A stretch of DNA of 38,184 nucleotides from Denitromonas iodatirespirans (lineage in GTDB: Bacteria; Pseudomonadota; Gammaproteobacteria; Burkholderiales; Rhodocyclaceae): contig NZ_JAEKFT010000037.1 in NCBI RefSeq assembly GCF_018524365.1, positions 1 through 38,184 of the forward strand. Direction: 5' to 3'. How positions within the stretch are numbered: the first letter of the stretch is position 1; each line of letters starts with the position of its first letter. A model generated the notes under the pieces. That model had not been told where the DNA came from and searched no databases. It saw nothing but the letters and a program-made list of their open reading frames with translations. Made by a program: the position numbers and the translations under genes. Shown here one piece after another: positions 1 to 38,184 of the stretch.

Positions 1-40
1 CCGCGGTGCTGGCGACGATCGCCAAAAACAGATGCCGCAT
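1..40 (-). CDS. Possible start of an exported protein, cut by the window edge
   Basis: On the minus strand an ATG at position 40 opens a frame that reads MRHLFLAIVASTA and is still open at the window edge. One basic residue pair followed by a hydrophobic run is what the beginning of a signal peptide looks like. There is no convincing ribosome binding site in the bases before it, and only 13 codons are visible. It could equally be chance. It lies just past the premature stop of the AI-2E permease fragment, so the sequence after that stop may belong to an unrelated gene. No function can be assigned. Confidence 0.25.
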   Translation of the reverse strand, partial: MRHLFLAIVASTA

Positions 41-109
41 CCAGTCTGGACGAAGCTACCCAAGACCGGCCAGAGTCAAGCCGCATTTGCATTTGGCATA
101 CAAGGCGGC

Positions 110-853
110 TTAAGTTGAGAGCATTGCGGTGAGCCCCACCAGTTTTCGCTTGAATGTGTCCGCCGACAACAACAAAAAATAGACCAGGAACACCACCATG
201 ATCACCTGACCTGCAAAGCCCAATACTCCTTTGGAACCCGCCCAGAGATAGTCATTGAGTTTGAAGGCCGGCGGATCGATGACGACATGGGTGGCACGAG
301 CTTTCGGCGCAATGCCAGTCACCTGGGAAGTCGCCTTTTCCATCTCGGTCGCGGCGGCCTGAACGTTCTGCATGTTCTCTTGCTGCCCCTTGCCCATGCT
401 GGCCAGCCCGGCGGAAAAGCGGCTGGTGGTTTCAGGCAACTGAGCCAGGATCTTCTGCACCTGCCCCTGCAAGGCGTACGAGCCAAGCAATAATGTACCG
501 ACAACGCCTGTCATGACGATGCTGGCGCTGAAAACACGGGGGATCCTGAAACGCTCGAACCACACGACCAGTGGATTCAACGTGTACGCGAAGAGAATGC
601 CAAGCAGCAGTGAGATAACAAAGCTCTGCGCCCAGCTCAACGCAAAAACCACGGCGACTGTTGACAATATCGCCAGCGACACGCCACGTGCGTCCACCAG
701 CTGCCGAATCGCCGTTGCAGGCAGAACACCGGATGCACTGACATTATTCCGCGCCGTTGCCGGGGAAACCGGTGTTGTTGCTTTATCCGGCGCCTCGGGG
801 GAAGGCGTATCGGGCGCCCCGCAAACGGCATCTGATATGGCTGCGATATTCAT
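110..853 (-). pseudogene. AI-2E family transporter (PerM-like), C-terminally truncated
   Basis: The 247-residue product looks like the first half of an AI-2E/PerM family membrane permease. A Pro/Ala/Thr-rich cytoplasmic start (about residues 1-50) is followed by two or three hydrophobic segments at about 57-125. Next come a soluble stretch rich in Gln and Glu (about 126-205) and one more membrane segment near 210-235 (VIMVVFLVYFLLLSADTFKR). Family members usually run to about 350 residues or more, with several further helices after this point. Here the frame stops about 12 residues after DTFKRKL, and none of the three minus-strand frames beyond the stop resembles the rest of the family. A deletion or rearrangement therefore fits better than a single frameshift. 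The start ATG at 853 is preceded by AAGAGA as a plausible ribosome binding site. The substrate is unknown; autoinducer-2 export is only the family's founding annotation. A short functional variant cannot be excluded. Confidence 0.7.
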
Positions 854-1235
854 GGTCTCTTAGATAATGCCTCGTCAGTTCTCGCAGACAGTCGGTCGAT
901 GCAGGAACACAGGCAGCACATCAGTATTTTTGCTGCAGATGTGGCTCGCAGTTCGCACATACCGGCTTCGATTGCTGGAGCTTAGGTCGAGAGCGCATCA
1001 TCGTCTGTCTGCTGGCGCACACAGCGATCGACGCCCCTGCCAGAACCACCTGTTCGTGGCCCTGAATCGGCAAGGGGGGGGAATTGCAGGCTGGGGCGAG
1101 CGGTTGACGCTGATCACATGGGCCGGCGCTCAGCCACATGCATTCGGCAAATTTTCTCGCGCGGGAGGAAGGTGTTTGGCCGCAAAGGCCCTGCAGGCCA
1201 AAAATGCTTAAAGAATTTTGCAGCAGGTGAGAAAA
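854..1235. other. Gene-free stretch upstream of the permease fragment
   Basis: I see no supportable gene here. The short open frames on both strands lack ribosome binding sites and recognisable protein features. The stretch contains a run of eight G at about 1074-1081. It would hold the promoter of the truncated permease (minus strand), but no clear -35/-10 pair stands out. Like the permease fragment, it reads as richer in A and T than the housekeeping genes that follow. Confidence 0.5.
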
Positions 1236-1263
1236 AAGCCTGGCGTTTTCAGGCGCCAGGCTT
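1236..1263 (-). terminator. Rho-independent terminator of guaA
   Basis: A perfect 10-bp stem (1236-1245 with 1254-1263, arm AAGCCTGGCG) encloses an 8-nt loop. On the minus strand it is followed at once by CTTTTTTCTC. It begins 8 bp past the guaA stop codon, the usual place for an intrinsic terminator. Confidence 0.9.
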
Positions 1264-1270
1264 CGTTAGC

Positions 1271-2833
1271 TCACTCCCACTCGATGGTCGCTGGCGGCTT
1301 GCCGGAGATGTCGTACACCACCCGGTTGATGCCGCGTACCTCGTTGATGATGCGGTTGCTTACCCGGGCCAGCAGCGAATGCGGCAGCTCGGCCCAGTGG
1401 GCGGTCATGAAGTCCTGCGTCTGCACCGCGCGCAGGGCGACAACATACTCGTAGGTGCGGCCATCACCCATCACGCCCACGCTTTTGACCGGCAGGAAGA
1501 CGGCGAAGGCCTGGGAGGTTTTTTCGTACCAGTCGGCCGCGCGCAGCTCGTCGATGAAGATCGCGTCGGCACGGCGCAGCAGGTCGGCAAACTCCTGCTT
1601 CACCTCGCCGAGGATCCGCACCCCAAGGCCCGGCCCCGGGAAGGGGTGGCGGTAGACCATGTCGTGCGGCAAGCCGAGGGCAATACCCAGCTCACGCACC
1701 TCATCCTTGAACAGCTCGCGCAGCGGCTCGAGCAGCTTGAGGTTGAGTGTCTCGGGCAGACCACCGACGTTGTGGTGGCTCTTGATGGTGTGGGCTTTCT
1801 TGGTCTTGCCGCCGGCCGATTCGATCACGTCCGGGTAGATGGTGCCTTGCGCCAGCCAGCGCGCCTTGGGCAGCTTGGCGGCCTCGACCTGAAACACTTC
1901 GACGAACTCGCGGCCGATGATCTTGCGTTTCTGCTCCGGGTCGCTCACGCCGGCCAGATGGCCGAGGAACTGTTCGGTGGCGTCCACATGAATGACCTTG
2001 ACCCCGAGGTTGCGACCGAAGGTCTGCATCACCTGCTCGGCCTCGTTGAGGCGCAGCAGGCCGTTGTCGACGAACACGCAGGTGAGCTGGTCGCCGATGG
2101 CGCGGTGGATCAGTGCGGCAGCGACGGACGAATCCACGCCGCCGGACAGGCCCAGGATCACCTCCTCGTCGCCCACCTGCTCTCGGATCGCGGCAACCGC
2201 TTCGGCCACGTAGTCGGGCATGTTCCAGTCATGGCCACAACCGCAGATGTCGTGCACGAAGCGGGTGATGATCTCCTTGCCCTTGAGGGTGTGGGTCACT
2301 TCCGGGTGGAATTGCACGCCGTAGAAGCCGCGCTCTTCGTCCGCCATGGCGGCGATCGGCGTCGACGGGTTGCTGCCGATCAGGCGAAAGCCCGGCGGCA
2401 GTTCGGTGACCTTGTCGCCATGGCTCATCCACACGTCCAGCAGGCCGTGCCCCTTGTCGTTGGTGCGATCCTGGATGCCTTCGAAGAGCTTCGAATGCCC
2501 CTGTGCGCGCACCTCGGCGTAACCGAATTCGCGCGTGTCTGAGCCCTCGACCTTGCCGCCGAGCTGCGCCGCCATGGTCTGCATGCCATAGCAGATGCCG
2601 AGCACCGGCCGGCCGAGTTCGAACACCACTTGGGGGGCGTTCATGATCTCGCTGTAGACCGAATTGGGGCCGCCCGACAGGATGATGCCGTCGGCACCAA
2701 AGCTGCGCAGGAAGTCATCGGACACGTCGCAGGGATGGATTTCGCAATACACCTGCTGTTCGCGCACGCGGCGGGCGATCAGCTGCGTGAATTGGGATCC
2801 GAAATCGAGAATGAGAATCTTCTGATGAGCCAT
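1271..2833 (-). CDS. guaA: GMP synthase (glutamine-hydrolysing)
   Basis: GMP synthase converts XMP to GMP using ATP and glutamine, the last step of guanine nucleotide synthesis in the cytoplasm. The 520-residue length is normal for the single-chain bacterial enzyme. The N-terminal class I glutamine amidotransferase domain starts [18 protein letters not shown] and carries the nucleophile Cys81 in GICYGMQ. The His/Glu of its triad are in FHPEVTHT near residue 165. The ATP pyrophosphatase domain has the P-loop LSGGVDSS near residue 230, and the C-terminal dimerisation domain ends PPATIEWE. It lies downstream of guaB on the same strand, 66 bp away, with a hairpin between them, so expression is probably partly coupled to guaB. 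Nothing in the sequence is unusual. Confidence 0.98.
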
Positions 2834-2861
2834 GTTTTTCGCTCGGCGTGAAAATGGAAAA

Positions 2862-2881
2862 AAGGCGGCCTCGGCCGCCTT
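2862..2881 (-). terminator. Intercistronic hairpin between guaB and guaA
   Basis: A perfect 9-bp GC-rich stem (2862-2870 with 2873-2881, arm AAGGCGGCC) lies 18 bp past the guaB stop on the minus strand. It is followed by TTTTTTCC, so it has the form of an intrinsic terminator. The guaA start is only about 30 bp further on and no clear separate guaA promoter is visible. The hairpin therefore probably acts as a partial terminator or an mRNA processing/stability element that sets the guaB:guaA ratio. That role is inference. Confidence 0.75.
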
Positions 2882-2899
2882 GTGTGACCGGGAAACGCC

Positions 2900-4531
<1,632 letters not shown>

Positions 4532-4613
4532 CTATGCTATCGGCACGAATCACGGTGTCATGCCCGGCCGGCATCGCCCCGACCTTCCTCCAGTCCCAGC
4601 CAGGATTGATTCC

Positions 4614-5099
4614 ATGCGTACTCGCCACTCCGCCTTGTTTGTTCTCACCTTGGTCGCGCTGACGGCCCACGCCGGTCAGGTCTTTGAATGGACCGATGCC
4701 AGCGGCAAACGGCATTTCTCGGACACCCCGCCCAGCGGTGTCGATGCCAAGCCGACCGGCATCCGCACCAACGCGCCCACGCCGACGGCTCAGCCAGCCG
4801 GAGGCGCCGCCCAATCGACTGGCGGCGCCCCGACCACCTGGGCCGAAAAGAACGCCGATTTCGCCAAGCGCAAGGCCGAACAGGCCGAAAACACCGCCAA
4901 GGCCAACGAGGAAGCCGAACAGGCGCGGCGCAAGAAGGAGGCCTGCGAGCAGGCCACCGCCCAGCTCAAAATGCTCGAAAGCGGCAGCCGGGTCCAGCGC
5001 ATCAACAATGCCGGCGAGCGCGAGGTGCTGGACGATGCCGGGCGTGCCGAGGAAATCGCCCGTACCCGCGACGTCATCAAGCAGGCCTGCGACAACTGA
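4614..5099 (+). CDS. Exported DUF4124-domain protein
   Basis: The 161-residue product starts with a signal peptide (residues 1-20, ending TAHA before GQVFEW). A DUF4124 domain follows immediately (GQVFEWTDASGKRHFSDTPP, about 21-45), a small periplasmic domain common in proteobacteria whose function is not established. A Pro/Ala/Thr-rich linker (about 50-75) leads to a charged helical segment with many Lys, Glu and Ala (about 78-110). The C-terminal part has one Cys near residue 105 and another near the end (QACDN), which could form a disulfide-linked helical hairpin. The start ATG at 4614 was chosen over longer forms because it gives the signal peptide and is preceded by AGGA. It is a single-gene unit that shares a terminator with the oppositely oriented rnfH. 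Confidence 0.85.
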   Translation: MRTRHSALFVLTLVALTAHAGQVFEWTDASGKRHFSDTPPSGVDAKPTGIRTNAPTPTAQPAGGAAQSTGGAPTTWAEKNADFAKRKAEQAENTAKANEEAEQARRKKEACEQATAQLKMLESGSRVQRINNAGEREVLDDAGRAEEIARTRDVIKQACDN

Positions 5100-5120
5100 C
5101 GCCGCCGCGCCGCATGTAAA

Positions 5121-5146
5121 AAGGGCCCCGCATCGCCGGGGCCCTT
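5121..5146. terminator. Bidirectional terminator between the DUF4124 gene and rnfH
   Basis: A perfect 10-bp stem (5121-5130 with 5137-5146, arm AAGGGCCCCG) has a 6-nt loop. The plus strand continues TTTTGT and the minus strand continues TTTTTAC. It lies between two convergent genes and can terminate both. Confidence 0.9.
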
Positions 5147-5181
5147 TTGTTCGGGACGTGCCGTTCGCCCAGGCGTCGAGC

Positions 5182-5520
5182 TTACTGAGCCTCTTCGCTG
5201 GCGTCCTTGTCCTCGCCACCGCCTTTCTTCATCACCTTGCCTTCCTTGGCCCGTTTGCGCCGCACCTCTTTCGGGTCGGCGATGAGCGGCCGATAGATCT
5301 CGACACGATCGCGTTCGCGCAAGACGGTCGACAGTGGCGCCAGCTTGGCGTAGATGCCGATCTTGTTGGCCCCGTCGAGATCGATCTCCGGGTGCTTTTC
5401 CAGCAAGCCGGAAGCATGGATCGCATCCTGTGCCGTGGCACCGTCGGGCACCTTGACCGGCACCACCTCCTGGCGCTCACGCAAGGCATACACCACTTCC
5501 ACAGAAATCTTTTCGGTCAT
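5182..5520 (-). CDS. rnfH: RnfH family ubiquitin-fold protein
   Basis: The 112-residue product belongs to the RnfH (UPF0125, also called RatB) family, small beta-grasp proteins usually encoded next to ratA. The core [20 protein letters not shown], the [17 protein letters not shown] helix and the closing [20 protein letters not shown] segment are characteristic. The tail (about 90-112) is rich in Lys, Gly and Glu. The start is the ATG at 5520, 4 bp after the ratA stop. The frame is open 22 codons further, but those codons lie inside ratA. The molecular role is poorly established; the name comes from rnf operons and does not prove a link to Rnf electron transport. Confidence 0.9.
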
Positions 5521-5524
5521 GATC

Positions 5525-5962
5525 TCAGGCGCTCCGGTAGACCTGCCCGGCGCGTTTGACGAACGCGTCGACGAAGGTGTTGGCAATATGGTTGAAAACA
5601 GGTCCCAGCACCTTTTCCAGCAGGCGGCTGGCGAACTGGTAGGTCAGGCTGAACTCGACCTTGCAGGCGGTGTCGCCCAACGGGGTGAACACCCAGCTGC
5701 CATCGAGATGCTCGAAGGGCCCTTCCTTGAGGCGAATGTGCATCTCCCGCGGCGGCAGCTTGCTGTTCTCGGTCGAGAAATGCGCTTTGATGCCGTGGTA
5801 GTTGATATGCAAGGTGGCTGCGGTGAGGATCTCGGTGCGCTCGATCAGCTCCGTGCCGCCACACCAGGGCAGAAACTGCGGATAGTCCTCGACCCGGTCG
5901 ACCAGGGCGAACATCTGGGCGGGGGTAAATTCGATCAGAACGACTTTTTTGACGGCGGCCAT
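5525..5962 (-). CDS. ratA: RatA/COQ10-type START-domain protein
   Basis: The 145-residue product is a single SRPBCC (START-like) domain of the RatA/COQ10 family. Family hallmarks are [20 protein letters not shown] near the start and [15 protein letters not shown]-type strands in the middle (here [15 protein letters not shown]). In E. coli the homologue has been described as a toxin that blocks 70S ribosome assembly. COQ10-like homologues bind ubiquinone, and for this gene either role is inference. It is the first gene of a ratA-rnfH pair and is divergent from smpB across 80 bp, an arrangement common in proteobacteria. Confidence 0.92.
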
Positions 5963-6042
5963 GTGTTCGGGGCGGAAGAGGGCGGAACTGCTAGAATGCC
6001 CGATTTTACCGCAAGCCGGCTCCTGTGGCCGCCCGGGACGTC

Positions 6043-6489
6043 ATGAGCATCATCGACAATCGCAAAGCTTTCCACGATTACTTCATCGAAGAGAAGATCG
6101 AAGCCGGTCTCGTCCTCGAAGGCTGGGAAGTCAAGGCGATCCGCGCCGGTCGCGCCAATATCAAGGAAGCCTACGTGCTCATCCGTGATGGCGAGATTTT
6201 CATCATCGGCATGCACATCACACCGCTGAGCGCCGCGTCCACGCACATCCATCCGGATCCGGTGCGCACCCGCAAACTGCTGCTGCACAGCAACCAGATC
6301 GACCGCCTGATCGGCCAGGTCGAGCGCGCCGGCTACACCCTGGTGCCCCTCGATCTGCACTATGCCAAGGGACGCATCAAGGCCTCGATCGGTCTGGCCA
6401 AGGGCAAGAAGCAGCATGACAAGCGCGAGACCGAAAAGGCCCGCGAGTGGGAGCGCGAAAAAGGCCGACTGATGCGCAACAAAGTCTGA
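6043..6489 (+). CDS. smpB: SsrA-binding protein SmpB
   Basis: SmpB binds tmRNA and the stalled ribosome and is essential for trans-translation. The 148-residue product has the OB-fold core with conserved blocks [30 protein letters not shown] and the [12 protein letters not shown] segment. It ends in the basic tail [20 protein letters not shown] that enters the ribosomal A-site/mRNA channel. Of two near in-frame starts, the ATG at 6043 ([14 protein letters not shown]) matches the family N-terminus; the upstream one adds six residues. TAGAAT at 5992-5997 is a possible -10 element, but no good -35 accompanies it. The gene is divergent from ratA. Confidence 0.97.
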
Positions 6490-6591
6490 CGCGCGCGGCA
6501 GCGACCAGCACCCGCCCAACCCCGGCGCCACGGCCACGGGGTACGTGTTCTCCAGAAACTTGATCCGGATCCTGTGCCCTTTGCTCAAAAT

Positions 6592-6617
6592 GCGTTATCG
6601 TTCGCCAACAATAACGC
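6592..6617 (+). promoter_or_regulatory. Mo-box (putative ModE operator) upstream of modA
   Basis: A 26-bp near-perfect dyad has GCGTTAT at 6592-6598 and ATAACGC at 6611-6617. The arms extend to 11 bp with one mismatch around a central CGCC. The CGTTAT-N12-ATAACG spacing is that of the ModE-binding sites known from the E. coli modA promoter. It ends 15 bp before the modA start codon, where a molybdate-bound ModE dimer would block transcription when molybdate is plentiful. No modE gene is in the window. Confidence 0.8.
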
Positions 6618-6632
6618 TAGCCGGAGAGTCCC

Positions 6633-7385
6633 GTGCCCGCCCGCCTTCGCCCCACGATCTTCGCCGTCCTGCTGACAAGCACTGTGCCCGTCGCTGCGGC
6701 TGAACTCACGGTTGCCGTCGCCTCCAATTTCGTCAAACCCCTCGAGGCCATGGCACCGGTCTTTGCCGCTGCCGCCGGCCACCAACTCAAACTGTCCACC
6801 GGCGCCACCGGCAAGTTCTACGCGCAGATCCAGCGCGGTGCGCCTTTCGACGTCTTTCTCTCCGCCGACGAAAAGCGCCCGGCCCTGCTCGAATCGGAAG
6901 GCCGGACCGTGGCGGGCAGCCGCTTCGTTTATGCCATTGGCCGCCTCGCGCTGTGGCGTCCGGAGCCGGGCCAGGCGGTGCGGCCCGACATGCTGACGGC
7001 CGACCCCGCCACCCGCATCGCCATCGCCAACCCCAAGACCGCGCCGTATGGCGCCGCCGCCGAAGCCGTCATCGCCCATCTAGGCCTGACCGAGGCGCTC
7101 AAGGCGCGTCTCGTGCAGGGCGAGAACATCGCCCAGACCTACCAGTTCGTCGCCACCGGTAACGCCGCGATGGGCTTCGTTGCCTGGTCCCAAGTGAGCC
7201 GCGACGGCGCGGCCGCCAGCGGGTCCGCCTGGCTGGTGCCGGCCGATCTGCATCCGCCGATCCGGCAGAGTGCGGTCATACTCACGCGTGCAGCCGACAA
7301 CCCCGCCGCCCACGCCTTTGCCGCGTTTCTCAAGAGCGAAGCGGCACGCAAGATCATCCAGCAACACGGGTACGACACCGAATGA
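6633..7385 (+). CDS. modA: Molybdate ABC transporter, periplasmic binding protein
   Basis: ModA captures molybdate (and tungstate) in the periplasm and delivers it to ModB. The 250-residue product has a signal peptide (about 1-23, cut after VPVAAA). Family blocks follow: [35 protein letters not shown] and [10 protein letters not shown] near the oxyanion site, then [15 protein letters not shown] and a C-terminal lobe ending [14 protein letters not shown]. The start is a GTG at 6633 with GGAGAG upstream; there is no ATG that keeps the signal peptide. It is the first gene of modABC, overlaps modB by 4 bp (ATGA), and lies directly behind a Mo-box. Confidence 0.95.
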
Positions 7386-8059
7386 CTCCCACGCCGGCCG
7401 ACCTCGACGCCATCTGGCTCACGCTACGGCTCGCCGGCACCGTGACCGTGTTGTTGTTGCTGCTCGGCACGCCTTTGGCCTGGTGGCTGGCGCACTCGCG
7501 GGCGCGCTGGCGTGGCGTGGTCAATGCGCTGGTGGCGCTGCCGCTGATCCTGCCGCCGACGGTGCTCGGCTTCTATCTGCTCGTGGCGCTCGGGCCGGAC
7601 GGACCGCTCGGGCAACTGACCCGCAGCATCGGCCTGGGCGCCCTGCCCTTCACTTTTGCCGGCCTGGTGGTCGGCTCGCTGATCTACTCCCTGCCCTTCG
7701 TGGTGCAGCCGATCCGCGATGCCTTCATCGCCATCGGCCCACGGCCGCTGGAGGTGGCGGCCACGCTTGGCGCACGCCCGCTCGACGCCTTCTTCTCGGT
7801 GGTGCTGCCGTTGGCGCGGCCCGGCTTCCTGACCGCCACCGTGCTCGGCTTTGCCCATACCGTGGGGGAATTCGGGGTGGTGCTAATGATCGGCGGCAAC
7901 ATTCCGGGTGAGACCCGGGTAGTGGCGATCCAGATCTACGACCATGTCGAAGCGCTGGAATACGCCCAGGCCCACTGGCTGGCGGGCGGCCTGCTGCTCT
8001 TCTCCTTCGCCGTGCTGCTGGCCCTGCACACGCTCAACGACCGGCAGGCACGCCGATGA
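7382..8059 (+). CDS. modB: Molybdate ABC transporter, permease
   Basis: ModB is the inner-membrane channel subunit of the molybdate importer. The 225-residue product has five or so hydrophobic helices, beginning with [20 protein letters not shown]. It contains the EAA loop that contacts ModC, seen as [20 protein letters not shown] at about residues 125-144. [17 protein letters not shown]-type sequence (here [20 protein letters not shown]) is characteristic of ModB. It overlaps modA and modC by 4 bp at each end, indicating translational coupling in one operon. Confidence 0.95.
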
Positions 8060-9141
8060 GCCGCGACGACGCGCTGCATTTCAGTGTCGCCATCGACCTG
8101 CCCCAACTGCGGGTCGAGGCCGAAGCCGCCTTGCCGGCCCGCGGGGTGACGGCGCTGTTCGGCCCCTCCGGCTCGGGCAAAACCACCGTGCTGCGCCTGC
8201 TCGCCGGACTCGAAACGCATGGCCGCGGACGGATCGCGCTGGGAGAGTCCGTGTGGCAGGACGACGCCAACGGCATCCGCCTGCCGACCCATCGTCGGCC
8301 CATCGGCTATGTCTTCCAGGAAGCCAGCCTGTTCGCCCACCTCACGGTACGCGACAACCTGGCTTTCGCGCTCAAGCGCGCACGCACGACCGAACACCCC
8401 GTCGGCTTCGACGACGCAGTTGCCTGGCTGGCGATCGATCACCTGCTCGACCGCCGCCCCGAACGCCTCTCCGGCGGCGAGCGCCAGCGAGTCGCCATCG
8501 CCCGCGCCCTGCTGGCCCAGCCGCGCCTGCTGCTGATGGACGAGCCGCTGTCGGCGGTCGATGCCGACGGCCGCGACGCCATTCTCGATACGCTCGAACA
8601 GCTGCCCGAGCGGCTCGGCATCCCCATCGTCTACGTGAGCCATTCGATCGAGGAAGTCTCCCGCCTGGCCGACCACCTGGTGCTGATGTCGGCCGGCCGT
8701 GTGCTGGCCAGCGGCCCGCTCAACACCGTGTTCACCCGTTGCGATCTGCCCTTGGCCCACGGCGCGCATGCCGGCGCGGTCCTGCAGGCGCGCGTAGCCG
8801 AGCATCGCGACACCGAGCATCTGAGCTGCCTGCGTTTCGACGGCGGGCAGCTGCTGGTCAGCACGGTCGGCCGCCCTGTCGGTGCCGCCGTGCGGGTGCG
8901 CATCACCGCGCGCGACGTGGCCATCGCGCTGAGCGCGCCGACCGACAGCAGCGTCGTCAATCACCTTCGGGCGGTCATCAGCGCCATCAGCGACGACCCC
9001 AACCCGGGGCATTGCCTAGTCACACTACAGGTGGGCGCGGCGGTGCTGCTGGCGCGCATCACGGTGCACTCGTGCCACCGGCTGGCCCTGGCCCCCGGCA
9101 TGGCAGTGTGGGCGCTGGTCAAGGGCGTCGCGGTGCGCTGA
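8056..9141 (+). CDS. modC: Molybdate ABC transporter, ATPase
   Basis: ModC powers molybdate import. The 361-residue product has Walker [10 protein letters not shown] at residues 36-44, a Q-loop in [10 protein letters not shown], the signature [16 protein letters not shown], Walker [13 protein letters not shown], and the switch His in [10 protein letters not shown]. After about residue 235 comes a TOBE/Mop-type regulatory domain (for example [20 protein letters not shown] and [14 protein letters not shown]), which in ModC binds oxyanion and gates transport. Starts by 4-bp overlap with modB. The next gene, pstS, has its own regulated promoter, so the mod operon ends here, although no hairpin terminator is visible. 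Confidence 0.95.
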
Positions 9142-9164
9142 GGGGTGTCCTGCGCCATGTGACA

Positions 9165-9198
9165 GTGTCACGAAACCGTCACACATGATCGCGAGAAT
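9165..9198 (+). promoter_or_regulatory. Pho box and -10 element of pstS
   Basis: Two 7-bp direct repeats, GTGTCAC (9165-9171) and CCGTCAC (9176-9182), are separated by GAAA. This gives the 11-bp period of a PhoB Pho box (consensus CTGTCAT-N4-CTGTCAC). Exactly 10 bp further lies GAGAAT (9193-9198), the distance between Pho box and -10 in classic pho promoters such as phoA. PhoB would activate this promoter under phosphate limitation. The first repeat also forms a short dyad, GTGACA-G-TGTCAC. Confidence 0.85.
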
Positions 9199-9233
9199 TG
9201 CGCGCTCCCTATTCCTTTCGTCTGACGCCCACC

Positions 9234-10292
9234 GTGACGCTACGCATTTTCGCCGCTCTGCCCGCCCTCCTCGTCTGCCTGAGCTTGAGCTCGGCGCATG
9301 CCGACACCCCGCCCGTCCGAGGTGCCGGCTCGTCGGCCGCCAAGCTGGTCTACCAGGCCTGGTCCGAAGCCTTCGCCCGCGACGGTGGCAGCGCCATCGA
9401 CTACGCAGCGGTCGGCTCGTCCAAGGGCCTCAAGGCGATCCAGGCGCGGGAAGTCGACTTCGGTGCCTCCGACGTAGCCCCCGCGGCCGAGGTACTGACC
9501 AGAGACGGTCTGGTTGTCATCCCGACCGTGGTCAGCGGGGTCGCGCCGATCGTCAATCTGCCCGAACTGAATCAACGACCACTGCGCCTGGACGGCCCGA
9601 CGCTGGCCGCCATTTTCATGGGCGAAGTCACCCGCTGGAACGATCCGGCGATCCGAGCGCTCAACCCGGGCGCGGCGCTGCCCGCCGCCGGCATCCGGGT
9701 CGTCACCCGCAGCGACGGCTCCGGCACCACCTACAACTTCACCGATTACCTGAACAAGGTCAGCCCCGCCTGGAAAGCCCGTTTCGGCGCCAACACCGCC
9801 ATTGCCTGGCCCGACGCGGTGATTCCCGCCAAGGGCAGCGGCGGCGTAGTCGCCGCGGTCGGCCAGACGCCGGGGGCCATCGGCTATGTGGACTACACCT
9901 ATGTCCTCAAGGGGGCGCTGCGCACCGTCGAGATGAAGAACAGCGCCGGGCGCTTCGTCTCGCCAAGTATCGACAGCTTCCGCGCCGCGCTCAACGCCAG
10001 TGCCTGGCACAGTCGCGGCGACTTCTCCCAGACGCTGACGGAACAGCCCGGTGCCGAGAGTTGGCCGATCACCATGGGCACCTTCGTGCTGTTGCCCAAG
10101 GTCATGGACGAGGCAGCCGGCGTCGCCACCCTGCGCTTTTTCACCTGGGCCTTCATGCACGGCGACGAGCTGGCCAGCCTGGCGCATTTCGTGCGCCTGC
10201 CCGACGGGGTGCAGGCCAAGGCCTACCGCGCGCTGGCCACCATCACCAGCCCCGACGGCGCGCCCATCGCCTACGCCAGCTTGGGCCAGTAG
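9234..10292 (+). CDS. pstS: Phosphate-binding protein PstS (orphan)
   Basis: This is a periplasmic phosphate-binding protein of the high-affinity Pst importer. With the GTG start at 9234 the product has 352 residues and a signal peptide of about 23 (ending SSAHA). Family blocks are VRGAGSSAAKLVYQAW (phosphate-loop Ser residues), DFGASDVAPAAEVL, IFMGEVTRWNDPAI, the RSDGSGTTYNFTDYL anion-binding loop and GAIGYVDYTYVL. An in-frame TTG at 9198 would add 12 residues, but it lies in the -10 element of the Pho-box promoter and so ahead of the expected transcript start. No pstC, pstA, pstB or phoU follows, because prfB is next. The protein either feeds a permease encoded elsewhere or serves another role such as sensing. 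Confidence 0.92.
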   Translation: MTLRIFAALPALLVCLSLSSAHADTPPVRGAGSSAAKLVYQAWSEAFARDGGSAIDYAAVGSSKGLKAIQAREVDFGASDVAPAAEVLTRDGLVVIPTVVSGVAPIVNLPELNQRPLRLDGPTLAAIFMGEVTRWNDPAIRALNPGAALPAAGIRVVTRSDGSGTTYNFTDYLNKVSPAWKARFGANTAIAWPDAVIPAKGSGGVVAAVGQTPGAIGYVDYTYVLKGALRTVEMKNSAGRFVSPSIDSFRAALNASAWHSRGDFSQTLTEQPGAESWPITMGTFVLLPKVMDEAAGVATLRFFTWAFMHGDELASLAHFVRLPDGVQAKAYRALATITSPDGAPIAYASLGQ

Positions 10293-10318
10293 AGCGCCGA
10301 TTTGCCGGCCGCTGACTG

Positions 10319-10324
10319 TATAAT
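10319..10324 (+). promoter_or_regulatory. -10 element upstream of prfB
   Basis: A perfect TATAAT lies 36 bp before the prfB start codon, in the short gap after pstS. No good -35 is found at 16-18 bp spacing, so the call rests on the -10 and its position. Confidence 0.5.
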
Positions 10325-10359
10325 GCGCGGTTTGCATTGATCAGCCGGAGACCCCTGCC

Positions 10360-11464
10360 ATGGACGCAGAACGCATCAACGACATCGCCGAAGCCCTTGC
10401 GGACCTGAAGCGCCGCGGGGAAGAACTTCGGAGGTATCTTTGACTACGATGAAAAAGCCTCGAAGCTAGAAGAAGTCAACATCGCCCTCGAAGACCCCGA
10501 CGTCTGGAACGACGCCGCGCGCGGTCAGGCGCTGGGCAAGGAAAAGAAGCTGCTCGAAGGCGTGGTGGTCACGCTGCAGCATGTCGCCCAGCAGTCGGGC
10601 GACCTGCTCGACCTGTTCGAGATGGCCGAAGCCGAAGGCGACGACGACACGCTCGAAGCCATCGAGACCGACGCCAAGGCGCTCGAGGCCATCGTCGGCG
10701 GGCTCGAATTCCGCCGCATGTTCTCCGGCCCGATGGACGAGAACGCCTGCTTCATCGACATCCAGGCCGGCGCCGGCGGCACCGAGGCGCAGGACTGGGC
10801 CGGCATGCTCGAGCGCATGTACCTGCGCTACTGCGAGCGCAAGGGCTTCGAGACCGAGCTGCTCGAAGAGTCCGAAGGCGAAGTGGCCGGCATCAAGAGC
10901 GCAACCATCAAGGTCTCGGGCGAGTACGCCTACGGCTTCCTGCGCACCGAAACCGGCGTCCACCGTCTGGTGCGCAAGTCGCCCTTCGACTCCAACGCGC
11001 GTCGCCACACCAGCTTCTGCTCGGTGCAGATCTACCCGGAAATCGACGACTCCATCGAGATCGAGATCAACCCGGCCGATGTGCGCACCGACACCTACCG
11101 CGCCTCGGGCGCCGGCGGCCAGCACATCAACAAGACCGACTCGGCGGTGCGCCTGACGCACAACCCGACCGGCATCGTCGTGCAATGCCAGAACGACCGC
11201 TCGCAGCACCGCAACAAGGACGAAGCCTGGAAGATGCTCAAGGCCAAGCTCTACGAACTGGAGCTGCGCAAGCGCCAGAGCGAAGCGCAGGCGCTCGAAG
11301 ACGCCAAGAGCGACATCGGCTGGGGCCACCAGATCCGTTCCTACGTGCTCGACCAGTCGCGCATCAAGGATCTGCGCACCAGCTACGAAGTCGGCAACAC
11401 CCAGGCCGTGCTCGACGGCGACCTGGACGACTTCATCGAGGCCAGCCTCAAGCAAGGCGTCTGA
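10360..11464 (+). CDS. prfB: Peptide chain release factor 2, programmed +1 frameshift
   Basis: RF2 releases finished proteins at UGA and UAA codons. The coding sequence is in two frames: 10360-10440 (27 codons), then a +1 shift past the T at 10441, then 10442-11464, giving 367 residues. The start ATG has GGAG 9 bp upstream. The shifted product reads RRYL followed by [13 protein letters not shown]. The stop-codon recognition motif SPF is at residues 207-209, and the catalytic GGQ of the peptidyl-transfer loop is at 252-254 in [18 protein letters not shown]. Without the frameshift the product would stop after 27 residues, so the gene is autoregulated and not broken. In many betaproteobacteria lysS follows prfB closely; here a condensin-like operon and a GGDEF gene lie between them. 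Confidence 0.97.
10430..10444 (+). promoter_or_regulatory. prfB programmed frameshift site
   Basis: An internal Shine-Dalgarno GGAGG (10430-10434), the slippery CTT (10438-10440), the stop TGA (10441-10443) and the following C reproduce the conserved GG-GG-TATCTTTGAC signal of bacterial prfB. When RF2 is scarce the ribosome pauses at TGA and slips +1, so RF2 controls its own synthesis. Confidence 0.96.
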
Positions 11465-11470
11465 CCCCAC

Positions 11471-11488
11471 GCACCGCCCCGGCGGTGC
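11471..11488 (+). other. Hairpin between prfB and the kleisin-like gene
   Basis: A perfect 8-bp stem (GCACCGCC at 11471-11478, GGCGGTGC at 11481-11488) has a 2-nt loop (larger in practice). There is no T-run, so it is not a standard intrinsic terminator. It ends 8 bp before the next start codon and covers the place where a ribosome binding site should be; no Shine-Dalgarno is visible. It may restrain translation of the first gene of the condensin-like operon. That role is inference. Confidence 0.5.
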
Positions 11489-11496
11489 GCACACGC

Positions 11497-12774
11497 ATGA
11501 CCGACAACGAACTCGCCGACTACCTCGCGACCGGCTACGCCGTGGACGATGTGCCCGAACTCTCGGCACTGACCGCGGCTCAGCCGGTCATCGACACCTT
11601 CATCTCCCTGTTTCGCGGCAGCGAAGCAGAGGTGCTGCTGCGCGTGCTGGTCTTGCGCGAGGTCGGCCATGATGTCGAGCAGCCGCGCTGGTCGCCCGAC
11701 GCGCTGCGCCGCCGCTTCGCCTATCTCGACCCGGTCAAGCTCGAAACCACGCTCAAGCGCCTGCGCGAGTCCGGCCTCATCAGCTATGCCGACGACGGCC
11801 TCTACCACCTGTCCGACGCCGGCCGCAACGCCGTGGCCGCGCTCGACATGCTGCTGCGCTTCGGCGAATCCGAAGACGCCGAGCTGGGCTTTCTCACCGC
11901 CCAGCTCGCCGGCCTGCAGGCCACCGACAGCATCACCGCCGAGGCGCTCGGGCATCTGCTCGCCAAGCTCAACGACCTTACCTTGCATTTCGAGGAGGCC
12001 ATCGCCTCCGGCTCCGAATTTCGCATCGTCGAGTCCCGCCGCCGGCTGTCGGCCAACGGCAAGTGGCTGGACCGCGGCACCGACATCCTGCGCTCACTGC
12101 TGGCCGACCCCGAAGCCCCCTTCGATGTGGCGCGCATCGCCCAGCGCATCGGCCTGGCACAATCGCGCCTGGCGCGGGTGGACGCCGCCTTCCAGCGCGC
12201 GCTCAACAAGATCGAGACCCAGCGCGTCACCCTCGGCAGCTCCGGCATCTCGTCCAGCGACGTGGCCGCCTGGCTCGGCCAGCAGGGCATGGACGCCCTG
12301 GCCGCGATGGCCGCCGAGGCCATCACCGACACCCCGCAGATGCCGCTGCTGGCCGGCGGTCACGAACTGCTCGACCGCGCCGAAACCGCCCTGTGCGACC
12401 TGCAGCGCGGCGAGGCCGACGACACCCCCCTGCCGGCCGCCGACGACGCCCCCACGGCGCTCGCGCCCGAAGAAGAAGACCTGCGCCTGCTCACCCATTT
12501 CGCCGAGCGGCTCGACGCCATCGATACCGAGCCCGCCACCTTGCACGCCATGGTCGCCGGCGGCGGCTTCGGCCATGCCGCCTACCGCCTGTCGCTGCTC
12601 GCCCTGCTCGCCGACAGCCAGGACAGCGCACCGTCCGACGGCCCCATCGGCGCCTTCATGCGCCTGCCGCTCAAGGTGGACTTCGAACCCACGCTGGTCG
12701 AGGTCGGCCATGACGACATTGCCCGCATCAGCGCCGGCAGCATCCGCCGCCTGAGCCCCCACACCACGGACTGA
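11497..12774 (+). CDS. Kleisin-like subunit of an SMC (MksF/JetA-like) complex
   Basis: I assign this 425-residue protein by context and architecture, not by a signature motif. An N-terminal winged-helix region (about 30-120) includes SEAEVLLRVLVLREVGHDVE, LETTLKRLRESGLISY and DDGLYHLSDAGRNAV. A helical middle follows (about 140-300, for example DLTLHFEEAIASGSEFRIVE and SRRRLSANGKWLDRGTDILR). An acidic Ala/Pro-rich linker (about 305-330) and a C-terminal domain ending in IGAFMRLPLKVDFEPTLVEV complete it. Kleisins of the MukF/MksF type have this winged-helix, helical, linker, C-terminal winged-helix plan and bridge the two SMC heads. The order kleisin, small winged-helix protein, SMC matches mksF-mksE-mksB and jetABC. 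No clear Shine-Dalgarno is seen. It starts 32 bp after prfB and may be co-transcribed with it. Confidence 0.65.
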   Translation: MTDNELADYLATGYAVDDVPELSALTAAQPVIDTFISLFRGSEAEVLLRVLVLREVGHDVEQPRWSPDALRRRFAYLDPVKLETTLKRLRESGLISYADDGLYHLSDAGRNAVAALDMLLRFGESEDAELGFLTAQLAGLQATDSITAEALGHLLAKLNDLTLHFEEAIASGSEFRIVESRRRLSANGKWLDRGTDILRSLLADPEAPFDVARIAQRIGLAQSRLARVDAAFQRALNKIETQRVTLGSSGISSSDVAAWLGQQGMDALAAMAAEAITDTPQMPLLAGGHELLDRAETALCDLQRGEADDTPLPAADDAPTALAPEEEDLRLLTHFAERLDAIDTEPATLHAMVAGGGFGHAAYRLSLLALLADSQDSAPSDGPIGAFMRLPLKVDFEPTLVEVGHDDIARISAGSIRRLSPHTTD

Positions 12775-12781
12775 CGCGCCC

Positions 12782-13510
12782 ATGGAACACGACATCCGCG
12801 CCCTCACCGCGCGCCTCATCGCCCAGCGCTGGCTGCCGCGCAAGGACCCGATGGTGCGCCGCGCGCTCATCGACGAAACCTTCCGCCACGAGATCGACCA
12901 GCGCTTGGCCAGCGTCGGCCTGCGCCTGCTCGACAACCCCTACGCCGCCCATGTGGCCGTCGGCCTGACGCCCGACGCGCTCGAACCCACCTTCGGCAGC
13001 GGCCGCGAATACCAGGCCAGCAACATGGGCCTCACGCGTGACGAGATCGCCCTGCTCGTCGTGCTGTGGGCGCTGATCATCCTGCCCAAGCGCGAGCGCC
13101 AGGTGACCCGCCAGAACCTCGCCAACGAAGGCCAGGAAGAGTTGTTCGCTGCCGAGCAGCCGGTCGCCCATGGCGCCGAGGTCTCGGCCGGCGTGTCCGA
13201 AGCCTCGCTCATCGCCGACTTCGGCCCGCGCCTGGGCGGCAAGACCAAGGTGCGCAACTTCATGCTCGGCCGCCTCGCCCGCCTCGGCTTCATCGAGCGG
13301 CGCAACGGCATGCTGCTCGAAGGCCCGCTGCTCGACGTGGCGCTCGACTACCGCCTGATGGCCGACCGCATCATCCACGGCACACTCGCCGGCGTGCTCT
13401 CCGACGCCGGCCACCCCGTGCCCACCGCCGACGCCTTTACCCTGGCCGGCGCCGACGACGAAGACGAATTCGACGGCGACATGCCCGAACCCGGCGCGGA
13501 GGATTTCTGA
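12782..13510 (+). CDS. Kite-like (MksE/JetB-like) winged-helix subunit
   Basis: The 242-residue protein starts 7 bp after the kleisin-like gene and resembles the small MksE/JetB (kite) subunits that bind the kleisin. It has an N-terminal helical region (about 1-60, with LIAQRWLPRKDPMVRRALID). A predicted helix-turn segment follows (about 80-107, GLTRDEIALLVVLWALIILP). The C-terminal winged helix (about 150-190) contains GGKTKVRNFMLGRLARLGFI and RRNGMLLEGPLLDVALDY. A very acidic tail of some 20 residues (from about 222) closes it. Such acidic tails often compete for basic DNA- or partner-binding surfaces, which is inference here. Its stop codon overlaps the next start (TGATG), so translation of the small exported protein is coupled to it. 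Confidence 0.65.
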   Translation: MEHDIRALTARLIAQRWLPRKDPMVRRALIDETFRHEIDQRLASVGLRLLDNPYAAHVAVGLTPDALEPTFGSGREYQASNMGLTRDEIALLVVLWALIILPKRERQVTRQNLANEGQEELFAAEQPVAHGAEVSAGVSEASLIADFGPRLGGKTKVRNFMLGRLARLGFIERRNGMLLEGPLLDVALDYRLMADRIIHGTLAGVLSDAGHPVPTADAFTLAGADDEDEFDGDMPEPGAEDF

Positions 13511-13782
13511 TGGCACCTCGAAGCCCGCTGTGCGTCGCCCTGCTGCTCGCCCTCGCCACCACGCCGGCGTTCGCCCTCAGCGGCGCACGTGCCGGCGGCG
13601 ACTATCGCCAGACGCCGACAAGCTCGGATCGCAACTGCGCCCGCTATGAAAGCGCCATCGCGCAGCTCGACGCCCAGCTCGCCCGCGCGCCGAGCGGTAA
13701 TCGCGCCAACCAGCTTGCCGAGCGCAAGCGACACTACCAACAACGCATGCGCGAGGGCGGTTGCGGCCGCAGCCTGCGCTGA
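13510..13782 (+). CDS. Small exported protein inside the SMC operon
   Basis: This 90-residue protein is not recognised. Residues 1-22 form a clear signal peptide with an AFA cleavage signal. The mature part has about 68 residues and is probably a helical hairpin: NCARYESAIAQLDAQLARAP, then a short turn, then NQLAERKRHYQQRMREGGCG. One Cys starts the first helix and one ends the second, placed to form a disulfide. Its start overlaps the stop of the kite-like gene, and the SMC gene follows 15 bp later, so it is truly inside the operon. A periplasmic protein has no obvious place in a cytoplasmic condensin. It may be a passenger gene, or a partner that links the complex to the envelope. The reading frame is well supported by the signal peptide and by the spacing. 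Confidence 0.7.
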   Translation: MAPRSPLCVALLLALATTPAFALSGARAGGDYRQTPTSSDRNCARYESAIAQLDAQLARAPSGNRANQLAERKRHYQQRMREGGCGRSLR

Positions 13783-13797
13783 GCCGGCACAGAACAC

Positions 13798-16590
13798 ATG
13801 TTCCATATCAAACAGATCGAACTGGTCCACTGGGACTTCTGGCGCCGCTTCACGCTGCCGCTGGACGCCCAGATCATCACCATCGTCGGCCCCAACGGCT
13901 CGGGCAAGACCACCCTGCTCGACGCCCTGCGCACACTCTTCGCACTGCGCTGCTCGGGCAAGCGCGACTTCCGCCGCTATGTGCGCCGCGCCAACCGCAG
14001 CCATGCCTGGATCCGCGCCACCGTCGCCAACCTGCCCGGCGCCACCGGGCGTCGGCCGTTCTTCCCCTGCCTTGACGACACCGTCACCCTGGCCTGCCGC
14101 ATCCGCCGCGCCGGCGGCGAGTGGACACGCGATTACGCCATCATCGACGGCGACGTCGAGATCGAGGCGCTCGACACCGGCAACGACTGGATCGGCCTGC
14201 GCGACTACCAGAGCCGGCTCGCCGCCGGCGGCCTGACCCCGGCCATCGCCAAAGTGCTGGCGCTGGAGCAAGGCGACACCGACAAACTCTGCGAATACGC
14301 CCCCAAGGCACTGCTCGAACTGGTGTTCGACGTCTTCGGCGACAAGGAAGTGCTCGACAACTACGATGTCGCGCGCGAAGAGCAGCAAAACGCCGAACGC
14401 GAAATCGACAGCCTGTCGATCGACCTCGACCGCCTGCGCGCCCAGGCCGAAGCCAAGCGGCTCGAAGCCGACCGCTTCCTGGAATGGAAGCAGATCACCG
14501 ACGAGCTCTCCGCCCTCGATGCCGAGATCGTGCCGCGCCTCGAAGCCTTCGAGCTGCGCCGCGACATCCGCGCCGAACGCAGCCAGCTGCGCGCCCAGGA
14601 CGGCGAGCGCCGCGAGCGCCAGCAGGGGCTGGTGGCCGCGCGCCAGCGCATAAATCAGGTCGAGGCCGAGCGCCAGGCCGAAGAAGCCGCCCGCGCCAAG
14701 GCGCGCAGCGAATTCCTCGCCGTCGAGCAGCGCCATCTCGGCGCCCACGACCGTGTGCGCGATCTCGAACGCGTGCTCACCGAACGCAACGCCCTGCGCG
14801 AGCTGCTGGCCCGCGAAGAGGGTCAGGACGCCGTCGCCATCGAAGCCGAGCACGAAGCGGTCGAAACCGAGCTGACCGCCCTGCGCGCCCAGGAACGCGA
14901 GCTGATCGCCCGTTTCGAAGCGGCCAAGGACGCCCTCGCCCATGCCCACGAGCGCAGCAGCCCGCCCTCCGATCCCGAAGTACGCACCTTCCGCGCCCAG
15001 CTCGCCGAGGCCGGCATCGGCCACCGTGCGCTGTCTGAGGCCATCGAGATCACCGATGCCGCCTGGCAAGGCGCCATCGAAGCGGTGCTGCGCCCCTACC
15101 GCCATGTGCTGCTGCTCGAACGCGCCGCCGACCGCCACCAGGCCTGGGCGTTGGGCGAGCGCGAGCGCTTCCGCCACTTCATCGTCGCCGACTGCGAAAA
15201 CGCCCCGCCCGCCCAGCGCGACACGCTGGCCGAGGTGGTGCGCTTTGCCGGCCCGGTGCCGCGCTGGCTGGCCGATTTGCTGAACCGCATCACCCGTGTC
15301 GAGGATGCCGCCGCCGGCAGCGCGCTGCCGCGCGACACCGAATGGATCACCCGCGACGCCTACCACCGCGAGCGCCGCGGCGCGCGCCACCTGGGCCGCC
15401 CGCGCGAATTCCACTTCGGCGAGCTGGCGCGTCAGGCGCGCATCGATGCGCTCTCGGCCGAGGTGCGCGAGCTGGACAAGGCGCTGAGTCCGCTGCGCCC
15501 GCAAATGGACGTGCTGCGCGACCGCCTCGCCACCCTGCGCAGCCAGCTGCTCGGCCTGAGCGCCGCACCGCAGCTGGCGGCCCGCGCCCAGGCCTTTGCC
15601 GAGGCTGAGGCCGAGCTGCCGGTCGCGCGAAAGGCACTCACGGAGGCGATTGCCGAGCGCACCGAACTGCAGGCCACGCTCGACGGCATCGGCGAACGGC
15701 TCAACGGCATCCAGATCGAACTCGACCGCCGCCGCCGCGAGCTGGCCACGCACGAGCAACGCCTCGGCCTGCTCGACAGCGAAGACCGTCCGCGCCGCCA
15801 GTCCCAGGCCCAGCGCGTGCAGCGCCTGCGCCGTCTGCGCCGCGGCATGCCGGCCGCCTGGCGCCGCGGCGAAGGCAACGAGGCGCTGATCGAACGCTAT
15901 GGCGATGCGCGCAGCGCCCGTGCCGAAGCCGAGCGCTTGCGCCAACGGCTCGACCAGGGCGACTGGGTGCAGGACGCCGCCGTGCTCACCCTGCGCGACC
16001 GCCTGCTCGACGAGCTCGGCCGCCGCGAGCGCGACTACGCGACACGCCAGGGCTACTGCGCCACCGCCCGCCGCCACACCGACGAGGCGCGCGCCGCCTA
16101 CATCGGCAAGCTGCGCGCCACGGTGCGCCAGTACAGCCGCAACCTCAAGGCGCTGGGCGAGCTGGCGCATGTGGAGGTGGACTGCCCGGTGCCGCATCTG
16201 GACAACGACGATGCGGCGCTCAACCGCTCGGGGCTGGAGGTGCGCTTCGACTTCGACCGCAAGGGCGCGGTCGGCCTCAACGATGGCGAAGCCTCTGGCG
16301 GCCAGCAGGTGATGAAGTCGCTGATCCTACTGATTGCGCTGTTGATGGACGAGACCCGCCCGGGCGGCTTCGTCTTCATCGACGAGCCGTTTGCGCATCT
16401 GGACGTGGCCAACATCGACCGGGTCGGCGCCTTCCTGCGTGCGACACGGGCGCAATACCTGATCACCACGCCGGTCACGCACAACGCCAACGTCTTCGCG
16501 CCGGCGCAGCTCACCCTGGTCACGCGCAAGAAACCGCCGGCCGAGGAATGGGCACCGCCGATCGGCGTGCTACAGCGCCAGCGGGACTGA
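13798..16590 (+). CDS. SMC-type ATPase with hinge (MksB/JetC-like)
   Basis: The 930-residue protein has full SMC architecture. The N-terminal head has Walker A GPNGSGKTT at residues 31-39 and a Q-loop region ALEQGDTDKL near 155. A first coiled coil (about 190-385) is very rich in Arg, Glu, Ala and Gln. A hinge-like globular domain (about 392-530) includes AWQGAIEAVLRPYRHVLLLE. A second coiled coil (about 545-770) returns to the C-terminal head with the signature SGGQQVMKSLILLIALLMDE at 833-852. Walker B with D-loop, FVFIDEPFAHLD, is at 858-869. The coiled-coil arms are short compared with MukB or canonical SMC, as in MksB. Both nucleotide-binding halves are intact, so the ATPase should be active. 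Canonical Smc with ScpA/ScpB and Rad50/SbcC are less likely, because SbcC has a zinc hook (CxxC) instead of a hinge. No nuclease gene of the JetD type follows; the next gene is convergent. Confidence 0.75.
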   Translation: MFHIKQIELVHWDFWRRFTLPLDAQIITIVGPNGSGKTTLLDALRTLFALRCSGKRDFRRYVRRANRSHAWIRATVANLPGATGRRPFFPCLDDTVTLACRIRRAGGEWTRDYAIIDGDVEIEALDTGNDWIGLRDYQSRLAAGGLTPAIAKVLALEQGDTDKLCEYAPKALLELVFDVFGDKEVLDNYDVAREEQQNAEREIDSLSIDLDRLRAQAEAKRLEADRFLEWKQITDELSALDAEIVPRLEAFELRRDIRAERSQLRAQDGERRERQQGLVAARQRINQVEAERQAEEAARAKARSEFLAVEQRHLGAHDRVRDLERVLTERNALRELLAREEGQDAVAIEAEHEAVETELTALRAQERELIARFEAAKDALAHAHERSSPPSDPEVRTFRAQLAEAGIGHRALSEAIEITDAAWQGAIEAVLRPYRHVLLLERAADRHQAWALGERERFRHFIVADCENAPPAQRDTLAEVVRFAGPVPRWLADLLNRITRVEDAAAGSALPRDTEWITRDAYHRERRGARHLGRPREFHFGELARQARIDALSAEVRELDKALSPLRPQMDVLRDRLATLRSQLLGLSAAPQLAARAQAFAEAEAELPVARKALTEAIAERTELQATLDGIGERLNGIQIELDRRRRELATHEQRLGLLDSEDRPRRQSQAQRVQRLRRLRRGMPAAWRRGEGNEALIERYGDARSARAEAERLRQRLDQGDWVQDAAVLTLRDRLLDELGRRERDYATRQGYCATARRHTDEARAAYIGKLRATVRQYSRNLKALGELAHVEVDCPVPHLDNDDAALNRSGLEVRFDFDRKGAVGLNDGEASGGQQVMKSLILLIALLMDETRPGGFVFIDEPFAHLDVANIDRVGAFLRATRAQYLITTPVTHNANVFAPAQLTLVTRKKPPAEEWAPPIGVLQRQRD

Positions 16591-16610
16591 CCGCCGCGCG
16601 CCGCCGAGAC

Positions 16611-17678
16611 TCAGAAGTACTGGTCGGCGTCCTGCTGGGCGCTGCTGGTCGCCTCGGTGCTGGCGAGCTCGCCGGCGGCCACCAGGTCGTCATAGGCCCA
16701 GGTGCAGTTGCGGCCGTGCTCTTTGCCGTAGTAGAGCGCCGAATCGGCGCGCCCGAGCAGTTCGGCGGGCGTCAGGCGGTCATCGACCTGGGCAAAGCCG
16801 ATCGAGCAGGTGACCGTGCCGACCTGCGGAAAATCATGTTGTTCGACTTCGGTGCGAAAACGCTCGAAGATGCCGGCCACCGTGTCGGCGGGCACGTTGC
16901 GCAGCATCACCACGAACTCTTCACCCCCGAAGCGGAACAGCTTGTCCGAACTGCGGAACGATCCGCGCATGCAATCGGCCAGACGGATCAGCACCTCGTC
17001 GCCGAACAGATGGCCCCAGGTGTCGTTGATGTTCTTGAAATGGTCGATGTCGACGATGCCCAGCCAGGACGGCTGGGGCTGCTCGGCGTTTTCACGGCGC
17101 TCGCCGTCTTGCCGGCGGGCGCGCTCGGCCACCGCGATCAACTGGTCGAACTGTTCGTCGAAAGTCTTGCGGTTGAGCAGGCCGGTCAGGGTGTCGAGGT
17201 TCGCATAGTCCCAGTTGGCCATCAGGCGTTCGAAACAATGGATGTAGGTGCGCATGCCGTCGATGGTCGCCGGTGCCACCGCGCTGTCGGTCTGCACATC
17301 GAGAATCCATCGGAGGCGCCCGGCATGCATGATCTGGAAGGCCAGCCGCCAGCCATGATCCACGCGCAGCCGGCTGAAGCTCGCGCCCCGGTCGGTCGCG
17401 CCCGCCAGGAACGGATCGTCCGCCAGGGGCGTCATCTCGTCGCCGGCATCGTCCCAATCGCCGCTCACGCCCTCGGCGCAGCTGCCGCCGATGCGCTTGA
17501 ACCGCCGACGGGCAACCGCGCTGTCGAGCACATGCAAATCGCAACGCTGCGCCCGCAGTGCGCGTTGCGCACCAACACAGAATGCCCGCAACAGCGCCTC
17601 GCGCACATGCAGCGAGGTCAGATGCTGCGCGGCCTTGAGCAGCGCCAAGAGAGTGTCACCAGTCCGAGTCCGCATCAT
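16611..17678 (-). CDS. Diguanylate cyclase with N-terminal GAF-like domain
   Basis: The 355-residue product makes the second messenger cyclic di-GMP from two GTP. The N-terminal half (about 1-165) looks like a GAF-type sensor fold and has no membrane segment, so the enzyme is probably cytoplasmic. The GGDEF domain starts at LDTLTGLLNRKTFDEQFDQL (about 180). It contains the metal-binding IVDIDHFKNINDTWGHLFGD, the active-site GGEEF at 251-255, and a product-inhibition I-site RSSD at 242-245, exactly five residues before GGEEF. The enzyme is therefore expected to be active and subject to feedback by c-di-GMP. The start ATG at 17678 has GGAAAGG just upstream; a frame 20 codons longer lacks one. 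It converges on the SMC gene with only 20 bp between and is divergent from lysS. Confidence 0.92.
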   Translation of the reverse strand: MMRTRTGDTLLALLKAAQHLTSLHVREALLRAFCVGAQRALRAQRCDLHVLDSAVARRRFKRIGGSCAEGVSGDWDDAGDEMTPLADDPFLAGATDRGASFSRLRVDHGWRLAFQIMHAGRLRWILDVQTDSAVAPATIDGMRTYIHCFERLMANWDYANLDTLTGLLNRKTFDEQFDQLIAVAERARRQDGERRENAEQPQPSWLGIVDIDHFKNINDTWGHLFGDEVLIRLADCMRGSFRSSDKLFRFGGEEFVVMLRNVPADTVAGIFERFRTEVEQHDFPQVGTVTCSIGFAQVDDRLTPAELLGRADSALYYGKEHGRNCTWAYDDLVAAGELASTEATSSAQQDADQYF

Positions 17679-17867
17679 CGCCTTTCCATCAGTAGGTCTA
17701 TTACGGCAGCAGATCGGCAACTTTAGGCCGTCCGTCATAGACGGAACGACATGACAGGCGCGGCCACGAGCGACTTATCGCATCGGTTATGCGAAAATCG
17801 CCGTTTTTCTGCGTCGGCACCTGTCAAGGCGCCGCCGCCGATTGACCACCATTCAAACGAGTCGCAC

Positions 17868-19367
17868 ATGTCAGAACAGAACCCCTCGCCTTCCGCCGAC
17901 GAAAACCATCTCATCGCCGAACGCCGCGAAAAGCTGCGGGCATGGCGCGAGAGCGGGCGTGCCTACCCGAACGATTTCTCGCGCGAGAACACCGCCGGCA
18001 AGCTGGACGAAGCCTACGGCGAGAAAACCCGCGAAGCGCTCGAAGAAACCCCGGTCGAAGTGCGCGTGGCCGGCCGGGTGATGCTCAAGCGGGTGATGGG
18101 CAAGGCCAGCTTCGCCACCATCCAGGACCTGTCGGGCCGCATCCAGCTGTATGTGAGCAACCAGGGCGTGGGTGAAGAGGTGCACGGCGACTTCAAGCAC
18201 TGGGACATCGGCGACATCGTCGGCGCGGTGGGCACGCTGTTCAAGACCAAGACCGGCGAGCTGACGGTCAACTGCACCGAGATCCGCCTGCTGTCGAAGA
18301 ACTTGCGCCCGCTGCCGGAGAAGTTCCACGGCCTGACCGACCAGGAAACCAAGTACCGCCAGCGCTACCTCGATCTGATCATGAACGAGCAGTCGCGCTT
18401 CACCTTCGTGGCGCGCAGCCGCATGGTGCAGTCGATCCGCAACTACATGATGGCGCACGGCTTCCTCGAGGTCGAAACGCCGATGATGCACCCCATCCCA
18501 GGTGGCGCCTCGGCCAAGCCCTTCACCACCCACCACAACGCGCTCGACATGGAGCTGTTCCTGCGCATCGCGCCGGAGCTCTACCTCAAGCGGCTGGTGG
18601 TGGGCGGCTTCGAGAAGGTGTTCGAGGTCAACCGCAACTTCCGCAACGAAGGCCTCAGCCCGCGCCACAACCCCGAATTCACCATGATGGAGTTCTACGA
18701 GGCCTACGCGAACTACCAGAGCCTGATGAACTTCACCGAAGGCCTCATCCGCCAGGCCGCCCGCGAGGCGCTCGGCACCGAGACCTTCCAGTACCAGGGC
18801 CGCGAGCTCGACCTGTCCAAGCCCTTCCACCGGCTGACCATCGTCGAGGCGATCCGCAAGTACCACCCGGGCTTCACCGTCGAGCAACTGGCCGACGCCG
18901 AATGGCTCAAGGAAAAGATCGTCGCCTTCGGCGAGAGCGTCAAACCGGGCGGCCTGGGCAGCCTGCAGCTGCAGCTGTTCGAAGCCTGCACCGAGGCCGA
19001 TCTGTGGGAGCCGACCTTCATCATCGACTACCCGGTCGAAGTCAGCCCGCTGGCGCGCGCCTCCGACAGCAACCCGGAAATCACCGAGCGCTTCGAGCTG
19101 TTCATCGTCGGTCGCGAGATCGCCAACGGCTTCTCCGAGCTGAACGACCCGGAAGACCAGGCGGCGCGCTTCCGCGCCCAGGTCGAAGCCAAGGAGGCCG
19201 GCGACGACGAGGCCATGTTCTACGATGCCGACTACATCCGCGCGCTCGAGTTCGGCCTGCCGCCGACCGGTGGTTGCGGCATCGGCATCGACCGTCTGGT
19301 GATGCTGCTGACCGACAGCCCGGCGATCCGCGACGTGATCCTCTTCCCGCAGATGCGGCCGGAGTAA
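17868..19367 (+). CDS. lysS: Lysyl-tRNA synthetase, class II
   Basis: This enzyme charges tRNA-Lys. The 499-residue length is typical. The N-terminal OB-fold anticodon-binding domain covers about 60-165 (for example [20 protein letters not shown]). The catalytic domain has motif 1 around [20 protein letters not shown], motif 2 in [20 protein letters not shown] and motif 3 in [20 protein letters not shown]. The start ATG at 17868 ([19 protein letters not shown]) matches the family better than the 39-codon extension upstream. The Shine-Dalgarno is weak (ACGAG). No terminator is seen after it, and the next gene starts 12 bp on, so the two may be co-transcribed. Confidence 0.97.
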
Positions 19368-19379
19368 GCGCGGCACGCA

Positions 19380-19889
19380 ATGCAGATCCAGCAACTCCAG
19401 GTGGCCTACGATGCGCGGGCCGATCGCCTGCTCCTGCGCATCGCCAGCGCCCAGCGCGAAGAGATCGGCGTGCTGATCACCCGGCGCCTGCTCAAGGCGC
19501 TGTGGCCGGCCCTGCAACGCATGCTCAACAGCCATCTGTCGGCCAAGCCGCTCGCCGCCCATGATCCGGGCGGCGAGTCGAGCCCGCGCGGGGGGCGCTT
19601 CGATGCGCCCTTCGACGGCGATAAACTCACCCACCCGCTCGGCACCGAACCGCTGCTCGCCGCCGAGAGCCGTCTGCAACCGCTCGAAGGCCCGCTGTGC
19701 CGCATCATGCTGGGCGAGCCCGGCGCCCGGCAGGTCAGCTTCGATTGCGACCGCGACTTGATGGAAGCCCTGTGCGCCATGCTGCGCGGTACCGTCACCA
19801 AGGCGGAGTGGGATCTGCCGCTCGACGACCTGCCGCTGCCCGAGGCCCTCACGGGCGGCCCGTCCGACCTACCGCCCACGGTCCACTGA
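19380..19889 (+). CDS. Unrecognised 169-residue protein between lysS and mnmC
   Basis: I do not recognise this protein. It begins MQIQQLQVAYDARADRLLLR and continues with IASAQREEIGVLITRRLLKA, which looks like two beta strands followed by a basic helix. The middle (about 55-85) is Gly/Pro-rich and probably disordered. A second ordered part follows near 100-140 (FDCDRDLMEALCAMLRGTVT). There is no signal peptide or membrane segment, so it should be cytoplasmic. It starts 12 bp after lysS, and its stop overlaps the mnmC start (TGATG). The strict coupling to mnmC and closeness to lysS suggest a role in translation or tRNA metabolism, which is inference from position alone. Confidence 0.75.
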   Translation: MQIQQLQVAYDARADRLLLRIASAQREEIGVLITRRLLKALWPALQRMLNSHLSAKPLAAHDPGGESSPRGGRFDAPFDGDKLTHPLGTEPLLAAESRLQPLEGPLCRIMLGEPGARQVSFDCDRDLMEALCAMLRGTVTKAEWDLPLDDLPLPEALTGGPSDLPPTVH

Positions 19890-21808
19890 TGATCGAGCGC
19901 ATCACGCCTGCGTCCTTGGCCTTTGCCGACGACGGCACGCCCTACTCCGAGCACTTCGGCGACGTCTACCACGCCCAGCAAGGCGCCATCGGCCAGAGCC
20001 GGCATGTCTTTCTGGCCGGCAACAGCCTGCCGCAGCGCTGGCAGGGGCGCGAACGCTTCGTCATTCTCGAGACCGGCTTCGGCCTCGGCCTGAACTTCCT
20101 CGCCACCTGGGCGGCCTGGCGCGAAGACCCGGCACGCTGCGCACGCCTGCATTTCGTCTCCATCGAAAAGCACCCGTTCACCGTCGACGATCTGGCCACG
20201 CTGCACCGCCGCTGGCCCGAGCTGGCGCCGCTGGCCGAGCGCCTGCGCGCCCAGTGGCCGCCGCTCATGCCCGGGGTGCACCGCCTGTGGCTCGAAGACG
20301 GGCGGGTCGCGCTCACGCTGTGCTTCGGCGACGCGACGACGGCGCTCGGTAAGCTCGATGCCCGCGTCGACGCCTTCTACCTCGACGGCTTCTCGCCCGC
20401 GCAGAACCCCGAACTGTGGTCGGCCAAGCTCTGCCACCAACTCGCCGCCCTCGCCGCGCCCGGCGCCACGCTTGCCACCTGGTCGGTGTCCGGCACCGTG
20501 CGGCGGCATTTGAGCCATGCCGGTTTCACGGTCGACAAGGCGCCCGGTTTCGGCGGCAAGCGCCAGATGCTGCGCGGCCGTTTCGGCGACGCGCCATCAG
20601 CCGATACGCCCGCCCCGCCGCGCGAGGCCATCATCCTCGGCGCCGGGCTGGCGGGCACCTCGCTGGCCCACCGGCTGGTCAGTCGCGGCTGGTCGGTGCA
20701 GCTCTTCGAAGCGGCCGACGGCCCCGGCCAGGGCGCCTCCGGCAATCTGGCCGGTGTGCTTCGCCCGTTGCCCAGCCTGGACGACAACCGCCTGGCCCGC
20801 CTGACACGCGCCGGCACCCTGGCGGGCGTCCGCCACCTGAATGCACTGGCACACGCGGGTCACCCCGTGCGCTGGGCCCCCACCGGCGTGCTGCACCTGG
20901 CCCGCGATCCGGCGCACGAGCAGCGCCAGCGCCAGGTGGTCGAAGCCCAGCTGCCGCCCGCCGACTACCTGCGCCAGGTCGAGCGCGCCGAAGCCAGCGA
21001 CCTGGCCGGCTGGCCGCTCGACACCGGCGGCTGGTGGTTTCCGGGCAGCGGCTGGGTGCAGCCGCCCAGCCTGTGCGCCGCCAACATCGCCGCCGCCGGG
21101 CCAGGGCTGACGCTGCGCTACGGCGTGCGCGTGGCGCAGCTCAAGCGCGTCGGCGAGCGCTGGCAGTTGCTGGATGACGATGGCTTGGTGATTGCCGACA
21201 GCGCCTGCGTGATCCTCGCCAACGGTGCCGACATCCGTCGCCTCGACGTCGCCGCCACCTTGCCGGTGCGCGTCGCGCGCGGCCAGGTCAGTCATCTGCC
21301 GGCGGCCGAGGGCAGCGCGCCGCGCGTGGTGGTGTGCCGGCTCGGTTATGTCAGCCCGGCCATCGACGGCCTGCGCTGCGCCGGGGCCACCTTTCTGGTC
21401 GATGACGACGAGCCCGCGCTGCGCGAGAGCGAGCATGCCGACAACCTCGCCAAGCTCGACTTCATCCTCCCCGGCTTCAGCCGGACCCTCGGCGACGCGC
21501 CGATGGCCGGGCGAGTCGGCTTTCGCCCGGCCTCACCCGACCGCCTGCCGATGGTCGGCGCCATCGCCACGCCGGCCGAGTACCCGGCCGACGCCCGGCT
21601 CGACCAGGTGGCCCGCGCACCCGGTTTGTATGCTGTCTCAGGCTTCGGCGCGCGCGGGCTGGTGTGGTCGGCGATCGTCGCCGAGACCCTGGCCAGCCAG
21701 CTCGACGGCGATCCGCTGCCGCTGGAACGCGATCTGGTCGAGGCCATCGACCCCGGTCGCTTTCTGCTGCGCCGCGCCCGTCGCGAGCGCCCGCCCGCGG
21801 ACGACTGA
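19889..21808 (+). CDS. mnmC: Bifunctional tRNA modification enzyme MnmC
   Basis: MnmC completes the 5-methylaminomethyl-2-thiouridine (mnm5s2U) modification at the wobble position 34 of certain tRNAs. The 639-residue product is the two-domain form. Residues about 1-240 are the SAM-dependent methyltransferase (DUF752), with ETGFGLGLNFLATWAAW as the SAM loop and DAFYLDGFSPAQNPELWS around the catalytic Asp. Residues about 248-639 are an FAD-dependent oxidoreductase that removes the carboxymethyl group; AIILGAGLAGTSLAHRLVSR is the dinucleotide-binding motif and GFGARGLVWSAIVAETLASQ closes the FAD site. The start ATG at 19889 overlaps the previous stop; the longer frame upstream only shadows the preceding gene. 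The order of activities is as in E. coli. Confidence 0.95.
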   Translation: MIERITPASLAFADDGTPYSEHFGDVYHAQQGAIGQSRHVFLAGNSLPQRWQGRERFVILETGFGLGLNFLATWAAWREDPARCARLHFVSIEKHPFTVDDLATLHRRWPELAPLAERLRAQWPPLMPGVHRLWLEDGRVALTLCFGDATTALGKLDARVDAFYLDGFSPAQNPELWSAKLCHQLAALAAPGATLATWSVSGTVRRHLSHAGFTVDKAPGFGGKRQMLRGRFGDAPSADTPAPPREAIILGAGLAGTSLAHRLVSRGWSVQLFEAADGPGQGASGNLAGVLRPLPSLDDNRLARLTRAGTLAGVRHLNALAHAGHPVRWAPTGVLHLARDPAHEQRQRQVVEAQLPPADYLRQVERAEASDLAGWPLDTGGWWFPGSGWVQPPSLCAANIAAAGPGLTLRYGVRVAQLKRVGERWQLLDDDGLVIADSACVILANGADIRRLDVAATLPVRVARGQVSHLPAAEGSAPRVVVCRLGYVSPAIDGLRCAGATFLVDDDEPALRESEHADNLAKLDFILPGFSRTLGDAPMAGRVGFRPASPDRLPMVGAIATPAEYPADARLDQVARAPGLYAVSGFGARGLVWSAIVAETLASQLDGDPLPLERDLVEAIDPGRFLLRRARRERPPADD

Positions 21809-21899
21809 GCCTGGCTTTTGTAAGGCTTTCTTTCCACCGTCAGCGCGCCACGCGCTGTCGCGTTAAATGCGCATGACTTCCATCCACGGGACACCGCAT

Positions 21900-22610
21900 A
21901 TGCGCAAGACGCTCCATCCGATGCAATGGCTGATGACCGGCGCCATCACGACATTCTGCCTGGTCGGCACCGCCGCCCTGCTGGGCTGGCTGCCCGGTTC
22001 GGACGCCGCCCTCAAGCCCGAGCCGGCAACCGGTGCGGCGCAGATCGCCGAAAACGCTACGCCCGAGGCGCCGATGGTGCTCACCCCGGCCGACATCGCA
22101 CCGGGCCCGAAAACGGCCGAACCGCCTGCACCGAGCGTGGCCGAAGCGCCGGCCGAGCCCGCCCCCAAGCCGACGCCGGTGCCCGTCAAACCGAAACCTG
22201 CGCCCGCCCCGGTGCTGGCGCAGACCCCGCCCCTCGCGCCGGTGCAAGCCGTCGAGCGCTACTGCCCCGATTGCGGCGTGGTCGAACGTGTCGAAACGCT
22301 CGACCGGCGTGGCAAGGGCAGCGGCCTGGGCGCCGTCGCCGGCGGTGTGGTCGGCGGCCTGCTGGGCAACCAGGTGGGCAAAGGCAAGGGCAAGGATCTG
22401 GCCACCATCGCCGGCGCGGTGATCGGCGGCGTGGCCGGGCACAACGTGGAGCGCAACATGACGCCCACCACGCGGTACCGGATCACCGTCCGCATGAACG
22501 ACGGCAACCTGCGCACGCTGGAGCAGGACACCCCGCCCGAATGGATGCCGGGCGACCAGGTGCGGGTCGACGGTGGCCAGCTGACGCCGTCGGGCGGCGC
22601 CGCATTCTGA
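21900..22610 (+). CDS. Envelope protein with glycine-zipper 2TM domain
   Basis: With the start at 21900 the product has 236 residues. It has an N-terminal membrane anchor (about 9-31, WLMTGAITTFCLVGTAALLG), then a long Pro/Ala/Lys-rich linker (about 38-115) of the kind that spans the periplasm. A CPDC pair follows near 120, then a glycine-zipper segment (about 135-180, with GLGAVAGGVVGGLLGNQVGK and IAGAVIGGVAGHNVERNM). The C-terminal domain looks like beta strands (TRYRITVRMNDGNLRTLEQD). This Rick_17kDa_Anti/glycine-zipper arrangement is common in outer-membrane-associated proteins. CPDC could be redox-active or bind metal; that is inference. Upstream ATGs at 21867 and 21873 are possible starts. 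A small hairpin without a T-run (21841-21857) separates the gene from mnmC. Confidence 0.8.
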   Translation: MRKTLHPMQWLMTGAITTFCLVGTAALLGWLPGSDAALKPEPATGAAQIAENATPEAPMVLTPADIAPGPKTAEPPAPSVAEAPAEPAPKPTPVPVKPKPAPAPVLAQTPPLAPVQAVERYCPDCGVVERVETLDRRGKGSGLGAVAGGVVGGLLGNQVGKGKGKDLATIAGAVIGGVAGHNVERNMTPTTRYRITVRMNDGNLRTLEQDTPPEWMPGDQVRVDGGQLTPSGGAAF

Positions 22611-22647
22611 GGCCACCGGTGGCGCAAAACCGGTCACAATCGGCCGT

Positions 22648-23208
22648 ATGCGCCACACACTGGAACCCCCTTTCGAGCACGTACGCGTGCTCGACTCGAT
22701 TGCCGAACTACAGCCGGACGACCGAGGGCAGATCGTCGTCTGCGGCTCGCATGGCGGCCAGAGCGCTGCCGACTACGCGCTGGCCCATCCGCCATCGCTG
22801 GTGATCTTCAACGATGCCGGCATCGGCAAGGACAAGGCCGGCATCGTCGCGCTCGACCTCCTCGACGCGGCCGGCATTTGCGCCGCGGCCGTCGGCCATG
22901 ACAGCGCCCGCATCGGTGACGCCCTCGACACCTGGCACAGCGGCCGGCTGACCCACTGCAACCGGCGCGCCGAGCGCATCGGCTGCCGCCCGGGCGACAC
23001 AGTGCCGGCGAGCGTGCAGCACGCTCTCGCCCTGCAACGCTACCGGCTCTGCCGCATGGACGACAACGGCAACCGCTTCGTGGTGATGCGCGCCCTCAGC
23101 CGCGAACAGGCGGACAGCGAACGCGCCCGCTTCGAATCGCTCGGCCACAAGCAAACCTACTGGATCGAGCCCGAGGCGCCCGCCGACATGTCGTCGGACA
23201 GCCAATGA
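22648..23208 (+). CDS. Unrecognised cytoplasmic protein with GSHGG and GHDSARIGD motifs
   Basis: I cannot name this 186-residue protein. It has no signal peptide or membrane segment. The first half alternates predicted strands and helices like a Rossmann-type fold: QIVVCGSHGGQSAADYALAH near 28-47, SLVIFNDAGIGKDKAGIVAL near 50-69, then AAAVGHDSARIGDALDTWHS. The glycine-, His- and Asp-rich loops at the strand ends look like an active or ligand-binding site. The last part (FVVMRALSREQADSERARFE onward) is helical. It starts 37 bp after the glycine-zipper gene and converges on gltX. It may be a small hydrolase or nucleotide-binding protein, but I see no family motif that decides. Confidence 0.75.
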   Translation: MRHTLEPPFEHVRVLDSIAELQPDDRGQIVVCGSHGGQSAADYALAHPPSLVIFNDAGIGKDKAGIVALDLLDAAGICAAAVGHDSARIGDALDTWHSGRLTHCNRRAERIGCRPGDTVPASVQHALALQRYRLCRMDDNGNRFVVMRALSREQADSERARFESLGHKQTYWIEPEAPADMSSDSQ

Positions 23209-23209
23209 A

Positions 23210-23231
23210 AAACCCCGCCGCGGCGGGGTTT
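23210..23231 (-). terminator. Terminator between the unknown gene and gltX
   Basis: A perfect palindrome with arms AAACCCCGCCG (23210-23220) and its complement (23221-23231) lies between two convergent genes. On the minus strand it is followed by further T residues (GTTTTTCATT), so it fits best as the gltX terminator, 22 bp after its stop. It directly follows the stop codon of the plus-strand gene and may serve that gene as well. Confidence 0.85.
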
Positions 23232-23253
23232 GGCGACGATGCGCGAGGTGCCG

Positions 23254-24651
23254 TTACAGGTAGCGGCGCATCCGGGCCAGCACCGTGTCGCGCCCCATCG
23301 CTTCGAGCACTGCGTCGATGGCCGGCGTCTGCGGCTGCCCGACTAACACCACCCGCAGCGGAATGGCCACCTGCGGCATCTTCAGTCCATGGGTTTTCAT
23401 GGTCGCCTTGATCGCCGCGCTGATCGCCTCGCGCTGCCATTCGCAGGCCTCGAACTCGCCGGCCAGATCGGCCAGTGCGGCGCGGGAGGCATCGGTCAGG
23501 TGCTGGATCAGCAGTTCTTCGGACGGGTGCACATCGATGTAGAAGGCTTCGACGGCATCGGCCAGCTCGTTGAGCGTGGACACCCGCTCTTTGTACAGCG
23601 CCACCAGCGTATCGAGCGCCGGCCCGATCTCCGGATTGACCTGCCGGCGCGCCAGCCGGCTGGCCGTGTCGGCGGCCAGCACCTTGTCGTCGGTGGCCTT
23701 GATGTAGTGCGCATTGAGCCAGTTGAGCTTCTCGGTGTTGAACTGCGCGGCCGAGGGCGTGATGTGGTCGAGGTCGAACCAGCGTACCAGTTGGTCGCGC
23801 GAGAACACTTCGTCGTTGCCGTGGCTCCAGCCCAGGCGCGCCAGGTAGTTGATGACCGCTTCGGTCAGGTAGCCGTCTTCGTGATACTGCATCACGCTCA
23901 CCGCGCCATGACGCTTGGAGAGCTTCTGTCCGTCGTCCCCGAGGATCATCGACAGGTGCGCATAGGCCGGCACCTCGGCGCCCAGGGCGCGCAGGATGTT
24001 GATCTGGCGCGGGGTGTTGTTGACATGGTCGTCGCCGCGGATGACATGGGTGATGGCCATATCCCAGTCATCGACCACCACGCAGAAGTTGTAGGTCGGC
24101 GTGCCGTCCGGTCGCGCGATGATGAGGTCGTCGAGCTCGGCATTGGCGATCTCGATGCGCCCCTTGACCAGATCGTCCCAGGCCACCGTGCCGTCGATCG
24201 GGTTGCAGAACCGGATGACCGGCGCCACGCCGTCGGGCGGTGTCGGCAAGGTCTTGCCCGGAGCCGGGCGCCAGCGACCGTCGTAGCGCGGCTTTTCGCC
24301 ACGGGCGCGCTGCGCCTCGCGCATCTCGTCGAGTTCCGCCGGGCTGGCATAGCACTTGTAGGCCAGGCCCTTGTCCAGCAGCTCGGCTACCACCTGGCGG
24401 TAGCGATCCATGCGCTGCATCTGGTAGAACGGGCCTTCGTCCCAGTCGAGCGCCAGCCATTTCATGCCATCCAGAATGGCCTGAACCGCCTCGGGCGTGG
24501 AGCGCTCCACGTCGGTGTCTTCGATCCGCAGGATGAACTGGCCGCCATGGTGGCGCGCGAACGCCCATGAGAACAAGGCAGTGCGTGCCCCGCCGATGTG
24601 AAGGAAACCGGTCGGGCTCGGTGCAAAACGGGTGCGGACAAGGGAGGCCAT
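23254..24651 (-). CDS. gltX: Glutamyl-tRNA synthetase
   Basis: A class I aminoacyl-tRNA synthetase that charges tRNA-Glu. The 465-residue length is typical of the bacterial enzyme. The HIGH-type motif is in [20 protein letters not shown] (residues 8-27) and the KMSKS-type motif is [20 protein letters not shown] near 240-260. [20 protein letters not shown] and the C-terminal anticodon-binding helices are also conserved. A stretch with [20 protein letters not shown] lies where many GluRS have a Cys cluster; few Cys are seen here, so it probably lacks the zinc site. It is divergent from tRNA-Val; TAGAAT at 24685-24690 on the minus strand may be its -10. Confidence 0.97.
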
Positions 24652-24717
24652 GGGCAGATCGGATCGGTGAAAAATCGAGCGCGTATTCTACGTCAAATCA
24701 CAAAGCACACAGACGAC

Positions 24718-24746
24718 TTGACGTCTGCCTAAACGCCGCCTAAAAT
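24718..24746 (+). promoter_or_regulatory. Promoter of the tRNA-Val gene
   Basis: TTGACG (24718-24723) and TAAAAT (24741-24746) are separated by the ideal 17 bp and lie 17 bp before the first base of the tRNA. Followed by a GC-rich stretch (GCGCGC), this resembles a stringently controlled stable-RNA promoter. Confidence 0.85.
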
Positions 24747-24763
24747 GCGCGCTCTTCTTGAGT

Positions 24764-24838
24764 GGGCGGTTAGCTCAGCGGTAGAGCACTGCCTTCACAC
24801 GGCAGGGGTCACTGGTTCGATCCCAGTACCGCCCACCA
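24764..24838 (+). tRNA. tRNA-Val (anticodon CAC)
   Basis: The acceptor arms GGGCGGT and ACCGCCC pair over 7 bp, and the 3' CCA is encoded (24836-24838). The D-arm reads GCTC...GAGC. The anticodon stem CTGCC/GGCAG encloses the loop TTCACAC, giving anticodon CAC for the valine codon GUG. The T-arm is CTGG-TTCGATC-CCAG. All arms pair fully. It is a single tRNA transcript with its own promoter and terminator. Confidence 0.97.
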
Positions 24839-24847
24839 CTCGAAATC

Positions 24848-24877
24848 GGCCCGCTCATGCGGGCCTTTTTTGTTTTT
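24848..24877 (+). terminator. Terminator of tRNA-Val
   Basis: A 7-bp stem GGCCCGC/GCGGGCC (24848-24854 with 24859-24865) has the loop TCAT and is followed by TTTTTTGTTTTT. It starts 9 bp after the tRNA. Confidence 0.95.
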
Positions 24878-24879
24878 GC

Positions 24880-25355
24880 GGCATCGCGCCGCTCGCGGCG
24901 CATGACGGTTCTCTGCCGTTGCAATGCTGCCGCCCACCTCGCGTTCGATCTGCGCCTGCGCGACGCTCAGTGCCGAGGCGACCGGACCGACCGAAAGGCC
25001 TCGGGCTGCGCCACATAGTCGAACTGCTGGGCGCCCACACCGGCCAGATGCAACAAGATCAGGGCCTCGAACGCATCACTCGATGCGGCCTTGGCTGACC
25101 CCAGCGTCGATCGCGGCGGCGCGTGCCAGCCAAGCGCCGAGTGGCAACGACGGGGCGCCGGAAGATACTGGCATCGGGGGTGCCCATGACCGCAATCCTC
25201 CCTTCTGCCCGAGGCCGGACGGCGAGGCGCTACCCATGGGCCGCCCTGCCCCGCACCAGCATCCGCCGGCACCGATCGCGAACCAAACGGCCGAGGGCGC
25301 TCATGCGCCTGCCCTCAGAACCTCCGCATCAGCCAAGCCGTGCCCGACACAGCAC
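24880..25355 (-). other. Gap between tRNA-Val and tssH, possible decayed gene
   Basis: I see no intact gene in this 476-bp stretch. On the minus strand, residues that read like real protein occur in two different frames. SDAFEALILLHLAGVGAQQF (and the next dozen residues) runs up to a stop near 24967. An adjoining frame then gives SVGPVASALSVAQAQIEREV toward 24900. The change of frame between the two protein-like pieces would fit a pseudogene with a frameshift. I cannot name a family, and chance open frames are common at this GC content. The remaining part (about 25150-25355) shows nothing recognisable. No tssH terminator is visible. Confidence 0.35.
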
Positions 25356-28031
25356 TCACTTGATCGCGTAGCGAAAATCACCGCCACGGGTCGCGCTGAC
25401 CTTGATCCGTGCAATGGCCTCGCCATCGGCCATTCGACTCAGCACCGCCTCCGCCATCTCTGGCAGCAGCGTCCCGTTGAGGATGTGATCCACGTTGCGC
25501 GCGCCGGAATCGACCTCTGTGCATCGCGCCAGCACGGTGTCGACCAGCTTGCCATCCCAGCCGAAGTCGGCCTTGTGGTTGGCCCGGACGCGATCCCGGA
25601 TGCGGCCCAGTTTGAGGGCGATGATGTCGAGCAGTACCGCATCCGAAATGGGGTAGTACGGAACGACTTTCATGCGCCCGAGAAAGGCCGGCTTGAACAC
25701 CTTGTAAAGGGCCGGACGCAGGGCCTCGGCGAGCGCGTCCGCCGCGGGCAGCGCATCGGCCGCCTTGTTCAGGCAGGCCTGCATGATCTGACTGGAGCCG
25801 ACGTTGCTGGTGAGGATGATCAGCGTATTGCGGAAGTCGACTTCTCGTCCCTCGGCATCGTCCAGAACCCCTTTGTCGAACACTTGGAAGAACAGCTCGA
25901 GGACATCGGGGTGGGCCTTCTCGACCTCGTCGAGCAGCACGACGCTGTACGGGTTGCGACGCACGGCCTCGGTCAGCACCCCACCCTCGCCGTAACCGAC
26001 ATATCCGGGCGGGGAGCCTTTGAGGCCCGACACGGAATGGGCCTCCTGGAACTCGCTCATGTTGATGGTGACCAGCTTGCGCTCGCCGCCGTAGAGCACA
26101 TCGGCCAGGGCAAGCGCCGTCTCGGTCTTGCCGACGCCGGAGGGGCCGACGAACAGGAACACGCCCTTCGGCTTGTCGGGATCATCAAGATTGGCGCGGG
26201 CGGTCCGTACGCGCTGAGCGATGGCGTCGAGGGCATGATCTTGCCCGATCACCCTTTCCTTGAGCAGCGCCTTGAGATTGAGGACGGTCTTGATCTCGTC
26301 CTTGACCATCTTGCCCAGGGGGATCCCAGTCCAGGACGAGACGATCTCGGCCACCACGACGCCATCGACCTGCAAGGGCACCATCGGGCTCTCCCCCTGC
26401 AGGGCATGCAGTTGGGCGGTGAGACGTTCGAGTTCGGCCTGGGCTTCGTCCTGATCGGCGGCGGACCCGCCGTCCGTCTGGCCACGGCGTTCGAGCTGTT
26501 GATGCAGCGTCAGCAGGCGCTGAACGAGCTCGGTCTCTTGCGCGCAGCGATCACGCAGCGCCGTCAGCGAGGCTTCGGTTTGTGCAATGGCCGTCACCAG
26601 TTCGGCGATGCGCTGACGATGGGCCGCCGTGCTGGCCGCTTCGCGCTCGAGCGCAGCCAGTTCGGCCCGCTCGCGGAGCAGGCGCTTTTCGGCGTCGTCG
26701 ATCTGGGCCGGCGTTGCACTCTGGCCCAGTGCTACTTTGGCGCAGGCGGTATCGAGCACGCTGACCGCCTTGTCGGGCAGCTGGCGGGCGCTGATGTAGC
26801 GATGCGACAGGCGAACGGCTTGGGTGACGGCATCGTCGAGCACACGCACGCCGAAGTGCGCTTCCATTAAGGGCACCATGCCGCGAAGCATGGCGGCTGC
26901 CAGCACTTCCGAGGGCTCGTCCACCTTGACGACCTGGAAGCGCCGCGCCAGGGCGGCATCCTTTTCGAAGTATTTTTTGTATTCCGCCCAGGTGGTGGCG
27001 GCAATGGTGCGCAATTCGCCGCGGGCCAGCGCAGGCTTGAGCAGGTTGGCCGCGTCGTTCTGCCCGCTCTGGCCTCCGGCGCCGATCATGGTGTGCGCTT
27101 CATCGATGAACAGGATCACGGGCGTCGGGCTCTGTTTGACCTCGTCGATGACGTTCTTGAGACGGTTCTCGAACTCGCCCTTGACGCTGGCGCCCGCCTG
27201 CAACAGCCCGAGATCGAGCAGGTGCAGGCCCACGTCCTTGAGCGGCGGCGGTACATCGCCGGTCGCGATGCGCAGCGCCAGCCCTTCGACGACGGCGGTC
27301 TTTCCGACGCCGGCTTCACCGGTGAGGATCGGGTTGTTCTGCCGACGCCGCATGAGGATGTCGATCAGTTGCCGGATCTCGGCATCCCGGCCGATCACCG
27401 GATCGATCTTTCCGTCGGCGGCGCGCTGCGTGAGATTGGTCGTGAATTGGTCCAGCGCCGGGCGTTGGGTCGCGTTCTCGTGCGCCGTTGCCAGCGGCTC
27501 TGCTGCGCCCGCCTCCGCGGATGCCGCCGCGTCGGCCCGGGCTGCCGCATCGAGGGCTTCGCTCGATTCGGCCGTCAAGTTGTCGAAATCGTGCTTGAGC
27601 TCGTCGAGCCGAACCCGTTTGTAGAGCGCCGAGGCGCGCAGCGCCAGTTGCGACAGGTCCGGATCGGTCAGCAAGGCAAGCAGCAAATGCCCGGAGCGGA
27701 TGCGCGGCAGCCGGGCATCCAGCGAGGCGATCAGCCACGCTTGCTCGAACAGGCGCGGCAGATGCGGGGAGAACACCGGCGTCCGGCTATTGCCCGACTT
27801 GAAGCGCTCGATTTCGCGCCCCAGATCGCGTTCGAGCGCGCCCGGACTGATCCCGCAGCGTTTGACGATGACCATCAAATCGCTGTCGGCCTGTTCGAGC
27901 AAACTGAGAAAGAGGTGTTCGAGATCCACTTCGTAGTGGCCGCGGGACATGCAGATGCTGGCGGCACGCTCGGCCGCCGTGCGGCACAGGGGATTGAGTT
28001 TGCTGATCAGGGTTTTGAGAGACGTACTCAT
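25356..28031 (-). CDS. tssH: T6SS ATPase ClpV
   Basis: ClpV is the AAA+ unfoldase that disassembles contracted TssB/TssC sheaths so they can be reused. The 891-residue product has a Clp N-terminal domain (about 1-160) and a first AAA+ module with Walker A GEAGVGKTA and Walker B VILFIDEAHTMIGAGG. A coiled-coil middle domain (about 400-530, RLLRERAELAALEREA) is followed by a second AAA+ module with GPSGVGKTE and SVVLLDEVEKAHPDVLELFF. VDGVVVAEIVSSWTGIPLGK is the usual linker before the second module. It differs from ClpB in its family N-terminus (LISKLNPLCRTAAERAASIC) and its place in the T6SS cluster. It is the last gene of the minus-strand operon, 27 bp after tssG. Confidence 0.97.
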   Translation of the reverse strand: MSTSLKTLISKLNPLCRTAAERAASICMSRGHYEVDLEHLFLSLLEQADSDLMVIVKRCGISPGALERDLGREIERFKSGNSRTPVFSPHLPRLFEQAWLIASLDARLPRIRSGHLLLALLTDPDLSQLALRASALYKRVRLDELKHDFDNLTAESSEALDAAARADAAASAEAGAAEPLATAHENATQRPALDQFTTNLTQRAADGKIDPVIGRDAEIRQLIDILMRRRQNNPILTGEAGVGKTAVVEGLALRIATGDVPPPLKDVGLHLLDLGLLQAGASVKGEFENRLKNVIDEVKQSPTPVILFIDEAHTMIGAGGQSGQNDAANLLKPALARGELRTIAATTWAEYKKYFEKDAALARRFQVVKVDEPSEVLAAAMLRGMVPLMEAHFGVRVLDDAVTQAVRLSHRYISARQLPDKAVSVLDTACAKVALGQSATPAQIDDAEKRLLRERAELAALEREAASTAAHRQRIAELVTAIAQTEASLTALRDRCAQETELVQRLLTLHQQLERRGQTDGGSAADQDEAQAELERLTAQLHALQGESPMVPLQVDGVVVAEIVSSWTGIPLGKMVKDEIKTVLNLKALLKERVIGQDHALDAIAQRVRTARANLDDPDKPKGVFLFVGPSGVGKTETALALADVLYGGERKLVTINMSEFQEAHSVSGLKGSPPGYVGYGEGGVLTEAVRRNPYSVVLLDEVEKAHPDVLELFFQVFDKGVLDDAEGREVDFRNTLIILTSNVGSSQIMQACLNKAADALPAADALAEALRPALYKVFKPAFLGRMKVVPYYPISDAVLLDIIALKLGRIRDRVRANHKADFGWDGKLVDTVLARCTEVDSGARNVDHILNGTLLPEMAEAVLSRMADGEAIARIKVSATRGGDFRYAIK

Positions 28032-28058
28032 GGCTTACCGAAGGTGAGATAGAACGGA

Positions 28059-29117
28059 TCAATGGGCGGAATGGAGTTCGAAAACGGTGTCGCTGCGGTC
28101 GGCGGCGGCGGGGCGGGTGATCATGAAGCTGTCGAATCCCAGGCGGGCACCGCCGCCGGCGCCGAGGCGAACCGGGTGCACATCGGCCGCCCGCAACACC
28201 GGCCGCACTTCGTACTCGAACTGGTAACCGGTGGCCAGGGTGAGGAGCTTTTCGAGCACTGCGGCGAATTCGCCGCCTGGCAGAAAACTGAGGTAGGACG
28301 CGTGATCGAGCGGCCCGATATGCACGCGCACCCGCAAATTGCGCTGCCAGACGCGCTCGCCAAGCAGACAGGTCTTACCGAGGGCGGCATTCTGGCCGCC
28401 GAGGACGGAGCGCTGCCCGGCAGGCAATGCATACCATTTGCCGACGAACTGCTCGATCCGGATCGGTACGCCGAAGTAGGTGGCGAGCACCGACTGCAGG
28501 GCGGCGGCCGACACCGGCCGCTGGCGCAACAGGCCGGCGAAATGCGCGATGGATTCGTCGTCGATCGACCCCGGCCCTTGGTGCAGGCGATCGCGCAGCG
28601 CGTCGAACCCCAGCCCCGACAAGGCGAGCACCAGTGGCAAGAAGCGGTTCTTGCGGTCGTATTCGTACTGCACCGGGAGCCGGTACTTTTTCCAGGCCCG
28701 GTAGAAGTGGCCGACCAGACGATTCGACAGCATGTCGAAAAACGCCCCCGAGCCGAGCTCCCGCTGCGTGCGGTCGAGCCGGGCAATCCGCTCGGTGTAG
28801 TGGGCTGGCAGGCCACCATGCAAGCCGAGCAGACCGATGAAACGGGGCGTCACGTGCACATAGGCTGCCCGCGTGCCCTGTCCGGCTTCGGCGGGCGGCG
28901 TGATCTCGAGATTCTCCAGATCGCTCGGCGCGAAATTCAGGGAGAGCGAATTGCGAAAGCGGATCCGGTCGGACACCGGATCGCCGTCACGCAACGGCCG
29001 TGAGCGACGGGTCCAGTGCTCGAGCATGCGCACGGCCTGGAAGAACTCGAAGCGCTGCGGCGCTTCGGCGAGCTGGTCGATCAGGCCAGGATCGATTCGC
29101 CGGTGCGCGGCGCACAT
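28059..29117 (-). CDS. tssG: T6SS baseplate protein TssG
   Basis: TssG is part of the baseplate wedge together with TssE, TssF and TssK. The 352-residue product carries the family start LIDQLAEAPQRFEFFQAVRM and RIRFRNSLSLNFAPSDLENL. Further conserved blocks are VTPRFIGLLGLHGGLPAHYT and LGKTCLLGERVWQRNLRVRV. It overlaps the end of tssF by 37 bp. The start is supported by GAGGAG just upstream of the ATG at 29117, inside tssF. It acts in the cytoplasm at the membrane complex. Confidence 0.95.
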   Translation of the reverse strand: MCAAHRRIDPGLIDQLAEAPQRFEFFQAVRMLEHWTRRSRPLRDGDPVSDRIRFRNSLSLNFAPSDLENLEITPPAEAGQGTRAAYVHVTPRFIGLLGLHGGLPAHYTERIARLDRTQRELGSGAFFDMLSNRLVGHFYRAWKKYRLPVQYEYDRKNRFLPLVLALSGLGFDALRDRLHQGPGSIDDESIAHFAGLLRQRPVSAAALQSVLATYFGVPIRIEQFVGKWYALPAGQRSVLGGQNAALGKTCLLGERVWQRNLRVRVHIGPLDHASYLSFLPGGEFAAVLEKLLTLATGYQFEYEVRPVLRAADVHPVRLGAGGGARLGFDSFMITRPAAADRSDTVFELHSAH

Positions 29118-30919
29118 CGGATCAGCTCCTCGCCGGTTCGACCGGAAATCAGGACCAGTTGGATATAACTATTGAGGTGCACATACAAACCGAGAAAGCG
29201 GTCGATGCAGCGGGCGAAGATGTCGAGCCCGCTGCCGACGAAACTGCCTTCGTCGAGCGTGAGCGTGACCTCCAGACCGCGAACGAAGCTGGCGAACGGT
29301 TTGCCGGGCAACCAGGCCGTGGCCGCGCGATGATCGATCGCCTGTATACCGTCGATCTGGCGTCGCGACGCGGCGGTGCGCTGCAGATCGTAGAGCGCGA
29401 GCATTTCCTTGAAGGCGTCGAGGCCGCTGCTGGTCAGCGACAAATGATTGAGCGACAAATGGGAAATCAATCGCCACTGGCCGTCATGCCGGTGGTCGAA
29501 GCGACAGGGTTGTGTCGGCTTGCGCAACAGCCTGACCGATCGAGCGCCCGTGCCGCCTTCGAGAAACAGGTCGCCGGTCGCCATCCCGACGCTCATCAGC
29601 GTCGGCAGGTCGCGGTTGGTGCAGGTGAGCTGGACGCTCAGCACATCCGTCTTCGGCGTGACCGGGTCGAAATCCGCATCGACCAAGGACAGCTCGGTCT
29701 CGAAACCCGGGCTGTGCTCGGCCACCAGCGCATTGCGCTGTGCGAACCAATAGTTGCCTTGGTTCCCCGGCGTTTCCCCATGGCGCAGCGAGAAGAAGGG
29801 GCGGTATTCGACGATCGACTCCCCGTGGGGGCTCTGGCGCACGCGCTGCACCGCATCGATCGCGTAGACCTCGTAAGCGAAGGCCCGTCGGCTGTCGGCC
29901 ACGACGGGATAGGTTGCCGTGCGATGGCTCAAGCGGATGGGGTCGCCACGCTGCGAAAACAGGTTCACCACCGGCACGCAACCCAGGCGAAGATTTTGCG
30001 CCGTCAAGGTCTGGAGCAGCCGGGAAGCGTCGCCATCGGCACGCAGACCGGTCAGCGCGAAATGTACATTCAGACGACGACCCTGCTTCGCAGCTGCCGG
30101 CAGGGACGCCAAGCTCAGATCCACGAAGTTGTACTTTTCCGGAAACGCGAAGTACTCGGTCAGATGACGATAGGCCGCATGCCCGGTGGCCGGCATGTCG
30201 ATCAAGGCCTCGTCGTCGCCGAACCCGACCTCCTGCACAACGCCCTCGCCTGCCCGCTGCCAAATGGCATCGTCCATGGAAACGAAGGTGGCCGCCAGGC
30301 GGAGAAACAGCGCGTCACGCAAGGCCGCCGAAACCGAGGGCTCGGCATCGATGTAGAAGCGCAGGCGATCGATGGCGGAGGTCGCCCAACGCCCTTCCGG
30401 CGCCGAAATCTCCAGGCTGACCGACAGGATCGCGCTGCACCCGACCGGCAGGCGCACACCGGAGGGCGCCCGGGCCACGGGGTCGAAGCTCAGCCCGGCC
30501 ACCGTCACCGGCAGCAGGTCGACCGCCCAGGCCGTGCGGAACCGGCATCGCGCGCCTTTGATGGGGTGCGACAACAACTCGGTGCCACGTTCAATCCGCT
30601 GTGGCGACGACAGCTGAAGCTCGGCACCGCTGGTGTCGAAGAACGCGATCGAACAACTGGGAAACGGCCGCAGGTAATGTGGATAGAGGACGTTGAGCAA
30701 GGCCTCGGTGAAATGCGGGTAGCTGTCTTCGAGCTTCTTGCTGACCCGCGCCGTCAGCAGGGCAAGCGATTCGATGATGCGCTCGACATGGGGGTCGTCG
30801 CACCCTTCGCCAGACAGAAGCAGTTGCCCGGCGATCTTCGGATAGCGTTCGGCAAACTCCCGCGAATGCCCCCGCAGGAAAGCCAGTTCGCGCTCGTAAT
30901 GCGGCAGGAGCTCTTCCAT
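29081..30919 (-). CDS. tssF: T6SS baseplate protein TssF
   Basis: TssF is the largest wedge component of the baseplate. The 612-residue product begins with the highly conserved MEELLPHYERELAFLRGHSR followed by FAERYPKIAGQLLLSGEGCD. LTARVSKKLEDSYPHFTEAL and the YPHYLRPFPS segment follow, as in all TssF proteins. The C-terminal part includes GKPFASFVRGLEVTLTLDEG and ends in RTGESILA. It starts 18 bp after tssE and overlaps tssG. Confidence 0.97.
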   Translation of the reverse strand: MEELLPHYERELAFLRGHSREFAERYPKIAGQLLLSGEGCDDPHVERIIESLALLTARVSKKLEDSYPHFTEALLNVLYPHYLRPFPSCSIAFFDTSGAELQLSSPQRIERGTELLSHPIKGARCRFRTAWAVDLLPVTVAGLSFDPVARAPSGVRLPVGCSAILSVSLEISAPEGRWATSAIDRLRFYIDAEPSVSAALRDALFLRLAATFVSMDDAIWQRAGEGVVQEVGFGDDEALIDMPATGHAAYRHLTEYFAFPEKYNFVDLSLASLPAAAKQGRRLNVHFALTGLRADGDASRLLQTLTAQNLRLGCVPVVNLFSQRGDPIRLSHRTATYPVVADSRRAFAYEVYAIDAVQRVRQSPHGESIVEYRPFFSLRHGETPGNQGNYWFAQRNALVAEHSPGFETELSLVDADFDPVTPKTDVLSVQLTCTNRDLPTLMSVGMATGDLFLEGGTGARSVRLLRKPTQPCRFDHRHDGQWRLISHLSLNHLSLTSSGLDAFKEMLALYDLQRTAASRRQIDGIQAIDHRAATAWLPGKPFASFVRGLEVTLTLDEGSFVGSGLDIFARCIDRFLGLYVHLNSYIQLVLISGRTGEELIRCAPRTGESILA

Positions 30920-30937
30920 CGAAATATTTCCGTCGCG

Positions 30938-31399
30938 TCAGCGCTGTCGGCTGATCGAGTACTGCAGCGTGGTCGGCTTCAGCATGGCGTCAAAGTTCAC
31001 GGGCTCCTGCGCCGGACGCACCACCAGCATCGCCCGGATGGAGAAAAACAAGGCATTGATCGAGCGCCGATCGAGTTCCAGCTCGACCTGGACATCCTGC
31101 AGGCGCGGCTCGTGCCGTGCGATGGCCCGCTCGATGGCCTCGCAGATCGTTCGACGATCATTGACACTCGCCAGACTCATGCCGGAAAAATCGGTCAAAC
31201 CGAAACTGGCGACGGAACGCAATCCTTGGGGAAAACGGCTTGCCCGGGTTTCGTCGACGACGGTACGCGTGTTGAGCAAGGCCTCGAGATCCCGCGCGAC
31301 CGAATCCTTGAGTTCGTCCAGCGATAGGCGGCGGCGAGAGGCCTGGACCGGCGAATCGTCGAACAGCTTGTCGAACAGTGACGGTTCGAAACCTTTCAT
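30938..31399 (-). CDS. tssE: T6SS baseplate protein TssE (gp25-like)
   Basis: TssE is the homologue of phage T4 gp25 and starts sheath assembly at the baseplate. The 153-residue product has the gp25-like core, including DSVARDLEALLNTRTVVDET, SVASFGLTDFSGMSLASVND and the EPRLQDVQVELELDRRSINA block. The conserved EIEI-like segment appears as ERAIARHEPRLQDVQVELE. The gene directly follows a 12-bp hairpin that separates it from hcp, which may lower its level relative to Hcp. Confidence 0.95.
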   Translation of the reverse strand: MKGFEPSLFDKLFDDSPVQASRRRLSLDELKDSVARDLEALLNTRTVVDETRASRFPQGLRSVASFGLTDFSGMSLASVNDRRTICEAIERAIARHEPRLQDVQVELELDRRSINALFFSIRAMLVVRPAQEPVNFDAMLKPTTLQYSISRQR

Positions 31400-31414
31400 G
31401 CAGACATCCCAAAA

Positions 31415-31441
31415 GAATGGCGGAGGATGCCTCCGCCATTC
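31415..31441 (-). terminator. Hairpin between hcp and tssE
   Basis: A perfect 12-bp stem (GAATGGCGGAGG at 31415-31426, complement at 31430-31441) has a 3-nt loop and on the minus strand is followed by TTTTGGG. It starts 19 bp after the hcp stop and ends 15 bp before the tssE ATG. The short T-run suggests a leaky terminator or an mRNA-protecting structure that favours hcp over the genes that follow. Confidence 0.75.
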
Positions 31442-31460
31442 GTCGTCATCGCAGGTGCGA

Positions 31461-31997
31461 TCAGGTCAGGTTCGGCGTGTTCTTGGCCAGGTTCCAGGCC
31501 CCCTGGATATTGACCTTGCCGGACTTGGTGCCGTCGATATTCAGCTCATCGTAGGTCCACTTCACGGCCGAGTACTTCAGCGAGAAGGTTTCCTGCGGGA
31601 TGCCTTCGTCAGTGACTGCCGGCGACACCGAGGCGATGATGGCATTCTTGAGTTCGATCTTGAGGTACTGATGACGGTTCTGGGTCCCGGAGGGGTTGCC
31701 CGCGGTGTTTTTGCCGCCATAGGCACGGTAGAAGTAGATCACCACATCGTTGATCACCAGACCCGACGAGCACGCCTGATAGAGCTTGGGGCTGGAGCCG
31801 TCGATATCCTTGGTGAACACCATCTCACCATGCTCGACCCGCTCGGCCGTATGGCCGCCCGAACCCGACGCGGTGGCCGATTTCGGCTGGCGAATCGTGT
31901 GGCTCCAGGTCGACACTTCGACCGTGTCCTTGTGTTTGGCATCGCGGGAATCCCCCTTGATGTCACTACCTTTAAACTCGACGTAAATATCCTTCAC
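31461..31997 (-). CDS. hcp: T6SS tube protein Hcp
   Basis: Hcp (TssD) hexamers stack into the inner tube that is fired from the cell and can carry effectors. The 178-residue product is a single Hcp beta-barrel domain. It begins MKDIYVEFKGSDIKGDSRDA, includes SGGHTAERVEHGEMVFTKDI and LYQACSSGLVINDVVIYFYR, and ends with ETFSLKYSAVKWTYDELNID. There is no C-terminal effector extension. The start is a GTG at 31997 with a strong AGAGGGG site 7 bp upstream. The strong ribosome binding site and the downstream hairpin fit the need for large amounts of Hcp. Confidence 0.97.
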   Translation of the reverse strand: MKDIYVEFKGSDIKGDSRDAKHKDTVEVSTWSHTIRQPKSATASGSGGHTAERVEHGEMVFTKDIDGSSPKLYQACSSGLVINDVVIYFYRAYGGKNTAGNPSGTQNRHQYLKIELKNAIIASVSPAVTDEGIPQETFSLKYSAVKWTYDELNIDGTKSGKVNIQGAWNLAKNTPNLT

Positions 31998-32031
31998 GTT
32001 TGATCCCCTCTAGGGTTATGGCAGAGAAAAA

Positions 32032-33516
32032 TCATCCCTTGCTCGACTGGGGCAACTCGGCCACCAGCCGCAGGGACACAGACAGTTCATCCAATTGGAA
32101 ATGCGGTCGAATGAACGAAACTGCGCGATACACACCGGGGCGCCCCGGAACCTCGCTGACCTCGATGGAGGCTTCGCGGAGCGGGTACTGCGCCTTGGTT
32201 TCCTGAGACGCCGAGTCGTCGGCCGTGACGTACTGATCGATCCAGCGCTGGATATAGGTTTCGACGTTGGCCGAGGAGGCGAAGCTACCGATCTTGTCGC
32301 GCATCATGGCCTTCATGTAGTGGGCGATCCGCGACACGGCAAAGATGTACTGCAGCTGGGCAGACAGCGACGCGTTGGCATTGGCCGAATCGGTGTCGTA
32401 TTTCTTGGCCTTCTGTGCCGACTGGGCGCCGAAGAAGGCGGCAAAGTCGGTGTTTTTGCAGTGAACCAGCGGGATGAACCCCAGATCGCTGAGTTCCTTC
32501 TCGCGCCGATCGGTGATTGCCACCTCTGTCGGGCATTTGAGCGCGATCTCGCCTTCGTCGGTGCGGAAGGTATGGGTCGGCAGATCCTCGACCAACCCGC
32601 CGCCCTCGACCCCCCGGATGGCGGCGCACCAGCCGTAGTTCTCGAAGGCATTGGTCAGCCGGGCACCGAATGCGAACGCCGCGTTGCACCACAAATACTT
32701 GCTGTGGTCTGCCCCATCGACGTCTTCGACGAAATTGAAGCCTTCGGTCGTGACGCCGTCGATCGGGTTGTACGGCAGCCGCCCCAGAAAGCGCGGCAGC
32801 GCCAGACCAACGTAGCGGGAGTCTTCGGAATCGCGGAACGACTTCCACTTCGCGTACTCGACGGTATCGAACACCTTTGACAGGTCGCGCGGCTTGCTCA
32901 GATCGGTGAAGGCATCGAGCCCGAACAGTTCGGGCGAAGCGGCCGTCACGAAAGGAGCGTGCGACGCGGCCGCCACATGCGACATCTGCTCGATGAAGTA
33001 CATGTCTTCCGGCTGTCGCGTGACCTCGAACTGCCCAATCAGCGAACCGAAGGGGGCGCCACCGAAGGTGCCGAACTCCTCTTCGTACACCTTTTTGAAC
33101 AGTGCGCTCTGGTCGAAGTCGATGGCGGTCTTGAAGTCCCGTACGAGCTCCTTCTTGGTCGCACTCATCAACTTGATCTTCATCTGCTCGCCGGTCGACG
33201 TGTGCTTGCACAGATAGTGCAAGCCGGTCCACGCGCCCTCCAGCGCCTGGAATGCGGGCGCATGCATGACTTCGCTGAGCTGTTCGGAAATCAGTCGGTC
33301 GAGCTCGGCCACCCGCGCATCGAGCGATGCCGCCAGGTTTTCGGAGACGACGACCTCGCCCTCGAGCACCTGGGAGGCGAACTCGCTGATGATGTCGCGC
33401 GCCCGGGCGCGTTCGTTGTCCGAACGGGCGACCCGGCTGTCTTCAATGATCTTGTCCAGCAGATTGCTGTCAGAGGCCTCAGCAACCGACGCCTGCGCTG
33501 CCACCTGGGTATTCAT
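32032..33516 (-). CDS. tssC: T6SS sheath large subunit TssC (VipB)
   Basis: TssC and TssB form the contractile sheath around the Hcp tube. The 494-residue product has the family blocks LEGAWTGLHYLCKHTSTGEQ, EFGTFGGAPFGSLIGQFEVT, RYVGLALPRFLGRLPYNP, NAAFAFGARLTNAFENYGWC and, near the C-terminus, VPGRPGVYRAVSFIRPHFQL. It overlaps tssB by 4 bp (ATGA), so the two subunits are translationally coupled, and it precedes hcp by 34 bp. Confidence 0.98.
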   Translation of the reverse strand: MNTQVAAQASVAEASDSNLLDKIIEDSRVARSDNERARARDIISEFASQVLEGEVVVSENLAASLDARVAELDRLISEQLSEVMHAPAFQALEGAWTGLHYLCKHTSTGEQMKIKLMSATKKELVRDFKTAIDFDQSALFKKVYEEEFGTFGGAPFGSLIGQFEVTRQPEDMYFIEQMSHVAAASHAPFVTAASPELFGLDAFTDLSKPRDLSKVFDTVEYAKWKSFRDSEDSRYVGLALPRFLGRLPYNPIDGVTTEGFNFVEDVDGADHSKYLWCNAAFAFGARLTNAFENYGWCAAIRGVEGGGLVEDLPTHTFRTDEGEIALKCPTEVAITDRREKELSDLGFIPLVHCKNTDFAAFFGAQSAQKAKKYDTDSANANASLSAQLQYIFAVSRIAHYMKAMMRDKIGSFASSANVETYIQRWIDQYVTADDSASQETKAQYPLREASIEVSEVPGRPGVYRAVSFIRPHFQLDELSVSLRLVAELPQSSKG

Positions 33517-34025
33517 TCGCCCGACTCCTCTGCCTTGTCACCGCCCAAACGCTGGAGCTGTTCGGTGCTCTTGAGCACGTCAACCAACAGATCCTCCAGC
33601 TTCTCGTTGCCCGCGAGCTTGTTGCGCAGATCAGCGATCTTCGAGCGCGCTTCAAGCAGACGACGCAAGGGTTCGACCTGCTCGACGACGGATTCGGGGC
33701 GGAAGTCTTCAAAGCGATTGAAGGTCAGATCGACGGCAAGCTCGCCCCCCTCGGGGGTGAGACGGTTCTTGACCCGGAATGCCGCACGCGGCGCAAGCCC
33801 CTCCATCACATCGTCGAAATTGTCGAGATCGATGTTCACGAACTTGCGATCCCGCAGCTTGCCCTGAGGTTGCTCCGACTGACCCGCATAGTCACCCAGC
33901 ACACCGACGACAAAGGGAAGCTCCTTCTGCTCGATCGCATCGCCCCGTTCGACGTCGTACGTCAGCTGTACGCGCGGCGGTCGCACCTTCTGCAGTCGCT
34001 TCTGAACGCTTTCTTTTTTTGCCAC
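33513..34025 (-). CDS. tssB: T6SS sheath small subunit TssB (VipA)
   Basis: TssB is the partner of TssC in the contractile sheath and the part recognised by ClpV. The 170-residue product carries RPPRVQLTYDVERGDAIEQK, ELPFVVGVLGDYAGQSEQPQ, RKFVNIDLDNFDDVMEGLAP and the DLRNKLAGNEKLEDLLVDVL C-terminal helix, all typical. The start is a GTG at 34025 preceded by GGAGAAG. It follows the TPR lipoprotein gene by 81 bp with no obvious separate promoter. Confidence 0.97.
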   Translation of the reverse strand: MAKKESVQKRLQKVRPPRVQLTYDVERGDAIEQKELPFVVGVLGDYAGQSEQPQGKLRDRKFVNIDLDNFDDVMEGLAPRAAFRVKNRLTPEGGELAVDLTFNRFEDFRPESVVEQVEPLRRLLEARSKIADLRNKLAGNEKLEDLLVDVLKSTEQLQRLGGDKAEESGE

Positions 34026-34106
34026 AACACTTCTCCAATCAGACCTTCAGATCTCTCTGCCGGAGCACATAGGCCACACGGCGCACATCGACGCTCCAAC
34101 CATTAC

Positions 34107-34745
34107 CTACTTGAGCACGCTGAATGGGTCGCCGTTCACTACGGGTACGGATGCCTGGCGCGGCGCCGGAGACGACACCACGGGGGCACGGCGAACCTTG
34201 CGGCGGGCCTTGGCGCGCGCCTCCTTCGCTTCGAGCGCCTCCTGCTCACGTCGCGCCTCTTCGGACATCGGGGGGACGAGCACTTCCTCGCCCAGCGTCT
34301 CGCGCAACACCTTGGCCAAACTGACGGCATCGGCACGCGCCGATCCCTTCAGGTTGACGTCATCGCGCAACTCGGCAAGCGACTCGGTCGCGACACGCAA
34401 GCCACTGACGGCGCGCAAGCCTTTGGCAGTCCGGTCGGTGCTGTCGCGCTGCAGTGCCTCATCGGCCGCCACGATGGCACCGCCGTAGTTCTCGGCATCG
34501 AAATGGATGCGAGCCAAGCGAACCCAGGGCGCCTTCTGCGCCGGGTTCTCTTCCGCCAACCGGGTCAGCACGCCGACGGCTTCGTCGAGCTTCTTCTCGC
34601 CCACCAGCGCATCCACCTTCGCACCGGACAGCTCCATGGCGGCGGAAAAGCCCTCCTGCGTCAACGCCACGGGCTGCGTGGCACACCCCTGCAGTCCGAC
34701 CAGCACCAACAGCCCGAGCAGCGCGTACATACGATTCATTGCCAT
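34107..34745 (-). CDS. TPR-type lipoprotein, first gene of the tssB operon
   Basis: The 212-residue product has a lipoprotein signal peptide ending LQGC, with Cys21 as the lipidation site. The residue after Cys is Ala, not Asp, which favours outer-membrane sorting. Residues about 40-130 read as helical repeats of the tetratricopeptide type (DEAVGVLTRLAEENPAQKAP, VRLARIHFDAENYGGAIVAA, DEALQRDSTDRTAKGLRAVS). The C-terminal 50 residues are basic, rich in Ala, Arg and Pro. Lipoproteins of this kind occur in some T6SS clusters, where they may help place the membrane complex; the role here is inferred from position. ATG at 34745 was chosen for its AGGGGG site; ATG at 34739 is possible. Confidence 0.8.
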   Translation of the reverse strand: MAMNRMYALLGLLVLVGLQGCATQPVALTQEGFSAAMELSGAKVDALVGEKKLDEAVGVLTRLAEENPAQKAPWVRLARIHFDAENYGGAIVAADEALQRDSTDRTAKGLRAVSGLRVATESLAELRDDVNLKGSARADAVSLAKVLRETLGEEVLVPPMSEEARREQEALEAKEARAKARRKVRRAPVVSSPAPRQASVPVVNGDPFSVLK

Positions 34746-34828
34746 CAACCCAAAACCCCCTACAAATCAAACCTTTCCACGCCGACGCAATCGACGATAT
34801 GCCAATAGATTGCGCCGCGAAGGGCAAG

Positions 34829-34857
34829 ATAGTACAGTCTCGCCTTCTTTAAAACAA
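34829..34857 (-). promoter_or_regulatory. Weak sigma70-like promoter candidate for the tssB operon
   Basis: On the minus strand TTGTTT (34852-34857) and TACTAT (34829-34834) are 17 bp apart and lie about 85 bp before the lipoprotein gene. They match three and four of six consensus positions. The pair is in the right place but weak. Confidence 0.3.
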
Positions 34858-34862
34858 CGTTT

Positions 34863-34877
34863 TGGCATACGACATGC
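34863..34877 (+). promoter_or_regulatory. Sigma54-like -24/-12 promoter upstream of tssJ
   Basis: TGGCATACGACATGC keeps the invariant GG and GC of sigma54 promoters at the required 10-bp spacing, with TGGCA intact at -24 and ATGC in place of TTGC at -12. It would start transcription near 34889, about 50 bp before the tssJ ATG. Sigma54 control is known for several T6SS clusters. No bacterial enhancer-binding protein gene is in the window. Confidence 0.5.
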
Positions 34878-34890
34878 GCATGCTAGCATG
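34873..34890. repeat. Two overlapping perfect palindromes in the T6SS divergent region
   Basis: CATGCGCATG (34873-34882) and CATGCTAGCATG (34879-34890) are each perfectly self-complementary and share CATG. They overlap the -12 region and the expected transcription start of the tssJ promoter, so they could form an operator for a dimeric regulator. No matching regulator is in view. Confidence 0.6.
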
Positions 34891-34941
34891 ACGGATCAAA
34901 AAATTTTCACGTCATACAACAACAGGCAACCGAAGGCCGCC

Positions 34942-35553
34942 ATGAGATCCATCATCTGGTTTTGCGTGATTTGTGTCGCGAGCGCGCTTGCCGTCAGTGG
35001 ATGCGCCGCGACCTCCGCGGTTCAGGCGGCCGGGGCTGCCGTCAACATCGCCATGCAACTCGCCGGCATCAAAACGGACAACGGTGGGGACGCGCCAAAG
35101 ACGACAGACGTGCCCTTGAGCATTTCGGCGGGCAAGGAGCTCAACACCACCGCCGACGGGCGCGCGCTGTCGTTGGTCGTCCGGATCTATCAGCTGCGCA
35201 GCCACCGCGCATTCGATACGCTCCCCTATGCCATGGCCAGCGGCGAAGATGCCGGGCGTGCCCTGCTTGGCGACGAACTGATCGCCACCAAGGACGTCGT
35301 GCTCATCCCCGGAAAGCACTACGAGCTGCTTCAGCAGCTGCCCCAGGGCGGCACCACCATCGGTGTCGTGGGTTTGTTCCATGCCCCTGCACGCGGCCGC
35401 TGGAAGATCGCCTTCGATGCAGAAGCTTCGCGGGATACCGGCATCACGGTCGGCGCTCACGCGTGCGCGCTCACCGCCGGCCGCGGCGTACTGTCCGACA
35501 CCTCCTCCACCGATTTCGTGCGGACGCTCGCTGGCGTCCAGTGCAACGCATAG
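34942..35553 (+). CDS. tssJ: T6SS outer-membrane lipoprotein TssJ
   Basis: TssJ is the outer-membrane lipoprotein that anchors the TssJLM membrane complex. The 203-residue product has a lipoprotein signal peptide with lipobox VSGC (Cys21). The mature domain is a transthyretin-like beta sandwich with the family features SLVVRIYQLRSHRAFDTLPY, LGDELIATKDVVLIPGKHYE and TTIGVVGLFHAPARGRWKIA. The start ATG at 34942 has GAAGG 5 bp upstream; longer frames contain no signal peptide at the start. Its partner TssM is not in the window. It is the first gene of the plus-strand T6SS operon. Confidence 0.93.
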   Translation: MRSIIWFCVICVASALAVSGCAATSAVQAAGAAVNIAMQLAGIKTDNGGDAPKTTDVPLSISAGKELNTTADGRALSLVVRIYQLRSHRAFDTLPYAMASGEDAGRALLGDELIATKDVVLIPGKHYELLQQLPQGGTTIGVVGLFHAPARGRWKIAFDAEASRDTGITVGAHACALTAGRGVLSDTSSTDFVRTLAGVQCNA

Positions 35554-35566
35554 ACCAAGGATCTCG

Positions 35567-36910
35567 ATGCGCAGTGCAAAAATTCTCTGGGGCGAGGGGC
35601 TGTTCCTGCGTCCGCAACACTTCCAGCAACAAGACGCGTATGCCGAGACCCTGAGCCGCCATGCATTGATGACGGCTCAACCGTTCGCCTGGGGCATCAA
35701 GGATCTGGATCTCGACGCCGACGCCCTGAAGAGCGGGACGCTGCGTTTCAACCGCATCGACGCGATCCTGCCCGACGGCACGCCCTTCACCGCCCCCGAT
35801 GTCGATCAACTCCCGCCCCCGGTCGCGCTGGACCCTTTGGTCAGCGACCAGGCCAGCACGGAGTTCTACCTCGCCATCCATCAGGTCAAGATGCATGGCG
35901 GCAACGCCGCCGACAACGCCTCGGATGCCGGCCAGGCACGCTTTCTCATCGCGCCGCGCGATATCTCCGATTTGTTCACCGACGCCTCGGAGGCGCAGAT
36001 CAGCACGCTCAGCACGCTGTCGTACCTCAAGTCTTCCAGCGAGCCTCGCGATCAGTACACCACGCTCGCGCTGGTGCGCATCCGCCGCACCACCAGCGAC
36101 GGCTTCGAACGGGACCCCGCCTTCCTGCCGCCCTCGGTCAGCCTGCGCAGCGCCCCCATGCTGGTGTTGATGCTGCGGCGTCAGATCGATGCCTTGCGTG
36201 CCAAGGTCGAAGCTTTGTACGGCGTCCATCGGGAACCGTCGCAGAACATCATCGAATTCCGCTCAGGCGATATCGCATCCTTCTGGCTGCTGCACACCGC
36301 CAGCAGTGCCTGTGCCGCCCTCACCCATCTGTTCAAGAATCCGGAGCTTCATCCCGAGCGCCTGTTCCAGGAGTTGCTGCGACTGGCCGGCGGCCTGCTG
36401 ACGTTCTCGAAGCAACACTCGCTCAACGACCTGCCGTCCTACGACCATGCCGCGCCGGGGCCATGCTTCACCCGCATCGACATCATCCTGCGCGATCTGC
36501 TCGACACGGTGATTTCAACCCGCTACTTCTCGATCGCGCTGACCCAGCCCAAACCCGCATTCCATGCCGGACGCCTCGACTCCGACAAGATCACCGACGA
36601 GACCACCTTCTACCTGTCGATCAGCGCCTCCCACCCGCAATCCGAACTGATCGACTCCGTCCCGCTGCGCTTGAAGATCGGCGCTCCGGACGATGTCGAG
36701 AAGCTGGTGCTGTCCGCCATGTCCGGCGTGCAGCTGAATCACGCCGCCCAGGTGCCCGCGGCCATCCCTGTCCGCCCCGGTGCCACCTACTTCGCGCTGG
36801 ACACACGCGGCGCGCTGTACGAACGCATGCTCAAGGCGCAATCCATCATGATCTACGCGCCCGAAAGCTACCAGGACCTCAAGCTTGAACTGATTGCCGT
36901 GACCCCATGA
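35567..36910 (+). CDS. tssK: T6SS baseplate protein TssK
   Basis: TssK links the baseplate to the membrane complex by binding TssL and TssM. The 447-residue product begins with the hallmark KILWGEGLFLRPQHFQQQDA. It has RFNRIDAILPDGTPFTAPDV in the shoulder domain, AGGLLTFSKQHSLNDLPSYD in the middle, and a C-terminal head domain ending YQDLKLELIAVTP. The start ATG at 35567 has AAGGA about 8 bp upstream. It follows tssJ by 13 bp and overlaps tssL by 4 bp (ATGA). Confidence 0.96.
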   Translation: MRSAKILWGEGLFLRPQHFQQQDAYAETLSRHALMTAQPFAWGIKDLDLDADALKSGTLRFNRIDAILPDGTPFTAPDVDQLPPPVALDPLVSDQASTEFYLAIHQVKMHGGNAADNASDAGQARFLIAPRDISDLFTDASEAQISTLSTLSYLKSSSEPRDQYTTLALVRIRRTTSDGFERDPAFLPPSVSLRSAPMLVLMLRRQIDALRAKVEALYGVHREPSQNIIEFRSGDIASFWLLHTASSACAALTHLFKNPELHPERLFQELLRLAGGLLTFSKQHSLNDLPSYDHAAPGPCFTRIDIILRDLLDTVISTRYFSIALTQPKPAFHAGRLDSDKITDETTFYLSISASHPQSELIDSVPLRLKIGAPDDVEKLVLSAMSGVQLNHAAQVPAAIPVRPGATYFALDTRGALYERMLKAQSIMIYAPESYQDLKLELIAVTP

Positions 36911-37674
36911 ACTCGCCTCCGACACTCTTCGCAGACACCCCCGCCCCTCGCAAATCCGCGCCCGAGACCAACGCCCGCTCGCTGGTGGACCTGCTTTACG
37001 ACGGCTTCTACATGCTCATCCTGCTGCGCAACCAGACCGCGCCCAGCGATGCCGACACCTTCACGACGCAGATCCAGAAATTCCTGGACCATTTCGAGCG
37101 CACGGCCAAGAAGCACCACTTCAATAGCGAAGACGTGTTCGACGCCAAATACGCCTTTTGCGCCGCCGTCGATGAAACCATCCTCTCCTCGCGCAGCACC
37201 ATCCGCGACGCCTGGGAGCGGCGCCCGCTCCAGCTGGCCTTGTTCGGCGACCAGCTCGCCGGCGAGCACTTCTTCGACAAACTCGAAACCGCCCGCAATG
37301 GTGGCGCCGGCAGACTCAACGCGCTCGAAGTGTTCCACATGTGCCTGCTGCTCGGCTTCAAGGGCAAATACCTGCTCGAGGGGCCCGAAAAGCTCAAGTA
37401 CCTCACCGCCCAACTCGGCGAACACATCGCCCATCTCAAAGGCAAGGCGGCCACGTTCGCCCCGCGCGCGATGCCGCCGGACCAGGTCGTTCACGTGCTC
37501 AAGCGTGAAATCCCCGTCTGGGCCCTGGCCTCGGTGCTGTCGCTGTTCGGCCTGCTCGCCTTCATCGGCCTGAACCACTACGCCGAAACCACCGTCGACG
37601 CGACCCTGGCGCCCTTCCAGGAGATCGTCCAGCTGGCGCCGCGCGCACCGACCCTCACGATCACCCTGCCCTGA
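36907..37674 (+). CDS. tssL: T6SS inner-membrane protein TssL (DotU/IcmH-like)
   Basis: TssL is the inner-membrane partner of TssM and a docking site for TssK. The 255-residue product has the cytoplasmic DotU domain with VDLLYDGFYMLILLRNQTAP, FDAKYAFCAAVDETILSSRS, LFGDQLAGEHFFDKLE and VFHMCLLLGFKGKYLLEGPE. A single transmembrane segment follows at about 200-222 (VWALASVLSLFGLLAFIGLN). There is no C-terminal peptidoglycan-binding (OmpA-like) domain, so another protein must anchor the complex to the cell wall. It overlaps tssK by 4 bp. The next gene is vgrG, while tssM, its usual companion, is not seen. Confidence 0.96.
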   Translation: MNSPPTLFADTPAPRKSAPETNARSLVDLLYDGFYMLILLRNQTAPSDADTFTTQIQKFLDHFERTAKKHHFNSEDVFDAKYAFCAAVDETILSSRSTIRDAWERRPLQLALFGDQLAGEHFFDKLETARNGGAGRLNALEVFHMCLLLGFKGKYLLEGPEKLKYLTAQLGEHIAHLKGKAATFAPRAMPPDQVVHVLKREIPVWALASVLSLFGLLAFIGLNHYAETTVDATLAPFQEIVQLAPRAPTLTITLP

Positions 37675-37703
37675 ACGCCCCCACCCAAGGCGCAGCATCC
37701 GCC

Positions 37704-38184
37704 ATGACACCGTTGTCGCTTCCGCCCTTCATTTCACAGCATGCCCGGCTCATCGACATCGCTACCGCGCTGCCCGACGCTGCCCTGGTGGTCGAACGTT
37801 TCAGCGCCCGCGAAGCCGTCTCCGAAACCTTCCGCTTCACCATCGACTGCCTGTCGACACACGCCTACTTCGCGCTCGATGCCCTCATCGGCGAAGAGCT
37901 CACCCTCCGGCTGCAACTGGCGGACGGTAGCCGCCGTGTCTGGCATGGCTATGTGACCCAGGCAACCCAGCTGGGCAGCGACGGTGGCCTGACGCGATAC
38001 CGCATCGTTGCCGAACCCTGGCTCGCCCTGCTCGATGTCCGGCAAAACTGCTGCCTCTTCCAGGATGTCGACGTGCTCGACACGGTGGGCACGGTGTTCG
38101 CCGCCTACCCGCAGGCCGACTGGCATGCCGACGTCACCCAATCGCTGCGCCAGCACAGCCGGCTGACCCAGTATCGCGAGACGG
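37704..38184 (+). CDS. vgrG: VgrG spike protein (TssI), 5' part, cut by the window end
   Basis: VgrG trimers form the tip of the Hcp tube and carry effectors. The visible 160 residues are the N-terminal gp27-like domain. They include VERFSAREAVSETFRFTIDC, LIGEELTLRLQLADGSRRVW and HGYVTQATQLGSDGGLTRYR, then EPWLALLDVRQNCCLFQDVD and the diagnostic SRLTQYRET at the edge. The frame is open to the window end; the gp5-like needle and any effector extension lie outside. The gene starts 29 bp after tssL. The Shine-Dalgarno is weak. Confidence 0.93.
   Translation, partial: MTPLSLPPFISQHARLIDIATALPDAALVVERFSAREAVSETFRFTIDCLSTHAYFALDALIGEELTLRLQLADGSRRVWHGYVTQATQLGSDGGLTRYRIVAEPWLALLDVRQNCCLFQDVDVLDTVGTVFAAYPQADWHADVTQSLRQHSRLTQYRET

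Follow-up and report, generated by a model that had tools for sequence, protein, structure and literature searches.

A nuclease-lacking kleisin-kite-SMC operon between prfB and lysS in Denitromonas iodatirespirans, and its JetD-bearing relatives

The window, a stretch of 38,184 nucleotides from Denitromonas iodatirespirans, carries genes for a kleisin, a kite and an SMC ATPase that, together with one small open reading frame (ORF), make up positions 11497–16590. All four are read from the + strand. The first gene (11497–12774) encodes a MukF/JetA-like kleisin of 425 aa, the second (12782–13510) a JetB/MukE-like kite of 242 aa with a tandem winged helix, and the last (13798–16590) an SMC ATPase of 930 aa. 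The triplet is flanked upstream by part of prfB (10562–11464, + strand) and downstream by lysS (17751–19367, + strand), both ORFs named by sight. The prfB ORF ends 32 bp before the kleisin gene on the same strand; in E. coli K-12, prfB and lysS are spaced 9 bp apart. A convergent gene for a diguanylate cyclase-like GGDEF protein (16611–17738, − strand; Pfam GGDEF, 6.7e-37) follows the SMC gene, and the 20 bp between the SMC stop and this ORF leave no room for a fourth gene. The GGDEF protein is a neighbour and lies outside the complex. These ORF coordinates and the GGDEF match agree with the gene placement given in an earlier note on this DNA, including its convergent cyclase after the SMC gene and the consequence that no JetD is linked in this operon. 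A sigma-70 consensus scan of positions 11300–16800, which was uninformative, returned no promoter-like site.

Between the kite and SMC genes lies a 90-aa ORF (13510–13782, + strand) with a start that by sight resembles a signal peptide; it was omitted from the earlier note. It has no Pfam match, and phmmer (E 1e-3 and >25 bits) found homologues at three of the 14 named loci (L032, L033 and L035) and none at the remaining loci among L031–L090, including all of L046–L090. This ORF is probably a passenger rather than a subunit.

The SMC protein has Walker A at residues 31–38, a hinge at ∼385–600, the signature EASGGQQ at 831–837 and Walker B (FIDE) at 860–863. In the SMC alignment (A3; 53 of 58 available rows, with near-copies and the SMC of L081 dropped), G31, N33–T39, ASGGQQ (832–837), D862–E863 and His895 are invariant across the 53 rows. 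The intact catalytic motifs and hinge first recognized by eye are upheld, as is the short length of the protein: 930 aa compared with 1115–1223 for sampled JetC ORFs, 1170–1208 for Smc and 1486 for MukB. An apparent SMC of 2555 aa at L081 is an artefact of masked bases.

We use "type I" as a working shorthand for what we take to be Wadjet systems with Pfam PF18982 JetA, or with JetC adjoining JetD, and "type II" for those presumed to be marked by DUF3375. The best PDB profile match of the window SMC was JetC (8dk2, E 1.9e-10), and a type I JetC group was the best match for both the N-terminal head and the hinge (hinge E 1e-14). The hinge next matched canonical Smc (E 2.9e-10), with which the protein shares an ABC/SMC head, whereas MukB was hardly matched (E 0.0096); against the canonical Smc model TIGR02168, the protein scored 110.8 bits, below the 567.35 cut-off. 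PADLOC JetC matches were rejected as evidence, being mostly to coiled coil. In a head tree of 21 of the 61 family rows and 24 references, the SMC heads of the triplet family formed a separate clade with 100/99 support, distinct from JetC and MukB alike. (Left out were the near-copy Smc L176, the JetC of L155 and L187, whose signature was missed by pattern, and stretches L188 and L199, in which no SMC was found.) Joining the family heads with type I subgroup a alone was rejected (p 0.007); joining them with MukB heads was not (p 0.114), although the two stand apart in the tree.

We compared predicted folds for the other two subunits, as the earlier note had proposed. The AlphaFold model of the kleisin (mean pLDDT 68) has an N-terminal winged helix, a helical bundle, a low-confidence linker and a strand-rich C-terminal end. 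Foldseek ranked a MukBEF entry first among PDB chains (9gm7 chain C, 440 aa, E 7e-4, TM 0.21) and a JetABCD entry second (8q72 chain E, 466 aa, E 3.8e-3, TM 0.17), the chains being taken as MukF and JetA, respectively, from their lengths. Both alignments span nearly the whole protein, but with these TM values; the predicted fold moderately resembles MukF/JetA. In VIA-align, MukF came below generic winged helices of the MarR type, with all scores no more than ∼1 Z apart, so this comparison adds little to the Foldseek result. The kite model, of modest confidence, is a tandem winged helix whose fold matches JetB/MukE, with a weak match to the JetB sequence profile. By sequence, the kleisin (alignment A1, 54 of 59 rows) gave nothing significant against JetA, MukF and other profiles, a null that says little because two known JetA groups match each other weakly (E 0.0013) and JetA does not match MukF (0.2). 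PDB profile searches with the kleisin and kite alignments (kite A2, 56 of 60 rows; near-copies and a truncated kleisin dropped from the two) gave no relevant match. The kleisin likewise failed to match the DUF3375 kleisin group by hhalign (E 0.25), and Pfam detected no DUF3375 in it or in the window genome, separating it from DUF3375-kleisin SMC complexes. No Wadjet type III reference emerged, as the JetB3 profile had no match across 398 genomes and the controls.

The complex resembles Wadjet type I (JetABCD) in its order of kleisin, kite, SMC and, in some relatives, nuclease, in its JetB-like kite and in its JetC-like SMC with hinge and catalytic motifs. It differs in lacking an operon JetD, in an SMC ∼200 aa shorter, in a kleisin undetectable by sequence and in SMC heads that form their own clade. 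The kleisin-kite-SMC composition proposed in the earlier note is supported.

Of 300 genomes sampled from the order, 46, counting the window genome, carry the triplet with its genes arranged alike, indicating that the gene grouping is not chance. Within the order it is spread over 12 family codes, and two genomes outside it also have the triplet, which does not bear out the suggestion of a family specific to this lineage; phylum-wide, six of 398 sampled genomes carry it, again including the window genome. Its surroundings are mostly housekeeping genes that differ between lineages, and the prfB-lysS interval is one site among others rather than a constant address. A prfB-homologous ORF lies upstream in 13 of the 14 named loci (in the fourteenth, sequence begins only inside the kleisin gene, at the contig edge) and a lysS-homologous ORF downstream in seven of the 14, plus L059. 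Among 72,556 plasmid records, we found no SMC match at ≥80% coverage.

The family as a whole does not lack the nuclease. At 10 of 61 loci, the SMC gene is directly followed by a gene for a divergent JetD-like Toprim protein, with four further loci that cannot be judged (L038, L039 and L040, whose contigs end 283–492 bp past the SMC gene, and L081, which is masked). In Cognatazoarcus, the gene sits within the prfB-lysS interval itself. PADLOC JetD1 profiles match all eight of the JetD-like proteins scanned (best 2.3e-22), and the Toprim Glu and first Asp are invariant. In a JetD tree that combined nine of the 10 family rows (the tenth is truncated where its contig stops) with 15 other proteins, candidates L190 and L195 being left out for want of a Toprim motif, the nine group together as a single clade (100/99). 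A second split, also supported at 100/99, puts them on the same side as the four type I JetD. By contrast, neither Pfam JetD_C nor the family's own JetD-like profile detected a JetD in the window genome, the search that the earlier note had called for. A tblastn search of the window and L031–L090 with the nine JetD-like proteins found no convincing nuclease remnant outside JetD-bearing loci (best stray E 0.024). An N-terminal JetB motif has been named in a review as a JetD contact (PMC10586767); our pattern found it in none of 16 sampled JetB, and no claim here rests on it.

The nuclease probably comes and goes in this family and has probably mostly been lost, with losses appearing to outnumber gains. 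An ancestrally nuclease-free condensin that gained the nuclease several times is the converse history, which we regard as doubtful. A Dollo count of 14 losses against six free changes (on a tree in which 51 rows, L038, L039, L040 and L081 among them, were labelled as having no nuclease) speaks for gain, as do the long branch of the JetD-like proteins from family code f27 and the missing JetD-like gene in a single genome among the four that were sampled from genus code g81. However, the nine JetD-like proteins form a single clade, their genes all occupy the position directly after the SMC gene, and the JetD and core trees are compatible: neither rejects the other (AU p 0.059 and 0.11), while random trees were rejected in 20 of 20 cases. 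Variovorax plasmids provide one more linked case, beside an SMC that is nearest, among those compared, to the nuclease-less L072 and L153; it also counts against repeated gain.

The kleisin, kite and SMC genes are under purifying selection. Between the window and L031, dN/dS was 0.12 for the kleisin, 0.08 for the kite and 0.06 for the SMC, and values stayed within 0.06–0.12 for L031 and L032, the nearest relatives tested. The missing nuclease might mark the operon as a functionless, decaying Wadjet remnant, yet these ratios contradict decay, the catalytic residues are invariant, and core conservation is about equal in seven of the 10 nuclease-bearing rows and distance-matched nuclease-less sets, making this reading very improbable. 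In a search for stretches conserved only with the nuclease present, none exceeded the matched controls. Conservation was lower in nuclease-bearing rows at two places, near 331 in the kleisin and near 118 in the kite, both slightly under the control 5th percentile.

The window genome also encodes canonical Smc and ScpA on contigs other than the triplet's, and ScpA was found in 48 of 49 searched carrier genomes; Pfam JetA was not found in the window genome. In gene set, the operon is like MksBEF (of P. aeruginosa, for example), a nuclease-free kleisin-kite-SMC operon beside Smc-ScpAB, for which an origin through JetD loss has been suggested (PMC10586767). Our family might be among the "several families of MksBEF" that have been noticed before, and might be orthologous to the MksBEF of P. 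aeruginosa, with only the nuclease history new. The window genome fits this rather improbable reading, whereas the lack of any Pfam or NCBIfam model at cut-off for the kleisin or kite, their weak or absent PADLOC matches and the rarity of the family across the phylum tell against it without being decisive. Unlike MksBEF, some members of the family still carry a JetD-like gene.

A continuing defensive role, in which incoming plasmids are extruded and then silenced by compaction or passed to an unlinked non-JetD nuclease, is unlikely. The JetD, kite and SMC profiles do relate the family to Wadjet type I, and the triplet is patchily distributed. Its surroundings are nevertheless mostly housekeeping genes, and no widely conserved alternative fourth gene was seen, an MmcQ-like 117-aa ORF (named by sight, cluster c12) following the triplet in the stretches of nine of 60 loci. 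The window genome also differs from six other carriers that have strong, unlinked JetD_C matches.

With the nuclease undetected in the genome and the motor under purifying selection, the complex is most likely a cleavage-free chromosomal loop extruder. We favor, with somewhat better than even confidence, a divergent extruder of Wadjet/Mks type that in the window lineage serves as a second condensin beside Smc-ScpAB; the folds, intact ATPase residues, presence of Smc and ScpA, housekeeping sites and lack of a plasmid-record match speak for this reading. By analogy with JetABC and MukBEF, an SMC dimer, its ATPase heads bridged by the MukF/JetA-like kleisin carrying the JetB/MukE-like kites, would entrap DNA, hydrolyse ATP and act as a loop extruder. 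Relatives at the ten JetD-bearing loci presumably cleave small circular DNA like Wadjet, while the window lineage would have kept the motor without the nuclease and put it to work on the chromosome. A chromosome-organizing role in this genome is plausible.

More tentatively, the family may be an undescribed deep Wadjet-like branch that shed JetD many times while its motor stayed constrained at housekeeping sites. It would form a natural series from anti-plasmid weapon to chromosome condensin, in which armed and disarmed orthologues coexist within one order and sometimes share the prfB-lysS site. Retention of an intact motor without the cutter in this bacterium suggests that an anti-plasmid weapon became, or is related to, a chromosome-organizing machine. 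The window complex belongs to a little-studied class of bacterial DNA-looping motors, and armed and disarmed relatives among non-pathogenic betaproteobacteria, some at one chromosomal site, open a switch between plasmid defence and chromosome organization to direct single-gene test.

The kleisin, kite and SMC genes that an earlier note had placed at 11497–16590 were recovered as plus-strand ORFs at 11497–12774, 12782–13510 and 13798–16590, respectively, and are followed by a convergent GGDEF gene on the minus strand (16611–17738). A further small plus-strand ORF (13510–13782), absent from the earlier note, overlaps the kite stop codon and encodes 90 residues with a signal-peptide-like start, within an operon otherwise coding cytoplasmic proteins. 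Because homologues of this ORF occur only at L032, L033 and L035 among relatives' loci L031–L090 (3 of 14 named loci and none of L046–L090), it was treated as a passenger. Several relatives likewise have a GGDEF gene between SMC and lysS; its strand is minus at L031–L035 and plus at L037 and L042.

The named relatives, which include Denitromonas, Azoarcus, Cognatazoarcus, Methyloversatilis, Zoogloea and MAGs, share 97 to 65% best-segment SMC identity with the window protein. With the window genome counted in both, the kite query matched 46 of 300 Burkholderiales genomes and the kite profile 6 of 398 phylum genomes, two of these six outside the order. The order kleisin-kite-SMC is kept at every locus where all three genes are visible. 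The earlier note had raised the question of whether homologues always lie between prfB and lysS, and the flanks proved variable: a prfB homologue is upstream at 13 of the 14 named loci (the 14th contig begins within kleisin), and seven of the 14 have a lysS homologue 3' of the triplet, some contigs stopping early, while among 45 other genomes of the order only locus L059 has both. Elsewhere the triplet follows rplU-rpmA-obgE, with an obgE-like cluster at 25 of 60 loci, or, at three loci, lptE-holA-proA (gene names read by sight). These sites look like housekeeping places that differ from lineage to lineage. In E. coli K-12 the prfB-lysS gap is 9 bp; thus, the triplet was probably inserted there. 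A search of 72,556 plasmid records found no place covering 80% of the SMC.

The first sign of a nuclease was weak Pfam JetD_C matches directly 3' of the SMC gene in three genomes. A gene for a 394–412-residue protein directly follows SMC in 9 of 59 listed loci, in one of which it is truncated where the contig stops. A tenth such locus, in a genome outside the order, makes 10 among the 61 in the core tree; in 4 of the remaining 51 the position behind SMC cannot be judged. All eight members scanned match PADLOC JetD1 profiles (best E 2.3e-22), and at E up to 1 five match Pfam DUF2399 and four JetD_C. The Toprim Glu and first Asp are kept in the nine JetD-like proteins compared. At locus L070 (5756–6979) the second Toprim Asp is replaced by His; here the nuclease may be inactive, within a lineage otherwise keeping it. 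In Cognatazoarcus halotolerans the JetD-like gene lies inside the prfB-lysS interval. A JetD-like profile search was positive in 9 of 49 genomes carrying the family, each with a linked copy (that of genome G131 split over two contigs), and found none among the candidates scored in the other 40. These include the window genome, where all 34 candidates were negative, in agreement with the nuclease-free reading of the earlier note.

In some genomes, relatives' operons also contain other genes, located between kite and SMC at L047, L054 and L085 and between kleisin and kite at L058, L087, L060, L066 and L089. By sight these include GNAT-like (cluster c38, also at L058) and HAD-like (L087) proteins; a 222-residue protein (c46) had no Pfam match above cut-off in the one member scanned. 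At L037–L041 and L043, a conserved protein of 416–423 residues (c19), whose start looks by sight like a membrane anchor, is encoded between prfB and kleisin, and one member scanned had no Pfam match.

The SMC-head phylogeny proposed in the earlier note (45 rows, 375 columns) recovered the family as one clade (100/99) and JetC plus MukB as another branch (96/86). Joining the family with all JetC of type I Wadjet (our shorthand for systems with PF18982 JetA, or with JetC adjoining JetD; p 0.11), with MukB (0.11) or with Smc (0.21) was not rejected. Grouping with type I subgroup a was rejected (p 0.007). In this sequence comparison, which omits type III Wadjet and Pseudomonas MksB, the family's heads are thus a separate branch that may join any of these wider groups.

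In a 24-row JetD tree, the JetD-like proteins likewise form one clade (100/99), and four type I JetD share their side of a 100/99 split. For nine loci, the JetD and core trees did not reject one another (AU 0.059 and 0.11), whereas 20 of 20 random trees were rejected by both data sets. On the core tree, nuclease presence takes at least six changes, or 14 losses if gained once. The nuclease may have been gained through exchange between such operons; given the single JetD-like clade and the compatible trees, our preferred reading is co-inheritance with the core and many losses.

JetD_C matches of all kinds occur in 13 of the 49 carriers, and strong matches unlinked to the family operon in genomes G032, G056, G077, G219, G249 and G269. 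Beside their nuclease-bearing family operons, G046 and G192 have weaker second JetD-like-profile matches in separate clusters (L154 and L155, respectively) with a longer JetC and with JetA and JetB assigned by position and length. Two Variovorax plasmids carry a 5'-truncated family SMC adjoining a JetD-like gene whose product is 36% identical to the L052 JetD-like protein; in Variovorax sp. WDL1 plasmid 2 (L205, 2946–10679), the truncated SMC lies next to an IS1071 transposase gene, followed by the JetD-like gene, xseA and xseB. A 42-kb Diaphorobacter sp. HDW4A plasmid (NZ_CP049912.1, 1048–1722) has a partial JetD-like match with 42% identity to the L052 protein.

Since dN/dS between the window and its relatives' loci L031 (kleisin 0.12, kite 0.08, SMC 0.06) and L032 (0.10, 0.06, 0.07) is low, the substitution pattern indicates that the nuclease-less core of the window is not decaying. 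Values were higher for window-L034 (0.41, 0.24, 0.22) and L055-L086 (0.30, 0.29, 0.25). Mean core conservation was similar in seven nuclease-bearing rows (0.634, 0.688 and 0.644 for kleisin, kite and SMC) and in nuclease-less sets matched for distance (0.646, 0.704 and 0.653; SD 0.015, 0.014 and 0.012). The literature searched, with subscription papers mostly outside its reach, gave no account of this SMC family. Published work describes MksBEFG as plasmid defence (PMC10123090) and Borrelia MksB as mediating long-range chromosome contacts (PMC10406323), and a review suggests that nuclease-free MksBEF arose through loss of JetD (PMC10586767). The window genome also encodes canonical Smc and ScpA, and ScpA is present in 48 of 49 carriers searched. 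Given a core under constraint alongside Smc and ScpA in the same genome, and by analogy with JetABC and MukBEF for both loop extrusion and target, we think that the window complex would be a second, cleavage-free loop-extruding complex, with the chromosome its most likely target.
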